Positions 1 to 64,000 of a DNA stretch of 64,000 nucleotides are shown in pieces (position 1 is the stretch's first letter; every line of letters begins with the position of its first letter). Source of the stretch: Aquibacillus rhizosphaerae (GTDB taxonomy: Bacteria > Bacillota > Bacilli > Bacillales > Amphibacillaceae). A program made the position numbers and the translations under genes. The stretch lies in contig NZ_JASTZU010000037.1 of the NCBI RefSeq assembly GCF_030282825.1, positions 124,001 through 188,000 of the forward strand, given 5' to 3'. The notes beneath the pieces were generated by a model, which worked only from the letters and a program-made list of their open reading frames with translations, had not been told where the DNA came from and ran no database searches.

Positions 1-2
1 AA

Positions 3-254
3 CCTGTAAAAGAGATTGTTGATATAGCCTATCAAGCAATGGAAAATATGCATATTAAACCTCTTGTAAAACCAATTAGAGGTGGGACAGATGGTTCCCA
101 GCTTTCTTTTATGGGGTTACCAACACCGAACATCTTTACTGGCGGTGAAAATTTCCATGGTAAGTATGAGTATATTTCTGTAGATCATATGGAAAAATCT
201 GTTGAAACAATTGTGGAGATCATCCGTTTATTTGAAGGAAATGGGTGTACCTGA
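3..254 (+). CDS. pepT: Peptidase T (tripeptide aminopeptidase), C-terminal fragment
   Basis: This is the last part of PepT, a cytosolic M20-family zinc aminopeptidase that removes the N-terminal residue of tripeptides. The reading frame is open from the window edge. The segments [18 protein letters not shown] and [13 protein letters not shown] are typical of the M20 C-terminal catalytic half, where the GGTDGS and HGxYE blocks carry metal and substrate contacts. The family normally ends shortly after the helix seen here as [12 protein letters not shown]. The final residues GNGCT look unusual and overlap the start of sortase-derived sequence, so the true 3' end was probably replaced by a deletion junction. 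Identity is confident; the 5' part lies outside the window. Confidence 0.9.
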
Positions 255-602
255 GGACTTTAACCGAACAGGTTGGTTTAAAAACCCGGAACAATGCCAG
301 GTGATCGTGGAAGCGCAGTAATTGCTTGTCATGTCGACGATAAAACTGCTCCTGCAGTTTTCTTTCATCTTAAAGACCTTAAACAAGATGATGAAATTAT
401 TATTACAAACGATAGTGATGAAAAGCTTATTTTCAAGGTAGACAAACAAGTATTTCCTATGGATGATGCACCATTTTCTGAAATAGCTGGTTATACTTCT
501 CGCCAAATGCTTAACTTGATTACCTGTACAGGTCCTTTTGATTGATTACAAGGCGGACATATTGATCGGTTATTTATCTATACGGAACTCGTTAAAGATT
601 AA
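241..602 (+). pseudogene. Decayed class F sortase (frameshift, nonsense codon, no N-terminus)
   Basis: Class F sortases are membrane-anchored cysteine transpeptidases of Gram-positive bacteria. The region reads first as [16 protein letters not shown] (about 247-291). It shifts frame near 291-296 into PGDRGSAVIACHVDD and continues through DEIIITND to the active-site-type motif LITCTGPFD. It then meets TGA at 543-545, after which the same frame continues as GGHIDRLFIYTELVKD to a stop at 602. His in CHVDD, Cys in LITC and Arg in IDRLFIYTE match the sortase His-Cys-Arg layout. The signal/anchor segment and N-terminal half are absent. The fragment begins within the last codons of pepT, so a deletion seems to have joined the two genes. 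It cannot encode an active enzyme as read. Confidence 0.8.
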
Positions 603-635
603 TGTGATTTTGGCTTTTTAACACTAAATCTAAGT

Positions 636-667
636 CCGGACTTGCTAAATTTGCAGTCCGGGTTTTT
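636..667 (+). terminator. Rho-independent terminator after the sortase remnant
   Basis: CCGGACT pairs with AGTCCGG, an extra GC pair closes the inner stem, and a T run follows. It ends the pepT/sortase-remnant transcript. Confidence 0.7.
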
Positions 668-736
668 ATGTTAATAATATCTTGTACATAACCATACTTA
701 TTTTTGTCATAATAGTAACATGGAGGAATAACCTAT

Positions 737-1339
737 ATGCGAATTGATCGATCACGATTTTTAGCTTACATTATTGGCTTAATCATATTGTCCTTTGGCG
801 TTACACTAACTATAAAATCCAAAATGGGTACAGGTGCATGGGATGCATTAAATGTTGGTCTATCTAAGATTATGTTTACAGTTGGAACATGGGTAATTAT
901 AGTAGGCATCATTTTAATTATAATAAATGCGATTTTATTAAAAAAAAGACCCGATTTTTATGCTCTAATAACCGTGTTCATTGTAGGATTTGGTATTGAT
1001 ACATGGTTAATATTATTGACAAGATTTGATCCCCAAGCATTGTTTTTTAAATTTACAGTATTTTCATTTGGATTAATTTTTCTATCGTTAGGAATTTCTA
1101 TTTATCTACAAGCAAAATTCGCCCCGGTTCCTATTGATAATCTTATGATTGCCATTCACTCAAGGTTCGGGGTTCGTATGGGGATAGCTAAAACAATTGG
1201 AGAAATAATAGCACTCGTATTTGCATTTATATTTAACGGACCAATTGGAATTGGAACAATTTTGGTAACTGTATTAATTGGGCCAATTATCCATTTATTT
1301 CACCCAAGAATTGAAAAAGTGATGGCTCGATTTCGATAA
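737..1339 (+). CDS. YczE/YitT-like integral membrane protein
   Basis: A 200-residue polytopic membrane protein with about five hydrophobic segments (roughly residues 8-28, 50-70, 76-96, 106-128 and 160-185). The N-terminal segment SFGVTLTIKSKMGTGAWDALNVGLSK is split here as SFGVTLTIKSKMG and TGAWDALNVGLSK; it is the recognisable signature of the YczE/YyaS family (COG2364). The molecular function of that family is not established, and the B. subtilis member yczE lies in the surfactin region. GGAGG lies about ten bases before ATG. It stands alone between a terminator and the AIM24 gene, so context gives no substrate. Family assignment is reasonably sure; function is unknown. Confidence 0.75.
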   Translation: MRIDRSRFLAYIIGLIILSFGVTLTIKSKMGTGAWDALNVGLSKIMFTVGTWVIIVGIILIIINAILLKKRPDFYALITVFIVGFGIDTWLILLTRFDPQALFFKFTVFSFGLIFLSLGISIYLQAKFAPVPIDNLMIAIHSRFGVRMGIAKTIGEIIALVFAFIFNGPIGIGTILVTVLIGPIIHLFHPRIEKVMARFR

Positions 1340-1410
1340 GTGAAAATAAATCCAAAGATAGTTTTCATTTCTATAAGATTTTTATAGATAAACAACTTAA
1401 ATTAAATATA

Positions 1411-1424
1411 TATACCTAGGTATA
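1411..1424. promoter_or_regulatory. Perfect 14-bp palindrome upstream of the AIM24 gene
   Basis: TATACCTAGGTATA is a perfect palindrome in the 193-bp gap before the 1533 gene. It could be a repressor site. No regulator is assigned, and a short AT-rich palindrome could arise by chance. Confidence 0.25.
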
Positions 1425-1532
1425 GTGTCCTTTCCTACTGTTTAATGCTTTAATTGTGATGGTTATAAAAATAATCTGTATCTTTTTATAAACAGATTCG
1501 TATTATTAAACAATAGGAAAGGAGCTAATATA

Positions 1533-2333
1533 ATGAATAACCACGAAATTGATTACAAGTTATACGGAGATGACATGCAATTTGTTGAGGTTGAGCTCGA
1601 TCCAAACGAAACCGTAATTGCGGAGGCTGGCGGCCTAATGATGATGGATGATGGTATTTCAATGGAAACGGTTTTCGGTGACGGTTCCGAAGATAAGGGT
1701 GGCGGCTTCATGGGTAAGTTGCTAGGTGCAGGTAAACGAGTTATTACTGGTGAAAGTCTCTTTATGACAACATTTACTAACACTGGTCAAGGAAAAAAAC
1801 ACGCTTCTTTCGCATCACCTTATCCTGGTAAAATAATACCAATGGATTTAAGTGAACTTGATGGCAAATTAGTATGTCAAAAGGATGCTTTCCTCGCTGC
1901 AGCTAAAGGTGTTGCTATTGGAATTGAATTCCAGAAAAAAGTCGGGGCTGGTTTTTTTGGTGGAGAAGGCTTTATTATGCAAAAACTCGAGGGAGATGGC
2001 ATGGCTTTTATACATGCTGGAGGAACCATGCATAAAAGAGTGCTTGAACCTGGCGAAACATTGCGAGTAGACACTGGTTGCCTTGTTGCCATGACAGGTG
2101 ATATAGATTATAACGTCGAGTTTGTTGGCGGAATTAAAACAGCGATGTTTGGTGGAGAAGGTCTATTCTTTGCTACATTAAAAGGTCCTGGCACAGTTTG
2201 GATTCAGTCACTGCCATTCAGTCGTCTAGCAAGTCGTGTATTTGCTGCAGCCCCTCAAGGCGGAAATAAAAGTAAAGGGGAAGGTAGCATTGCAGGAGGG
2301 TTATTCGATATATTGGGTGGAGATCGAAGATAA
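1533..2333 (+). CDS. AIM24 / TIGR00266 family protein
   Basis: A 266-residue soluble protein of the AIM24 (formerly DUF124) family, which folds as a stack of glycine-rich beta repeats. The sequence shows the usual phrases: AEAGGLMMMDDGISMET near residue 31, GGFMGKLLGAGKRVITGESLFMTTF around 52-77 (given as GGFMGKLLGAGKR and GESLFMTTF), then GGTMHKRVLEPGE and FGGEGLFFATLKGPGTVW. The C-terminus is GGLFDILGG. The mitochondrial relative is linked to inner-membrane organisation; the bacterial role is not known. A strong AAGGAG site precedes ATG. A shorter, diverged member lies at 26390-27079 on the other strand. Family call is sure; function is unknown. Confidence 0.85.
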   Translation: MNNHEIDYKLYGDDMQFVEVELDPNETVIAEAGGLMMMDDGISMETVFGDGSEDKGGGFMGKLLGAGKRVITGESLFMTTFTNTGQGKKHASFASPYPGKIIPMDLSELDGKLVCQKDAFLAAAKGVAIGIEFQKKVGAGFFGGEGFIMQKLEGDGMAFIHAGGTMHKRVLEPGETLRVDTGCLVAMTGDIDYNVEFVGGIKTAMFGGEGLFFATLKGPGTVWIQSLPFSRLASRVFAAAPQGGNKSKGEGSIAGGLFDILGGDRR

Positions 2334-2367
2334 ATAATAAAAAATTTCAGTGGCTTCACTAATAACT

Positions 2368-2404
2368 AACCAACAGCTGCCCCAGAGCGTGTTGGTTTTT
2401 TTTT
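2368..2404 (+). terminator. Rho-independent terminator after the AIM24 gene
   Basis: AACCAACA pairs with TGTTGGTT around a 14-base interior, followed by a long T run. Confidence 0.75.
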
Positions 2405-2876
2405 ACATTCTCAAACTTCCCCTTGTCTAGATTTGAGTGACCACACCGTCCACTTTTGCATGAGCATATTAGAACTTTAATTGTTATTCCAACCTGACTC
2501 TAGTAAATATTAAAATGATTTTGCGTATATGAATTCTGATAAACTGCACAATAACTAAACAAGATCACCTTTGTTGGTCAATAAAGGTGATAGACCTTCT
2601 CTTCCACCTTTTCTAGCCTGGTAAATAGATCGAACTAATCTCTTGCTTAATGATTAACTGTCGTTCATGTTTAAAATGACGCTCTTCATATAATTAGACA
2701 CTTTTTATTTCTGAAACACTTTCATCTATTGTTTTTTAAAATAAGTTCTAATACTTAATACTTTTAAGTAAGGCTTAAGTTAGGTACACTTGCGCTAACA
2801 AGAAAACCGAATAGCATAGAGAAGAGAAAATACAATTTTAGCTTGAAGAAACTACTATAATTGGAGGTTTTGTAAA
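2405..2876. other. Intergenic stretch before gdh
   Basis: No convincing gene. It holds a 9-bp inverted repeat (ATCACCTTT...AAAGGTGAT, near 2565-2592) without a clear T run, and AT-rich DNA leading to the gdh ribosome site TTGGAGGT at about 2861. A short minus-strand stretch near 2620-2690 translates as protein-like sequence (YEERHFKHERQLIIKQ) but has no start context, so it may be a gene remnant. Confidence 0.4.
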
Positions 2877-4259
2877 ATGAAAAACAAAATGGCAACAGTA
2901 ATTCAGCAATCATTGAGTGCCTTAATAGAAGATGAAGCTTTTTTACCAAAATTAAATGGCGAAACTAGACAACGTGCCTACCAATCCCTTGTTTCGATTC
3001 TGTCTACTCCAAATCGCGTAAACAAATCCTTTCTTCGCATACCTTTAGAAAGTGGAAGAGTAGTTAGAATCCCAGCATATAGAGTTCAACATAACAATAC
3101 ACTTGGTCCTTATAAAGGTGGGATAAGATTTCATGAATCTGTAAATGAGGACGAAGTTGTTAACTTAGCTAAACTAATGACATTAAAAAATGCGCTGCAC
3201 GATGTTCCCTTTGGTGGTGGTAAGGGTGGTGTCATTATCAATCCTAGGGAATATAGCGAAAAAGAATTGAATTTAATATGTAAAAAGTATGTCCATTACT
3301 TTAGTGACTCATTAGGTACAGAGAAAGACATCCCTGCACCAGATATAGGAACAGGCGAACGAGAAATGGATTGGATGATGGCAGAATTTAAATCTATACA
3401 TCCTGGTGAAACATATCGGGGCAGCTTCACTGGAAAAAGCGTTATGAATGGTGGTTCTTTAGGACGAAGAGAAGCCACAGGTAAAGGCGTTTATTATTCC
3501 TATCGATACTTACTTCATGACTTTGTAGAAGACAATAAAAACCTTCTAGAGAATAACAGTGATAATCGCTTTGTCCAGACAACACTCAATCATCAAGATC
3601 AATCACTATCAATTGCTGTACAGGGGTTTGGTAACGTTGGTTCCGTCGCCGCCTTAGATGCCTATCAATGCGTTCATCTACAGAACAAAGTAGTTGCAGT
3701 TAGCGATCATAATGTTACTTTATATAATTCTGATGGATTAGATATACCTGCATTAATCCAATATGGTAAGGAACATGAGGGTGATCTACCGACTGAAGAA
3801 ATTGAATTAAAACAGCACTCAATAAAAGCAATCATTATGGACAGAGACGATTTACTCGAATTAGATGTAGACGTATTATTTTTGGCAGCTCTAGAAGATC
3901 AGATTCATACTGCCAATTGCCAGAGTATAAAAGCAAGTATAATAGTTGAAGGTGCTAATGCTCCTATCACACAAGAAGCTGATACATATTTAAGTAAGAA
4001 CGGCGTGTTAATTATCCCCGATATTCTCGCCAACGCTGGTGGGGTAATCGTTTCTTACCTAGAGTGGATGCAAGGCAGGGAGACTCAATTTTATAAGGAA
4101 GAAGAAGTATTTGATCTCCTCTTCCATAAAATGAAGAATACATTCGATGCAGTTCTTCCACAATTCTTCAGCGACTCCTTTGCCCTTAGGCAGAATTGTT
4201 ATATACATTCTGTTATGAAATTATCCACTATTCTATACCGTCAAGGAAAATTATACTGA
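2877..4259 (+). CDS. Glutamate dehydrogenase (Glu/Leu/Phe/Val dehydrogenase family)
   Basis: A 460-residue cytosolic NAD(P)-dependent dehydrogenase interconverting glutamate with 2-oxoglutarate and ammonium. The substrate-domain motifs GPYKGGIRFH and PFGGGKGG (catalytic lysines) are intact. So are APDIGTGEREMDWM and the nucleotide-domain glycine motif VQGFGNVGS. GSLGRREATGKGV is of the GdhA type rather than the B. subtilis GudB/RocG wording. The protein is about 35 residues longer than GudB. Much of the difference is a polar insert (about residues 214-240) between the two domains. GGAGGT precedes ATG and a terminator follows directly, so it is monocistronic. Coenzyme preference cannot be read from sequence alone. 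It shares nitrogen metabolism with the ammonium operon at 7.7-11 kb but is not linked to it. Confidence 0.88.
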   Translation: MKNKMATVIQQSLSALIEDEAFLPKLNGETRQRAYQSLVSILSTPNRVNKSFLRIPLESGRVVRIPAYRVQHNNTLGPYKGGIRFHESVNEDEVVNLAKLMTLKNALHDVPFGGGKGGVIINPREYSEKELNLICKKYVHYFSDSLGTEKDIPAPDIGTGEREMDWMMAEFKSIHPGETYRGSFTGKSVMNGGSLGRREATGKGVYYSYRYLLHDFVEDNKNLLENNSDNRFVQTTLNHQDQSLSIAVQGFGNVGSVAALDAYQCVHLQNKVVAVSDHNVTLYNSDGLDIPALIQYGKEHEGDLPTEEIELKQHSIKAIIMDRDDLLELDVDVLFLAALEDQIHTANCQSIKASIIVEGANAPITQEADTYLSKNGVLIIPDILANAGGVIVSYLEWMQGRETQFYKEEEVFDLLFHKMKNTFDAVLPQFFSDSFALRQNCYIHSVMKLSTILYRQGKLY

Positions 4260-4266
4260 ATCTATC

Positions 4267-4306
4267 AAGTGCTTTATCGGGTAACCTCGATAAAGCACTT
4301 TTTTAT
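4267..4306 (+). terminator. Rho-independent terminator of gdh
   Basis: AAGTGCTTTATCG pairs perfectly with CGATAAAGCACTT around a short loop, followed by a T run. Confidence 0.85.
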
Positions 4307-4358
4307 ATTTCCGAACCCAATTGTCTAAGAAATCGACTAATTAATAATATTTTTCACA

Positions 4359-4394
4359 AATAAAAACGCCTTATTAGCTTTTAGCTTAAGGCGT
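4359..4394 (-). terminator. Rho-independent terminator of the small membrane protein gene
   Basis: Read on the minus strand, ACGCCTTA pairs with TAAGGCGT with an inner AGCT stem, then TTTTTATT. It lies about 30 bases after the 51-codon gene and supports that gene being real. Confidence 0.7.
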
Positions 4395-4426
4395 AATGAA
4401 AGACTTTAACAAAAAGCCTGTACGGT

Positions 4427-4582
4427 TTATTCGTTAATTGCTATCATTGTTGGCTGGACCTGTTGTTCTAGACCAATGTTAGACTTTCTCTTCTTACGCA
4501 TTGTTGATATCTTTTCAACAAATGATAAAACCATAAAAGTAAATAGAATAGTAATGGATAAACTAACCAGAGATAAAAGCAT
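4427..4582 (-). CDS. Small membrane protein, 51 aa, unknown function
   Basis: A short gene with strong local support: AAAGGGG sits about eight bases before ATG on the minus strand, and a good terminator follows the stop. The product starts MLLSLVSLSITILFTFMVL, one hydrophobic span (about residues 2-22). A basic stretch EKISTMRKKRKS follows, then a polar tail ending MIAINE. The positive patch after the span suggests a single-pass protein with a cytosolic tail (inference). It is convergent with gdh. I do not recognise the family. Small proteins of this build often bind larger membrane complexes, but nothing here identifies a partner. Confidence 0.6.
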   Translation of the reverse strand: MLLSLVSLSITILFTFMVLSFVEKISTMRKKRKSNIGLEQQVQPTMIAINE

Positions 4583-5148
4583 TTTCGCTATCCCCTTTCA
4601 CCGCTAAATTTCTTTAAATATTATTGAATTCTCTTATATAATACCAAATAATAACGAGAAGTAAATATATATTTATAAATTCTTTTAAATTCTTTTGATT
4701 ACTTCTTATTATTGTCATATTCTCTAAAATCACCTTATGCATTTAATTATGATATCGTGCATCTTTTTGTCTGAATTTACTACGACACGACCTTTTAGCC
4801 TTTGTTTAATAAACACTGCAAAAGGTTAATTATACTTGTATAGAATACTCACTTGTTTATAAAAATCATCATCGATAAAACCCATATAATGCGGCTTCGG
4901 AATATCATAGAGACTGTATGCCAATGGAAACCAGCTTATTTCTAACATACGGTTTCATAGCATTTAAACATCATTTCAAAAAAATAAATCTACTAAATTT
5001 GATTTTTGATCAACGGCAAAAATTAACAAAAAACAAAGCTTAAGATTAGGTTCCTTTATAAGAATTAGTTAACTGTTTGAACTTATTTTCATACAATTAG
5101 AATATAAGCAACTAATAAAAATAATGAATATCCGAATTTTCTGAACAG
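4583..5148. other. Intergenic stretch with a possible gene remnant
   Basis: AT-rich, no intact gene. Minus-strand bases of about 4827-4945 translate into protein-like sequence (ISWFPLAYSLYDIPKPHY, then MGFIDDDFYKQVSILYKYN before a stop). No ribosome site or start codon precedes it, so it looks like the decayed tail of an unrecognised gene. Confidence 0.35.
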
Positions 5149-5177
5149 TTGAAAAATAATTTATTTTATGGTATGAT
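5149..5177 (+). promoter_or_regulatory. Sigma-A type promoter of the HD-domain gene
   Basis: TTGAAA and TATGAT are separated by exactly 17 bases, ending about 48 bases before the ATG at 5225. Confidence 0.7.
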
Positions 5178-5224
5178 ATTGAGCAATACATTTTTCTATC
5201 AAGTACGAAAAGGAGGATTCACAC

Positions 5225-5761
5225 ATGAGAAATGTAACACTCGAAAAATTATTTGTTCATCCAATAGTTCAAAAATATGTAGGTAGATCTGGTATTGCAC
5301 ATGCGATTTCAGTTGCTGAAAAAGCATTTTATATTGCTAAAGACACGGATGAAAATCCTGATTTGGCTGCAAAAGCTGGATTTTTACATGATATCGGCCA
5401 CTATAAATGGTATGAAAACGGCGAATGGAATTTTGAACTTTATAAAGAAAATGACATTCATGCAATCAAAGGTGCTGCGCGCGCACATAAATTATTAGTT
5501 CGATGTGGTGAGGATTTGCAAGATGCAAAAGCAATTGCATTAGCCATACTCCTCCATACTGACTCTTATTTGCCTGAGGGTAAATTAGAATTAAGTCCAT
5601 TACAACAAATTGTTGCCAGAGCAGATGAAGCAGATGAAGAGCCCGGGGGAGCACATCATTACCGGATCATAGACTACCAACCTGCACTCGAACGAATTAA
5701 AAGATTGGATATCAAAATTGATAACCTTAATGAATCGAAAAACCTCGAACATACGAGTTGA
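5225..5761 (+). CDS. HD-domain phosphohydrolase-like protein
   Basis: A 178-residue cytosolic protein with the HD-superfamily metal site: His in GIAHAISVAEKAF (about residue 26), the paired HDIGH at about 55-59, a further His near 79 (NDIHAIKGAARAH), and the late Asp in VARADEADEE. Members hydrolyse phosphomonoesters or nucleotides. The substrate of this one cannot be inferred. AGGAGG precedes ATG with a clear promoter, and a terminator lies downstream, so it is expressed alone. The C-terminal 30 residues are charged and probably flexible. Confidence 0.8.
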   Translation: MRNVTLEKLFVHPIVQKYVGRSGIAHAISVAEKAFYIAKDTDENPDLAAKAGFLHDIGHYKWYENGEWNFELYKENDIHAIKGAARAHKLLVRCGEDLQDAKAIALAILLHTDSYLPEGKLELSPLQQIVARADEADEEPGGAHHYRIIDYQPALERIKRLDIKIDNLNESKNLEHTS

Positions 5762-6125
5762 AACCTGTGGTTTAATTCTGAATTACCACAGGCAGTCCAT
5801 CTTCAGTCATCTTAATATTTTTCCGGATTACAATTTATTCATCGTTAAGTAGTAATGTTTTATGTATTAAAAGAAATCCTCGTTGGACTTAAACTCACCT
5901 ATTAAAACTCCATCTTTCTTATCACAGTGTTTTAAGGAACACTGTTTTTTCATAAGAAAAACATCATATTATTCCTTTGCGCATTTACTATCATACTTTT
6001 AGATATCTATCTTTGCTCATTATTTTGAATTAAATAATTTGTTTAGTATTAATTTCAAAAAAATGGTATATTAAAGGGATATATTGGAAAGTAATTATTC
6101 ATGATTGTTGGTAGGAGGAACACAA
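5762..6125. other. Intergenic stretch between the HD gene and the HTH-TPR regulator
   Basis: It contains an inverted repeat CCTGTGG...CCACAGG just after the HD stop (no T run), the real terminator at 5924-5950, and the AGGAGG ribosome site (6113-6118) of the next gene. No further gene is visible. Confidence 0.5.
5924..5950 (+). terminator. Rho-independent terminator downstream of the HD gene
   Basis: ACAGTGTT pairs with AACACTGT around a 6-base loop, then five Ts. Confidence 0.75.
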
Positions 6126-7394
6126 ATGAGTGTAGCTGTTGGGAGAAAAATTAGATACTTTAGAATAAAAGCAAAAATGACACAAGAAAAACTCGCTCAG
6201 GGTATTATTTCTGTTTCTTATCTATCAAAAATTGAGTCTGATAACGCTAGACCTTCATCCGAGATTATAGCAAAAATTTGCAAAAGACTAAATTTAGATC
6301 CAAACAAGACACAGGAAGATCACACACTTAACTTATGTACTACTTGGTTTGCAACAATTCTTGAAGCTAACGTAGATAAAGCAAATCAACTTTATAAAGA
6401 AATTGAGAACTCTGTTGAAATGATTTTAGATGCCGGTCTAATTAAGCTAGTTGAAATTCACATGTTACATTACTACATCTTAACAAACAATCGTGACTTT
6501 GCTGATAAGCAATTTGTCTGTTTAAAAGATGAGTCTTCTTCTTTTAACACTATTGAGCACTATTATTGGCTAAAGTTTTGTGGGAACTACTATTTTTCAA
6601 GAGTAAGCTATCATAAAGCTTTTACATTTTACAGACAAGCAGAAAAAATTTTCGACCGTAATTTATATTCCACTCAAGCAGAAGAGAACGATTTGTATTA
6701 CTTACTTTCAATAACTGCCAGTAATATTCACCAAACATTTTTCACTCTGGTGTACGCTGGTAAAGCATTAGAATATTACCAGAAGCAACAATTCAAAAAG
6801 CGAACTGCTCAGTGCCATATTCTGTTAGGTCTATCTTATTATCGCGCAAAGGAATTTGATAAAGCGATAGAAAATTACAAATTAGCTTATAAACTAGCCA
6901 ATACTATGGGGGATGACCCGCTATTAGCTACCTGCCATCACAATCTAGGGACACTATATTCTTCATTGGATGATTCCGAAAGAGCTATTAATTACTATCT
7001 TATGAGTTTAAAATTGAGAGATGAAAATTCTAAAAGTGATGTGCTTATTCCTATATCCAGCTTAATGACCGAAAACTATAAAATCGGCAATATTAAAAAC
7101 GCTAAAAAATGGCTGGAAAAAGGCTTAATTCTAGTAAAAGATTTAACCCCATCTGAGACTTCACTAGTATATGAAATCGAAGTGTACAACCACCTAATTA
7201 ATGGATATGGAGAATCATTTGACAAATTACTCTTAAATAAAGTACTTCCGTTTCTAGAAGAAAAGCAACTCTTGAATGAAAAATTTGAGTATATAACGAT
7301 TCTTGCAAACTATTATTTTGAAACCAGAAAGTATAAACTAGCTTCTATATATTATAATCTCGCTAACAAAACACTTAAAAACGAATACTTATAA
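6126..7394 (+). CDS. HTH-TPR transcriptional regulator (RRNPP-like)
   Basis: A 422-residue DNA-binding regulator. Residues about 5-60 form an XRE-type helix-turn-helix (GRKIRYFRIKAKMTQEKLA, then VSYLSKIESDNARPS). The rest is helical with tetratricopeptide-like repeats such as YYRAKEFDKAIENYKLAYKL and HNLGTLYSSLDDSERAINYY. This domain order is that of the RRNPP group (PlcR, NprR, Rap-related), whose TPR domain binds a short peptide. AGGAGG seven bases before ATG 6126 sets the start; an upstream in-frame TTG (6105) has no ribosome site. A terminator follows 16 bases after the stop, and no Phr-like secreted peptide gene is evident on either side. Ligand and targets are unknown. Confidence 0.8.
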   Translation: MSVAVGRKIRYFRIKAKMTQEKLAQGIISVSYLSKIESDNARPSSEIIAKICKRLNLDPNKTQEDHTLNLCTTWFATILEANVDKANQLYKEIENSVEMILDAGLIKLVEIHMLHYYILTNNRDFADKQFVCLKDESSSFNTIEHYYWLKFCGNYYFSRVSYHKAFTFYRQAEKIFDRNLYSTQAEENDLYYLLSITASNIHQTFFTLVYAGKALEYYQKQQFKKRTAQCHILLGLSYYRAKEFDKAIENYKLAYKLANTMGDDPLLATCHHNLGTLYSSLDDSERAINYYLMSLKLRDENSKSDVLIPISSLMTENYKIGNIKNAKKWLEKGLILVKDLTPSETSLVYEIEVYNHLINGYGESFDKLLLNKVLPFLEEKQLLNEKFEYITILANYYFETRKYKLASIYYNLANKTLKNEYL

Positions 7395-7410
7395 TGGTAA
7401 TAACTTATTG

Positions 7411-7439
7411 AAAAATGCATGATTTATCATGCATTTTTT
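7411..7439 (+). terminator. Rho-independent terminator of the HTH-TPR gene
   Basis: AAATGCATGAT pairs with ATCATGCATTT and runs directly into Ts. Confidence 0.8.
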
Positions 7440-7740
7440 GTTAACCTATGGTTTGAATTAAATTAAGACACAGCCAAATTATCACCATTTTAGCAGACCG
7501 ATATAGCCCATGAATTATTTTTCACCGTCGTTCCTTGTCATTTGTGTTTTATTTAAGTTATACCTCGACACTTAAAGGGATGGGATTTCTCGTTTGTATA
7601 GTTCTTTACTTCTGAACAAAAGCGCAGGCACTAGAAGTGGTTGTTTATGATTGTTAACCACATATAGCAAATTGTATAATTGTCTAGACAAGCACAAATA
7701 AGGGCATGTGACCCTTACTAAGAATCACACACCCCAAGCA
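7440..7740. other. Intergenic stretch, convergent ends
   Basis: It lies between two converging transcription units. Apart from the hairpin at 7696-7734 I see no gene or clear site. Confidence 0.5.
7696..7734 (-). terminator. Possible terminator of the amtB operon
   Basis: On the minus strand GGGTGTGTGA pairs with TCACATGCCC (one G-U and one mismatch), followed by TTATTTGT. It is a weak T run directly after the last gene of the operon. Confidence 0.45.
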
Positions 7741-7992
7741 TTACTTATTATCATCATTTTTCAACATTGCTTTTATCCCTGCAATATTAATTCCTTGATC
7801 GATTAATCCCTTTATTTCTCTTAATAGATGAATATCATTAATGGAATATACTCGTCTATTTCCATCATTTCTAACTGGTTTAATAAGGCCTTGTTCTTCG
7901 TAATATCTTATTTGTCGACCTGTTAACTTTGTTAAATCTTTTACTACACTCATTGGGAAAGTCGGCACATCATCAGGAATTTCGTTACTCAT
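7741..7992 (-). CDS. Short GlnR/TnrA-like MerR-family regulator
   Basis: An 83-residue protein that is essentially one MerR-type winged helix. FPMSVVKDLTKLTGRQIRYY, EEQGLIKP, GNRRVYS and the tail DQGINIAGIKAML closely follow the DNA-binding half of GlnR. GlnR is the Bacillus repressor that senses nitrogen state through glutamine synthetase. What is missing is the C-terminal 40-50 residues through which GlnR and TnrA contact feedback-inhibited glutamine synthetase. It has a strong GAGGGGG ribosome site. It is the last gene of the operon with amtB, the nucleotidyltransferase and the exonuclease, 34 bases after the exonuclease stop. It could compete for GlnR sites or use another sensor; this is inference. 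Confidence 0.75.
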   Translation of the reverse strand: MSNEIPDDVPTFPMSVVKDLTKLTGRQIRYYEEQGLIKPVRNDGNRRVYSINDIHLLREIKGLIDQGINIAGIKAMLKNDDNK

Positions 7993-8026
7993 TCCCCCTT
8001 CCCCCCTCTTTTTCCAATTTCATAGC

Positions 8027-8755
8027 CTATTTTAAATTAGCAATATGTGAATACACATCCTTTAAATCGGAAAAACCTAACTCTTGTACGGTACGGACAC
8101 TTTCAGCCCAAAGCTTCGCTGTAGCAATTGCATCATGTAGTGCATGGTGTCTTTGGTTGATCGTAATACCATAATGAGCGCAGCAATCATCAAGTGTTAC
8201 TAACTTCGATTCAGGTTCAATAATCTTAGTTAAAAAGGATGTGTCAATAATCCGGTGTGCAAAATTCGTTTTTAACACTGACCAGGTAGCATGTTGCATA
8301 AATTGTTTTTCATGACTTGAATGATGTGCCACAAGTGTATCACTCTTAGTAAATTGAAAAAAATCTCTTAATACCTTGTTCATCGAATCTGCATTCAATA
8401 GTTCCGTTTTTGTTATTCCCGTCAATCTTTCTATTTCTTCAGAGGGTTCTTCCTCACTATAAACAGGAGCATAAAACACTTCATCTTGAAGTAGTTTATC
8501 ACCCTGCATCTTAATTGCACCAATAGATAATATTGTATCACCCTTATAAGGATAGAATCCTGTGGTTTCAATATCGAATACCACTACTTTCAAATCATCA
8601 AAAGGGATCTGTAATACATCTTTATTTTTCAGCTCTCTTTGAAGGCTTCTAAGATAAGCTATTTTATTTGGATCAGCCTGATTTGGCAAAGACGTGTATA
8701 CACTAGAATTTAGTTTTCCTGACATCTGTTTAACAAATTGAATCATATGGTTCAT
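8027..8755 (-). CDS. DnaQ-like 3'-5' exonuclease (DEDDh)
   Basis: A 242-residue protein with the exonuclease domain of the DnaQ/PolC-epsilon type. VVVFDIETTGFYPYKGDTIL carries the first Asp and Glu. SDTLVAHHSSHEKQF holds the second block and HHALHDAIATAKLW the HxxxxD third block. Such enzymes remove nucleotides from DNA or RNA 3' ends with two metal ions. About 60 residues precede the domain. ATG 8755 overlaps the TGA of the upstream nucleotidyltransferase gene (ATGA), showing translational coupling; in-frame starts further upstream have poorer context. A stand-alone exonuclease coupled to a DUF294 protein and a permease gene is not the usual DNA polymerase setting, so a signalling or tRNA/nucleotide role is possible (inference). 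Confidence 0.85.
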   Translation of the reverse strand: MNHMIQFVKQMSGKLNSSVYTSLPNQADPNKIAYLRSLQRELKNKDVLQIPFDDLKVVVFDIETTGFYPYKGDTILSIGAIKMQGDKLLQDEVFYAPVYSEEEPSEEIERLTGITKTELLNADSMNKVLRDFFQFTKSDTLVAHHSSHEKQFMQHATWSVLKTNFAHRIIDTSFLTKIIEPESKLVTLDDCCAHYGITINQRHHALHDAIATAKLWAESVRTVQELGFSDLKDVYSHIANLK

Positions 8756-9723
8756 AACCATGTGGAACACTCTTTTTCAACTATCGTCTTCGTTTCAGAA
8801 AAAAGCTTATATCCTTTTTTCATGAATTCTTTCAGCTCCTGTTTTTCTCCTTTTGTTAAGGCACTCACCGGTATGTGGTGTACCTCTTCATAACTTTTCG
8901 CATCTCTTCGAAAATAAAGGCGGAAATCGAGTAGGCGTTTGAAATCTTCTTCATACCTTTTTATAAAAGGATAATTGTCACTAAGTTCACCAAATCTAGA
9001 CAACGTAGAAGGTTTAACTATCTTATCTTTTAAAGCAAGCAATCGCAATGCATTAACATAAGGAAAAAATGTCGTTTGTTTCAGCTGAATACTTCCTGAA
9101 TGTTCCCCTTTCAACTCAGGGAGTAGTTGACCAAATGCACCGATTCCCTTTTTAACAAAACTCACATTTTCTACTAATCTAATATATAGGTGTGGTTTTT
9201 CTTGTAAAATAGAAAAAGCGGTATTTTTTAATTGATCCAAAAAAGTTGTTTCCCCAATTAATACACGAGAATCAAAAAAAGTTAAAAAGTGACGTAATGA
9301 ATCCCACTTTGCTTCTAGCAACCATCTTTCCACTTGTATTTCCCATCGTTCAATTGATTGGCACCATATTGAATTAGATGCCATCACATTTCCATCACAT
9401 AGCTCATAGCCCACTTTTGTTAAGCCATTGGTTATCTCAGACCCTAACCTTAAGAAGTAAGCTTGACAGTCGTCACTACCATCAAAAATAATTCCATGGT
9501 CCTGATCACTCCAAACGGATTGTTCGAATCTCCCCGCACTTCCCATTAAAAAGAAAGCAAAGGGAGCAGGGGGGATCCCCCACTCACCTTCTACTTTGTC
9601 CATTGCAATCTTAACGGTATTATCTATTATTTGATCATGAAAATGATTTAACCTTTCGTGATTGTTTGAAACTTTGGTCATTTGTTGATGTCGAAATTGT
9701 TGTATTTCGTCATAACTATTCAC
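8752..9723 (-). CDS. GlnD-like nucleotidyltransferase (DUF294 / substrate-binding domain)
   Basis: A 323-residue cytosolic protein. Residues about 50-85 hold the nucleotidyltransferase signature FFLMGSAGRFEQSVWSDQDH, i.e. a GSxGR-E box followed by the metal-binding D-x-D. This is the core found in GlnD/GlnE enzymes that uridylylate or adenylylate PII and glutamine synthetase. The C-terminal half (about 180-320) matches the helical domain that accompanies DUF294 proteins. The CBS domains often seen in relatives are absent. The start is GTG with GAGGG upstream. It sits 39 bases after amtB and is coupled to the exonuclease. By position it could modify a nitrogen regulator, but no PII (glnK) gene is present here. 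The target is unknown. Confidence 0.8.
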   Translation of the reverse strand: MNSYDEIQQFRHQQMTKVSNNHERLNHFHDQIIDNTVKIAMDKVEGEWGIPPAPFAFFLMGSAGRFEQSVWSDQDHGIIFDGSDDCQAYFLRLGSEITNGLTKVGYELCDGNVMASNSIWCQSIERWEIQVERWLLEAKWDSLRHFLTFFDSRVLIGETTFLDQLKNTAFSILQEKPHLYIRLVENVSFVKKGIGAFGQLLPELKGEHSGSIQLKQTTFFPYVNALRLLALKDKIVKPSTLSRFGELSDNYPFIKRYEEDFKRLLDFRLYFRRDAKSYEEVHHIPVSALTKGEKQELKEFMKKGYKLFSETKTIVEKECSTWL

Positions 9724-9762
9724 ACTCGCATCAATCCCTCGTTTTACTAAAGTAAACGGTTT

Positions 9763-11022
9763 TTATGCACCTGATTTATCACTAGGGTGAGGAATGTTTT
9801 CTGGATAACCATAACCACCGTGTTCACTTAAATCAAGACCGATAATCTCTTCTTCTTCTGTTACACGAATACCACCCATGACTTTATCCATAATCTTTAA
9901 GATGACGAAGGCTACGACAAATGCATATAGACCACTAGTAACAACACCCATCGCTTGAACACCTAGTTGTGTAAAACCACCGCCGTAGAATAGACCTGCC
10001 TGACCGACGAATGCATATTCTGGCACTGTAAATAATCCGTTGGCTAGAGTACCCCAAACACCTACAACACCGTGAACAGATAATGCGAAAATAGGATCAT
10101 CAATTTTAGCTTTATCAAACATCTTCATACTAAACACTACAATTATACCACCAATAATACCGATTACTACCGCAGCCCAAGGGTCTACGAAACCTGCAGG
10201 AGCTGTAATTGCTACTAGACCAGCTAAAGCACCATTCAATGTTGTAGGAACATCCGCTTTACCAGTAAGTGCCCAAGCTACAAACATCGCAGCCACAGCA
10301 CCTGCAGCAGCAGCTAGTTGTGTGTTAAGGATGGCAAAACCAAAGAATGCATCAGCTACTTCAAATGTACTAGCACCATTAAAACCAAACCAACCTACCC
10401 ATAACAGTAATACACCTAGTGCAGTAAATACTTGGTTGTGACCAGCAATCTCATTAGAAGAACCATCTTTATTGTATTTTCCAATACGAGGCTTCAATAT
10501 AATGGTTGCAGCCAAAGCTGCCATCGCACCTGTTAAGTGCACAACTGTAGAACCAGCAAAGTCTTGTTTTCCGTGATCAGCTAACCAACCACCACCCCAG
10601 ATCCAATGTGCTACAACTGGATAGATTACTGCTGAGAATAATAGAGCGAATATAACATAAGCAGATAATTTCGCACGTTCAGCAAATCCACCAAACGCAA
10701 TTGTTAAAGATATTAAAGCAAACATCATTTGGAACATAAAGTCAACTGCAGGAGATAATCCTTCTCCACTGAAAGATGAATCTCCATAAAAGAAGTTAGA
10801 CATTCCAATAAACCAGTTACCATCTCCATAAATAAATCCATAACCAACAGCCCAGAAAACTAATGAACCTATTCCAGCTGTGAAAATTGTTTTACCAGCA
10901 ATGTGACCAGCGTTTTTCATTCTAGTCGAACCTGCTTCAAGTAAAATAAATCCACCTAACATAAGTAAAACTAAAAAAGTCCCTATGATAACCCAAAGAT
11001 TATCCATCAATACTATTTCCAT
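9763..11022 (-). CDS. amtB: Ammonium channel/transporter, Amt family
   Basis: A 419-residue membrane protein with about eleven spans that conducts ammonium/ammonia into the cell. Typical blocks are GFILLEAGSTRMKNAGHI near the start, VHLTGAMAALAA, GWFGFNGAS (pore region) and VHGVVGVWGTLANGLF with the conserved pore histidine. ATG 11022 with GGGGAG upstream is preferred to a start nine codons earlier. The first gene of the operon has a TTGACA-like -35 and a GlnR/TnrA consensus box upstream (11110-11126), which indicates induction under nitrogen limitation. In Bacillus the partner gene is glnK; here a GlnD-like nucleotidyltransferase gene takes that position. Confidence 0.92.
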   Translation of the reverse strand: MEIVLMDNLWVIIGTFLVLLMLGGFILLEAGSTRMKNAGHIAGKTIFTAGIGSLVFWAVGYGFIYGDGNWFIGMSNFFYGDSSFSGEGLSPAVDFMFQMMFALISLTIAFGGFAERAKLSAYVIFALLFSAVIYPVVAHWIWGGGWLADHGKQDFAGSTVVHLTGAMAALAATIILKPRIGKYNKDGSSNEIAGHNQVFTALGVLLLWVGWFGFNGASTFEVADAFFGFAILNTQLAAAAGAVAAMFVAWALTGKADVPTTLNGALAGLVAITAPAGFVDPWAAVVIGIIGGIIVVFSMKMFDKAKIDDPIFALSVHGVVGVWGTLANGLFTVPEYAFVGQAGLFYGGGFTQLGVQAMGVVTSGLYAFVVAFVILKIMDKVMGGIRVTEEEEIIGLDLSEHGGYGYPENIPHPSDKSGA

Positions 11023-11049
11023 ATTATCTTCTCCCCTTTTGCGTAACAT

Positions 11050-11356
11050 CTGTTAACATCACTTGTTAACTACTAATCTACCAGTGTCAAAATTTTCGCA
11101 CAATAAACTTGTAAGAAAATCTAACAAAGTAATTTCTTTGATCAATAGTGTTTATTCTTTCAACAGGCAATAGATCAACGGTTTATTAGCATTTTATTCT
11201 TTTAAATTTATTTTGAATTTATTTTAAAATTAAAATATAAATACAAATAAAAGTACAAACCAGTGTATGATAAAAGCGTTACCGATCCGTTCGAAACCAT
11301 AATATTCTTCCCCGCTAAACAGACACCCTGCGCATGATTTATCGAAAAGTTGACAC
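11050..11356. other. Regulatory region upstream of amtB
   Basis: It contains a TTGACA hexamer on the minus strand (11085-11090), two GTTAAC words seven bases apart (about 11052-11070), and the GlnR/TnrA-type box. The remainder (11130-11356) is AT-rich without an evident gene. Confidence 0.5.
11110..11126 (-). promoter_or_regulatory. GlnR/TnrA-type operator upstream of amtB
   Basis: TGTAA-GAAAATC-TAACA is an exact match to the established consensus TGTNA-N7-TNACA. It lies about 88 bases before the amtB start and some 20 bases upstream of a TTGACA hexamer, a position compatible with activation by TnrA or a relative. Confidence 0.75.
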
Positions 11357-11403
11357 AAAAATAAGAGGGATGATATGTGGACACCGGTCCACGTATCATC
11401 CCC
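11357..11403 (-). terminator. Strong terminator of the CDGSH gene (possibly bidirectional)
   Basis: GGGATGATA and GTGGAC arms pair across an ACCGGT centre with one mismatch. On the minus strand TTATTTTTG follows. Confidence 0.8.
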
Positions 11404-11419
11404 CTTATTCTTAGGTTCT

Positions 11420-11629
11420 TTATTTTACTCTCGACTTATCTTCAAATCCTATTGACTTATGGGTGCCATCACAAAATGGCTTGTTGTTTGAAGCACCACA
11501 GCGACATAACGAAAAAACACGCTTTGTTTCATACACATTTCCATCAGTATCTAATAATTCCACATTGCCTTTAACAAATATCGAACCATTATCTCTTATT
11601 TGGATAACAGCCTTATTTTCTTCACTCAT
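11420..11629 (-). CDS. CDGSH-type iron-sulfur domain protein
   Basis: A 69-residue protein made of a single CDGSH (mitoNEET-like) domain. The cluster ligands are in FSLCRCGASNNKPFCDGTHK: C-x-C, then C and H of CDGTH, which bind a 2Fe-2S cluster by three Cys and one His. Residues 1-40 form the beta strand region (VIQIRDNGSIFVKGNVELLD). GGGGTGA precedes ATG and a strong terminator follows, so it is monocistronic. Bacterial members are presumed to carry electrons or clusters; the partner is unknown. Confidence 0.9.
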   Translation of the reverse strand: MSEENKAVIQIRDNGSIFVKGNVELLDTDGNVYETKRVFSLCRCGASNNKPFCDGTHKSIGFEDKSRVK

Positions 11630-11742
11630 GTCTTGTCACCCCTTATATAATTGTACGTGGTAACGGAACATGTGTCTAGAACCAATAAAGCTATTCGTTC
11701 TAGAGTACACATCCAATACAGTAAAGGCAACATAACTTTCTC

Positions 11743-12651
11743 TTACTCTAGCTCGTATGGGGTTTCTTGATAAACATAATAATTAAGCCAATTAGAAAGT
11801 AACATGTTTGAATGAGAACGCCAACGTAACAATGGCTGTTGCTTATCATCATTATTCGGAAAATAATTTTCTGGTAACTTCGTGTGTAATCCTTTTTCAA
11901 GGTCGCGTATATATTCTTCTTGAAGCGTACATGCGTCATATTCCGGATGACCTGTAACAAATATTTGGTTACCACTTTTTGATGCAACAATATAAATACC
12001 TGCTTCTTCTGACTCGCTTAAGATTTCCAAGTCCGGAATTGCTATTATTTCTTCCCTGTTAAGATCCGCATACCTTGAGTGCGGAACAAAGAATTCTTCA
12101 TCGAATCCACTTAACAATTTCATTTGGTTATTCTTGATTGTATGTGGAAAGATCCCAAATATTTTTTCAGGTAAAATATATTTATTTACACCATAGTGAA
12201 AATAAAGTCCTGCTAGCGCACCCCAGCACATATGCAATGTAGAAGTGACGTTTGTTACACTCCAATTCAGAATTTGCTTTAACTCTTCCCAATAAGTAAC
12301 GGACTCAAATTCTAGTTTTTCAATTGGTGCACCAGTAATAATTAACCCATCAAACCTTTTATCTTTCACATCCTCAAACGTTTTATAAAATGTTTTAAGA
12401 TGATCATATGGGGTATTTTGCGACGTGTAAGTATTGGTATGTAGAAGAGAGACATCTACCTGCAACGGACTATTACTTAGTAAACGCAAAAATTGCGTTT
12501 CCGTTTTCTCCTTTAAAGGCATCAAATTCAATATAAGAATTTTTAGTGGACGAATATCCTGCTGATATGCTCGACTCTCATCCATAACAAATATATTTTC
12601 TTGTTTCAATTTTTCTTTTGCAGGAAGGTGATCTGGAATTTTGATCGGCAT
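11743..12651 (-). CDS. metA: Homoserine O-acetyltransferase, MetA type
   Basis: A 302-residue cytosolic enzyme that acylates homoserine in methionine synthesis. Cys142 ([10 protein letters not shown]) is the nucleophile, and His235 with Glu237 (VTGHPEYDA) complete the catalytic set; the numbering equals that of characterised MetA proteins. Residue 111 is Glu ([10 protein letters not shown]). In the family, Glu at 111 goes with acetyl-CoA and Gly with succinyl-CoA, so acetyl-homoserine is the expected product despite the common succinyltransferase label. AAGGAG lies upstream of ATG. No SAM riboswitch or T-box is visible in the 240 bases upstream. It stands alone. Confidence 0.93.
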
Positions 12652-12894
12652 TACGCAACTTCTCCTTTAATCTACGAGATACATTATTAATAAATCTTCT
12701 CTAATCACTAAGTATAACTATTATAACTGATGAACTCTTATTATAAAACTTAGGGAATTCAGATAAATCAACTTTTTTCTAATTTATGTAGAAAAATATT
12801 GCAGAACCTTATTATATCCGTTTCTAGACAAAAATGGTCCTGTGTTTTTATGGAATTTTCCTCCACAATCACAAGACCACATTATACATTAATT

Positions 12895-13671
12895 TTAAAC
12901 CATTTCACTTTGTTTATTTTCAATCAATAGCTTCTTTAGCAACTTCTTCACCAAAGTTGCTGATTTCACTTTAATATTTAGACTAGGTGATACTTCCACT
13001 TGATAGGCACTATTATGAATACAAATTTTCAAATCATCTACTGTTTCACACTCTTTTTCTAGTTTATTGATCACACTACCATATTGTAAATATTGATGTG
13101 TGTCACTTCCTCCAACAATCGGTAAACCCACCTTCTGCGCAAATTCAGTTAGTTTTGCACTATAGGATTCATACCCTTGTGCATACAAATCTTTTCCATT
13201 TAGGTCAAGTGCATCTAGTCGTTGAAGTTGGTCTGTCTCTAAATGGAATAGTGGTGTACTTTCCCTAAATGGATGAGCACCAATTTTGAGTATGTTAAAT
13301 TCTTCCGCTATATCTAGTAAACCATTAAAGGAAATGAAATTTTCTTCTTTTAAATTACTTGATAATTCGTTTCTAATAGTCAGTACATCTTCTCGACTAC
13401 CAATTAACAATATGTGACCAACCTCTTTTATATCAACCTCAATTCCGGGAAATAACTTTAAACCGTCTATATTATAATATCCGTTTTGATAGGTATAATG
13501 AGCTTCGAGAAAATCATATATATCCTGAAATCGAGTTGTATTAAAATGCTCTGTCATTGCTAGTGCATCTAAATCAGATTTCTTTGCTTCTTTCATCATC
13601 TCTATGAAATATTCCGGCATAAATTTTGATTTTTTAGAGATTTTTACATGACTATGAAAGTCTATATTCAT
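12895..13671 (-). CDS. PHP-domain phosphoesterase-like protein
   Basis: A 258-residue protein of the polymerase-and-histidinol-phosphatase superfamily. Metal-site motifs appear in order: DFHSHVKIS at the N-terminus, MTEHFNTT, GIEVDIKEVGHILLIG, KIGAHPFR, and VGGSDTHQY near the C-terminus. These bind three metal ions and usually hydrolyse phosphate esters. AGGAGGGG precedes ATG. It is the last gene of the ECF transporter operon, 22 bases after ecfT. It may therefore dephosphorylate or otherwise process the imported compound (inference). The substrate is not known. Confidence 0.8.
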   Translation of the reverse strand: MNIDFHSHVKISKKSKFMPEYFIEMMKEAKKSDLDALAMTEHFNTTRFQDIYDFLEAHYTYQNGYYNIDGLKLFPGIEVDIKEVGHILLIGSREDVLTIRNELSSNLKEENFISFNGLLDIAEEFNILKIGAHPFRESTPLFHLETDQLQRLDALDLNGKDLYAQGYESYSAKLTEFAQKVGLPIVGGSDTHQYLQYGSVINKLEKECETVDDLKICIHNSAYQVEVSPSLNIKVKSATLVKKLLKKLLIENKQSEMV

Positions 13672-13693
13672 AAGACCCCTCCTAAATTACTTT

Positions 13694-14512
13694 TTATATA
13701 TTATTCCCTACTGAAAATACACAAAGTATATATATAATTGAAAAAATTAGAAACGTATAATCACGTGTTCGAAGAGATAAGTGAGCTAATTTAATCTTTT
13801 TCACCTCTGGATGGTTAAATCCATAAAAGCTTCCCTTTGTTTCTAATGCCTCCACTGTTGTTCTAGCTCGTTTGGTCGTACTTAACAATAAAGGGTAAAA
13901 AGAAAGCACTGCGATCTTAGAGAAATAGATAATAGATCGCCAATAGAGTAGTCCATTTTTTTCAGGTGCCTTTCCACGAAGTCGAAATGATAGAAAAATA
14001 TGATGATATTCTTCTAGTAAACTCGGTAACATACGATAACCATAAGCAATACTAAAAGATACTTGACCTGGCAATCCTATTTTAAGTAACCCATCACTCA
14101 ACTTCTCTGGATCCATGGAACAAAAAACAGTTATGCTAGCTAAGGAAATGATAGATAGCTTTAAAGTAAGAATTAAAAGGGGTAAAATAACAGTAATATC
14201 CCCTCCAAAAAACCATGAAGCAATAAGTAAGTAACCACCTTGTCCTAATAATCCAAGTGAAAGGATAAGAATGATTAAAGGACTCACTTTTGACATGCTA
14301 GTCGTTGCTATCATAAAAAAGAACATCCCTAACAAGATTACCTGATTATGAATAAACCATGGTACAATACCAAAAAACAGATACCATACAAATAACGTAC
14401 GCGGGTCCAATTTCGCTAAGAAAGTATTGCTATTTCCATAAGCTGTATTCAATAGTTCTATTTTAACTTGTTCAACGGATAATTTTTCAGACAGTTTTCG
14501 TGTATATTCCAT
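13694..14512 (-). CDS. ECF transporter transmembrane component (EcfT)
   Basis: A 272-residue membrane protein, the scaffold of an energy-coupling-factor importer. It has a soluble N-terminal stretch, about five to six membrane spans, and two basic coupling helices facing the ATPases (SFRLRGKAPEKN and TKRARTTVEALETKGSFYG). The Ala-Arg-Gly type coupling motifs are thus partly varied. GAGGGG lies just before ATG 14512. The gene overlaps the ATPase gene by 26 bases, so the two are translated together. It belongs to the ecfS-ecfAA'-ecfT-PHP operon. Confidence 0.82.
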   Translation of the reverse strand: MEYTRKLSEKLSVEQVKIELLNTAYGNSNTFLAKLDPRTLFVWYLFFGIVPWFIHNQVILLGMFFFMIATTSMSKVSPLIILILSLGLLGQGGYLLIASWFFGGDITVILPLLILTLKLSIISLASITVFCSMDPEKLSDGLLKIGLPGQVSFSIAYGYRMLPSLLEEYHHIFLSFRLRGKAPEKNGLLYWRSIIYFSKIAVLSFYPLLLSTTKRARTTVEALETKGSFYGFNHPEVKKIKLAHLSLRTRDYTFLIFSIIYILCVFSVGNNI

Positions 14513-16211
14513 ATGAAGTCCCCTCTCTTTTAACCGAGTGAACAAAGTCGTCTACTGTGTACATTAGTTGTGACATGTTTAATCTTCTACTTAGCTCCAA
14601 AATCTGAGGGGGTTTGAGGCCAGCTACCTCAAGTAACTGTAAATTATTAAACACTGAATCACGTGTACCGTCGTGGATGATTTCCCCTTCATTTAAAACT
14701 ATAATTCTATTTGCCCATTCTGCTACAAGCTGCATGTCGTGGGTAGCTACAACCGCAGCACCAACTTGATCACCTAAAGAAGAAATCAATTCAGTAATAT
14801 GCTTTCTAGTCGCAATATCGAGGTTTGCAGTTGGTTCATCAAGTAAAATAACTGATGGATTCATTGCGACACCAATGGCTAGTGAAGCACGCCGTTGTTG
14901 ACCACCACTCATTAGCCTACTATCTCGATCCTGTAAATCCGTCAGTTCAAATTGTCTTAGTATTCTTTCTACAATTAACTTATAGTCGGGAACTTTTCTA
15001 GCTTTCAAGAAAAATTCAACATCTTTACGGACTGAGTCCTCAATAAACATTTCTTCCGGATTTTGATAAATGTATGTCACAAGGTCTGCCATTTTTTCTG
15101 GAGAATACTTTCTTGTGTTTCTACCATGTACAATCACATTCCCTTGCTCCGGTTTAACAAGTCCCGTGATTAACCTTAAAAGTGAGGATTTACCAGCACC
15201 ATTATTTCCCACTAGAGCAATACGCTCACCCCGATTTATCGTTAGAGAAATATCTTTCAATACTTTTTTTCGTGACCGATTTATCGTTTTATATGAAAAA
15301 CTTATATCTTCTATTTTGATCAAACTTTCCAATTGATCACTGTTTTTACTATCAGGAACAGATTTATTGCTTGTATTTTTTAGATAACACGGAAAAGATG
15401 ATACCGCTTCTGCAAGCGTTATCGGGTAGTCACTCATTTCAAGGAAACCAATCTTATGAGCTGCTTGAGTAACTTGGGGTGGATAGATTTGACTATCTAG
15501 AAGTTGATTGACCTCTCTTAATGCTTGTTGTGTATTCTTTTTCCACAAAACTTGTCCCGCTTCCATTAGCACGACTTGGTTACAGTAATCTGCAATAAAT
15601 TCGGTATGGTGCTCGATAACTATAATTGTTTTACCAAAGTCTTCATTTAACTTTTTTAATATGTTATATGTCTCTTCCGCATGATAAGGATCAAGTTGGG
15701 CAACAGGCTCATCTATTATTAAAATATCCGGATCAAGAGAAAGTACCCCAGCAAGGGCCAGCAAATGTTTTTGGCCACCACTCAACTGCCAAATAAACTC
15801 ATTATCTAAACCAGTTAACCCCACTGTTGCTAAAGATTGCCTTCCCCTATCCTTATAATCATGGTAACCAAAATTAAGTGGGGCAAAGCTAGCATCATCT
15901 AGGACCCTAGGGCTTACAAGCTGGTTTTCAAAATCTTGATAAATATAACCAACCTGATGTGATAATTCTGCTACTTTATGATCCGTTGTCAGTAGGCCAT
16001 TTACAGTGACTTTGCCAGTAAAATCACCAACATAGTAATGCGGGATAAGTCCATTCAACAACTTTCCGAGCGTAGATTTCCCACAACCATTGCTTCCCAT
16101 AACAGCGATGAAATCACCTTTATTTACGGTTAAAGAAACATCCCTTAATACCGGTAACTCCCCTCCCGGATACTTAAATGTTACATTTTCAATTAGTATC
16201 TGTTCGGTCAT
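14487..16211 (-). CDS. ECF transporter ATPase, fused double-domain
   Basis: A 574-residue protein carrying two ABC ATPase domains in one chain, like YkoD of B. subtilis. Domain 1 (about 1-240) has Walker A GSNGCGKST at 39-46, signature LSGGQKHLLALA and Walker B ILIIDEP. Domain 2 (about 295-520) has Walker A GNNGAGKSS, signature MSGGQQRRASLA and VILLDEP. Both switch histidines (VIEHH, VATHD) are present, so both sites look competent. Start ATGA overlaps the stop of the S-component gene. It powers uptake through EcfT and the adjacent S protein. Confidence 0.88.
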   Translation of the reverse strand: MTEQILIENVTFKYPGGELPVLRDVSLTVNKGDFIAVMGSNGCGKSTLGKLLNGLIPHYYVGDFTGKVTVNGLLTTDHKVAELSHQVGYIYQDFENQLVSPRVLDDASFAPLNFGYHDYKDRGRQSLATVGLTGLDNEFIWQLSGGQKHLLALAGVLSLDPDILIIDEPVAQLDPYHAEETYNILKKLNEDFGKTIIVIEHHTEFIADYCNQVVLMEAGQVLWKKNTQQALREVNQLLDSQIYPPQVTQAAHKIGFLEMSDYPITLAEAVSSFPCYLKNTSNKSVPDSKNSDQLESLIKIEDISFSYKTINRSRKKVLKDISLTINRGERIALVGNNGAGKSSLLRLITGLVKPEQGNVIVHGRNTRKYSPEKMADLVTYIYQNPEEMFIEDSVRKDVEFFLKARKVPDYKLIVERILRQFELTDLQDRDSRLMSGGQQRRASLAIGVAMNPSVILLDEPTANLDIATRKHITELISSLGDQVGAAVVATHDMQLVAEWANRIIVLNEGEIIHDGTRDSVFNNLQLLEVAGLKPPQILELSRRLNMSQLMYTVDDFVHSVKREGTSYGIYTKTV

Positions 16212-17098
16212 GAAAGAACCTTCTTTTCACTTTGATTGTCCATTAATCTATTATTCTTCTTATTTCTTAACATTAAAAGTATCGTAATTAATGCTATAAC
16301 ACCTGCAATACCTAAACTCACCCAGATAAACCATTCTCCATACCTGTCAACAAAATCCGCATCCCATTCTAAAATGTTGATACCAGATTCAGCTAAAAAT
16401 TCAAATAAAAAGGCACTAAATGCCAGAATAACCGCTATAATTATAAATCTAGGAGCGAGTACTTCTCCAATAGAGAATTTTACTGTGTTATCTCTTGGCT
16501 TTAAGCCTAATAATGGCTCAATTTTCCCATATAATCGAGGAACTAAGTATAGCGTTGGAATCAAGGCAAATAGAATACCCGAGAACAACACATCATTAAG
16601 AAACGCAAAGCCTTCAATTATAACGACACTCTCTGCTAAACCAGGTACAGCTTCTAATTCTTCTACACCTATCCAAACCTTGCCTATATCAACCATCATA
16701 CTGATCATCTGGTGGATAGCAACGCCTGTAATCGCTGCAATTCCTACTTGTTTTTTATTCTTCGGATCGTTCACTAATGACCCTGCGATAAACATTGCCA
16801 AAGAGAAAGCAATAAACTTTTCAATTTCTCCGAATCCGCCAAATTGCCCTAACATTATTTCACCAAAAATAATTTCTCCTAGTGAAGCACCTATTGCAGC
16901 ATAAAGCGGATGAAATAAAATACATAATGTTAATGGAATAAAAGCGAAGTATTCCACCGATAATTCAATTGGTCCAAAATTCACTGATGGAACTAGTTCC
17001 GTAATCATGTTGGATAAACCATAAAGGGACATAGATAAAATAAATACCATCATCTTTTGTGATTGTGTTAGAACGTACCTTTCTTTCAATTGGCTCAC
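16208..17098 (-). CDS. ECF transporter substrate-binding (S) component, substrate unknown
   Basis: A 296-residue membrane protein with about seven hydrophobic spans, longer than most S components (about 180-200). The extra length is a C-terminal pair of spans and a basic tail. QKMMVFILSMSLYGLSNMI, FGPIELSVEYFAF and FHPLYAAIGASLGEIIFGEI match the general S-component layout, with an acidic/aromatic pocket region. It starts with GTG preceded by GGAGGT. It is the first gene of the operon and overlaps the ATPase gene by four bases, which is the main evidence for its role. No vitamin riboswitch precedes it, so a classic thiamin, riboflavin or folate role is not supported. Confidence 0.72.
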   Translation of the reverse strand: MSQLKERYVLTQSQKMMVFILSMSLYGLSNMITELVPSVNFGPIELSVEYFAFIPLTLCILFHPLYAAIGASLGEIIFGEIMLGQFGGFGEIEKFIAFSLAMFIAGSLVNDPKNKKQVGIAAITGVAIHQMISMMVDIGKVWIGVEELEAVPGLAESVVIIEGFAFLNDVLFSGILFALIPTLYLVPRLYGKIEPLLGLKPRDNTVKFSIGEVLAPRFIIIAVILAFSAFLFEFLAESGINILEWDADFVDRYGEWFIWVSLGIAGVIALITILLMLRNKKNNRLMDNQSEKKVLS

Positions 17099-17177
17099 TC
17101 TTCATACCTCCTTAATTTCTATTACATTTATTGTAGAACATGAGTATTAAAGCAGTATGTTTCTATAGTAAAAACAG

Positions 17178-17222
17178 TGTAAATTAATCATCATTTTTTA
17201 ACATTTTGTAAATTAACTTACA
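17178..17222. promoter_or_regulatory. Candidate operator between the ECF operon and the RpiR gene
   Basis: TGTAAATTAA occurs twice (17178 and 17207). The second copy lies in a 16-bp inverted repeat TGTAA-ATTAAC-TTACA. The site lies in the divergent promoter region and could be bound by the adjacent RpiR-type regulator. The spacer is six, not seven, so it is not a GlnR box. Confidence 0.4.
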
Positions 17223-17287
17223 TTACTCTATTTTCTATATTCTAAATATGCTACGATAACAACGAAATTTATAAGGAGGTATTCGTA

Positions 17288-18118
17288 ATGGAATTTAATT
17301 GGAACACAGAAACAATGTCACCAAGTCAATTTAAAATAGCTGATTATATTCAAAAAAACACCCAACATGTTTTATTGTCTACGGAGCAGGAAATTTCCAA
17401 CTCCCTTAAAATAAGTATTGCCTCTGTTTCCCGATTTTGGAGATCAGTAGGTTATAAAAACTTTAAAGATTTTAAAACTCAAATGCGCACACAACTTGAA
17501 GTTTCTCCAGCAGGAAAGATGAAAAATATAATGCGTAAAGCTGAAGGACATGAACTACAGTATCATAAGCTAACAATGTCAGTAGATCATTTACAAAAAA
17601 CGATGGAGCATTTTTCATCCAATGACTTTGACCAAGCGGTAGACACACTATCACGCGCTCATAATATTTACATCTATTGCCCTGGACCCTCTATTGGATT
17701 AGGACACTTATTATATTACCGCTTATCTCGATTCGGATTGCATATTCGCATCATTCATAATAATGGTAGTGAACTGTTTGAGGACCTTCTCCATATCAAT
17801 AAAAACGATGTGGTTATAATTTTCGGGTTTGTCAGATTATTACCAGAAGCAAAAGTGATTTTAGATCAAGCTAACCAAGTAGGGTATCAGACAATCATTA
17901 TCACAGATAAGCTAGTTTCTGACTTTTCAACACAAACGGACAGCATCCTATTTGCTAGTAGAGGGGATATGTGGGAGTTCCATTCTATGATTGCACCAAC
18001 CTTCATGGTCGAAAACCTAATTATTGCAGTTGGTATGAAAAATAAACAAGAAAACTTAGAGAGGTTAGAACTACTCAGCAATTTACGCCATCAATATTCT
18101 GATATATTACCAAGGTAA
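17288..18118 (+). CDS. MurR/RpiR-family transcriptional regulator
   Basis: A 276-residue regulator with an N-terminal helix-turn-helix (about 1-75; LSTEQEISNSLKISIASVSR) and a C-terminal SIS domain (about 105-255; NIYIYCPGPSIGLGHLLYYR, VVIIFGF). SIS domains in this family bind phosphosugars or similar phosphorylated ligands. AAGGAGG precedes ATG. It is divergent from the ECF-PHP operon across 189 bases containing repeated TGTAAATTAA words, so it most likely controls that operon (inference). The ligand may be a phosphorylated product made from the imported compound. Confidence 0.85.
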   Translation: MEFNWNTETMSPSQFKIADYIQKNTQHVLLSTEQEISNSLKISIASVSRFWRSVGYKNFKDFKTQMRTQLEVSPAGKMKNIMRKAEGHELQYHKLTMSVDHLQKTMEHFSSNDFDQAVDTLSRAHNIYIYCPGPSIGLGHLLYYRLSRFGLHIRIIHNNGSELFEDLLHINKNDVVIIFGFVRLLPEAKVILDQANQVGYQTIIITDKLVSDFSTQTDSILFASRGDMWEFHSMIAPTFMVENLIIAVGMKNKQENLERLELLSNLRHQYSDILPR

Positions 18119-18331
18119 TAAGTATAGCACCCAAGACTTCTGTGCCGCTTATTACAAACAAGTAACCATAGTTACTTCTATATACCATGTTCAACCCTCG
18201 CTTATTTTGGGTATACGAAATAAACGGGCTAAACTATTATCATAAACTAGCGAATTATTGATGGTAGTTTTCCTACTACCGAATAAAGGTTTGGTTTGCA
18301 ATTAGTAGTTGTTGAAAGTGGGGTATAATGC

Positions 18332-21217
18332 TTGGAAAACAGTAAATCACCTAAGCAAAAGAAAAAACAAAAACACCTAAATAAGAAGAGATCTAAAAGT
18401 TCATTATTTATAAAAACACTCTGGTTGATTGGGGGACTATGTCTTGTCTGTTTAGTTGGCAGTGGTAGTATATTTGCTTATTACGCTAGCCAGGCTCCAG
18501 AAATAAATGAGGAAGCTTTAATTGATCCTATTCCATCAGAAATTCTTGATAAGAATGGTAATGTCGTTGCAAGACTTGGAACTAAGCATCGAGAGTTAAT
18601 CGAATATGAAGATCTCCCTAGTCAGGTAGAACAAGCTGTTCTAGCTACTGAAGATGAACGTTTTTATGATCACTATGGGATTGACCCCATTCGATTGGGG
18701 AAAGCAGTATTAGCAAATATAACGGAGGGTTATGGTTCTGAAGGCGCGAGCACAATCACCCAACAAGTGATAAAGCGGTCCTTCCTTACTTCAGAAAAGA
18801 CGTTAGAGAGAAAAGCCAAAGAAGCCTGGCTAGCCATTAAATTCGAACAAAATTACAGTAAAAAAGAAATTCTTGAATTTTATCTAAACAAAACCTATTA
18901 TTCAGATAACATTTATGGAATCGAAACGGCCGCTCACTATTATTATAATAAAAGTTTAGATGAATTATCTCTTGCGCAAGTAGCACTTTTAGCAGGTATA
19001 CCACAAAGCCCAAATAATTATAATCCATATGACTCTCCTGAAAAAGCGGAAGAAAGACGAAATATAGTGCTTTCCTTAATGCATCAACATAATAAGATAT
19101 CTCATGAACAGATGGAAAAAGCACAACAAGTTTCTGTAACAAAAGGTATCGTTGACCGTAGCAGTGAAGAGCGAACACATTTAACTAAAGATAAAGGCTT
19201 TGATGCTTTTATTGATCACGTTATAGATCAACTGGATGAACAAGGAGATTATAATATTTACGAAGAAGGACTTCGCATTCATACTACTTTAGATCCTAAA
19301 GCACAAGCACACGTGGAGAAAATTTTAGATACAGAAGAAGTAATCAACTATCCAAATGATAAACCGTTTCAGGCTGGGATTACTTTACTGGATACACAAA
19401 CCGGGGCTATCCGAGCCATCGGTGGTGGTAGAAATTATGGAAGTGAAGTAAAACGAGGGTTCAACTTTGCTATAGACAATCAAAGACAGCCTGGGTCCGT
19501 TATTAAGCCTATACTTGTCTACGCACCCGCAATTGAAAAAAACAAATGGTCTACGGCACATATTATTGATGACGAACCAATTGAGTATGAGGATGGAGGC
19601 GAACCAGCAAATTGGGATGGCGAATTTAAAGGAGATATTACCATTCGTGAAGCACTGTGGGATTCACGAAACATTCCAGCAATAAAAGTATTTAATGAAA
19701 CTGGACATGATTATGCTACCGAATTTGCAAAAGGACTTGGAATGAATTTCAATGGTGAGACACTTTATGAAAGTGCGGCAATTGGAGGAATGACAACTGG
19801 TACAAGTTCAATGGAAATAGCTGGTGCCTATGCCGCTTTAGGAAATGAAGGGGGCTATAATGAACCCTATGTAATCAAAAAGATAGAATTTAGAGATGGC
19901 TCATCAAAGGAATACTCAACTAAAAAGAACACTGCAATGGATAATTCAACCGCTTTTATGGTTACGGATATGTTAAAGGAAGTAGTTAAAAATCCTCAAG
20001 CAACAGGTACAACTGCAGCAGTACCTGGAGTAGAAGTAGCTGGAAAAACAGGAACGACTAACTATACAGATGAGTATATGAAAGCAAACGATATAGCAGA
20101 AGGAGGTACTCCTGACTCATGGTTTGCTGGTTATACAACTGAATATACTGCTGCCATTTGGACAGGTTACAAAGATCGAAAACATCCGTTAACAAATAAT
20201 GAGACGCGCATTTCCCAAAAAATATTTAGTAACTTGATGGAGAAAGTAACCAATGAAGAAGATAATACAGATTTCAATAAACCAAACGATATTGTTGAGT
20301 TGGATATCGAAGAAGGAACGGAGCCAGCCAAACTAGCTAGTGACTTTACACCAGATGGAAGTGTTACAAAAGAACTCTTTTTTGAGAATGACAAGCCATC
20401 TGATGAATCTAACCAATTCGTACCTAGCTTGCCAGTTCCTTCAAACTTAACAACTAATTATCATAGTAATGATTCAAGCATCACTCTTAGATGGGATTAT
20501 TATCAAGATGAACAGGATGATCGTTCAGTTACTTTTGATATTACTACTAGTGTAGATGGGAATGAGCGTTTCATCGGTTCCACAGAAAGTGAAGAATTGA
20601 CTATTAATAATATTGAACAGGGAAAGGATTATACTTTTTATGTACAAGCTAGTACTACAGGCGATGAAAGTAGTAAAGCATCTGTAGATTTCATTTTAGA
20701 AAACTCCGATGATAAACAAGATGATGATAATCAGACTAGTGATGACTCTTCCAATCAAGATGATGATAATCAGACTAGTGGTGACTCTTCCAATCAAGAT
20801 GATGATAATCAGACTAGTGATGACTCTTCTAATCAAGATGATGATAATCAGACTAGCGGTGATTCTTCCAATCAAGATGATGATAATCAGACTAGTGATG
20901 ACTCTTCTAATCAAGATAATGATAATCAGACTAGTGATGACTCTTCCAATCAAGATGATGATAATCAGACTAGTGATGATTCTTCCAATCAAGGTGATGA
21001 TGACCAGACTAGTGATGACTCTTCCAATCAAGGTGATGATGACCAGACTAGTGATGACTCTTCCAATCAAGGTGATGATGACCAGACTAGTGATGACTCT
21101 TCCAATCAAGATGATAACCAGACTAGCAATGATTCTTCCAATCAAGACAATGATGACCAGACTAGCGATGATTCTTCCAATCAAGACGATGATTCCAATC
21201 AAGATGATGGAAATTAG
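18332..21217 (+). CDS. Class A penicillin-binding protein (PBP1A-like) with repeat tail
   Basis: A 961-residue bifunctional peptidoglycan synthase. A basic cytosolic N-terminus and one membrane span (about 28-50) lead to a GT51 glycosyltransferase domain (TEDERFYDHYGIDPIRLG, GASTITQQVIKR). The transpeptidase domain follows, with SVIK (in QPGSVIKP), SRN and KTGTTNY. A fibronectin type III-like domain occupies about 690-780. Residues 797-951 are twelve 13-residue repeats of the type DDDNQTSDDSSNQ, giving a highly acidic, disordered extracellular tail. The start is TTG with GTGGGG upstream; no in-frame ATG fits. B. subtilis PBP1 also has a low-complexity tail, but of other composition. Wall synthesis function is clear; the role of the tail is unknown. 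Confidence 0.9.
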   Translation: MENSKSPKQKKKQKHLNKKRSKSSLFIKTLWLIGGLCLVCLVGSGSIFAYYASQAPEINEEALIDPIPSEILDKNGNVVARLGTKHRELIEYEDLPSQVEQAVLATEDERFYDHYGIDPIRLGKAVLANITEGYGSEGASTITQQVIKRSFLTSEKTLERKAKEAWLAIKFEQNYSKKEILEFYLNKTYYSDNIYGIETAAHYYYNKSLDELSLAQVALLAGIPQSPNNYNPYDSPEKAEERRNIVLSLMHQHNKISHEQMEKAQQVSVTKGIVDRSSEERTHLTKDKGFDAFIDHVIDQLDEQGDYNIYEEGLRIHTTLDPKAQAHVEKILDTEEVINYPNDKPFQAGITLLDTQTGAIRAIGGGRNYGSEVKRGFNFAIDNQRQPGSVIKPILVYAPAIEKNKWSTAHIIDDEPIEYEDGGEPANWDGEFKGDITIREALWDSRNIPAIKVFNETGHDYATEFAKGLGMNFNGETLYESAAIGGMTTGTSSMEIAGAYAALGNEGGYNEPYVIKKIEFRDGSSKEYSTKKNTAMDNSTAFMVTDMLKEVVKNPQATGTTAAVPGVEVAGKTGTTNYTDEYMKANDIAEGGTPDSWFAGYTTEYTAAIWTGYKDRKHPLTNNETRISQKIFSNLMEKVTNEEDNTDFNKPNDIVELDIEEGTEPAKLASDFTPDGSVTKELFFENDKPSDESNQFVPSLPVPSNLTTNYHSNDSSITLRWDYYQDEQDDRSVTFDITTSVDGNERFIGSTESEELTINNIEQGKDYTFYVQASTTGDESSKASVDFILENSDDKQDDDNQTSDDSSNQDDDNQTSGDSSNQDDDNQTSDDSSNQDDDNQTSGDSSNQDDDNQTSDDSSNQDNDNQTSDDSSNQDDDNQTSDDSSNQGDDDQTSDDSSNQGDDDQTSDDSSNQGDDDQTSDDSSNQDDNQTSNDSSNQDNDDQTSDDSSNQDDDSNQDDGN
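20720..21184 (+). repeat. Tandem 39-bp coding repeat, 12 copies
   Basis: Eleven 39-bp units and one 36-bp unit encode the acidic Asp/Ser/Asn/Gln repeat of the PBP. All keep the reading frame. Sub-variants (Gly for Asp in several units, a GDDD block repeated three times) suggest recent unit duplication. Slippage here would change tail length in whole 13-residue steps. Confidence 0.92.
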
Positions 21218-21240
21218 GCCATTAAATAGATGATGAATAA

Positions 21241-21276
21241 AGAAGCCTAGCAAACATACATGCTTGCTAGGCTTCT
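21241..21276. terminator. Bidirectional terminator between the PBP and cstA genes
   Basis: AGAAGCCTAGCAA pairs perfectly over 13 bp with TTGCTAGGCTTCT. A T-rich stretch lies on the plus side and TTTATTC on the minus side. Confidence 0.8.
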
Positions 21277-21280
21277 ATTT

Positions 21281-22717
21281 TCAGGCTACTTTATCTTTGT
21301 ACTTAATGTGTTTTTCACTTCTGAACTTTTTAATTTGATATACATACCAAAAGGCAACAATTACAGTTAATGAAAATCCTATTGCAATAGATAGTTGGTA
21401 ACTAAGTCCTAATCCTTCAGGTGCGTAAAATATATACGTACATACTACTGCTGACATAAATAAAGCCGGAACTCCACAAATCCAGTGAAATTTATGACTT
21501 TTTAATAAATACATCGCTCCAGTCCATAACATTATGGATGCAACTACTTGGTTAGTCCAACCAACATACCTCCACAAAAAGGTATAGTCAATCGTTGCAA
21601 GAAAGAGTGCAGGAATAGAGACTGGAATTGTTACTAGTAGTATTTTTACTTTACTATCCATATTGAAAAACTTAGCAAGAATATCTGACAAAATCATTCT
21701 TGATGAACGCAGTGCTGTATCACCTGTAGTAATGGGAAGAATAATAACCCCAAAGACCGCTAAAATTCCACCAGTAATACCAAGTAATGAAGTTGATATT
21801 TCATTTACTACACCAGAAGGTCCTCCTGCCACGAGCGCCGCTTGAAGTCCATCTGTTCCATTAAAGAAAGTCATACCTGCCGCAGCCCAAATTAATGCAA
21901 TCACGCCTTCAATAATCATCGCGCCATAAAATATTTTACGTCCATCCGTTTCCTTTTTCATTGTCCTGGCAATTATCGGACTCTGTGTACAGTGGAATCC
22001 TGATATTGCCCCACAAGAAATCGTAACCATCAGTAATGGCCAAACCGGTAAATCACCTGGATGAAGATTTGCAATTGTGAGGTTCGGCATCGATTTACCA
22101 GAGATTATTAACGCAACAGCTACGGAAATTGCCATGATTAGTAATATAGCGCCAAGAATCGGATAAATTTTACCAATGACACGGTTTATTGGTAAAATCG
22201 TTGCTAAAATGAAGTAACCAAAAATAATCAATAAAGCCAAAGTAAAACTCAGTGGGGTAATTTGTGCAATTAATTGAGCAGGACCTGCAGTAAATGCAGC
22301 TGCTACTAATATCATTAAAACTAATGAAAGTAAATTGATAAAAGTTTTAACATGTTTCCCCAAGTATTTACCAACTAGTGATGGAAACTGGGCCCCATTA
22401 TGCCTTAAAGACATCATTCCTGAAAAATAATCGTGAACTGCTCCAGCAAAAATACTGCCAACTACAATCCATATAAAGGCAACTGGGCCATATAGCGCTC
22501 CTGCTACAGCCCCATATATCGGACCAAGTCCTGCTATATTTAATAGTTGTATTAAATTACCTTTCCACCAGCTCATTGGTACAAAATCCAAATTATCTCT
22601 TTTAGCGTAAGCTGGAGTAGGTGTATTATCATTAACAACAAAAACCTTTTCAACAAATTTCGAATAAAATAGGTAACCCAATAAAAGTATGAATAGTGCT
22701 CCAAAAAATGTAAACAT
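21281..22717 (-). CDS. CstA-family carbon starvation / peptide-pyruvate transporter
   Basis: A 478-residue membrane protein with about twelve or more spans, of the CstA/BtsT family, which includes proton-coupled pyruvate and peptide transporters induced on nutrient depletion. Recognisable blocks are NLIQLLNIAGLGPIYGAV, GAVHDYFSGMMSLRHNG and CGAISGFHCTQSPIIARTMK. This shorter form lacks the extra C-terminal part of E. coli CstA. ATG 22717 has AGGAGAGG eight bases upstream and is preferred; a further in-frame ATG at 22762 has a weaker site. It stands alone between terminators. The substrate is not decided by sequence. Confidence 0.85.
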   Translation of the reverse strand: MFTFFGALFILLLGYLFYSKFVEKVFVVNDNTPTPAYAKRDNLDFVPMSWWKGNLIQLLNIAGLGPIYGAVAGALYGPVAFIWIVVGSIFAGAVHDYFSGMMSLRHNGAQFPSLVGKYLGKHVKTFINLLSLVLMILVAAAFTAGPAQLIAQITPLSFTLALLIIFGYFILATILPINRVIGKIYPILGAILLIMAISVAVALIISGKSMPNLTIANLHPGDLPVWPLLMVTISCGAISGFHCTQSPIIARTMKKETDGRKIFYGAMIIEGVIALIWAAAGMTFFNGTDGLQAALVAGGPSGVVNEISTSLLGITGGILAVFGVIILPITTGDTALRSSRMILSDILAKFFNMDSKVKILLVTIPVSIPALFLATIDYTFLWRYVGWTNQVVASIMLWTGAMYLLKSHKFHWICGVPALFMSAVVCTYIFYAPEGLGLSYQLSIAIGFSLTVIVAFWYVYQIKKFRSEKHIKYKDKVA

Positions 22718-22975
22718 CTGTAGTTCCTCTCCTGTTGCGAAAATTGGTAGAATATTAAACATATTATCACTTTCACCCGAAAAGTAAATAGATTTTTCAG
22801 AAAAAATAATCTTTTTAGTAATTACATTATTGTTTATAGTTAAGACTTATCTCGTTTCACTATAGGGTCCAAATTAGAATAATGGAAAATCCTTTTATCA
22901 TTAAACAGAGACGCATTCCTGCAATGTATTCATATAAGTCTGGAGCAACATGACTATATTTTTTTATGGCATGAT
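22718..22975. other. Intergenic stretch upstream of cstA
   Basis: AT-rich, presumably carrying the cstA promoter on the minus strand. I see no gene and no clear operator. Confidence 0.4.
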
Positions 22976-23015
22976 TAAAATAAGATGCCAGAATCCCCAT
23001 TGGGACCTGGCATCT
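22976..23015 (-). terminator. Rho-independent terminator of the hemerythrin gene
   Basis: AGATGCCAG pairs with CTGGCATCT with an inner TCCC/GGGA stem. On the minus strand TTATTTT follows. Confidence 0.75.
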
Positions 23016-23033
23016 CACTCTAATTTTAGATAT

Positions 23034-23495
23034 TTAATCTCTGTGTAAATAGGGCGCTAAACCTTCTAGGACATCGTCAGGAAGTGCATCTTCTATCATT
23101 GGAAAAATAACTCTTTCTTCCTTTCTTACATGCTTTTCTAGAAGCTTACCTAGCTCATTCATTAGTGGTTCTAGTTCTTCATTTTTTTCAAAGATTTGAA
23201 AAATAATCGATCGGATTTTCACATGTTCCAATAGCATTTCAGTTATCTCATGCTGTTCAATGGACCCGTACAGTGCATAAATTGGTAACAGTACTTCCTC
23301 TTCATCTCGAAAATGTTGCTGACCACCTGTCTCCCAAAACAATCGCAATTCTTCTTTTAACTCTATCCCTTTATATTTGCTTTTTTCAGTTCCTATTTTC
23401 CTTAGATTTAAAGCTAAGAAAAGTGCATGATGGTGATGGTGTGATAACGGATATAATGACTTATGCCTCAATAACCCTTTCTGTTTTCCTACCAT
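23034..23495 (-). CDS. Hemerythrin HHE-domain protein
   Basis: A 153-residue cytosolic four-helix protein. HHHHALFLALN near the start, QHFRDEEEVLLP, LLEHVKIR and LEKHVRKEERVIFP provide the His and Glu ligands of a di-iron site. Members bind oxygen or nitric oxide, or protect and repair iron centres. AGGAGG precedes ATG and a terminator follows. No partner gene is adjacent, so the specific role (oxygen/NO sensing or repair) stays open. Confidence 0.85.
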   Translation of the reverse strand: MVGKQKGLLRHKSLYPLSHHHHHALFLALNLRKIGTEKSKYKGIELKEELRLFWETGGQQHFRDEEEVLLPIYALYGSIEQHEITEMLLEHVKIRSIIFQIFEKNEELEPLMNELGKLLEKHVRKEERVIFPMIEDALPDDVLEGLAPYLHRD

Positions 23496-23847
23496 TGTTA
23501 ACCTCCTCTTGAATTTGTTATTAGCTATCTTTCTCCATATGTTTTACAGCTTATGTTTTATGGGTTCATTATATCTTAAATAATAATTACTATGTGTGAC
23601 TTTCCTCATCGGATTCTTTCCTAAACCTCTTATAGAAATCTAATGGTTGTGGATAAGGTGTATTTCATGTATTTAATTACTATATAAGTTGTGGATAAGT
23701 GAGAAAAAGCACACTTATCCACTAAAAAGGGGTGAATATTGTGGAAGAGTAACATTTGTAGGGGATAACTTGTCTATATTGAATTTGTTTATAGTATAAG
23801 AGGACTGAATCCTATACAAACTAAGTTTACAAGGAGGCGGTGAATCT
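23496..23847. other. Intergenic stretch with DnaA boxes
   Basis: It lies between divergent hemerythrin and MBL genes. The middle holds the DnaA-box group (23648-23723). An AGGAGG site (23832-23837) for the MBL gene ends the stretch. No gene is seen. Confidence 0.5.
23648..23723. promoter_or_regulatory. Cluster of DnaA boxes
   Basis: TGTGGATAA (reverse of the DnaA consensus TTATCCACA) occurs exactly at 23648 and 23690, and TTATCCACT at 23715. The last two form an 11-bp inverted repeat GTGGATAAGTG/CACTTATCCAC around an A-rich loop. B. subtilis has comparable DnaA-box clusters away from oriC that titrate DnaA or regulate genes. No replication genes are nearby. Confidence 0.55.
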
Positions 23848-23848
23848 A

Positions 23849-24667
23849 ATGGATAAAGATATTAGAAAAGACAATGAAGATTTAGATATGGATCATGCTG
23901 TATCTGAAGAGGTTCTTGAAGATATAGCCTTTTACCGGGCTCTATTGGTCAATGTTTGTATGATTGGAAAACCAAATGACACTTGGGTTCTTATAGACAC
24001 CGGTGTAATGCGATATACCAAACGAATCATAGCTGCAGCAGAAAAAAGATATGGAAATAAACCTCCAGAAGCAATTATATTAACACATGGTCATTTCGAC
24101 CATGTCGGTTCAGCTAAGGAATTAGCAAAGTATTGGGATGTACCAATCTATGTTCACCAAAACGAACTTGGCTATGTAACTGGAAAAGAAGTATATCCTC
24201 CAGCAGACCCAACAGTTGGTGGTGGTATGTTCTCATTACTCTCACCGATTTTTCCTCAAGACCCGGTGAATTTAAAAAGCTTAGTAAAGCCCCTTCCCGA
24301 AAATGGCGAATTGCCTTTTCTAAAGGAGTGGCGCTATGTGTACACGCCAGGACATACACCTGGTCATATTTGTCTATTTAGAGAACGTGATCGGACATTG
24401 ATATCTGGTGATGCTTTTGTAACAGAAAACCCCGAATCAACAATGGCTGTCTTTTTTCCTTTACAAAAGGTCTATGGTCCTCCTGCCTATTTTACAGGAG
24501 ATTGGGACCTCGCGGAAGAATCCGTTAAAAAATTAGCAGCTCTTGAACCAGAACTAGTCATACCAGGACACGGTTTACCAATGGAAGGAGAAAGCTTACG
24601 TGAACAACTTAACGAACTAGCCAATAATTTTTTAGAGTTGGCTATTCCTAAGAATAAGAAACATTAG
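23849..24667 (+). CDS. MBL-fold metallo-hydrolase
   Basis: A 272-residue metallo-beta-lactamase-fold hydrolase. The metal motif THGHFDHVG (about residues 81-89), GHTPGHICLF, SGDAFV (bridging Asp) and IPGHGLPM give the expected two-metal site. ATG 23849 lies 11 bases after AGGAGG; an in-frame GTG at 23840 is only two bases from it and less likely. It may be a thioesterase, lactonase or glyoxalase II-like enzyme. The sequence does not decide. It is convergent with the MFS gene and alone in its unit. Confidence 0.82.
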   Translation: MDKDIRKDNEDLDMDHAVSEEVLEDIAFYRALLVNVCMIGKPNDTWVLIDTGVMRYTKRIIAAAEKRYGNKPPEAIILTHGHFDHVGSAKELAKYWDVPIYVHQNELGYVTGKEVYPPADPTVGGGMFSLLSPIFPQDPVNLKSLVKPLPENGELPFLKEWRYVYTPGHTPGHICLFRERDRTLISGDAFVTENPESTMAVFFPLQKVYGPPAYFTGDWDLAEESVKKLAALEPELVIPGHGLPMEGESLREQLNELANNFLELAIPKNKKH

Positions 24668-24733
24668 ATATAAATGCTCGCAGAATATGTCTTACATTGC
24701 AGAAGACATGAAATCTATAATCCCTATACAATA

Positions 24734-24780
24734 AAAAAAGGTGTTCCTTAGTCTAAATGAATAAGAAACACCCTTTTCCT
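24734..24780. terminator. Bidirectional terminator between the MBL and MFS genes
   Basis: GGTGTT-CCTTA and TAAG-AAACACC arms with flanking A and T runs on either side can stop both converging transcripts. Confidence 0.65.
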
Positions 24781-24782
24781 TT

Positions 24783-26213
24783 TTATCCTTGTTGTCGTAT
24801 GCGGTCTTTTGCTTCCAACTCTTCTTCTGATGGCCTGCTATTTTTAATAAAAAATGAAATTACTAAACCGACTAATGATAGTAGAGAAACAACGATAAAA
24901 GCAACATTTGCTCCATGTATTTCTGGGTACGAAATTTCTGGACGCTGTTCTGCGGTTGCTGCCGTGTTCGTCATTACCGTAACTAAAATTGCAGTACCAA
25001 TGGATGCAGCAATTTGTCTCATTGTATTATCCATGGCCGCTCCATGGGCAATTAATCGTTTTGGTAGTTGATTCAATCCTGCAGTTGCAATCGGCATCAT
25101 TACCATTGATAAACCAAACATACGCACTCCATACATTACCGTAATAAAAGTGAATGATGTCTCTGTATCCAATCTTGTAAAAGCAAAGGAGGATACCATA
25201 ATGATAGACATACCAACAATTGCCAGCCATCTTGCACCAACTTTATCGAAAATCCTACCAGTGATAGGTGCCATAATACCTGTAATAACAGCTCCAGGAA
25301 GAAGAGCTATTCCCGCTTCAAATGCTGTAAAATCTCTCATATCTTGCATATACAAAGGGATAATTGTCTCGACCCCGATCAATCCCATAAACACAATCAT
25401 ACCAACAGCCACAGCTAGAGGGAAAATGGAATAGGTAAATACCCGAAATTCAAGCATAGGGTGTTTTAAACGCAATTGCCTAGTTATAAATAAGACAAGC
25501 GCAAGAACACCTACAGCTAATGCTAATAAAGTCAATGAACTTCCCCAACCATTATTCCCTGCCGAAGTAAACCCATAAAGTAATCCACCAAATCCAAAGG
25601 ATGACAAAATAATCGAGATAACATCAACTTTCGGATTTTTTAACTCTGTTACATTCTTTAATGCAAAAATCGCAACAATAATATCAATAAGTGCAATGGG
25701 CAAGATGATGAAAAATAAAACGCGCCATGAATAATGCTCTGTCACCCATCCTGATAAAGCAGGACCAATAGCCGGAGCAAACGAAATTACGAGTCCAATT
25801 AACCCCATCGCTGCACCACGTTTATGAACAGGGAAGATCATTAAGAAAACAGTTTGCATAAGTGGCAACATCACACCCGCACCACTAGACTGTATCACTC
25901 TTCCTAATAACAATATTTCAAAATTTGGTGCAAGACCCGCCACAAGAGTACCCAAGGCAAAAATACTCATTGCAGTAATAAAAAGTTGTCTAGTAGTGAA
26001 TCTTTCTAGTAAAAAAGCACTTATAGGAATCATGATTCCATTTACAAGCATGAATACGGTAGTAAGCCACTGTGCAGAGTTAGCAGTAATATTCATTTCT
26101 TCCATAATTGGTGGAATCGCAGTTATCATAAGTGTCTGATTTAAAATAGCGATAAATGAACCTGCAAGTAAGAGTGTAACAATTGTAGACCGTTTATAAC
26201 TAGATGTTTCCAT
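24783..26213 (-). CDS. MFS multidrug exporter, DHA2 (EmrB/QacA) family
   Basis: A 476-residue membrane transporter with fourteen predicted spans that exports drugs against proton influx. SFIAILNQTLMITAIPPIM, AQWLTTVFMLVNGIMIP and GRVIQSSGAGVMLPLMQ are DHA2 hallmarks (motifs D1, A region and C/antiporter region). It resembles LmrB/Mdr-type proteins of Bacillus. ATG 26213 follows GAGGG; an in-frame start 17 codons earlier lacks one. No adjacent TetR/MarR regulator accompanies it. Substrate range is unknown. Confidence 0.85.
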   Translation of the reverse strand: METSSYKRSTIVTLLLAGSFIAILNQTLMITAIPPIMEEMNITANSAQWLTTVFMLVNGIMIPISAFLLERFTTRQLFITAMSIFALGTLVAGLAPNFEILLLGRVIQSSGAGVMLPLMQTVFLMIFPVHKRGAAMGLIGLVISFAPAIGPALSGWVTEHYSWRVLFFIILPIALIDIIVAIFALKNVTELKNPKVDVISIILSSFGFGGLLYGFTSAGNNGWGSSLTLLALAVGVLALVLFITRQLRLKHPMLEFRVFTYSIFPLAVAVGMIVFMGLIGVETIIPLYMQDMRDFTAFEAGIALLPGAVITGIMAPITGRIFDKVGARWLAIVGMSIIMVSSFAFTRLDTETSFTFITVMYGVRMFGLSMVMMPIATAGLNQLPKRLIAHGAAMDNTMRQIAASIGTAILVTVMTNTAATAEQRPEISYPEIHGANVAFIVVSLLSLVGLVISFFIKNSRPSEEELEAKDRIRQQG

Positions 26214-26332
26214 CCCTTTATCCCTCGTTCCTAAAAAGTTAATCAAAGACATATATATTTTCACATACTTTTACAGAGTACACGATTTTCAAACTATTAT
26301 CTATCCACATAACTCAGAAAAATTATTTCCAC

Positions 26333-26363
26333 AAAAAATAGCCCAGGTAAATCCTGGGCTATT
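26333..26363 (-). terminator. Rho-independent terminator of the second AIM24 gene
   Basis: AATAGCCCAGG pairs perfectly with CCTGGGCTATT, followed on the minus strand by a T run. Confidence 0.85.
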
Positions 26364-26389
26364 AACACGAAGACATAGGAACTTTTTAC

Positions 26390-27079
26390 TTACGAAGAGG
26401 TACTTCCACTTTCTTCAAACGGTTGCACAATAACAAATCCTTCACCAGAGAACTCCATTTGAAATGTCTCTCCACTACCACGACCTAGCAATGTTCGGTA
26501 GCTAATGTCTGTTCGAAACTCTGGTTGTAAATGTCCAGACCAAGCAACTGTTGCGCTTGGATCGGTTATAACTGGCATACCAGGGTGAACGAGTAAGGTC
26601 AATGGTTCATAGTGTGATGTTATCGCAACCTTACCACTACCACTCAAGGTGATGTTAAATAATCCACCTGACATCATCCCTGCGATTTTTTTCATTAATT
26701 TAATATCCCATTTTATACCGGGTTCAAAGGCAAGCAAATCATTACCATTAACCGTAATCGATTCATCATTAAGATCAAAAATAGTAATTTTTTTGCCTTG
26801 GTCTGCTAAATACAACCTTCCGTTTCCATGTGCCTTCATTAGAGAACTACCTTCTCCAGTGAAGGCCTTTTTTACCATTCGACCTACACCGTGCTCTAGC
26901 ATTTTTTCACGTTCAAACTTAATATTTCCATTGTATGAAATCATCGATCCAGCCTTTGCCCAAACCTGACTACTTAAATTAACCTCCAAAATACGAGGAG
27001 TTTCCAATTCAAAATATTCGTTTTCAGTATCATCTTGCTTCGTTTTATTTATAAATTCAGTAATGGAGTAATTTCCCAT
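26390..27079 (-). CDS. AIM24-family protein (second copy)
   Basis: A 229-residue member of the AIM24 (DUF124) beta-repeat family. VWAKAGSMISYNGNIKFE, MKAHGNGRLYLADQGKKI, HPGMPVITDPSATVAWSG and EGFVIVQPFEE align in order with the family pattern. It is shorter and diverged from the 1533 copy: the glycine-rich FGGEG blocks are reduced. ATG 27079 has AAAGGA upstream; an ATG eight codons earlier has no site. A terminator follows. Function unknown; presence of two distinct paralogues suggests separate roles. Confidence 0.8.
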   Translation of the reverse strand: MGNYSITEFINKTKQDDTENEYFELETPRILEVNLSSQVWAKAGSMISYNGNIKFEREKMLEHGVGRMVKKAFTGEGSSLMKAHGNGRLYLADQGKKITIFDLNDESITVNGNDLLAFEPGIKWDIKLMKKIAGMMSGGLFNITLSGSGKVAITSHYEPLTLLVHPGMPVITDPSATVAWSGHLQPEFRTDISYRTLLGRGSGETFQMEFSGEGFVIVQPFEESGSTSS

Positions 27080-27335
27080 TCCAACACGTCCTTTCCTCTG
27101 CATAGTAACTTATTTACGAATGAAAGGTTCCAATTGTTTCAGTATTATTTGTAAAACTTAAAATGCTTAAGCTAACTCTAGTATTTAAACTTTTATAATC
27201 AAATGATTAACAAGAGGATAAGTGAGGTTTTTCTAGTTTTTCGCATAGTTTTTTGTTAATCTGTAAGATGGAAGTGTAATCGAATTTATTAACTATTCAA
27301 TCGTTATTACTTTGGAAAAGGTAAGGAGTTTATTT

Positions 27336-28397
27336 ATGAAAAGATTAGTCATATTGGGTGGCGGCTATGGCGGAGTTAAAATTCTACACAAATTAATTGA
27401 TAGTGAAATACCAAAGGATGTTCGCATCACACTTGTTGATCGAAATCCCTATCATTCCTTAAAAACTGAATTTTACACCATAGCTGCTGGGACATCCGCA
27501 GACAAAGAAGTACGCACCGAATTTCCTAACCATGAACAGGTTGACTTAGTATTTGCAGAGATTGAACAAATTGATACTGAAAATGAGCAAATTAAAATCA
27601 AACAATCTGATGAAACAATAGCTTACGATTACTTAGTTATCGGACTTGGGTGTGAAGACAATTACCATGGTATCGAAGGCGCTAAGGAATTCACAGAAAG
27701 TGTACAAACGCTTTCAAAGGCTCGACATACCGGATTAGCAATTGGCGACCTTCACGCATATGGTAAAGTGGCTATTGTCGGAGCAGGTTTAAGTGGAATT
27801 GAAGTTGCTTCTGAAATAAGAGAAAGTAGACCAGATTTAAATATACGCCTACTCGATAGAGGCGCATCTGTATTAAATGGATTTGATTCAAAAATACAAG
27901 AATATGTTGCAGAATGGTTTGTTAAAAATGATGTAGAAGTACTTCATCACTCAAACGTAGAGTATGTAGAAAAAGACGCTGTTTGTAACAATGGTGCTTG
28001 CTTTATCAGTGATGTTACGATTTGGACTGCTGGAGTAAAACCTAATTATTTAGTAAGTGAACTGCCATTTGATAAAGACACACAAGGAAAAATTAAGTTG
28101 AATGATTATTCCCAAGTCCCAACGCATACCAATATTTATGTTGTAGGTGATTGCGCTTCTTCTTATCACTCTCCAAGTGCGCAATTGGCTGGTAAACAAG
28201 GTGAACAAATTGGTGATGTTTTAAGAGCTGTACTAAATGGCCAAGAACCTCAAATCCCTAAAGAAGTTAAACTAAAAGGTGCACTTGGTTCTTTAGGAAA
28301 ATCAGATGGATTCGGTAATATGATGAAACAACCAATGACTGGATTATTACCACGATTAGCGAAATCAGGAGTACTTTGGTTAAATAAGCGACATTAA
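27336..28397 (+). CDS. NADH dehydrogenase-like flavoprotein (YutJ-like)
   Basis: A 353-residue FAD- and NAD(P)H-binding oxidoreductase related to type II NADH dehydrogenases. Motifs are the FAD-binding VILGGGYGGVKIL at the start, the NAD-binding VAIVGAGLSGIEVASEI near 150, and the second FAD site IYVVGDCAS near 270. RNPYHSLKTEFYTIAAGT resembles YutJ/YumB proteins of B. subtilis. The C-terminal membrane helix of true NDH-2 is only weakly represented. ATG 27336 has AAGGAG upstream; a TTG eight codons earlier does not. A terminator follows. The electron acceptor is unproven. Confidence 0.82.
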   Translation: MKRLVILGGGYGGVKILHKLIDSEIPKDVRITLVDRNPYHSLKTEFYTIAAGTSADKEVRTEFPNHEQVDLVFAEIEQIDTENEQIKIKQSDETIAYDYLVIGLGCEDNYHGIEGAKEFTESVQTLSKARHTGLAIGDLHAYGKVAIVGAGLSGIEVASEIRESRPDLNIRLLDRGASVLNGFDSKIQEYVAEWFVKNDVEVLHHSNVEYVEKDAVCNNGACFISDVTIWTAGVKPNYLVSELPFDKDTQGKIKLNDYSQVPTHTNIYVVGDCASSYHSPSAQLAGKQGEQIGDVLRAVLNGQEPQIPKEVKLKGALGSLGKSDGFGNMMKQPMTGLLPRLAKSGVLWLNKRH

Positions 28398-28408
28398 TAT
28401 ATGTTTGG

Positions 28409-28441
28409 AAAGGTCAGTCTTTTTTCGATTGACCTTTTTTT
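28409..28441 (+). terminator. Rho-independent terminator of the NADH dehydrogenase-like gene
   Basis: AAAGGTCA pairs with TGACCTTT (loop with a T tract), then a long T run. Confidence 0.8.
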
Positions 28442-28464
28442 ATTTTTCGAGATAATTTAGTTTA

Positions 28465-29205
28465 TTAATCCCTATTCTTGTTTTCATTTATCTTATATAT
28501 CTCACGTGCCATCGTTTCCAATATATACATAACTGGTACTTGTGTCGTTATATTTGAATTTTCATACCATTCATTTGTCACGTAATATGGAATATTGACA
28601 TCAGAAATCTTCGCTACAGTAGAATGTTTACTATTTGTAATACTTACAATCTTACTTCCTTCTTGCTTTAATTGATTTATGTGCCTAACCGTATAATTAC
28701 TTTCTCCCGAAACCGATAAGGCAATCGTCACACTATCATTTAAAATATGTGGATGAATAGGAAAATGTGGGTCTTTTATATACATCGAAAATGTGCCTAA
28801 GCTCGAAAAATATCTTGCTCCATACTCTGCGAGAATTCCTGAACTTCCAATCCCAATAAAAATAACCGTCTCTGCATCTGTCACAACTTTTGCAGCCTTT
28901 TTTATTTTTTCCTCAATATTACCTGTTAGTGTTCGCTCAAAAAATTCCGTTATCGAATGTTGTCCACTCTTAATAACAGTTGATTTTTCATTTTCCAGTT
29001 GTAATTTAAGTCTTACTTTAAACTCTGAGAAACCAGAACAATTAACCTTTCTACAGAAGCGTAAAATTGTTGCCGTTGAAACATGCGTTTCATCTGCTAA
29101 CTCACGTATTCTCATATAAACAACCTTTTCGATATTTTGAGTAATAAAGTTGTACAAAGATGTCTCTAATTCGTTAAATGAAGCAATCTCTTCATTCGTA
29201 AACAT
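28465..29205 (-). CDS. MurR/RpiR-family transcriptional regulator
   Basis: A 246-residue regulator with an N-terminal HTH (RIRELADETHVSTATILRFC, about 33-52) and a SIS domain (about 100-240; VIFIGIGSSGILAEYGARYF, ALSVSGESNYT). SIS domains here sense phosphorylated sugars. AAGGGGATA precedes ATG. It is divergent from the GH4 phospho-beta-glucosidase across 278 bases and very likely controls it, with a 6-phospho-glucoside or glucose 6-phosphate type ligand (inference). It is not closely similar to the 17288 RpiR protein. Confidence 0.87.
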   Translation of the reverse strand: MFTNEEIASFNELETSLYNFITQNIEKVVYMRIRELADETHVSTATILRFCRKVNCSGFSEFKVRLKLQLENEKSTVIKSGQHSITEFFERTLTGNIEEKIKKAAKVVTDAETVIFIGIGSSGILAEYGARYFSSLGTFSMYIKDPHFPIHPHILNDSVTIALSVSGESNYTVRHINQLKQEGSKIVSITNSKHSTVAKISDVNIPYYVTNEWYENSNITTQVPVMYILETMAREIYKINENKNRD

Positions 29206-29483
29206 AACCTATCCCCTTACCTAAAATAACTTATACCCAAAGCGTACCACATAATCTCATCAAAAAACACCTTGTTACATATCTGACACATTTAACTCTT
29301 TTAGAAACTATAAACTAGAAGCTCACGCCCCCTATACTTACCAATTCCCTACGCTTACTATTAATCTATACAATTCAAATCCAACTAGCAAAGAGAAATA
29401 TTCTTTAATTTAAAATTAATCTAGGAAACTTCAACTTTGTTAAACATTTATTACTAAAACCAAAAAACGGAGGAGTGGTAAAG

Positions 29484-30818
29484 ATGGTTAAAAGGATTAA
29501 AATTACAACAATTGGCGGTGGATCTAGTTATACCCCCGAACTTGTGGAAGGTTTTATAAAGCATTATGATGAATTACCGGTTAGTGAGTTATGGTTAGTA
29601 GATATAGAAGAAGGAAAAGAAAAGTTAGAAATTGTTGGAAACTTAGCGAAAAGAATGATTGAAAAAGCAGGTCTTCCAATTGAAGTTCACTTAACATTAG
29701 ACAGAAAATTAGCTTTAAAAGATGCTGACTTTGTCACAACTCAATTTCGGGTAGGCTTGTTAGAAGCTAGAGCAAAGGATGAAAGAATCCCTTTAAAATA
29801 TGGAGTGCTTGGCCAGGAAACAAACGGGCCAGGTGGTTTGTTTAAAGGTTTACGAACTATTCCTGTCATTCTTGATATTTGTAAAGACATCGAGGAGTTA
29901 TGTCCTAATGCATGGTTAATTAATTTTACAAACCCCGCCGGAATGGTAACAGAGGCTATCCTACGTTATTCCAACATTAAAAAAGTAGTGGGACTATGTA
30001 ATGTTCCAATTGGAATTGAAATGGGAATCGCACAACTATTAGAAGTGGATCACTCAAGAGTTAGAATTGACTTCGCTGGCTTGAACCATATGGTTTATGG
30101 ATTGAATGTTTATGTCGATGGAGAAAGTGTAAAGGACAAGGTAATAGAATTATTAACTGATTCAAACAACAGTAGTTTTGTTAAAAATATAAAGGGACTA
30201 GGTTGGGAGCCATCATTTATTAAAGCACTCAATGTCCTGACTTGTCCTTATCACAATTATTATTACAAAACAAATGACATGGTAGAAAAGGATCTTAAGA
30301 ATGCTGAAGAAGAAGGTACACGTGCGGAAGTAGTTCAAAGGTTAGAAAAAGAGTTATTTGAACTGTATAAAGACCCAACTTTGTCCGTAAAACCACCTCA
30401 ATTGGAAGAGCGCGGTGGGGCCTATTATTCGGATGCTGCAGTTCGTTTAATTACATCCATTCACACTGACAAACGTGATATTCAACCTGTAAATACAGTA
30501 AATAATGGAGCGATAGCAAGCATTCCTAATGAATCTGCCATCGAGATTAGTTGTGTAATTACCAAAGAGGGACCAAAACCAATTGTAATTGGTGATCTCC
30601 CTGTAGCTGTAAGGGGATTAGTACAACAAATTAAATCATTTGAGCGGATTGCGGCTGAAGCAGCAGTGACTGGCGATTATGATAAAACAGTTCTTGCTTT
30701 AGCCATTAACCCATTAATCCCTTCCGATACGATTGCAAAACAAATTGTTGATGAGATGCTAGTTGCACATAAGGAACACTTACCACAATTTAAATTTGCA
30801 GAAACGATAGAAGTTTAA
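29484..30818 (+). CDS. 6-phospho-beta-glucosidase, GH4 family
   Basis: A 444-residue cytosolic enzyme of glycoside hydrolase family 4, which cleaves 6-phospho-glucosides by an NAD+ and metal-dependent redox mechanism. The dinucleotide motif [17 protein letters not shown] begins the protein. [12 protein letters not shown] and GLCNVPIG hold the metal-binding Asn/Cys, and GLNHMVYG the His. The wording fits the phospho-beta-glucosidase (CelF/LicH) subgroup rather than the alpha-specific one. ATG 29484 is eight bases after GGAGGAG. No PTS permease lies beside it, so the phosphorylated sugar must be supplied from elsewhere. Confidence 0.9.
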
Positions 30819-30836
30819 AAAAGAACCTTATTAATA

Positions 30837-30873
30837 AATAACCTGAGCCAAGCGTGGATAGCTCAGGTTATTT
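30837..30873. terminator. Bidirectional terminator between the GH4 and desR genes
   Basis: AAATAACCTGAGC pairs perfectly with GCTCAGGTTATTT, with T-rich DNA on both sides. Confidence 0.8.
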
Positions 30874-30889
30874 ATCGTTTAATTACCAT

Positions 30890-31489
30890 TCATTTAAACC
30901 AGCCCTTCTCCTTAAACCTAGAAATTGCTTCAATCCGATTAGTCACTTCTAACTTATCAAGTATTACTGATATATAATTCCGTACGGTGCCATTAGTTAG
31001 AAAAAGTTGGCTTGCTATTTCTTTCGTGTTTTTTCCATCAGCCATAAGTTTAATAACTTGTTCCTCACGATCCGTAAGCGGACTCTCTTCACCATAAGCC
31101 ATATCAACTAATTCCGGGGCATATACACGTCGTCCATCCATTATAGCTCGAATAGAGTTGGATAAATCCTCACTAGGGCTATCTTTTAATAAATAACCAC
31201 CAACACCAGCATTTCGTGCACGCTCGAAGTATCCCGGCCGTGCAAATGTTGTTAATATAATTACTTTACATGCATCATCCTTCAGTTCCTCTGCCGCATC
31301 TAAGCCACTTTTATGAGGCATTTCAATATCCATAATACATATATCTGGCTTTTGCTCCTTTACTAAGGCTAATACTTCTTCCCCATCTCTCGCCTTACCG
31401 ACAACCTGCATATCATCCTCTAAATCAAGCAATGATCCAAGAGCCCCAAGCAATAAGCGTTGGTCCTCAGCAAGTACAATCCGAATCAC
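30890..31489 (-). CDS. desR: Response regulator DesR (membrane fluidity)
   Basis: A 199-residue NarL/LuxR-type response regulator. The receiver domain (1-120) has acidic EDQ at 8-10, phosphoacceptor Asp54 (CIMDIEMP) and Lys in LLKDSPS. The C-terminal HTH (about 135-195) reads SPLTDREEQVIKLMADGKNT and SQLFLTNGTVRNYIS. The start is GTG with AGGAGGG. With DesK it activates the lipid desaturase gene des when the membrane stiffens in the cold, as in B. subtilis. It lies 12 bases after desK. Confidence 0.92.
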   Translation of the reverse strand: MIRIVLAEDQRLLLGALGSLLDLEDDMQVVGKARDGEEVLALVKEQKPDICIMDIEMPHKSGLDAAEELKDDACKVIILTTFARPGYFERARNAGVGGYLLKDSPSEDLSNSIRAIMDGRRVYAPELVDMAYGEESPLTDREEQVIKLMADGKNTKEIASQLFLTNGTVRNYISVILDKLEVTNRIEAISRFKEKGWFK

Positions 31490-31501
31490 ATTTAATCCCT
31501 C

Positions 31502-32617
31502 CTACTTTGGTTGTTGAATTGCATTTGGAACTTTTATTTTAAGTGTTGTCCCATCTATACTTTGTATTTCCAAACTTCCATTTAGAAACTCCAATCGCTC
31601 TCTAATCCCCTGAAGGCCATGCCCTTTCCCGTTACCTTCTACAAGACCTATTCCATCATCTTTTACCTCAATAAACAATTCGTTCGGAGACTGCTTAATC
31701 AAAACCTGACAAGTAGAAGCAGAGCTATGTTTAACGACATTTGTAATAGCTTCCTTCAAACACATACTCACCACATTCTCCACCAATAGAGGGGTATGTG
31801 ATAGATTGGGATTGCCTTCAACCTGCAATTCTATTTCTGCCGCATCTAATATTTGTTTAATGTGTATTATTTCATCTTTTAATTTGACCCCACGCATGTC
31901 AGAAACCATCTCACGGACTTCTTTTAATGCAGTTCTAGCAGTTTGGCGAATATCATTTATTTCATTTTTCGCAGATTCAGGATTTGCAATCACTAATTTC
32001 CCGGCTAAGTCACTTTTCAATCCTATTAGTGAAAGTTTCTGCCCTAGCGTGTCGTGTAAATCACGAGCAATCCTTTGACGTTCCTCAATAACCATTAACT
32101 TAGATATTCTTTTATTTGCATCTTCTAATTGATCTTCTAGTTGTTCACGCTTAATTCGATTATACATATTAAATGGCAATAGAATTACACCAATTAAACT
32201 AATAACGATAAATGGTAATTGTGAAAAAAAGATATCTGTTTTAAAGATGAAGCCAAGCGTTATTGCAGCAGCTGTCGTAACTAGATGAATGATATATAAC
32301 GTAATAAAACCGGCTTTTTTCTGAACATTACCAATAAAGAAAGCCAAGAATAATGAAAAATAAACATAACCGAGGAGCAAAGTCATAACAATATTAATAA
32401 CCATGTCAATACTAACCCATAAATATACAAACCAGCCTTTCGTAATAAACGAAAGGCGATAAGATGTAAAAAAAAGCAATAATAAACATATACCTAATAT
32501 TATTTCAAATGTAGATGATGACCTAAAAATAAAATAAAAGGGCAAGACACAAAAAATAATCCAAATATAAGAGCTAAGTCCTGTATTCCTCGGAAAAATA
32601 TGATACCAGTTCTGCAT
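31502..32617 (-). CDS. desK: Sensor histidine kinase DesK (membrane thermosensor)
   Basis: A 371-residue membrane kinase. About five hydrophobic spans fill residues 1-150, followed by a coiled linker (EQLEDQLEDANKRISKLMVI). The dimerisation block ERQRIARDLHDTLGQKLSL carries His188, the same position as in B. subtilis DesK. The HATPase domain has ECLKEAITNVVKHSSAS-like KEAITNVVKHSSAST and DDGIGL and GKGHGLQGIRERL. It senses bilayer thickness and fluidity and acts as kinase or phosphatase on DesR. AAGGAG precedes ATG. In B. subtilis desKR lies directly after des; here a 388-bp element and a terminator separate them. Confidence 0.92.
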   Translation of the reverse strand: MQNWYHIFPRNTGLSSYIWIIFCVLPFYFIFRSSSTFEIILGICLLLLFFTSYRLSFITKGWFVYLWVSIDMVINIVMTLLLGYVYFSLFLAFFIGNVQKKAGFITLYIIHLVTTAAAITLGFIFKTDIFFSQLPFIVISLIGVILLPFNMYNRIKREQLEDQLEDANKRISKLMVIEERQRIARDLHDTLGQKLSLIGLKSDLAGKLVIANPESAKNEINDIRQTARTALKEVREMVSDMRGVKLKDEIIHIKQILDAAEIELQVEGNPNLSHTPLLVENVVSMCLKEAITNVVKHSSASTCQVLIKQSPNELFIEVKDDGIGLVEGNGKGHGLQGIRERLEFLNGSLEIQSIDGTTLKIKVPNAIQQPK

Positions 32618-32872
32618 AGCAGGTCTCCTTTTTTGCCCTCTTTTGAGTCAATTTCATAATTACCTTATTCAGTCATCTAAGGGCAATATATAGTTTGGAA
32701 ATGGTTATATAAGTTGACGACAAAATTGGTATTATGAAATTGATTAACTTTGCTAAAATTAGAAAATACATTTTATTCTCAGTATAACAAAAGCAGTGTG
32801 TTTTTTGATTTTTGTTTTTAAATTAAAAAGCTTCTTCCATCATAAGTTTTGCTACTTTTTTCAGAGTTGATG

Positions 32873-33260
32873 TAAAGTACGCACTAACTTTGTCGTGACT
32901 TTCTTACATCATTCATTAGATTAGTGCTTAATCCACCACTTCGGAAATACACTACGTTAGGATAGTGTTGTTCATAGAATTCAATAATGCATTTCATGAA
33001 GTTTAATGCTCGAAAAGCTATAAAAACATTTAAATCACTAATGTAAAATTTATTATCACAATTAGTGGAGACAGAATACGTAGACTCCTACGGGAACAGC
33101 GCGAGCTGAAGATCCACTCAGAAGCGCTTTTCTTCTGAGTTAGCTGAAGCCGTGCCCGTGGAAAGCGGAGTATTCTGCCGGAACGAAGTATTACAACTCG
33201 GGTCACCATTCCAACAGAAAAGAATTTTACAAATGTAAAGAATACTTAGTGCGTACTTTA
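32873..33260. mobile_element. 388-bp inverted-repeat element (MITE-like) in the des locus
   Basis: The 15-bp ends TAAAGTACGCACTAA and TTAGTGCGTACTTTA are perfect inverted repeats. The interior has no gene but a strongly structured, GC-richer core at 33072-33177. No target-site duplication is evident. Size, terminal repeats and lack of coding capacity resemble a miniature inverted-repeat element, but mobility is inferred only. Confidence 0.55.
33072..33177. repeat. Structured core, nested inverted repeats
   Basis: Three nested arms: CAGAATAC/GTATTCTG outside, ACGGG/CCCGT in the middle, and a perfect 8-bp hairpin CTCAGAAG/CTTCTGAG at 33117-33139. From memory, similar sequence (GACTCCTACGGGAAC ... 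GCCGTGCCCGTGGAAAGCG) recurs between genes in many Bacillaceae genomes; I cannot check that here. Confidence 0.6.
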
Positions 33261-33303
33261 TATTTTAATTACATTAACAATAAACTTTTAGAATAAAACC
33301 TTC

Positions 33304-33340
33304 TAAAAATAAACCCCTTCAGAGATTTGAAGGGGTTTTA
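33304..33340 (-). terminator. Rho-independent terminator of des
   Basis: AAACCCCTTCA pairs with TGAAGGGGTTT; on the minus strand TTTATTTTT follows. des is therefore terminated before the element and desK. Confidence 0.8.
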
Positions 33341-33348
33341 CATTCTAT

Positions 33349-34401
33349 TTACTCATCTTGAAAGCTTGGCCCACGCGTTTTTAATTGTAGAGATAGCTTT
33401 GACTTTTCAGCAAGGGCTTTAACTTCTTTAAAGCCCACAAACGTTTTGTTTTTTTCATCATATAATCGAAAACGAATGGACACTAAACTAGAAGCCAAAG
33501 TAATCGTGGTAGCTTTTTGTAAAGGTGGTGTAGATTCATGTGCTTTTTCTAAATTATAATTTGGTACTCTCGGACTCAAGTGGTGTACGTGGTGGAAACC
33601 AATGTTACCTGTAATCCACTGCATAACTTTTGGAAGTTTATAATAAGAACTTCCATCCACTGCTGCTTTCACATAATCCCATTCTGCTTCATTTTCAAAG
33701 TAAGAATCCTCAAATTGGTGTTGCACATAAAACAACCATATTCCAAGAGTACCTGAGACAAATAATATTGGAAGCTGGATAATTAATAATGCTTGCCAAC
33801 CAATCGTAAGTACTAACAATGTGTAAATCGCAATAAGAGAAACGTTAATAAGATACGTATTCAAACGCTCTTTACGTTTTGCACCCTTTCGATTAAAGCG
33901 GTTATCTACAAGGAAAAGATAAACAGGACCAAGCCCAAACATCACAACTGGATTTCGGTAGAGCCGGTAAGTTAATTTTTCCCACCAAGAAGCATTTAAA
34001 TACTCATCTATCGTCATTACCCACATATCTCCGGTACCACGCTTATCCAGATTACCACTGGTCGCATGGTGAATCGAATGACTTCGTTTCCACTTTTCAA
34101 AAGCAAAGTGGGTGATAATGCCCGTAATTGTTCCAAGGATTCGATTGGCCTTTTTATTTTTGAAATATGACTGATGTGTGCAATCATGGAAAATAATAAA
34201 GGTACGCACGACAAAACCTGCGGCTACAATGGAAAGTGCAACAGTTAGCCATACAGAAATGGATAAACTTTGATATGCAAGAAACCACAGTATGAAAAAT
34301 GGTGGAATTGTATTAATTAATTGTTTTATACTTGATTTTTTATCAGCCGTTTCAAATGGCTTTACGTTTTTTCTTAGTTCTGCTTGTTTTTGTCTACTCA
34401 T
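33349..34401 (-). CDS. des: Membrane fatty acid desaturase (Des type)
   Basis: A 350-residue integral membrane di-iron desaturase that introduces a double bond into acyl chains of membrane lipids (Delta5 in B. subtilis Des). The three histidine boxes are present: HDCTHQSYF (HxxxxH type), HSIHHATSG and HHVHHLSPR. Hydrophobic segments near 30-70 and 185-230 fit the four-span topology. AGGAGG precedes ATG. The gene has its own promoter and inverted repeat upstream and its own terminator. Regiospecificity is assigned by similarity of context (desKR next door), not from sequence alone. Confidence 0.92.
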   Translation of the reverse strand: MSRQKQAELRKNVKPFETADKKSSIKQLINTIPPFFILWFLAYQSLSISVWLTVALSIVAAGFVVRTFIIFHDCTHQSYFKNKKANRILGTITGIITHFAFEKWKRSHSIHHATSGNLDKRGTGDMWVMTIDEYLNASWWEKLTYRLYRNPVVMFGLGPVYLFLVDNRFNRKGAKRKERLNTYLINVSLIAIYTLLVLTIGWQALLIIQLPILFVSGTLGIWLFYVQHQFEDSYFENEAEWDYVKAAVDGSSYYKLPKVMQWITGNIGFHHVHHLSPRVPNYNLEKAHESTPPLQKATTITLASSLVSIRFRLYDEKNKTFVGFKEVKALAEKSKLSLQLKTRGPSFQDE

Positions 34402-34663
34402 GATATCCTCCTCAAGCTATGCTGCTTTTATTGGGATTTTTAATCTATCCTAATCATAGAAGAAATAATAAAGCTAAAGAAGTCATAAACGTCAATCTAA
34501 CTATATGACATTTGTCACATCTGCTTGTCTAATTTCTTCATCTAATAGATTTCATCCTTTTTTAAATCCATTTATTATAAATATCCCAAAATTTTAATTT
34601 TATACTGAATGAACTTTAGAAGGTATATCTTATAGGTAGAGATAAGAGACTGTTAAAAAAACA
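34402..34663. other. Intergenic region carrying the des promoter
   Basis: Apart from the promoter/operator at 34467-34517 and the deoC terminator at its far end, I see no gene. AT-rich throughout. Confidence 0.45.
34467..34517 (-). promoter_or_regulatory. des promoter with candidate DesR site
   Basis: On the minus strand TTGACG (34495-34490) and TTTATT (34472-34467) are 17 bases apart. Just upstream lies the inverted repeat TGACA-TT-TGTCA (34506-34517), where an activator such as DesR would bind. A suboptimal -10 fits activator dependence. Confidence 0.5.
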
Positions 34664-34716
34664 AACAAAAAAGCAGCTAACAAGGGAGACTATTGGAACA
34701 GTCTCCCTTGTTAGCT
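34664..34716 (-). terminator. Strong terminator of the nucleoside operon
   Basis: A perfect 17-bp stem (AGCTAACAAGGGAGACT and its complement) around an 8-base loop, followed on the minus strand by CTTTTTTG. Confidence 0.9.
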
Positions 34717-34726
34717 ACTTTATCTT

Positions 34727-35398
34727 CTAATAATCGCTATCTGATTTTTCACCTTTTACAATCGCAACACTAGCACTAGCACCTATACGGCTTGCGCCTG
34801 CGTCAATTAGTGCACAAGCTGTTTCGCGATCACGTACACCACCTGAGGCTTTTACGCCAATTCCCGGTCCAACTGTTTGACGCATCAATTTGATATCTGC
34901 TACTGTAGCTCCTCCAGTTGAAAATCCTGTTGATGTTTTTACATAGTCTGCTCCAGCTTTAACAGCAAGCTGACATGCTTTGACTTTTTCTTCTTCCGTT
35001 AGCAAACTTGTTTCGATGATTACTTTTACTAGTGCTTTTTTTCCTGCAGCTGTTACAACTGCTTGGATATCTTTTTCAACAGCATCATAGTCAGCATCTT
35101 TTAATTTGCCGATATTAATGACCATATCGACTTCTGTAGCGCCTTTTTCAATCGCATCAGTTGTTTCCATAGCTTTAACAGCAGTTGTCGATGCTCCTAA
35201 AGGAAAACCAATAACTGTACAAACCTCTACATCAGATCCTTTAAGTAATAAAGCTACTTGTTCTACCCAAGTTGGGTTCACACATACAGAATAAAATCTG
35301 TGTGTTTTTGCCTCTTCACAAATGGTGACGATTTGGTCTTTTGTTGTATCAGCTTTTAGTACTGTATGGTCAATCGTCATTGCTATATTCTGTTCCAT
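34727..35398 (-). CDS. deoC: Deoxyribose-phosphate aldolase
   Basis: A 223-residue cytosolic TIM-barrel aldolase that splits 2-deoxyribose 5-phosphate into glyceraldehyde 3-phosphate and acetaldehyde. [14 protein letters not shown] starts the barrel. [13 protein letters not shown] carries the proton-relay Lys and [15 protein letters not shown] the Schiff-base Lys. [10 protein letters not shown] forms the phosphate site. ATG 35398 with AAAGG upstream is preferred over a start six codons earlier. It is the last gene of the salvage operon, 36 bases after cdd, and takes the product of DeoB. Confidence 0.95.
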
Positions 35399-35434
35399 AT
35401 CTATCAACCTTTCCATTACATATATTTAGTACCA

Positions 35435-36695
<1,261 letters not shown>

Positions 36696-36706
36696 TGTTC
36701 ATCCCC

Positions 36707-37891
36707 CTATTCTTTTATTTCCTTTAAAAAGCTAGTACCGTATTTGGGTTTAACTATCGAAAAATTATCTGCAATTGTTGCCCCAATATCCGCAAAACTT
36801 TCACGAATTGCTAATGATTCTCCTGTTTCGATACCCTTGTGATGGACTAAAAGCGGTACATATTCCCTTGTATGGTCTGTACCATGATGAACAGGGTCAT
36901 TACCATGATCAGCAGTGATAATGAGTAAATCATCTTCATTCAACTTTTCGAATATTTCCGGTAATCTTGCGTCAAACGCTTCTAAAGCATCTCCGTATCC
37001 TTGTGGGTCTCGTCGATGACCATAGATTGCATCAAAATCAACCAAGTTTAGAAAGCTTAATCCGGTGAAGCTTCTATCCATTGTCTCAATTAACTTATTA
37101 ACACCATCCATATTTGAAACTGTCCTTAATGAGTCCGTTACGCCTTCTCCATCATAGATATCAGCGATTTTCCCAATAGCAATTACCTCATACTTTTCAT
37201 CCTTTAGTTCATTCATTACTGTTCGCTCAAAAGGCTTTAGTGCATAATCATGACGGTTTGGTGTACGTTCGAATGCACCTGGTTCGCCAATAAATGGTCT
37301 GGCAATAACACGCCCCACCATATAATTAGGTGATTTTGTTAAAACACGTACATACTCACAGATTTCATATAATTCTTTTAAGGGAATAATTTCTTCATGG
37401 GCAGCAATTTGCAAGACAGAATCAGCCGATGTATATACGATTAAATCACCTGATTTCATGTGTTTTTCACCTAAATCATCTAATATTCCAGTCCCAGATG
37501 CTGGTTTATTCCCAATCACTTTTCTTCCTGTTTCTTTTTCTATTTGATTAATTAGTTCATCAGGAAATCCGTTAGGAAACGTTCTGAAAGGAGTATCAAT
37601 ATGAAGGCCCATTATTTCCCAATGGCCAGTCATCGTATCTTTACCTGCAGAAGCTTCTTGCATTTTACTATAATGAGCCGTTGGTTTATCCGCTTTTAAA
37701 ATCCCTTCTATTTCCCTGATGTTACTTAACCCTAACTTTGCCATATGTGGCATATTCAACCCGTTTCGATAAGATGCAATATGGCCTAGTGTATCTGCAC
37801 CTATATCGTTATAGTTAAAGGCATCTGGTGAAGCACCAATTCCTACAGAATCTAATACAATTAAAAAAACCCGTTTAAACCTTGTTTCCAT
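36707..37891 (-). CDS. deoB: Phosphopentomutase
   Basis: A 394-residue alkaline-phosphatase-superfamily mutase converting (deoxy)ribose 1-phosphate to the 5-phosphate. [16 protein letters not shown] has the first metal Asp. [11 protein letters not shown] holds the phosphorylated Thr, and [20 protein letters not shown] the second metal cluster (Asp, His, His). ATG 37891 lies nine bases after AAGGAGG; a start ten codons earlier is poorer. It is also named drm in Bacillus. It connects the PunA and Pdp products to DeoC. Confidence 0.95.
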
Positions 37892-37921
37892 GTTGTATGC
37901 CTCCTTACAAATCAAATTCAT

Positions 37922-38095
37922 TTAGGATTGTAAAAATGTTTTTGCAATCCAATCTACTAACACGCCTCCGCTAAATACGCCGACTATTCCTAATACCCCG
38001 GCCAGAACAGGTGGTGCTGGTAATGGTAATTTTAATAACTTAAAAACAACTCCTATTACTAAACCAGCCAATAAACTTAAAAATAGTTCTTTCAT
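37922..38095 (-). CDS. XapX-domain small membrane protein
   Basis: A 57-residue protein easily missed because of its size. It begins MKELFLSLLAGLVIGVVF, then LPLPAPPVLAGVLGIVGVF and a last span ending DWIAKTFLQS. The two hydrophobic segments and the LPxPAPP centre are the mark of the XapX family, first noted beside xanthosine utilisation genes. AAGGAGA lies before ATG. It is the first gene after the internal terminator and the GTTAGACGTCCAAC operator, and is followed 30 bases later by deoB. It probably assists nucleoside uptake or a membrane step of salvage (inference). Confidence 0.82.
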   Translation of the reverse strand: MKELFLSLLAGLVIGVVFKLLKLPLPAPPVLAGVLGIVGVFSGGVLVDWIAKTFLQS

Positions 38096-38133
38096 GATGA
38101 TTCTCCTTTTGTGTGAATGGTTAAACTATTATC

Positions 38134-38147
38134 GTTAGACGTCCAAC
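38134..38147 (-). promoter_or_regulatory. GntR-type operator upstream of xapX-deoB
   Basis: GTTAGACGTCCAAC is a 14-bp near-perfect palindrome. Its match in the nupC promoter region makes it a likely operator of the GntR regulator at 41064-41789. On the minus strand a GATAAT -10-like word follows directly. Confidence 0.65.
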
Positions 38148-38156
38148 CTCTCTGTT

Positions 38157-38194
38157 GTTTAAAAATTAGGGTCCAAGCGTTTGGACCCTAATTT
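38157..38194 (-). terminator. Internal terminator after pdp
   Basis: AAATTAGGGTCCAA pairs with TTGGACCCTAATTT around a few bases, then TTTTTAAAC on the minus strand. It separates nupC-pdp from xapX-deoB-punA-cdd-deoC. Confidence 0.8.
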
Positions 38195-38208
38195 GTTCAT
38201 CTAACTAC

Positions 38209-39519
38209 TTATTCATGAATAATATCATAAACTAAAGGATGACGTTCGACAACCTTTTGTGTAATGGTGTACGAAGCATAAATCTTTTCAACTGCTTCTG
38301 TTACTGATTCAGAATTGCTATGAATAGTTACGAGTGATTCACCTTTAGTTACTTTATCCCCAACTTTTTTGTTTAAGACAAGACCTACAGCTAAATCAAT
38401 GATAGAATCTTTTGTCGTTCTTCCTGCACCTAAAATACTTGCAGCAATGCCAATTTCATCTGCAGTAATTTCAGATACGTACCCATCTTCTTTTGCTTCC
38501 ACTTCAAACGTGTATGCCGCTGCTGGTAACTTACTAGGTTGATCTACAACAGATTCATCTCCACCTTGAGAAGCTATAAATGTTTTGAACTTTTCAAGAG
38601 CTAGGCCTGTTTCAATCGCATGTTCTAACATGGATCTGGCTTGATCAATCGTTTCCGCTTCACCTGCTAAATAAACCATTTGACTCCCTAAAGTTAAACA
38701 AAGTTCATGAAGATCTGCAGGACCTTCTCCCTTTAACGTATCTATTGCTTCTTTTACTTCTAGTGCATTTCCAATTGCAAACCCTAAAGGTTGGTTCATA
38801 TCAGAAATAACAGCTATTGTATTACGTCCAGCACCATTACCAATCTGAACCATTGCTTGCGCTAATTCTTTTGCACCTTCGATATCTTTCATAAATGCAC
38901 CAGATCCTGTTTTCACATCCAAAACAATGGCATCAGCACCCGAAGCAATTTTCTTACTCATAATCGAACTAGCAATTAATGGAATAGAATTTACGGTTGC
39001 TGTTACATCTCGCAAGCCATAAAGTTTCTTATCTGCAGGTGTTAAATTACCACTTTGGCCAACCACTGCAATATTATTCGTATTAACTAGTTCATTAAAT
39101 TTCTTACTACCTAGTTCCACTTCGAATCCTTTAATAGATTCTAGTTTATCAACCGTTCCTCCTGTATGACCCAATCCACGACCAGACATTTTCGCAACAG
39201 GGACACCAACAGAGGCTACTAGTGGGGCTAATATTAGGGTCGTTGTATCACCGACACCACCAGTACTATGCTTATCAACTTTAATGCCTTTTATATCTGA
39301 TAAATCAATCTGATCACCTGATTCCGCCATTGCCATCGTTAAGTGAACTCTTTCAGAATTTGTCATATCTTGAAAATAGATAGCCATCGCTAGAGCTGAC
39401 ATTTGATAATCAGGAATATTTTCATTTGTATATCCTTCTATAATAAAATCTATTTCTTGTTTTGTTAATTCTTCACCATTTCTTTTTTTACTAATTAGAT
39501 CTACCATTCTCAATGTCAT
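38209..39519 (-). CDS. pdp: Pyrimidine-nucleoside phosphorylase
   Basis: A 436-residue homodimeric enzyme cleaving uridine, thymidine and deoxyuridine with phosphate. [20 protein letters not shown] is the family signature of thymidine/pyrimidine phosphorylases. [19 protein letters not shown] and [11 protein letters not shown] follow. The C-terminal PYNP domain is complete. Start choice is uncertain: GTG, two ATGs and TTG lie close together behind AAAGG. ATG 39519 has the best spacing, while TTG 39513 would give the more usual MRMVDLI. It follows nupC by about 20 bases. Confidence 0.94.
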
Positions 39520-39542
39520 CATCACCCTTTAGGATAGTTTAA

Positions 39543-40739
39543 TTAAAAGAACATACCAGCAATTGCTGCACTTAGTAATGAAGCCAGCATACCAGCTGCA
39601 ACAGCACGCAATCCAAGTCTAGCAATGTCTCCACGACGATTTGGTGCAAGCTCACCAAGTCCACCAAGTAAAATTGCCATAGAGCTCAAGTTAGCAAAAC
39701 CACATAATGCAAAACTAACAACTAGATTCGTCTTATCTGACAAGTTAGCCATTTCTGGAGCAAAAGCAGCATAAGCGACAAATTCGTTTAATACAAGTTT
39801 TTGACCAATGAAGCTTCCGGCAATAACTGCTTCAGACCATGGCACACCAACTGCAAAAGCAATCGGAGCGAAAATATAGCCAAGTATTCCTTCAAGTGTC
39901 AATCCTCCAAAGATTCCTAGAATTCCATTGATTAACGCTATAAGAGCAATAAACGCTAATAACATTGCCCCTACATTTAAAGCAAGCTTCAGTCCATCTG
40001 TTGCACCTTTAGCAGCTGCATCAATGACATTTACTGTATCTTTATCTTTCTCTAATTCCAATGAATCCGATGTTGCAGATCTTTCTGTTTCTGGCATCAT
40101 TATTTTCGCCATAATTAATCCAGCTGGTGCAGCCATGAAACTCGCTGCTAACAAGTATTCAAGTGGAACACCTAACAAAGAGTAACCAACAAGAACAGAA
40201 CCCGCTACAGAGGCAAGTCCTCCTGTCATGACAGCGAACAGCTCTGAATTTGTCATTTTTGCTAAGAACGGACGAACTACAAGTGGTGCTTCCGTTTGAC
40301 CGACAAATATATTTGCAGCAGCAGACATAGACTCTGTTTTACTTGTGCCTAATAGTTTTGATAAAGCACCACCAATTACTTTTATAAATAATTGCATGAT
40401 TCCAAGATAATATAAAACCGATATTAAAGCTGAAAAGAATATAATAATTGGTAATACATGAAAAGCAAAAATAGTACCAAATTCCTCACCATTAGCTAAG
40501 GAACCAAATAGAAACCCTATTCCTTCATTAGCATAATCAATAACATTTTGTACACGTAGTGTAAACCACTTCAGTGCAGCTCTTCCTGCCTCCCATTTCA
40601 AAACAATAAAAGCAAATAAGATTTGGATTGACAATCCACCAAGAATAGTCCTTAATTTAATCGCTTTCTTTTTACTTGAAAACAGAAATGCTATCGACAA
40701 AACAACAAAGATACCAAAGATACCCCATAATAAATTCAT
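39543..40739 (-). CDS. nupC: NupC-type concentrative nucleoside transporter (CNT family)
   Basis: A 398-residue membrane protein importing nucleosides with protons or sodium. The CNT core is visible as [20 protein letters not shown] (substrate-binding [14 protein letters not shown]), [13 protein letters not shown] and the late [20 protein letters not shown]. About nine hydrophobic spans are seen. ATG 40739 after AAGGTGA is preferred to a GTG three codons earlier. It is first in the nupC-pdp unit, whose promoter carries GntR-type operators. Confidence 0.92.
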
Positions 40740-40833
40740 ATTGTCCACTCACCTTCATAGTTTGATTAAAAATGTAATCGTTTGTATTTCGTATTAAAAA
40801 TAATTATTTTCACTACACAAACAACAAATTAAA

Positions 40834-40847
40834 GTAGGATGTCCAAC
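40834..40847 (-). promoter_or_regulatory. GntR-type operator, downstream copy
   Basis: GTAGGATGTCCAAC matches the other two copies in its right half and is degenerate in the left. It lies between the nupC promoter and its start codon, 66 bases from the copy at 40900. Confidence 0.5.
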
Positions 40848-40899
40848 AACTGAGTGTTTTTGTATCCCCTTTCATCGTAGCTACAATATAACTATAAAG

Positions 40900-40913
40900 G
40901 TGAGACGTCCAAC
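40900..40913 (-). promoter_or_regulatory. GntR-type operator inside the nupC promoter
   Basis: GTGAGACGTCCAAC lies exactly between TTGACT (-35) and TATAGT (-10) on the minus strand, spacing 18. A bound repressor would block RNA polymerase. Confidence 0.65.
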
Positions 40914-41063
40914 AAGTCAATCTTTTTTTAAAATTTATTTGTTTCCACTTTTTTCTATGTAAATTAAGGTATAACTAAGCTCCCGGCAAATAGCTTGGTT
41001 TCATTACTCCATTACCGAAAGCCCCATCTATTTATATGATTTTTCACCTTTTCAAAAAACACA

Positions 41064-41789
41064 TTAGAAAACTCGTTTTCTAAAAACACTAAAACTAATT
41101 TGGTCGGATTTAAAGAAATTAAGTGAGTACAACACTGGATTATCTGATAAGTCATAATGAATTTGTTTTAAAATTAGCAGAGGAGTGTCAGCATCACAAT
41201 TTAAAATCTCTGAGATATCTTCATGATAACCAATTGTTTTTATATCGGCTTTGGCATAACTTATTGTGATTCCTGCTTCTTCTTGTAGCGAGGTTAGCAT
41301 GGACTCCTCATTAAGTTTGTATCCTTTTGCGAGAAGGTTCGCTGGAATTTTATCTATACAATAAACAAGAGGGGATCCGTTTGATGTACGAACACGTCTA
41401 ACCAAGAGTACTTGTTCATTTTCATTTAGTTGCAATTCTTTTATATCATCACTATGCGGCTCTACATAACCAGTAAATATAAGTTCCGTTCCTGGGGTTT
41501 TTCCTTCTCTTTCAATCATATCTGTAATACTAAACAGTTCTTCAATTCCACCAGAAAATACCGGTTTTTTATTTACAAATGTCCCTACTCCATGCTTTCT
41601 GATAATAATATTCTCTTCCTCTAAAATACGTAACGCTTCTCTTAATGTATTCCTTGATACACGTAGCTCTTTAGCAAAATCAGTTTCTGATGGCAAGCGC
41701 TCACCTGGTTCTAGTTCTCCATCATTAATTTTTCCTTTTATTTGTTCAATGACAATTAGATAACGTGGTGTTTGATAGTTATAATTCAT
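41064..41789 (-). CDS. GntR-family (HutC/UTRA) regulator of nucleoside genes
   Basis: A 241-residue repressor. The N-terminal winged helix (about 1-75) reads RLPSETDFAKELRVSRNTLR and IIRKHGVGTFV. The C-terminal UTRA ligand domain (about 85-240) includes VLLVRRVRTSNGSPLVYCID and HYDLSDNPVLYSLNFF. ATG 41789 has GGGAGGG upstream. It lies directly upstream of nupC-pdp in the same direction. Together with three shared palindromes in front of nupC and xapX this makes it the probable regulator of the whole salvage region. The effector may be a nucleoside or pentose phosphate (inference). It differs from the DeoR repressor used in B. subtilis. Confidence 0.85.
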   Translation of the reverse strand: MNYNYQTPRYLIVIEQIKGKINDGELEPGERLPSETDFAKELRVSRNTLREALRILEEENIIIRKHGVGTFVNKKPVFSGGIEELFSITDMIEREGKTPGTELIFTGYVEPHSDDIKELQLNENEQVLLVRRVRTSNGSPLVYCIDKIPANLLAKGYKLNEESMLTSLQEEAGITISYAKADIKTIGYHEDISEILNCDADTPLLILKQIHYDLSDNPVLYSLNFFKSDQISFSVFRKRVF

Positions 41790-41889
41790 ACTCGACCCTC
41801 CCATATGAAGTTATTTTACATTTATTATAAAGCCCTTACAAGCTATGTTTTATCTTTTGGAAAATAGAGCTTCACTCTACTACCTATTT

Positions 41890-41919
41890 AAAAGGATTGG
41901 CGAATTTGCCAATCCTTTT
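41890..41919 (-). terminator. Rho-independent terminator of the ars operon
   Basis: AAAAGGATTGGC pairs perfectly with GCCAATCCTTTT around a 6-base loop, directly after the HesB-like gene. Confidence 0.85.
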
Positions 41920-41924
41920 AAATA

Positions 41925-42206
41925 TTAGCAACAATCCTCGATGCCCTGAAGTACAAGACCTTTTTCTCCGTCTTGTTCCTGACAATCTAAAATTAAGCTA
42001 TTTGTTTGATCTTTTATAATTGGGTCTATCGCAACCACGATTCCATTAATTTCTTGCACTTCATCATCCGCTTGTGGCTCATCCAGAGCCACTCCTATTT
42101 TAGGACTTCCTCAGCCCATGCCTGCAAAGTGAATTCGTAATGCTTGTTTGCCTTCTTGTTTCATAATATCAGTTAATAATATTTTAGCTTGTTCACTAAT
42201 CTTCAT
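41925..42206 (-). CDS. HesB/IscA-like protein with in-frame UGA, candidate selenoprotein
   Basis: A 93-codon gene of the HesB/IscA type (A-type iron-sulfur scaffold fold), interrupted only by TGA at codon 32 (42113-42111). The frame reads ALRIHFAGMG-TGA-GSPKIGVALDEP. The family has Cys at that place (G-x-G-C-G-x-P). The frame stays open after it (EINGIVVAIDPII, SLILDC) and ends with two cysteines. Starting 18 bases after the UGA, GTGGCTC-TGGAT-GAGCCAC forms a perfect 7-bp hairpin whose 5-base loop has G at position 2. This fits published bacterial SECIS rules (loop 16-37 bases from UGA). GAGGTG lies before ATG and a terminator follows. HesB-like selenoproteins are a known bacterial family. 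The alternative is a nonsense mutation. Confidence 0.7.
42074..42092 (-). promoter_or_regulatory. Candidate bacterial SECIS hairpin
   Basis: A 7-bp stem and UGGAU loop within the HesB-like coding sequence. The loop begins 25 bases after the UGA. A second small stem TCCTA/TAGGA lies between them. Confidence 0.5.
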
Positions 42207-42251
42207 AGTTGATTCACCTCTTTCTACCTTATTGTACTATAACTAGAATAC

Positions 42252-42608
42252 TTACAATAATGGTAAGTCTTTTGTTTTTGTTTCTTTTTTAACTATTTCC
42301 GTCTTCTGAATACCAGTCCATGTAGCTAGTTCCTGATTAGAAGGATACCCACCTATTTTTTGTACTTGCTTATCCACTAGCACAACGGGTAAAGCATCAA
42401 TTCCTTGTTCTTCTAATAACTTTTGAACTTCTTTTTCATCAACAAAAAACTGAGGTTCGTTTCCTAAGTTATAACGCTTGATATCTACACCTTTTTTCTC
42501 AAGTAAGAACACAGCATTTGCTATTCTCGTAAGCTCTGGGTCTACATGAGGTCCACATACCCCTGTTGGACAACATAACGCTGGATCAAAAATTTCTATC
42601 TTAGCCAT
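42252..42608 (-). CDS. arsD: Arsenite metallochaperone ArsD
   Basis: A 118-residue thioredoxin-fold protein that carries As(III) or Sb(III) to the ArsA ATPase. The metal-binding cysteines 12, 13 and 18 are in FDPALCCPTGVCGPHVDPE, as in characterised ArsD. The later vicinal Cys pairs of the E. coli plasmid protein are absent, as in many chromosomal forms. It lies 35 bases after arsC and 45 bases before the HesB-like gene. Confidence 0.93.
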   Translation of the reverse strand: MAKIEIFDPALCCPTGVCGPHVDPELTRIANAVFLLEKKGVDIKRYNLGNEPQFFVDEKEVQKLLEEQGIDALPVVLVDKQVQKIGGYPSNQELATWTGIQKTEIVKKETKTKDLPLL

Positions 42609-42643
42609 TCATTTGCCTCCTAATTAACAATTTTCTGAAGAAC

Positions 42644-43063
42644 TTATTTACCTGTGTTTGCAAACCTTTCAATACGTTCACCAATTTCGTCACGAACACG
42701 TTGAAAGAAAGCCCACTTTTCTTCTTCGGTTCCTTCTGCTTTTGCAGGGTCATCAAACCCCCAGTGTTCTCGTTCCTTGTTAGGAGGTGTCGCTGGACAA
42801 ACATCATTGGCATGTCCACATAGCGTAACTACCAAATCTGCTTTTTTAAGTAAATCCTGGTCAATCGTATCAGATGTTTGATTAGATATATCAATTCCTA
42901 CTTCCTTCATTGCTTTGATAGCATTGGGATTGACACCATGCGCTTCTATTCCTGCTGAATACACATCATATTTTCCTTTCAGATGCTCTTTCCCCCATGC
43001 CTCAGCCATTTGGCTTCTGCAAGAATTACCTGTACAAAGAAAATAAATAATTGGTTTCGCCAT
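42644..43063 (-). CDS. arsC: Arsenate reductase, thioredoxin-coupled
   Basis: A 139-residue enzyme reducing arsenate to arsenite, of the low-molecular-weight phosphatase fold. The P-loop [16 protein letters not shown] gives Cys10 and Arg. The redox relay Cys pair is in [17 protein letters not shown] (about 82 and 90), regenerated by thioredoxin. AAGGAG precedes ATG. Upstream are AT-rich half-sites TTATATAA likely bound by ArsR. Its product arsenite would go to ArsD/ArsA. Confidence 0.94.
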
Positions 43064-43110
43064 TTAAAAAACTCCTTATTTGTAATTTGATTTTGTCTAT
43101 ACTGTTTGAG

Positions 43111-43142
43111 TTATATAATTCTATATAGATAGATTTATATAA
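43111..43142 (-). promoter_or_regulatory. Candidate ArsR operator upstream of arsC
   Basis: TTATATAA occurs at 43111-43118 and 43135-43142, 16 bases apart. The same word flanks the site upstream of arsA. It suggests a second promoter for arsC-arsD-hesB. Confidence 0.4.
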
Positions 43143-43174
43143 ATAAGTGATCCAAAAATGTAATAAGTTACTTT

Positions 43175-43522
43175 CTAATCACAACACACTCTCAAGCCTT
43201 TTTTTTCTAAATCTATAATTTTTTCTTGTTGTTCTGGAAAAAAGCTCGTAATACTTTCGATTAGTGGATATACCTGAGAATCTGTGTTGATTCGGTAAAA
43301 TATCCATTGTCCTTGTCTTCGTTCTTTTACAATCTCAGCAGCTTTTAGTTTTTTAACATGTTGACTAATGGAAGGCTGGCTCATCTGTAAGATTTCAACA
43401 AGTTCACAAACGCAACATTCATCATGCATTAATAAACAAACTATACTTAATCTTGTTTTATCACCTAGTAACTTCATAACTATTGAACCATGTTCAACAT
43501 CTAGCTTATTTATTGTCGTCAT
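43175..43522 (-). CDS. arsR: ArsR-family metalloregulatory repressor
   Basis: A 115-residue winged-helix repressor released by As(III)/Sb(III). The sensor cysteines lie in DECCVCELVEIL (alpha-3 type Cys-Val-Cys, with one more Cys), followed by the DNA-reading helix MSQPSISQHVKKLKAA and wing RRQGQWIFYR. The C-terminus ends RVCCD, offering a further thiol pair. ATG 43522 is six bases after AGGAGGA; an ATG two codons earlier is too close. It is 36 bases downstream of arsA in the same direction. Confidence 0.92.
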   Translation of the reverse strand: MTTINKLDVEHGSIVMKLLGDKTRLSIVCLLMHDECCVCELVEILQMSQPSISQHVKKLKAAEIVKERRQGQWIFYRINTDSQVYPLIESITSFFPEQQEKIIDLEKKGLRVCCD

Positions 43523-43558
43523 ACGCATTCCTCCTAACCTAATTCAAACAATAAAAAC

Positions 43559-45325
43559 TTACGCTTTCGTTATTTGTTTTAATCGCTCAACACCAATAAT
43601 GTCATCGGCTTGCCAAGGAACAATGATTGTTTCTGATGCCAACTCATTAAATACTCTTTCAATCCACGTTTGCTCCGCATAGGCCCTGCCTTTTAGGACT
43701 GGATCTTCTGTGGTAGTCGCTTGAAAGCTTTGATTTATAATCCACCATTTCGGTTCAATCTTTGCGCGACGTAAATCTTCTTGTAAACGATTCGCTTCAT
43801 GAACAGGAGTGGCTTCTGGCAACGTAACTAGAGCTACAAAGGTTTGATTTGGATCACGAAGCCGCGGTATCAATTTCTGCACATAGGCTGGCATCTTTCC
43901 GTTTGCTCGCTCCACTTCCTGGTGATAAGACTCTGCTGCATCTAATAGTAGTAACGTATGTCCTGTCGGCGCGGTATCAATAACAACAAAAGCGTCGTCC
44001 GATAGATCTACTGCTTTTGCAAAGGCTTGAAACACGGCAATCTCTTCTGTACAAGGTGATTCCAAATCCTCTTTAACAAATGCAATTTCATCTTCTGTTA
44101 GCGAATCATCTAATTTTTCCAATACTTGTTTTTTATAGAGATCTACCTCATGTTTTGGGTTGATACTGCTTACCGTTAGATAATCAGAAAGTTGGGTCTC
44201 ATCTAATACATGCATAAGGTGAGCTGCAGGATCTGTGGTTGTTAAATGAACTTTATGTCCTTTTTCAGCTAGTCCAACTGCAACCGCAGCTGCCATTGTA
44301 GTTTTGCCTACGCCACCTTTGCCCATTGTCATAAATACACCATGCTCATTATTACTAAGCTGGGCTACTATCTTTTCCAGAGATGGCAATTGCATGTCTA
44401 AATTTGATTCGTACTTTCCCTTATTACCGATTTCACTATCTATAAATAAATTCTTCAAAGCATTAATTCCTGTCAAATTATACGGCACAAGGGGTAAAAA
44501 ATAGTTTCTCATATCATATAATAAATTCGAAATCCCCTTAAGCTCTTGTTGCTGCTTTTCCTCTAATTTACAGGCTACTAAGTCATTGGATTGTCGTTTG
44601 AATACCCCGTTAATGATTAGCGACTGATTTGTAATCCCTAATTGGTTTAGTTCTAAAGAAGCTCTTTTTGCCTCATCTAGTGAGGAACGATCTGGTCTAG
44701 CGACTAACACAAGTAAGGTTTCCTCTTTGTTTGCCAATGCTCGCATCGTTTTTTTATATAAACTTTTTTTCTTTTCCAATCCTGCTAGTGGCCCTAAGCA
44801 AGAAGCACCGTGTGTACTCTCATCTAGAAACGAATTCCATGCTGTTGGTAGCTGTAACAATCGTAACGTATGTCCTGTCGGTGCCGTATCAAAAATAATA
44901 TGGTCAAACTGTTTAGTCGTTTCTTCATTTGCTAATAAATTTGTAAACTCATCAAATGCAGCAATTTCTACTGTGCAAGCACCTGATAATTGTTCTTCCA
45001 TATTTGTTATGGCAGCCTGAGGAAGTTTACCTCGGTACGGCCCAATAATTTTCTCGCGATACTCCAATGCTGCTTGTTCAGGGTCTAAATTTGCAGCGTA
45101 AAGATTAGGAATAGTAGGAATTTGGGTAGGATATGTTTCTAGTTCCATCTCAAATACATCTTGTAAATTAGAAGCAGGATCTGTACTTACAATCAGTACT
45201 TGTTTCCCTAATTCCGCTAAAGCAACAGCAGTAGCACAAGCAGTAGAGGTCTTCCCAACTCCACCTTTGCCAGTAAAAAATAAATTTCTATTGTTTGAGA
45301 TTAGTTCTGGACGTAAACGTTCCAT
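43559..45325 (-). CDS. arsA: Arsenite-stimulated ATPase ArsA
   Basis: A 588-residue protein made of two homologous P-loop ATPase halves (about 1-290 and 325-588). Walker-A-type loops are FTGKGGVGKTSTA near residue 17 and MGKGGVGKTTMA near 335; both switch motifs DTAPTGHTLRLL and DTAPTGHTLLLL are intact. Cysteines in SGACTVEIAAFDE and SPCTEEIAVFQ are the metalloid site Cys of each half. It normally energises the ArsB or Acr3 arsenite permease, but no permease gene is in this cluster. Its place at the head of the operon, before arsR, is uncommon. AAGGAG precedes ATG. Confidence 0.93.
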   Translation of the reverse strand: MERLRPELISNNRNLFFTGKGGVGKTSTACATAVALAELGKQVLIVSTDPASNLQDVFEMELETYPTQIPTIPNLYAANLDPEQAALEYREKIIGPYRGKLPQAAITNMEEQLSGACTVEIAAFDEFTNLLANEETTKQFDHIIFDTAPTGHTLRLLQLPTAWNSFLDESTHGASCLGPLAGLEKKKSLYKKTMRALANKEETLLVLVARPDRSSLDEAKRASLELNQLGITNQSLIINGVFKRQSNDLVACKLEEKQQQELKGISNLLYDMRNYFLPLVPYNLTGINALKNLFIDSEIGNKGKYESNLDMQLPSLEKIVAQLSNNEHGVFMTMGKGGVGKTTMAAAVAVGLAEKGHKVHLTTTDPAAHLMHVLDETQLSDYLTVSSINPKHEVDLYKKQVLEKLDDSLTEDEIAFVKEDLESPCTEEIAVFQAFAKAVDLSDDAFVVIDTAPTGHTLLLLDAAESYHQEVERANGKMPAYVQKLIPRLRDPNQTFVALVTLPEATPVHEANRLQEDLRRAKIEPKWWIINQSFQATTTEDPVLKGRAYAEQTWIERVFNELASETIIVPWQADDIIGVERLKQITKA

Positions 45326-45396
45326 TGCAAAACTCCTTATATATATTTCATATTGGTATTTTAATTACATTCTAACATCATTATATTAGCAATCAA

Positions 45397-45420
45397 TTAT
45401 ATAATCAATTGTTTATATAA
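45397..45420. promoter_or_regulatory. Candidate ArsR operator upstream of arsA
   Basis: A 24-bp near-palindrome with TTATATAA arms around a CAATTG centre (two mismatches), 72 bases before arsA and between arsA and the divergent azoreductase gene. It shares arms with the arsC site. Confidence 0.5.
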
Positions 45421-45555
45421 AGAACATTAACACCTTAAAGCATTGTGATTTTTTTCACATACATAGGAGTTTAATTTGTTTATTATTAGATTATCAACAA
45501 TGAATAGTACTTCTTTCAAGACTATATTAATTATACGAAAGTAGGTTCATTAACA

Positions 45556-46191
45556 ATGACAAAACTATTATATATTACAGCAAATCCATTCAATGAAGAA
45601 AGGTCATATGGTATGGCTGTGGGAAAGGCATTTATTGACAGCTATAAGGAAGTACATCCGAAAGATGAAGTGACACATATCGATTTATATAGTGAGAACA
45701 TTCCCCACATTGATGCCGATGTTTTCCAAGGATGGGGTAAACTTCAATCTGGACAAGGTTTTGAAGCATTGTCTGTTGAGGAAAAAGCAAAAGTAGGACG
45801 ACTAAATGAATTAAGTGAACAATTTGTAGAGGCAGACAAATATGTCTTTGTCACACCACTTTGGAATCTTTTATTTCCACCAGTCATGAAAACCTACCTT
45901 GATTCTGTTGCAGTTGCTGGTAAAACATTTAAGCATACGGAACATGGAACAATTGGCCTTTTAACAGATAAGAAGGCGTTGCATATCCAAGCAAGTGGTG
46001 GTGTCTATTCTCACGGTCCGTCTGCAGATAAGGAAATGGGACATCGATACTTAAAAGTACTAATGGGTTTTTTCGGTATCCCTTCATTTGAGGGTCTTTT
46101 TGTCGAAGGACATGATGAAATGCCTGATAAAAAAGAAGAAATCCAAGCAGACGCGATTGCACGGGCTAAGGATTTGGCGGAAACATTTTAG
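45556..46191 (+). CDS. azoR: FMN-dependent NADH-azoreductase / quinone reductase
   Basis: A 211-residue flavodoxin-fold enzyme that reduces quinones and azo compounds with NADH and guards against thiol and quinone stress. [15 protein letters not shown] holds the FMN phosphate site, [20 protein letters not shown] the central loop, and [12 protein letters not shown] the isoalloxazine contact. The ribosome site (GTAGG) is weak. It is divergent from the ars operon but not obviously part of it. A terminator follows. Confidence 0.88.
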
Positions 46192-46284
46192 CAGAACAAA
46201 AGCTCAGGGCGCCTTGCTGGACGTTGCACATGCAATAGTCAGTTATCCACAGGACACTAAATCTATAATTTCCTATGCTAAAAC

Positions 46285-46312
46285 AAAAGCAGTCGATTAC
46301 GACTGCTTTTTT
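46285..46312 (+). terminator. Rho-independent terminator of azoR
   Basis: AAAAGCAGTCG pairs with CGACTGCTTTT, then Ts. Confidence 0.8.
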
Positions 46313-46439
46313 GTATTGATGTAATTACTATCACATTACTCCCTTTGAATTAGCATTGTGGGGATCTATATAGAGAGTATATAAGTGTTAAAGTTTACTA
46401 TAGAATAGAACGTGATATATTTCTTGATCCAAAATCGAT

Positions 46440-47066
46440 TTATCTTTTCTTTTTTTGAGGAAAAATAAAATAAGATAAAGTAATGATTCCATCAATTACT
46501 AATACTAACGTCCAGACTCCTGTAACTCTACCAACTACTTCATCGTCAAATAACCCCTTTTCAATTAAATTAGAAATTAATTCACCACTCGAAAACAACG
46601 TTTGTAAGTCACGTAAATCATAAAAGAAAGCCAATACCAAAGTAATGATACTAAAAAAAGCAATATGTAAACCAAATCCTTTAAGCTCATGTATAGCATA
46701 TTTCATTCCATACAATTGCTCATCTTGTCCCTCTGGCTCCAGTTCCTCACCTTTCCATTGCATAATCTTTCTTTTAATTAAACGGTCCAACTTTTTAAAA
46801 TCCTTCTTACCAAAAGTGAACGCATAAATAAGAAAAACAGTGATGATTACTTGGAAAGTGTCAAACCTACCTGTGTTCCTATAATCAAGTATTCCAATAA
46901 ACAACAAGCCTACATCACTTAGTAACCAGATAACGATAAAGTATTTGCTCCATTTTTCTATATTGAACAAATATCTAGCGATTAAGAATCCGATAATCGT
47001 TAGCCAAAAAACAATTTCTCCCGTAATGAAAAATACCCATTTATATTGAAGAATAAAATCAACCAT
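46440..47066 (-). CDS. Polytopic membrane protein, unknown function
   Basis: A 208-residue membrane protein. Four to five hydrophobic spans (about 5-30, 40-57, 65-85, 130-152 and 185-203) surround a charged cytosolic loop KKDFKKLDRLIKRKIMQWKG with EELEPEGQDEQ after it. The tail is FPQKKKR. ATG 47066 has AGAGGA upstream; an in-frame start 16 codons earlier lacks a site. I do not recognise the family beyond a resemblance to uncharacterised Bacillus membrane proteins. It stands alone. Confidence 0.6.
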   Translation of the reverse strand: MVDFILQYKWVFFITGEIVFWLTIIGFLIARYLFNIEKWSKYFIVIWLLSDVGLLFIGILDYRNTGRFDTFQVIITVFLIYAFTFGKKDFKKLDRLIKRKIMQWKGEELEPEGQDEQLYGMKYAIHELKGFGLHIAFFSIITLVLAFFYDLRDLQTLFSSGELISNLIEKGLFDDEVVGRVTGVWTLVLVIDGIITLSYFIFPQKKKR

Positions 47067-47467
47067 TACGTTGTTCCTCTTTTCATATATAGTAAAAACA
47101 TTGTCTAGATACATAGATTAATTTTTAGTAGACAACCATCTGATTGGATTTGGTGTTACTAATAATTTCCGTACTTTCCATAGCCACCGGACTGCTTTCC
47201 ACACGAATAGTTGACTCTTCCAAACATCTATCCACTCTCGTATATAAGGTCTCTATATCTAGTATATAAGTTAACGCGATTCAGATTACAAGTATTTTTT
47301 TAAAATATTTTAGCATAACCTTACTTTTCTTCTCTTTATAGATATTTTTATTTTTTATTGATAATGATTATCAATATCGTTTATAATATTGTTAACTTGT
47401 TTATAATTATAACTTTACTTGATTAGATAGACGTTTCTTTAATTTTTATATAGGGAGTGGGTATATT
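47067..47467. other. Intergenic region with a Fur box
   Basis: Divergent promoters lie here. The Fur box is listed separately, and TATAAT-like DNA follows it at about 47381. The rest is AT-rich and holds no gene. Confidence 0.5.
47358..47374 (+). promoter_or_regulatory. Fur box upstream of the ferredoxin-NADP reductase gene
   Basis: TTGATAATGATTATCAA is a perfect 17-bp palindrome matching the Bacillus Fur core (TGATAATNATTATCA). Iron-limited expression of the next gene is expected. Confidence 0.85.
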
Positions 47468-48517
47468 TTGAAGGAAAACGAAAGCTTTGATGTAACGATA
47501 ATTGGTGGAGGACCTGCTGGATTATTCTCAGCTTTTTATAGTGGATTAAGAGAAATGAAAACAAAAATTATAGAATTTCAGCCACAGTTGGGTGGGAAAG
47601 TACATGTATATCCTGAAAAGGTAATTTGGGATGTTGGTGGTCTTCCACCAGTCTCAGGAGCGCAACTAATAGACAATATAGTAGAACAAGGGCTAACCTT
47701 CCAGCCTGAGGTTGTCTTGAATGAAAAAATAGAATCCATTACACGTAATGAAGATGGTTTGTTTGTTCTAAAAGCCGCTTCTGGAAGGGAACACTATTCT
47801 AAAACAGTAATCATAGCTGTAGGAAGTGGAATATTAAAACCTCAAAAACTACATATTGAAGGAGCAGAAAGATTTGAGGTTGCTAATTTACATTACACAG
47901 TAAAATCTTTAAAGCATTTTAAAAATAAAACAGTAATCATTTCTGGTGGAGGAAATTCTGCAATCGATTGGGCCAATGAATTAGAGCCAATCGCCAAGAA
48001 AGTGTATTTAACCTATCGAAAAGCAACCTTAACAGGGCATGAGTCTCAAATATCACACTTGATGAATAGTTCGGTGGAATGCTTATTTAATTCCTCCATT
48101 ACTAAGCTAATTGCTGGTGTAGAGGAGAAGTCCATTGGGCGCGTAGAGTTAACTAACAATGATACTGGTAAGGTTAGCCATTTACCTGTCGATGACGTTG
48201 TTATTAATCATGGATATGATCGAGATGCATCTTTACTAGAGAATAGCCAACTAGATATAAAATTAATAGATGACTACTTTGTTGCAGGCAATCCTACTAG
48301 TGAGTCTTCGATAAAAGGGCTCTATGCTGCAGGGGACATTCTAAAGCATGAAGGAAAACTACACCTGATTGCAGGCGCTTTTCAAGATGCCGCAAATGCT
48401 GTGAATAATGCAAAAACATTCATTCAACCTGATGCACGTGATACAGGAATGGTTTCCTCTCATAATGATGTATTCAAAAAGCGAAATAAATCGGTAATCG
48501 AACAGATTGTAAAATAG
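47468..48517 (+). CDS. Ferredoxin/flavodoxin-NADP+ reductase, thioredoxin-reductase-like (YcgT/YumC type)
   Basis: A 349-residue FAD enzyme. DVTIIGGGPAGLFSAFYSGL binds FAD, VIISGGGNSAIDWANEL binds NADPH, and GLYAAGDILKHEGKLHLIAG closes the FAD site. The CxxC redox pair of thioredoxin reductase is absent, so it is the ferredoxin-NADP reductase subtype. It moves electrons between NADPH and ferredoxin or flavodoxin. The start is TTG with GGGAG upstream. The Fur box in front points to the iron-regulated YcgT branch, perhaps supplying electrons for iron release from siderophores or haem (inference). Confidence 0.88.
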   Translation: MKENESFDVTIIGGGPAGLFSAFYSGLREMKTKIIEFQPQLGGKVHVYPEKVIWDVGGLPPVSGAQLIDNIVEQGLTFQPEVVLNEKIESITRNEDGLFVLKAASGREHYSKTVIIAVGSGILKPQKLHIEGAERFEVANLHYTVKSLKHFKNKTVIISGGGNSAIDWANELEPIAKKVYLTYRKATLTGHESQISHLMNSSVECLFNSSITKLIAGVEEKSIGRVELTNNDTGKVSHLPVDDVVINHGYDRDASLLENSQLDIKLIDDYFVAGNPTSESSIKGLYAAGDILKHEGKLHLIAGAFQDAANAVNNAKTFIQPDARDTGMVSSHNDVFKKRNKSVIEQIVK

Positions 48518-48540
48518 CACTGCCTATAAGAAAATCGCTG

Positions 48541-48586
48541 GGCGCCTTCGAAACAAGAAAAAAACTTGTTTCGAAGGTGCCTTTTT
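48541..48586 (+). terminator. Rho-independent terminator of the reductase gene
   Basis: A 17-bp stem (GGCGCCTTCGAAACAAG with one G-U pair), A-rich loop, then TTTTT. Confidence 0.85.
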
Positions 48587-50300
<1,714 letters not shown>

Positions 50301-50359
50301 TATTTAAGTTTTTGCTAGTTGAGCCTCATAACTGATTCTTTTAAAGTGTTTCAAGAAAA

Positions 50360-50405
50360 AAAGAAGTTCTGCAACAGTTACCTCTTTACAGAACTTCTTT
50401 TTTAT
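50360..50405 (+). terminator. Rho-independent terminator of the P450 gene
   Basis: AAAGAAGTTCTG pairs with CAGAACTTCTTT around a 16-base loop, then Ts. Confidence 0.75.
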
Positions 50406-50479
50406 ATTAAATTAATATCATAATATGACTACAAAAATAGCTTTCTTAGTGCACTAGTTCTGCACTAAGTTAGGATGTA

Positions 50480-50851
50480 TTATTTAAATAACTTAATAAC
50501 TTTGTTTAAAACCTTCTTGTCCTTTGCTGTCACAGTTCTTGGTTTCTTTGGAGATACAACACTAAATCCGTCTTCTTGATTATCAACTGTTACAATTTGC
50601 AAATAAAAAGGTTTTGATTTGCGGTCTCCACCTAAATATCCTTTGAGAAATTTCATTCTGTTGGCTGAACTTGTCATTTCGCCATTATAATCCCATTCAA
50701 TGTCATTTTCATATCTCTTGTCCATTTTTTCCTTTAGTGCCAATGCTTCTGAAACAGCTTCTTTTGGAGTTTTAAAGAATGAATTTCGTCTATTCATTCC
50801 TCTCATTTTAAACCCATCTCCAGCCTTTGCTTGATATAACATACTCGTCAT
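50480..50851 (-). CDS. Hypothetical basic protein
   Basis: A 123-residue lysine-rich soluble protein without membrane segments. MTSMLYQAKAGDGFKMRGM opens it, a helical KTPKEAVSEALALKEKMDKR follows, then an aromatic stretch ENDIEWDYNGEMTSSANRMK, and a basic end TVTAKDKKVLNKVIKLFK. ATG 50851 lies nine bases after AAAGG; the ATG three codons earlier touches it. I do not recognise the family. The basic ends could bind nucleic acid (inference). It is an isolated gene. Confidence 0.6.
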   Translation of the reverse strand: MTSMLYQAKAGDGFKMRGMNRRNSFFKTPKEAVSEALALKEKMDKRYENDIEWDYNGEMTSSANRMKFLKGYLGGDRKSKPFYLQIVTVDNQEDGFSVVSPKKPRTVTAKDKKVLNKVIKLFK

Positions 50852-51102
50852 TTTGGTCATCCTTTCTGTATTGGTCTCACACCCTCTGGGCGGTTTTCTC
50901 TACACCAGAAGACCACAGGGCTTTTCCCCTTTCCTATCATTATACGCTTTTTTACCAACAAATACCACCTTACTTCATACAATCTTGTTTATTTGTTGAA
51001 AAATTGGGGAGAAATATGATTATATGTTAGATTTTTATTGTAATTAATTCTACCAGTGTTATGGTAGTAATAGCAGACTAATAAAAATTGCGAGGTAGTA
51101 AA

Positions 51103-51267
51103 ATGAGAAATAACAATAAATTTGAGCAAAAACAAAAGGTAACTATTAAATCTACAGGGGAAACTGTCACAATAAACAAATGGACGTATGTTGAAAATAT
51201 GAAGCGTTACTCTTACACAGTTGAAGAATATCCGAATACATTTTATTTTGAGGAAGAAATTGAGTAG
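51103..51267 (+). CDS. Small hypothetical protein, 54 aa
   Basis: A compact gene with GAGGT six bases before ATG and a good terminator 25 bases after the stop. The product starts MRNNNKFEQKQKVTIKSTGE, continues TVTINKWTYVENMKRYSYTV and ends EEYPNTFYFEEEIE. The alternating polar/hydrophobic pattern suggests a small all-beta (SH3/KOW-like) fold. Charge is split: basic first half, acidic end. No family is recognised. Confidence 0.6.
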   Translation: MRNNNKFEQKQKVTIKSTGETVTINKWTYVENMKRYSYTVEEYPNTFYFEEEIE

Positions 51268-51560
51268 GTAGAGACAAATACTACTTCTTTCAAACGGAAA
51301 CTACCTCAGTTTCCGTTTTATTTTTTGTTTTAATGGATAACACCACAATAAGTAATCCCTTCTTCACCTTTATCTAATTTATACTATAAACAACTTGTCT
51401 CTAACCAAGACTCAACAATTGCAACTGGTTTTTTACCTAAAGCAAGTGCTACATCTGTTGTACATTTTTCAATAAAATATTTTAAAATATTGCTAGAAGT
51501 TAGAGTGCTTACTAGTGCACATTTTCAAATCAATTATATACTGATTAGTCTATTTATCGA
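51268..51560. other. Intergenic stretch with a possible gene remnant
   Basis: After the terminator at 51292-51325, minus-strand bases of about 51384-51510 translate as SSNILKYFIEKCTTDVALAL and GKKPVAIVESWLETSCL before a stop. There is no start codon or ribosome site, so it is probably a remnant of an unidentified gene. Confidence 0.35.
51292..51325 (+). terminator. Rho-independent terminator of the 54-aa gene
   Basis: AAACGGAAACT pairs with AGTTTCCGTTT around a short loop, then a T run. Confidence 0.8.
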
Positions 51561-51588
51561 AAAAAAGCCCCTAAAATGAGGCTTTTTA
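51561..51588 (-). terminator. Rho-independent terminator of the Sm-like gene
   Basis: AAAAAGCC pairs with GGCTTTTT (loop includes CTCATTTTAG), continuing into Ts on the minus strand. Confidence 0.65.
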
Positions 51589-51597
51589 ATCTGGTTT

Positions 51598-51864
51598 TTA
51601 TATCCAAAACCAAGGTGCTAAAGATAAACCAACAATTGATCCTAGTAAAATCCCCGTTCCAAAACCAGCGCCTGGTCCCCAGAACCCATATCCATAACCA
51701 CCGAGGTTTCTATGAGGCCCAGACCCACCTAAAGGACTGATATATACTTTATGACGATCCACATGTTCAATAATACCTTGGTGTACCTTACCATCAACTG
51801 TTCTAATGACAACTGGTTTTTTCATATATCTAGTACAAAGCTCATGATAATGACCAACAGACAT
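51598..51864 (-). CDS. Small Sm-like protein with glycine-rich tail
   Basis: An 88-residue protein. MSVGHYHELCTRYMKKPVVI and RTVDGKVHQGIIEHVDRHKV form a small beta-barrel of the LSm/DUF type (K-P-V-x-I-x-T-x-D-G-x-x-x-x-G-I-I). A glycine-rich region GGYGYGFWGPGAGFGTG and a hydrophobic end ILLGSIVGLSLAPWFWI follow. The start is ATG 51864 with GGAGGTG; the reading frame extends 33 codons further upstream without a ribosome site. Such proteins are common and uncharacterised in Bacillaceae, sometimes linked with spores. Function is unknown. Confidence 0.6.
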   Translation of the reverse strand: MSVGHYHELCTRYMKKPVVIRTVDGKVHQGIIEHVDRHKVYISPLGGSGPHRNLGGYGYGFWGPGAGFGTGILLGSIVGLSLAPWFWI

Positions 51865-52011
51865 TAACTTCACCTCCATATTATCTTTACTCTTACTATA
51901 CGTATAAAAAAAAGAGATGATAGGGTGATTAACCCAACTTATAAGCGAAATCTTATTAATCAATATTTAATGTTTAAATCAAAACCAAAAATAGTGGAAA
52001 CTTTACAAAAC

Positions 52012-52066
52012 AACACAAAAAAAGCCAGACTCTGATACATGAATTCGTATCGATAAGTCTGGCTTT
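52012..52066 (-). terminator. Rho-independent terminator of fruA
   Basis: AAAGCCAGACT pairs with AGTCTGGCTTT across a 24-base interior, followed by TTTTTG on the minus strand. Confidence 0.75.
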
Positions 52067-52081
52067 CTTAATAATTTGTTG

Positions 52082-53959
52082 TTACTTTATATCTTTCTTC
52101 AAAATCCCCAACATAATAGCTGTTATAGCAGCTCCTATTAGAATTGCTAATAAATACATGAATGGATTACCTTCAAGTAGTGGAAAGACAAACGCTCCAC
52201 CATGTGGTGCTGGTAAGCCGATGTTAAATAACATTGATAAAGCACCCGCAACCGAAGAACCAACCACGATTGACGGAATAACTCTACCTGGGTCAGCTGC
52301 AGCAAACGGTATCGCACCCTCTGTAATAAATGATGCACCCATAATATAGTTTGATTTTCCTGCATCTAGTTCTTGTCTCGTAAATTTCTTAGCAAAAAAC
52401 GTTGTTGCTAAAGCAATCCCTAGTGGTGGAACCATTCCACCAGCCATAATTGCTGCATGTGGCAATAAAATTCCATCTGCGATCATTGCTAGACCAAAAG
52501 TGTAAGCAGCTTTATTTATTGGACCACCCATATCAATGGCCATCATTCCACCTAATATTAATCCGAGTAAAACAGCATTGGTAGTTCCCATTCCTTCTAA
52601 CCAGCCACCTAGTGCTGTGTTGAATGCACCAACAGGACCTTCTACTACAAAGAACATAATCATACCAGTTGCAAAAATACTTAATAATGGATACAGTAAA
52701 ATTGTTTTAATACCATCTAATGATTGCGGCATTCCTTCTAATAATTTTTTTAATCCAACGACAATATAACCTGCCAAGAAACCGGCAATAATACCACCTA
52801 AGAATCCTGAATTACCTTGGGCTGCCATGAATCCACCTACCATACCTGGAGCAAGCCCTGGCCTATCGGCAATACTCATTGCAATGAATCCAGCAAGTAC
52901 AGGAATCATTAACCCCATTGCGTTACCGCCACCAATTGTATTTAGCGCTTCAGCAAATACATTGTAGTTCGAATCATCCTTGAGATGTGATTCAATACCA
53001 AACATAAATCCAAGTGCTATTAAGATACCACCACCAACAACGAAAGGTAGCATGTGTGAAACACCATTCATTAAGTGTCTATAAAATGCGTTAAGATTTG
53101 ATTTTCCACCACCACTGGGCTCTATTGTTGATGAACTTTTACCACCTTGATAAATAAGTGCATTACCATTGATTACTTTTTCAATTAATTCTTTTGGTCT
53201 ACGAATCCCATCAGCTACGGCAGCTTCTACTACTGGCTTGCCTTTAAATCGTTCCATATCTACCTTCGTATCAGCGGCTATTATGATACCATCTGCTTCC
53301 TGTATTTCTTTTTCAGTTAAAACGTTCTTCGCCCCACCCGAACCACGCGTTTCAACCTTTATATCAATCCCTAATTCTTTACCTTTGGCTTTCAAAGCAT
53401 CTGCGGCCATATAGGTATGTGCAATTCCTGTTGGACAAGCGGTGACAGCAAGAATCTTTTTACCTTCGATTGCTTGAACACCCCCTGATTCATCTTCTAT
53501 TTTCTCTTTTTCCTTCTGATCTATTAACGATAAGATTTGTTGTGTCGAGTTTGCTTGTAATAATTTTTTTCTAAATGATTCATCCATTAACATCGAAGAC
53601 AATCTTGCTAGTGTATCTAAATGTTCGTTATTAGCACCATCTGTGGCAGCAATCATAAAAAACAAATGACTTGGCTTTTGATCAAGTGCTTCGTAATCAA
53701 CACCTGCTTTTGACCTTCCAAAAACAATCGAAGGAACCTTTACTGCATCTGTTTTGGCATGGGGAATTGCGATACCATCGCCAATTCCAGTGGTTCCTTG
53801 GGTTTCTCTAGCCCATATTTCTTTTTTAAATTTATCTTTGTCTACTAATCTTCCAGCAAACCCTAGTTTTTCAACAAGTTCATCAATAACAGTAGACTTT
53901 GATGTTGCATGTAAATCTAAAATAATTGTTTCTGATTTTAACAACTCTGTTATTTTCAT
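52082..53959 (-). CDS. fruA: PTS fructose-specific EIIABC component
   Basis: A 625-residue membrane permease that imports fructose and phosphorylates it to fructose 1-phosphate. EIIA (about 1-150) carries the phospho-His in GIAIPHAKTDA. EIIB (about 165-265) carries the phospho-Cys in VTACPTGIAHTYMAADAL. EIIC (about 285-625) has the fructose-family membrane domain (FVVGGGILIALGFMFGIES, MGGPINKAAYTFG). AGGAGGA precedes ATG. It lies about 116 bases after fruR. The usual fruK (1-phosphofructokinase) between them is missing, so the kinase must be encoded elsewhere or substrate use differs. Confidence 0.93.
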   Translation of the reverse strand: MKITELLKSETIILDLHATSKSTVIDELVEKLGFAGRLVDKDKFKKEIWARETQGTTGIGDGIAIPHAKTDAVKVPSIVFGRSKAGVDYEALDQKPSHLFFMIAATDGANNEHLDTLARLSSMLMDESFRKKLLQANSTQQILSLIDQKEKEKIEDESGGVQAIEGKKILAVTACPTGIAHTYMAADALKAKGKELGIDIKVETRGSGGAKNVLTEKEIQEADGIIIAADTKVDMERFKGKPVVEAAVADGIRRPKELIEKVINGNALIYQGGKSSSTIEPSGGGKSNLNAFYRHLMNGVSHMLPFVVGGGILIALGFMFGIESHLKDDSNYNVFAEALNTIGGGNAMGLMIPVLAGFIAMSIADRPGLAPGMVGGFMAAQGNSGFLGGIIAGFLAGYIVVGLKKLLEGMPQSLDGIKTILLYPLLSIFATGMIMFFVVEGPVGAFNTALGGWLEGMGTTNAVLLGLILGGMMAIDMGGPINKAAYTFGLAMIADGILLPHAAIMAGGMVPPLGIALATTFFAKKFTRQELDAGKSNYIMGASFITEGAIPFAAADPGRVIPSIVVGSSVAGALSMLFNIGLPAPHGGAFVFPLLEGNPFMYLLAILIGAAITAIMLGILKKDIK

Positions 53960-54075
53960 CTGATTTCCTCCTCAACTTTCTTTATTAATAAAATTTCCCC
54001 ACGTTTTGCTATATTTTCATTCACAAATATTCCATCAAATCTCACCAAGGAAAAGATTGATTTAAGATAGATAAA

Positions 54076-54828
54076 TCATTCCTCAACAACCTCTATGACT
54101 GTTTTTGAACGATACTCAGAAACAATGTCTGGATCTTTTTCATCTGTAATAATAATGGCATCATCAAGTTCACCAATTTGTGTGAAGGTAACTTCATGAA
54201 ATTTTGTGTGATCCGCAAGAACATATACTTTCTGCCCTAGTTCTAAAGCTAATGATTTTAATGCTGCTTCTTCTGGATCTGGTGTAGTTAAACCATACGT
54301 AAGGTGTACACCATTCACACCTAGAAATGTTTTATCAAATCTAAATTTCCTCAGACTATCCACAGCAATTTGGCCAATCAATGCACCGGTTCTTGGTTTA
54401 GCAAAACCGCCTAGCAAGTATGTTTGAATATTCTTTTCTAATAGAGGCTCTAAATGATTAAGTCCGTTCGTTACAACAGTTAAATCCTTTGCAGTGATAT
54501 ATTTAATCATCTGATACGTAGTTGTACCTGCATCTAAAAATATACAATCCCCATCCTGAATTAAATTGGCCGCATATTTTGCAATTACCTCTTTTTCCGT
54601 TAAGTTTTTCGTAGACTTTTCCAATATGCTTGGTTCATCTCTTTTTTGTTGAAGTAACGATGCACCTCCATGCACACGCTTTAACTTGTTCTTCTTTTCC
54701 AGTTGACTCAAATCTCGACGGATAGTTGATTCAGAAGAATTTAATTGCTCAACAAGTTCTTGAATTCTAACAATTTCTTTCTCATCTAATAACTGTAAGA
54801 TAACTTGATGTCGTTCAGCAGTTAGCAC
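54076..54828 (-). CDS. fruR: DeoR-family repressor of the fructose operon
   Basis: A 250-residue regulator. The HTH (about 5-55) reads RIQELVEQLNSSESTIRRDL and the linker KLKRVHGGA is typical of DeoR/GlpR proteins. The C-terminal sugar-phosphate domain includes DCIFLDAGTTTYQMIKYI, VVTNGLNHLEPLL, LLGGFAKPRTGALIG and VLADHTKFHEVTF. Fructose 1-phosphate is the expected inducer by analogy. The start is GTG with GGAGGTG. It precedes fruA in the same direction. Confidence 0.88.
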   Translation of the reverse strand: MLTAERHQVILQLLDEKEIVRIQELVEQLNSSESTIRRDLSQLEKKNKLKRVHGGASLLQQKRDEPSILEKSTKNLTEKEVIAKYAANLIQDGDCIFLDAGTTTYQMIKYITAKDLTVVTNGLNHLEPLLEKNIQTYLLGGFAKPRTGALIGQIAVDSLRKFRFDKTFLGVNGVHLTYGLTTPDPEEAALKSLALELGQKVYVLADHTKFHEVTFTQIGELDDAIIITDEKDPDIVSEYRSKTVIEVVEE

Positions 54829-55148
54829 TTGCTAACACCTCCACTCTTATTATTAACCGTTTTCAAAATCAATCATTATAATTCATAAATAGTCATTTAT
54901 TTAACTATGTACCTTTTTAGAATATTATTTACTAGCTCTTATTCATATAATAACTGAAGCGTTTTCATATATCAATCATTTTCTTTCAATTTCATTTAAA
55001 ATCATTCAAATATGATTGGTATAACTTCTCCTTACTACAAAATTCAATCACTTTTAAACGTTTTGAATGCAAAAATGCGTTCAAACATCGTGAACGCATT
55101 TTTATTATTATTTTCATTACGATAGGTTTATATTTATAAAAAATTCCG
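54829..55148. other. Intergenic stretch upstream of fruR
   Basis: It contains the presumed fruR promoter and the terminator of the MocR gene (55071-55103). No gene is visible. Confidence 0.5.
55071..55103 (-). terminator. Rho-independent terminator of the MocR gene
   Basis: AAAAATGCGTTCA pairs perfectly with TGAACGCATTTTT; the flanks are T-rich on the minus strand. Confidence 0.85.
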
Positions 55149-56555
55149 TTACTTAAACCATATTTTACTTAAGAGGTAAATGCCTTCTTTAATTTCCACT
55201 TCATTTAATCCACCAAATCCCAATTGAATTTTCGGAAAATCTATCGACCTATAATCTGTCCAATAAGGCGAAGTTGGATATACGCGTATCTTTGCTTTTT
55301 TAGCTAGTTGAATTAATGTTTCTTCGGTTTCTGATAACTTAATTTCTAATAATATATAAACACCTGATTTTTCACCAACAACATTAACATTCATGCCCAT
55401 ATACTTAGAAATTGCTTTAAGAAGCACCTCCCTCTTCTGTCGGTTAAGCTTCCTGATTCTACGAATGTGTCTCGTTAAATAGCCCCTTTCGATAAATAAC
55501 GCAAGCGCTTCTTGGTGAATTTTAGATACAGTTTGGTCATAAGAAGCATACATTTTTTTATATTGATTCAGCATGCTTTTAGGTAATACCATATAGCTCA
55601 CTCTTAAAGCAGGGGAAAATGATTTAGAAAACGTACCTAAATAGATAACCCTCTCATTTAGATCAAGGCCTTGAAGTGAAGGAATTGGTCTCCCAACATA
55701 GCGAAATTCACTATCATAATCGTCTTCCAGAATATAACCTTCCGTTTCTATCGCCCATTTTAATAATTGTCTCCTCTTTGTAATCGATGTAATCACACCA
55801 GTTGGATATTGATGAGACGGTGTGATATAAACTATTTTGTTTTTACTTTTTTTTAGCTCGTTTACAGATATCCCGTCCGCCTCTACTCTAATTGGTTCAA
55901 CGTCTAGACCGTGATTAAGGAAAACATCTTTAGCACCTTTATATCCAGGATTCTCAATTGCAATCGATGATTCACATTGTTTAAAAATCAAACAAAGCAT
56001 TCCTAATAATTGTTGTGTACCAGCACCAACAACTATTTGTTCTGGTGTGCAATTTACTCCTCTTGAAAAATGTAAATAGTAAGCAAGTTGTTCCCGCAAA
56101 CTCATTTCCCCTTGTGGATGACCATAGTCAAAAATACTTCTATTATGAAGTACCTCATTGGAACACTTTTTCCATTCACTGATTGGAAAAAGTGCAAGAT
56201 CTATCGATGCTTGATGAAAATCAATATGATAATCTACTTTTTCAAAGCTAGAATCTGATTCTGCCAATGGAAAAGGCTTGTGCCTTTTAACAACACTCAA
56301 TTCCTCATCTATTTGCTGAATATAAAAACCTCTCTTAGGTACGCTCTCAATATATCCTTCTGCTAGAAGCTGTTGATAAGAAGATTCAACTGTATTTTGA
56401 CTAATATCTAAGTAAAGTGCTAATTTTCTTATCGAGGGCAATTTTTCATTTGCTTGATACCGTCCGCGTTCAATCTCTTGCTTTATATAGTTATATAATT
56501 GTAAATAAATAGGACTTCCATTCTTATTTTCTAATAATGGTGTTATTTCTATCAT
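55149..56555 (-). CDS. MocR/GabR-type regulator with aminotransferase domain
   Basis: A 468-residue protein fusing a GntR winged helix (about 1-80; PIYLQLYNYIKQEIERGRYQ, LDISQNTVESSYQQLLAEGY) to a fold-type I aminotransferase domain (about 110-465). PLP contacts include GAGTQQLLGML, ENPGYKGAKD, the Asp in ILEDDYDSEFR, and the Schiff-base Lys in LGTFSKSFSPALR. Members use PLP and an amino ligand to switch DNA binding. GGAGAG precedes ATG. The divergent GNAT gene 132 bases away is the likely target. The ligand is unknown. Confidence 0.9.
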   Translation of the reverse strand: MIEITPLLENKNGSPIYLQLYNYIKQEIERGRYQANEKLPSIRKLALYLDISQNTVESSYQQLLAEGYIESVPKRGFYIQQIDEELSVVKRHKPFPLAESDSSFEKVDYHIDFHQASIDLALFPISEWKKCSNEVLHNRSIFDYGHPQGEMSLREQLAYYLHFSRGVNCTPEQIVVGAGTQQLLGMLCLIFKQCESSIAIENPGYKGAKDVFLNHGLDVEPIRVEADGISVNELKKSKNKIVYITPSHQYPTGVITSITKRRQLLKWAIETEGYILEDDYDSEFRYVGRPIPSLQGLDLNERVIYLGTFSKSFSPALRVSYMVLPKSMLNQYKKMYASYDQTVSKIHQEALALFIERGYLTRHIRRIRKLNRQKREVLLKAISKYMGMNVNVVGEKSGVYILLEIKLSETEETLIQLAKKAKIRVYPTSPYWTDYRSIDFPKIQLGFGGLNEVEIKEGIYLLSKIWFK

Positions 56556-56687
56556 TTGTCACTCTCCATCTGTACCCTTTAAAAAAAGAGAAACTGCCAC
56601 TTTTAAAAAGGCCAGTTATTAATTATGATAACTATAGCAAACCGTATGAACTTTGACTATTAGCAGACGGAAACTTGGAGGCGAACA

Positions 56688-57158
56688 ATGAAGAAAAACT
56701 CAATAATTACAACAGCAAATCTAGATGACATTGACATGCTCGTTCAACTATTTGAGAATTATCGATTATTTTACGGGAAAAATCAGGATACAGAAAAAGC
56801 AACAAAATTCTTAAAGGAAAGATTAGTGAATAACGAATCAGTAGTATTTATTGCGAAAGATTACGAAAACCCCTCTATTGGTTTGGGGTTTGTCCAACTA
56901 TATCCTTCCTTTAGCTCCGTCTCGATGAAGAAAATATGGATTCTAAATGATTTATATGTAGAGGAAAAGGCTAGAAGAAAACGAGTTGCTAGCCAATTAA
57001 TGGAAAAAGCAGAGGAATTCGTAGAACAATCCGGTTCAGAACATATCGTCTTAGAAACAGCTATTGATAACAAAAATGCTCAATGTCTTTATGAAAAAAT
57101 CGGCTATCTAAAAGAAACTAATTTTTACACCTATGAACTAGTATTACCTAGGAAATAA
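56688..57158 (+). CDS. GNAT-family N-acetyltransferase
   Basis: A 156-residue acetyl-CoA-dependent acetyltransferase. Motif A reads ILNDLYVEEKARRKRVASQL (R-x-x-R-V-A type acetyl-CoA loop), followed by motif B LETAIDNKNAQCLYEKIGYL. GGAGG precedes ATG. It is divergent from the MocR/GabR-like regulator, an arrangement in which the GNAT gene is commonly regulated. The acceptor, perhaps an amine or amino acid derivative, is not identifiable. Confidence 0.85.
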   Translation: MKKNSIITTANLDDIDMLVQLFENYRLFYGKNQDTEKATKFLKERLVNNESVVFIAKDYENPSIGLGFVQLYPSFSSVSMKKIWILNDLYVEEKARRKRVASQLMEKAEEFVEQSGSEHIVLETAIDNKNAQCLYEKIGYLKETNFYTYELVLPRK

Positions 57159-57262
57159 TCATCTAAATTAACATTAAATTAATTGAGCCTCTTATGCGTC
57201 TGAATTACTAGTTTAATTTTATTTCAAACCGGGGATAGTCGTTTACAAGGAGGTTGATTATT

Positions 57263-57718
57263 ATGCCTTGGGATACAAACGATTATCCTAGTTCACTTAA
57301 AAATTTAGAAACCGCTATTCGTAAAAAGGCTATTGATATAGCAAATGCCATGATTGATGAAGGTTATAAAGAAAATCAAGCGATTCCAATTGCAACTAAA
57401 CAAGCAAAAGAATGGTATAAAGATGCTAGCAAACAGGAAATTAATCAGGTGGAACAGATGAATGATTATAATTTACGTTCCCATGATAAAGAGGACAAAA
57501 AAAGTCGTCCTGAGTTATTAGACAACGACGAGCATGTCATTCCGCATGAGGATGGTTGGGCAGTCCAAGCTAAAGACGCTCAAAAAGCCGCTTACGTATT
57601 TGAGAGAAAACAAGAAGCTATTTATCAAGCGAAAGATATTGCTAAAAATAAAGGCACAAAAGTAATCATTCATAAACAAGATGGCGAAATACAAGATCAA
57701 ATTAGTTTTAGTTCCTAA
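57263..57718 (+). CDS. DUF2188 domain protein
   Basis: A 151-residue soluble protein. Residues 1-60 form a helical region (MPWDTNDYPSSLKNLETAIR, KKAIDIANAMIDEGYKENQA) found in small Bacillus proteins of the ChaB-like/YaaA type. Residues about 85-150 are a DUF2188 domain (HVIPHEDGWAVQAKDAQKAA, KNKGTKVIIHKQDGEIQDQ). ATG 57263 lies nine bases after AGGAGG. Role unknown; DUF2188 proteins are small and often stress- or spore-associated, a point I cannot test here. Confidence 0.75.
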   Translation: MPWDTNDYPSSLKNLETAIRKKAIDIANAMIDEGYKENQAIPIATKQAKEWYKDASKQEINQVEQMNDYNLRSHDKEDKKSRPELLDNDEHVIPHEDGWAVQAKDAQKAAYVFERKQEAIYQAKDIAKNKGTKVIIHKQDGEIQDQISFSS

Positions 57719-57970
57719 TATAGTTCACCTTTTAAAGCTGTAACTGATTGATTGTAAAGCTTCCTATTACTCTACAGCACAATAATATAAGCAAATCGAT
57801 CAGTTACAAAACTTTTCCTTATATTATATCCACTCTATTCATTACGTTTTTTAAAATCTCCTCTTCTTAAGTCCCAATATATTCATAGAGAAAGATATAG
57901 AAGCTTTATGGATTATATAACGATGTATATAAGATTTATAAAAAAATATGGATAACTTCAAAAATGCTAA
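57719..57970. other. Intergenic stretch, convergent ends
   Basis: AT-rich without an evident gene. A 15-base stretch AACAAGAAATGCTAA-like sequence near its end repeats part of the adjacent terminator. Confidence 0.35.
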
Positions 57971-57973
57971 ACA

Positions 57974-58009
57974 ACAAGAAATGCTAAACAAATGTTTAGC
58001 ATTTCTTGT
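57974..58009 (-). terminator. Rho-independent terminator of the BCCT gene
   Basis: ACAAGAAATGCTAAACA pairs perfectly over 17 bp with its complement around a 2-base centre. TGCTAAAC is repeated again just beyond the stem. Confidence 0.75.
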
Positions 58010-58045
58010 TTTATACCTCCTTGTTTTAGAAGGTGAATACAATTC

Positions 58046-59581
58046 CTATTTTCTTATATTATATTTCCAAGCCTTATCCTCATCAATCATCCGCTTTGCC
58101 GCATAGATAAGAATAAATTGGATAAGAATTATCGGCAGACCCATTAGACCGGAAATAACCTCTAAAGGTGCTAAGCCACCAATACGCATTAATACAAGTG
58201 CCAGACCTGTAATGACTGCTGCGACAATAATTCGCAAGACCTTCGGTGGTTCATACTTACTCATATCATTTGTACTCGTATAAGCCGCAATTGTATATGT
58301 TGTTGAATCAAGTGTTGTCGTTAAGAATATAAGAGCTACTATTATAAATATGATAATCGCGAACTCTCCAAAAGGAAGGCTAGATAATATTTCTGGAATA
58401 GCTGCCATCCTATCCTTTTCTTGGACTACTTCTAATACAGATAATTCCCCTGTAAGATATCGATGCACTCCCAAGCCACCAAGAACTCCTGTCGCTACCC
58501 AAGAAATCAAAGTTGGTGCTAAGAGATACGTAAGAATCATTTCTTTAATAGTTCTTCCTTGAGATATTTTGGCAGCAAATACACTATGAAGCAATGCCCA
58601 AGTGGCACTATATGCAAACCAAAATACGGTATTACTCTGAATGTGTGATGCTTCTTCTTGATATACAGAATCTGTATTTAATGAAATATTAAGATAGTTT
58701 GACAAGAGAAATGAAAAACTATCAGAGAAATAATTTATTATAAACACGCCTGGTCCCGCCACTAATATAAATAAAGTGAATAGACCAGCCAAATACATAT
58801 TAAAAGTACTTAAGCGTTTTATCCCTTTTTCAATTCCCAAGTATGCGCTAAGTGAAAATAAAAACACCCAAATAATAGTAACAATAATAGTCATTCCAAA
58901 TGTCACTTCTATACCTAATAAAGCTGATAAGTTATGTGTAATAATGGGTGCTCCTAATCCAAGCGTTACGGATGCACCAGCTAAAATACTAACTAAAAAT
59001 AAGATATCTAGTACTTTTCCACCCAGACCATCTGTAAACTTATCTCCAAAAATGACTCTGCAAGCTTCCGAGATTCTCATCAGTGGCTTTTTTTTCACAT
59101 GTAAAATATATCCCATTGCAGGAGCTATAATGACAAAAATAGCAAAAACCTGAAAACCCCATAAGAACATACTATAAGCGTTGCCCCATAAAAGCGCTTC
59201 TGCTGATCCAGCTTCTACTCCAGCAGGGGGATCATTGGCGACAGACGTCCACTGTAACATTCCTGTCCGCATTAATGTAGATCCCACACCCATAGCGATA
59301 AGAATAGATGCATATTCAAATAGGCTAAATCGAGGTTTTTCTGCAGGATCACCTAACACGACTTGTCCATACTTTGAAAAAGATAAGTATAATCCTGCTA
59401 CGACTAAAATAATCCCATACCATAAATATCCCCAACTAAATACTTCGACGATATAATCAAAAATTGCGTTAAGTAATTCCAATGATTCTGCTTCATATAA
59501 AGCAAAAGGGATAGTAATTCCAATAATTATTAACAGAGATGGTACGAAAATTTTATAGTCAATTAACTTTTTATTATACAT
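58046..59581 (-). CDS. BCCT-family transporter (betaine/choline/carnitine type)
   Basis: A 511-residue membrane transporter with about twelve spans, importing trimethylammonium compounds used as compatible solutes or nutrients. WGYLWYGIILVVAGLYLSFS, FSLFEYASILIAMGVGST, MFLWGFQVFAIFVIIAP and FAAKISQGRTIKEMI follow the BCCT layout. The usual tryptophan-rich box is less rich than in OpuD/BetL, so this is a divergent member. ATG 59581 has AGGAGG upstream; an in-frame start 11 codons earlier does not. Choline, betaine or carnitine specificity is not resolved. It stands alone. Confidence 0.85.
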   Translation of the reverse strand: MYNKKLIDYKIFVPSLLIIIGITIPFALYEAESLELLNAIFDYIVEVFSWGYLWYGIILVVAGLYLSFSKYGQVVLGDPAEKPRFSLFEYASILIAMGVGSTLMRTGMLQWTSVANDPPAGVEAGSAEALLWGNAYSMFLWGFQVFAIFVIIAPAMGYILHVKKKPLMRISEACRVIFGDKFTDGLGGKVLDILFLVSILAGASVTLGLGAPIITHNLSALLGIEVTFGMTIIVTIIWVFLFSLSAYLGIEKGIKRLSTFNMYLAGLFTLFILVAGPGVFIINYFSDSFSFLLSNYLNISLNTDSVYQEEASHIQSNTVFWFAYSATWALLHSVFAAKISQGRTIKEMILTYLLAPTLISWVATGVLGGLGVHRYLTGELSVLEVVQEKDRMAAIPEILSSLPFGEFAIIIFIIVALIFLTTTLDSTTYTIAAYTSTNDMSKYEPPKVLRIIVAAVITGLALVLMRIGGLAPLEVISGLMGLPIILIQFILIYAAKRMIDEDKAWKYNIRK

Positions 59582-60163
59582 AGATATCCTCCTCTTTATT
59601 CTCTTTTCTAACACCTCTTCTCTTTTACCCGTTTATATTAAAATATAACTAGATATCAAAAAAATCTCTAATTAAGTATTTATGAAAATTCATAATACAT
59701 ACAATAAGATAAGAGAATAAATACCTAAGGCGGTCATCATTAATCATTTCATTAATATAACAGTCATTCCTAATCAATTACGGTATTATACTATTCTTGA
59801 AATTAATGAATAAATAACAATCCTCGCTCCCGCAAAGAATACTTTTTTTGAGATGGTCATATCGTTTTCCAGGTATCCTTTATTACTTTACCTCTCATCA
59901 TTCATGCTTTCCTTGACACTGTTGTCGATTTAAATCAATTTGCTCCACTTCAAAATCCACATTTTTTAAAATTGTTAAGCATATCGGGAGCTTGGAATTC
60001 TTATATATAAAGGAGGTCCGGACTCTGTTTCTAATGCTTTCCACTCAATTTCGTTAAAGAACCTTGGTGGAAACCAAAACACAATAAGGATATGACTGTG
60101 ACGAAAGCTTGCGGAGAAGGTTAAAAGATTTGCAGAATGCATGTAAAAAAATCATCTTCGCAA
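59582..60163. other. Intergenic stretch upstream of the BCCT gene
   Basis: About 580 bases. The first part is AT-rich and probably promoter. Bases about 59900-60120 have short protein-like frames (for example LIIHAFLDTVVDLNQFAPL) broken by stops, and an AAGGAGG at about 60011 that leads nowhere. This may be decayed coding DNA; no gene is supported. Confidence 0.35.
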
Positions 60164-60200
60164 TTGAAAAAGTTGATTTCCATAACAGAAAACCAGCTTT
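60164..60200 (-). terminator. Probable terminator of csoR-copA-copZ
   Basis: On the minus strand AAAGCTGGTTTTC pairs with GAAATCAACTTT with one mismatch and a G-U pair, then TTTTTC. Confidence 0.5.
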
Positions 60201-60212
60201 TTTTTCTTATAT

Positions 60213-60419
60213 TTAGGCTTCAACATCATAGCCTTGTTCTTCAATAGCTTCCTTCATAACATCATCATTTACTTTAGATTCATCGAAAGTAACATCTACA
60301 CTACCAGCCTCTAAATTAACTTCAACTGCTGACACACCATCTATTTCTTTTAGTGCACCCTCAACTGACATTTTGCAATGACCACATGTCATGCCTGTTA
60401 CGTTTAAAGTTTTTCCCAT
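60213..60419 (-). CDS. copZ: Copper chaperone CopZ
   Basis: A 68-residue ferredoxin-like HMA protein that binds Cu(I) with the two cysteines of GMTCGHCKMSVEGAL and delivers it to CopA. VNLEAGSVDVTFDESKV is the usual central strand and helix. AAGGAGGTG precedes ATG. It is the third gene of csoR-copA-copZ, 29 bases after copA; in B. subtilis copZ precedes copA, so the order is reversed. Confidence 0.95.
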   Translation of the reverse strand: MGKTLNVTGMTCGHCKMSVEGALKEIDGVSAVEVNLEAGSVDVTFDESKVNDDVMKEAIEEQGYDVEA

Positions 60420-60448
60420 TACCTTTTCACCTCCTTTAAATGGTCTTT

Positions 60449-62833
60449 TTATAGTTTCACTCGTTTTAAGCGTAGCGAGTTAGAGACAACACTAACCGAA
60501 CTTAATGCCATTGCTGCACCAGCTACCCATGGCGCAAGTAATCCGAGTGTTGCAATTGGAATCCCTGCTGTATTATAACCAAAAGCCCAGAATAGATTTT
60601 GGCGGATATTTTTAATCGTCGCCTGGCTGATTTTGATTGCTTTTGGAATTAGCAATAACTCACCACCTAGAATCGTTACATCAGCAGCTTCAATTGCTAC
60701 TTCGGTTCCTGTACCAATAGCAATTCCAATATCTGCAATTGCTAATGCTGGAGCATCATTTACCCCATCTCCAACCATTGCAACCTTTTTACCACTATTC
60801 TGAATTTCTTTAACTTTATCAGCTTTTTCTTCAGGTAAAACTTGAGCGATTACTTGGTCAATGCCAACCTGTTTAGCTATGGCTTGTGCTGTTCGTTCGT
60901 TATCACCTGTTAACATGATAACTTCTAGGCCAAGTACTTTTAACTCTTTAATTGCTTGTGGTGCTGTTTCTTTAATCGTATCTGCAACAGCAATAATTCC
61001 ACGATACTTTTCATCAATTGCAATTAACATCGCTGTTTTTCCATCAACTTCATAATCAATCAATTCTTGTTCCGCACCACCAACATCGACTTGATAATCT
61101 TGCATTAGTTTTCGATTACCAACAAGAATACGCTTGTTAGAAATCGTAACTTCGATACCGTGTCCAGGTATAGCAGTGAAATCATCTACTTCAATCAAAT
61201 CAATATCTTGTTCTGTTGCATAGGCAACAATAGCTTCTGCAAGTGGGTGCTCTGAACCTTTTTCTGCACTCGCGAGTAACTGTAATGTTTCTTCATCACC
61301 TGTAAAGTTTGTTACTTCGGGTTTTCCTTTTGTGATTGTTCCCGTTTTATCTAACACGATTGCATTTAATGCATGTGTACGTTCAAGATGTTCTCCACCT
61401 TTAAAAAGAATTCCATTCTCAGCAGCCTTTCCTGTACCAACCATAATGGATGTTGGCGTTGCAAGTCCTAAAGCACAAGGACATGCGATAACAAGAACAG
61501 CAATCGATGCGACTAAAGCAGGTTCAAATTGACCAGGCTGGACAAATATGATCCATATGGTGAATGTTAAAATGGAAATCACTACAACAATCGGTACGAA
61601 ATAACCAGAAATGATATCAGCTAATCGTTGGATTGGTGCTTTCGAACCTTGTGCATCCTCGACCACTTTCACAATCGATGCAAGTGCAGTATCTTTACCA
61701 ACCTTCGTCGCTCTCATTTCAATCGAGCCGTTTTTGTTTATGGTCGATCCTATGATCGTTGCGTCTACACCCTTTTCAATTGGAATGGATTCCCCTGTAA
61801 TCATCGACTCATCTACAGATGTTCTTCCTTTTACAACCATACCATCTACAGGTATTTTCTCACCTGGTTTTACAACTAAGCAATCTCCAACTTCAACTTC
61901 TTCAACTGGAATCATAATTTCCTCGCCATTTTTTATGACGCGTGCCTCTTTCGCCTGTAAATTGAGTAATGAAGAAAGTGCATTCGTTGTTTGGCTTTTT
62001 GCTCTTGCTTCCAAATACTTACCAAATAAGATCAACGTTATTAATACAGCACTCGTTTCGAAGTATAAATGAGCCATATATTCGGGATTACCGATTGTCT
62101 TAAATGCTTCGTATAAACTATAGAAATAAGCCGCACTTGTACCTAATGCAACAAGGACATCCATGTTCGCTCCACCACTTCGAAGGTTCTTATATGCACC
62201 AACATAAAACTGCCATCCGATGATAAATTGCACAGGTGTTGCTAAAGCAAATTGGAACCATGGATTCATAAATACGTCTGGTATGTGCATGTTAAACAGA
62301 TGAACAAACATAGTTACTAACAGTGGGGCAGACAAAACAGCCGAAATAATTAACTTCATTTTCATATTTTTAATTTGTTTTTCTTTATGTGTTTGCTTTT
62401 CTTCTGCTTCAGCTTTAGGTTTCGCATCATAACCTACACTTTTGATTTTACCAATTAATGCTTTCGCATCTACTAATCCAGGGTTATATTCTACGGATGC
62501 AGTTTCTGTTGTTAAGTTTACAGTTGCAAACTTAACCCCTTCTTGCTTATTCAATACCTTTTCAATACGGGTAGAACATGCAGCACAAGTCATTCCAAAA
62601 ATATCTAACTCTGTTTTTTCCATTAACACACCGTAGCCGATATTTTCAATTTTCTTCGTAATATCATCTATGGAAATTTTTTCTGAATCATAGTCTACCG
62701 TTGCCTTTTCCGTTGTTAAATTGACTTGTGCTTCGACACCATCGATCTTATTCAATACTTTTTCAACTCGAGTAGAACATGCAGCACAGGTCATTCCTGT
62801 TATGCCTATTGTTGTATGATTTGTTTCGCTCAT
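60449..62833 (-). CDS. copA: Copper-exporting P1B-type ATPase CopA
   Basis: A 794-residue membrane pump exporting Cu(I). Two N-terminal HMA domains each have GMTCAACST (about residues 13 and 81). The membrane metal site is [12 protein letters not shown], the phosphorylated Asp is in [11 protein letters not shown], and the HP motif is in [13 protein letters not shown]. The hinge [10 protein letters not shown] and [12 protein letters not shown] are intact, as are the late-membrane YN and MxxSS motifs ([24 protein letters not shown]). A GGGGGG site precedes ATG. It is transcribed from the CsoR-controlled promoter. Confidence 0.96.
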
Positions 62834-62847
62834 AATGGATCCCCCCC

Positions 62848-63150
62848 TTACTTAGAAAACTGTTTCATAACTTCCATTAACTCTTCAATGGCTTCTTTTC
62901 CTTCACCTTGTTTAATCGCATCACTAACACAATGATTGATATGGCGTTCTGTGACAGCAAAACCTACATTTTTTAATGCGGATTGTATTGCGCTAATTTG
63001 CACTAAAATATCCATACAATATCGATCATCTTCCACCATTTTCTGTATTCCACGAACTTGCCCTTCTATACGTTTTAAACGGTTAATAACTTTTTGCTTT
63101 TCATCTTGTGTTCTAGGTTTGCTTGGGTGATCTTGTAAGAATTCATCCAA
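62848..63150 (-). CDS. csoR: Copper-sensing repressor CsoR
   Basis: A 100-residue helical repressor of copper genes. The Cu(I) site is the Cys of [11 protein letters not shown] with the His-x-x-x-Cys of [31 protein letters not shown] is the DNA-binding helix region. TTG 63150 has the best spacing from AAAGGGAAG; a GTG three codons earlier is only two bases from it. It is the first gene of the operon and lies just downstream of its own operator. Confidence 0.93.
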
Positions 63151-63177
63151 ATAAATCACTTCCCTTTCCTTTTATAT

Positions 63178-63210
63178 ACATACCATACCCCCGAATGGTA
63201 TATATGTCAA
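63178..63210 (-). promoter_or_regulatory. Copper operon promoter with CsoR operator
   Basis: On the minus strand TTGACA (63210-63205) and TATGGT (63187-63182) are 17 bases apart. The spacer and -10 contain TACCATTCGGGGGTATGGTA, an inverted repeat closely like the B. subtilis copZA CsoR site. Confidence 0.8.
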
Positions 63211-63372
63211 ATGAAAAGAAATAGTGGTTTCACGAACTTACTGTCACTAAAAAATTGAAATAAGGCATTCGCAAAACGTCCTTATTACTCAGCATAAATG
63301 TTGACATGTAATTAATTCTATATTAAAATCAAACCAGACAGTACAGTTTTATTTTGAGGGGCTATAAAATAC

Positions 63373-64000
63373 ATGAAGAAGTTATCTTCTAGAGCATTAA
63401 AGAAAAAAGAACAAATACAATTAGCTGCACAGCGATTGTTTTTGGAAAAGGGATTTTCAAATACCAGTATGGATGCCATAACAAAGGAAGCTGGGGTATC
63501 AAAACAAACGGTTTATAGTTATTATGAAAGTAAAGAAGACTTACTTTTTGATGTATTCCAAAGTTTAATTGGGGAGATTGATATTGAAAATAAATTTCAG
63601 CTAACTCAAAACATTGAAATAAACAATATTGGCGATCTAACAATGACCTTAGAGATGGTTGCTGAAAAGATTAGTAAAAATTTAGTGCAGCCTGAATATT
63701 TGGGAATGGCAAGAATAATATTAGCAGAAATGGCTTATTTCCCTCAACTTGGCGAGTTATTTAAAGAGGCAGTACCAACACAAATTATAGGTACAATCAG
63801 TAACATTCTGTCACATGCAAATAAAATAGGTGTGATTAAAATAAACGAAGCAGACATGGACGTTGTTGCGCGAATGTTAATCGGACCGTTGCTAACCTAT
63901 ATTCTTTTAGATGGTTTATTGGTACCAAAAGATCAAGTGACTGTGCCTAGTCGTGAGAAAATAGCTTCAATCATTCACTATTTTATTAAATCAATCCAAT
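63373..64000 (+). CDS. TetR/AcrR-family regulator (3' end outside window)
   Basis: The first 209 residues of a TetR-type repressor. The HTH (about 8-55) reads KKKEQIQLAAQRLFLEKGFS, then NTSMDAITKEAGVSKQTVYSYYESKEDL. The helical ligand domain follows (EYLGMARIILAEMAYFPQLGE). TetR proteins are usually about 190-215 long, so nearly all is present. GAGGGG lies about 11 bases before ATG. The regulated genes are probably beyond the window; the divergent copper operon has its own regulator. Confidence 0.85.
   Translation, partial: MKKLSSRALKKKEQIQLAAQRLFLEKGFSNTSMDAITKEAGVSKQTVYSYYESKEDLLFDVFQSLIGEIDIENKFQLTQNIEINNIGDLTMTLEMVAEKISKNLVQPEYLGMARIILAEMAYFPQLGELFKEAVPTQIIGTISNILSHANKIGVIKINEADMDVVARMLIGPLLTYILLDGLLVPKDQVTVPSREKIASIIHYFIKSIQ

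Follow-up and report, generated by a model that had tools for sequence, protein, structure and literature searches.

On the minus strand of the window, the whole 64,000-nt stretch of Aquibacillus rhizosphaerae DNA analyzed here, five co-directional genes form an arsenic gene set. The first is arsA, encoding an arsenical pump-driving ATPase (43559..45325; TIGR04291, 843.7 bits, cut-off 650). It is followed by the gene of an arsR-type metalloregulator (43175..43528; NF033788, 98.4 bits, cut-off 55), by arsC for a thioredoxin-type arsenate reductase (42644..43063; TIGR02691, 234.8 bits, cut-off 174.3) and by arsD for an arsenite metallochaperone (42252..42608; NF033727, 129.8 bits, cut-off 90). 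The last gene, 45 bp behind arsD, is a HesB-like (IscA-fold) gene (41925..42206) with one TGA in frame, proposed as a selenocysteine (Sec) codon on the basis of translation, profiles, relatives and fold. The scores above cut-off confirm the arsenic operon named in the first-pass annotation, although the order given there, arsR-C-D, was incomplete and reads arsA-arsR-arsC-arsD-hesB. Shared direction, close packing and conserved linkage mark the HesB-like gene as part of this ars operon.

Two Aquibacillus-like genomes (G009 and G010) have an ACR3 gene in the interval from arsR to arsC, whereas none is found at 43063-43175 of the window, and a search of the entire source genome gave no ACR3 match. 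ArsB was found in the source genome, 81% identical to the ArsB of the relative G150. Elsewhere in the genome (L175), an arsR-arsB set is followed by a thioredoxin-reductase-like gene.

The HesB-like gene and its in-frame UGA

Translation of the minus strand over 41925-42206 gives 93 codons with a single TGA at codon 32 (42113-42111), in the context GMG-U-GSPKIGVALDEP, and a C-terminal IEDCC followed by TAA. The translation bears out the earlier description of a frame intact on both sides of the TGA, with a start codon and a ribosome-site-like stretch (GAGGTG, 8 nt 5' of the ATG). The terminator described with it stands only in part: the GGATTGGC/GCCAATCC inverted repeat with A4/T4 flanks is present 3' of the stop codon (41890..41919, minus strand) and is terminator-like by eye, but it is absent from the list of a simple terminator scan. 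Under the standard reading, the sole listed frame of at least 50 aa inside the gene is 55 aa long. A generic scan returned 10 promoter-like sites versus 14.7 in shuffles, hence no excess.

The TGA aligns with the position that Cys homologues fill with the first Cys of their GCCGP motif, in agreement with its proposed location at the first cysteine of the family. Among the relatives read, codon 32 is either Cys or TGA, and no other internal stop occurs within the match. When Sec was replaced by Cys for the search, TIGR01911 (HesB_rel_seleno) was the highest-scoring NCBIfam profile, with 60.7 bits against a cut-off of 66.35; the next profiles, NF038090 (IscA_HesB_Se) and TIGR00049, are also below their cut-offs, and a Pfam search of the protein gave no match. 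The structure model, obtained for the window protein with 17 relatives, has a mean pLDDT of 90.4, with a mean of 51 for residues 91-93, where the Cys pair is located. Its best Foldseek matches in the PDB are IscA structures (1r94, 1x0g and 1s98; for 1r94, E 1.7e-6 and TM 0.79 by query length), identity being 14-22% across structure matches with E up to 0.001. A profile search against PDB sequences returned AQ_1857, HI1723 and IscA (YfhF). These comparisons predict that the product is a HesB-like (IscA-fold) protein in its selenocysteine form.

The residues of the proposed metal site differ between the two forms. The residue after Sec is Gly in all 61 distinct Sec forms, and the Sec-Gly position is occupied by Cys-Cys in 45/45 distinct Cys homologues of the same order (three Clostridium rows left out). 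The C-terminal Cys pair is present in 63/69 Sec rows and 40/50 Cys rows, duplicates counted. This suggests that one selenol may be matched by two thiols.

SECIS-like hairpin and selenocysteine machinery

Bacterial SECIS elements are hairpins located just 3' of the UGA, with a G in the apical loop. Such a hairpin, GUGGCUC-UGGAU-GAGCCAC, is found on the minus strand at 42074..42092; exactly as first reported, its 7-bp stem begins 18 nt after the UGA and its loop is UGGAU. The 44-nt stretch folds with -16.9 kcal/mol (z -3.54, 0/200 shuffles as good), whereas a 65-nt stretch with extra flank is unremarkable (z only -1.42, 18/200 shuffles as good).

For 60 distinct TGA genes, the stem was read ungapped at a constant distance from the TGA. 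In these genes, 92.6% of the stem cells are paired, compared with 20-48% after sliding one arm by 1-3 nt, and two-sided pair changes are present, e.g., GC to TA and GC to TG. The same cells in Cys genes of the order (n = 45, again leaving out the three Clostridium rows) are paired in 32.7%, inside the 31-46% of their own slid versions. The five inner pairs are complete in 53/60 TGA genes versus 0/45 same-order Cys homologues, and the loop TGGAT recurs in 58 of the 60. Since the hairpin is coding, synonymous codon choice was tested. The hairpin Leu codon is CTG in 61/61 genes, compared with 63/415 at the other Leu positions of these genes, and the Glu codons are GAG in 60/62 versus 84/478 elsewhere, comparisons in which the relatedness of the rows makes p-values overstate independence. 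The codon matching the hairpin Leu is CTG in only 2/45 Cys genes. The hairpin encodes a conserved ALDEP stretch, so protein constraint could explain part of its conservation; as the whole cause, however, the codon choice and the contrast with the Cys genes argue against it. Both the fit to SECIS rules and the covariance check proposed at first pass came out positive: across the 60 TGA genes, the hairpin is conserved as a SECIS-like element, with compensatory changes and forced codons. The recurrence of the same TGA, spacing and hairpin in relatives is more than chance.

A looser scan, accepting any hairpin with a G early in the loop, found 5-8 bp stems in 4/24 family Cys genes, at other positions or with a different loop. 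A single site is listed by the terminator scan (shuffled mean 2.7), namely the plus-strand complement of the hairpin; consequently, a plus-strand terminator reading of it is possible.

The genome contains one tRNA-Sec (65.1 bits, over the cut-off; ARAGORN: tRNA-SeC(tca)), and selA, selB and selD are located around it on contig C58, all exceeding NCBIfam curated cut-offs. The genome check for selA, selB, selC (tRNA-Sec) and selD that had been recommended thus finds all four. SelD has its own in-frame TGA at codon 18, in the context GGUGCKIG, with a predicted hairpin soon after. Two matches resembling the formate dehydrogenase alpha subunit, both below the family cut-off, have no internal stop. 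Another species of the genus (G013) encodes a tRNA-Sec without a match for arsA or the HesB-like gene, which indicates that the Sec system in the genus is not kept for the HesB-like gene alone.

Two neighbors of the sel genes were also noted (L010:894-5540). In the interval from tRNA-Sec to selD, there is a glycosyltransferase resembling NF038229 (below cut-off) with weak SenB similarity. At the same locus, 3' of selD, a phosphonate-type ABC transporter shows weak similarity, below cut-off, to TIGR04553 (putative selenate binder).

Sec and Cys relatives, arsenic linkage and plasmid copies

In the taxonomic family of the source genome, 28/159 genomes have a HesB-like match (E 1e-6), 6 with TGA and 22 with Cys forms only; in all six TGA genomes, the TGA is the codon of the first Cys in the GCCGP of the Cys forms. 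In the order, 201/397 genomes were matched (E 1e-10), with many single-TGA genes among the matches listed. G-x-G-U is present at the codon 32 position in 40/40 order-wide TGA loci fetched, which were hand-picked among the matches listed for holding one TGA. The distribution of tRNA-Sec follows that of the TGA form. Within the family, it is found in 6/6 TGA genomes versus 5/22 Cys-only genomes (p 0.0012), and in 32/159 genomes overall. Within the order, it is found in 36 of the 37 genomes that supplied the 40 TGA loci versus 1/13 Cys-only genomes (p 1.4e-9), both sets being hand-picked among the matches listed. The one TGA genome without a tRNA-Sec match (G189) nevertheless has selB over the cut-off; in the one Cys-only genome with tRNA-Sec (G280), selB is also over the cut-off. 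G189 holds three HesB-like genes (on C24, C46 and C68), of which one is a Cys form and the others have TGA, and offers a natural Sec/Cys comparison. In Romboutsia timonensis (L170), the Sec-type gene is preceded on its own strand, at a distance of ~330 bp, by a Cys-type paralogue (AGMGCSG).

Linkage to arsenic genes is pronounced within the family. The arsA gene occurs in 28/159 genomes, and the HesB-like gene in 25 of these 28 versus 3/131 others (p 1e-22); the three arsA genomes without a HesB match are G006, G007 and G040. Of the 31 HesB-like matches in the family, 28 lie beside ars genes (27 by 1.5-kb flanks, one by coordinates), and the three away from them (G011, G012 and G125) are all TGA forms. 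In the order, 11/40 TGA loci are ars-linked. The 109 distinct sequences comprise 43 Cys forms beside ars genes, 5 Cys forms not beside them, 20 Sec forms beside them and 41 Sec forms not, with the proviso that an ars link can be missed in 1.5-kb flanks. The ars-linked Sec forms include those of Aquibacillus halophilus, Aquibacillus saliphilus, Litchfieldia alkalitelluris, Evansella sp. AB-P1, Calidifontibacillus oryziterrae, Rossellomorea aquimaris and three other named genomes. The placement at the end of an ars operon, which the first-pass annotation considered unusual, proves otherwise: HesB-like genes are routine arsA partners in the family, and the Sec form is ars-linked in 20 distinct sequences, the one from the window included. 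The same 20 sequences refute the idea that the arrangement is unique to this genome.

On the tree, built from 92 columns and with 30/106 inner branches open, the label of Sec beside ars requires 8 changes (gains or losses), and at least three of these changes are forced by well-supported (starred) branches. With the exception of L018, the Cys-ars rows cluster in a single starred group (44 rows), which includes two Cys rows without the ars label. The 9 rows of the starred group that contains the window gene are without exception ars-linked Sec forms. A sign test on the tree found too few independent Sec/Cys changes to tie Cys to ars. The label changes may be read as repeated uptake of the Sec form by ars clusters, the alternative being an old link followed by losses.

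The 41 of 61 distinct Sec forms found away from ars genes stand beside varied genes, which suggests that the basic job of the protein is not arsenic-specific. Their neighbors were compared at 35 loci, with six near-copies (L157-L160, L166 and L171) left out. At 10/35 of these loci (L128, L129, L130, L135, L137, L138, L142, L145, L146 and L149), the Sec-type gene is located 57-87 bp behind genes of one family, which we take to be dipeptidase-like. At L122, L132, L141 and L144, it follows what is presumably a lipoprotein resembling metal-binding transporter parts. At 5/35 loci (L137:11233-11592 and four others), a second small family of ~119 aa with a GGCAS-like stretch occurs nearby; we presume that it may be another HesB-like branch.

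Relatives were also detected in 20/72,556 plasmid records (E 1e-6), of which four were opened. The plasmids of Cytobacillus firmus M7 (p1) and C. oceanisediminis CK22 carry the TGA form with the hairpin, unannotated (L177:6001-6276 and L178:6001-6276). In both cases, the genes ahead are arsR, an arsenic pump gene, arsC, arsD, arsA, trxB and a phosphatase gene. The gene was missed most likely because of its UGA, although the PLSDB gene table is incomplete and the annotation in the original plasmid record could therefore differ. A scan of these two Cytobacillus plasmids found no tRNA-Sec, so that the possibility of plasmids bringing their own was rejected for both. Three further Cytobacillus plasmid matches (H2, H4 and H5) have no annotated feature beneath them in the PLSDB table. 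A Priestia plasmid (L179:5001-5285) carries, in an ars set, a Cys-type HesB-like gene labelled "adhesin", as are several other plasmid matches; this is likely a wrong name.

Proposed role and comparison with known systems

The computed support comprises the open frame, the UGA conserved at a single position, covariation of the SECIS hairpin, the Sec machinery, the ars linkage and the IscA fold. A functional selenoprotein gene within the ars gene set is the best explanation, with a probability of about 0.9 that covers the selenoprotein gene in its ars set and not its function. The candidate selenoprotein of the first-pass annotation is thereby supported: the machinery is present, no scattered stops were found in relatives, and none of the results named there as refuting appeared. 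From this, we infer Sec insertion in the cell, co-transcription with the ars genes, a bound ligand and a benefit under arsenic, and likewise a functional connection of selenium to arsenic handling.

In the proposed mechanism, UGA32 would be decoded as selenocysteine by the SelA/SelB/SelD/tRNA-Sec of the genome, directed by the adjacent SECIS hairpin, and the A-type-like (IscA/HesB-fold) product would be made together with the ars gene set. The putative metal site would consist of the U32 selenolate and the C-terminal Cys92-Cys93 pair, the latter situated at the low-pLDDT end of the model. During arsenite stress, this selenol/thiol site may carry a soft ligand, which could be an Fe-S cluster destined for enzymes damaged by arsenite, or As(III) en route to ArsD/ArsA or the pump. 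In this broad form, covering both ligands, a soft-ligand carrier has roughly even odds.

The more specific versions are each held with less confidence. A tentative reading, short of an even chance, is that of an A-type carrier for Fe-S repair, whose Sec/Cys site delivers clusters and which is found in ars sets since arsenite damages thiol and Fe-S enzymes. It is consistent with the IscA fold, with matches to IscA/HesB family profiles, most of them below cut-offs, and with the occurrence of the protein in non-ars places. A dedicated As(III) carrier with no Fe-S role, binding arsenite three-coordinate through U32 and Cys92/Cys93 and handing it to ArsD/ArsA or the pump, appears doubtful. In its favor, arsA is the constant companion of the HesB-like gene in the family, the tree requires 8 changes of the Sec-beside-ars label, with those forced by well-supported branches among them, and the exchange of Sec-Gly for Cys-Cys, taken with the C-terminal CC, implies that soft-ligand groups are kept or raised. 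However, the majority of the distinct Sec forms lie away from ars genes, the predicted fold matches Fe-S carriers, and ArsD in the same set is already an arsenite chaperone.

A genuine selenoprotein that follows arsD merely by chance, with no arsenic-related function, is improbable. It would account for the Sec forms found elsewhere and for those that follow other gene families in recurrent order, but it fits poorly with the uniformly Sec and ars-linked starred clade of the window gene, with the Sec form in plasmid ars sets and with the near-constant presence of the HesB-like gene in family arsA genomes. A broken HesB gene, with the TGA as a true stop or sequencing error and a truncated or unused frame, would agree with the break in the standard reading at the 55-aa frame and with the missing annotation on the Cytobacillus plasmids, but such a pseudogene or error is ruled out for practical purposes by the same codon, the lack of any other stop and the preserved hairpin and codon choice in 60 distinct genes, as well as by the Sec machinery, tRNA-Sec being present in nearly all TGA genomes.

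A wider proposal, offered tentatively and at less than even odds, is that ars operons of this Bacillus-like order repeatedly took up a Sec IscA-fold protein, whose selenolate and C-terminal thiols would carry either As(III) or an Fe-S cluster that resists arsenite. In evolution, one selenol would be exchangeable for a vicinal Cys-Cys, and the plasmid copies would make a movable operon dependent on the Sec system of its host. The tie to ars genes gives the HesB-like selenoproteins a concrete, testable role and provides natural Sec and Cys versions of one protein within one operon type. It also points to a resistance-operon gene on plasmids that annotation overlooks.

The fold of the modelled protein, that of the HesB/IscA type, is common to the A-type Fe-S carriers IscA and SufA (1r94, 1x0g, 1s98 and 2d2a). 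A-type carriers have three Cys ligands, the last two arranged in IscA as a C-terminal Cys-x-Cys. In contrast, the window protein has Sec for the first Cys and an adjacent Cys92-Cys93 pair at the C-terminus; it is consequently described as working like an A-type carrier and is not filed as IscA.

HesB-like selenoproteins with Sec at the first HesB cysteine are a known kind, according to the sections considered of a 2006 study (PMC1794560) and of two reviews (PMC13188914 and PMC9312934). The consulted part of a 2016 survey (PMC5029168) counts 90 such proteins in 86 organisms, sixth by organism number among bacterial selenoprotein families. In the table of PMC13188914 (2026), HesB-like precedes the rows under the heading "Predicted with high confidence", with the motif UxGP, and the same source places it in a group whose functions are largely uncharacterized. 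The window gene shares with these proteins the TIGR01911-type feature of Sec (or Cys) at the first HesB cysteine, and differs, as far as these excerpts describe them, in being part of an ars set, in its TIGR01911 score below cut-off and in its motif, UGSP instead of UxGP, a review-table label that is perhaps not defining; many TGA relatives have UGGP. Taking the motif into account, the gene is assigned to the HesB-like selenoproteins by homology, not by formal TIGR01911 membership.

HesB-like genes in ars operons are likewise on record, namely orf7 in the ars1 operon of Bacillus sp. CDB3 (PMC4562236 and PMC5481582) and hesB in an Exiguobacterium ars operon (PMC8779447), both known here from the papers alone. 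As in the window, these genes share an ars operon with arsA and arsD, to the extent covered by the portions cited. The string "selen" is absent from the main text of PMC4562236, and "selenoprotein" is absent from PMC5481582 in the portion consulted. In the open-licence PMC literature, no paper joining a HesB-like selenoprotein to ars operons and nothing on point for arsenite and IscA was found. Selenoproteins of arsenic metabolism have been described, and the relevant passage of PMC13188914 lists arsenite methyltransferase and arsenate-reductase-like proteins. Sec in an arsenic-handling protein would be common to these and to the window protein, but those named in that passage are enzymes of other families, whereas the product of the window gene is of the IscA fold.
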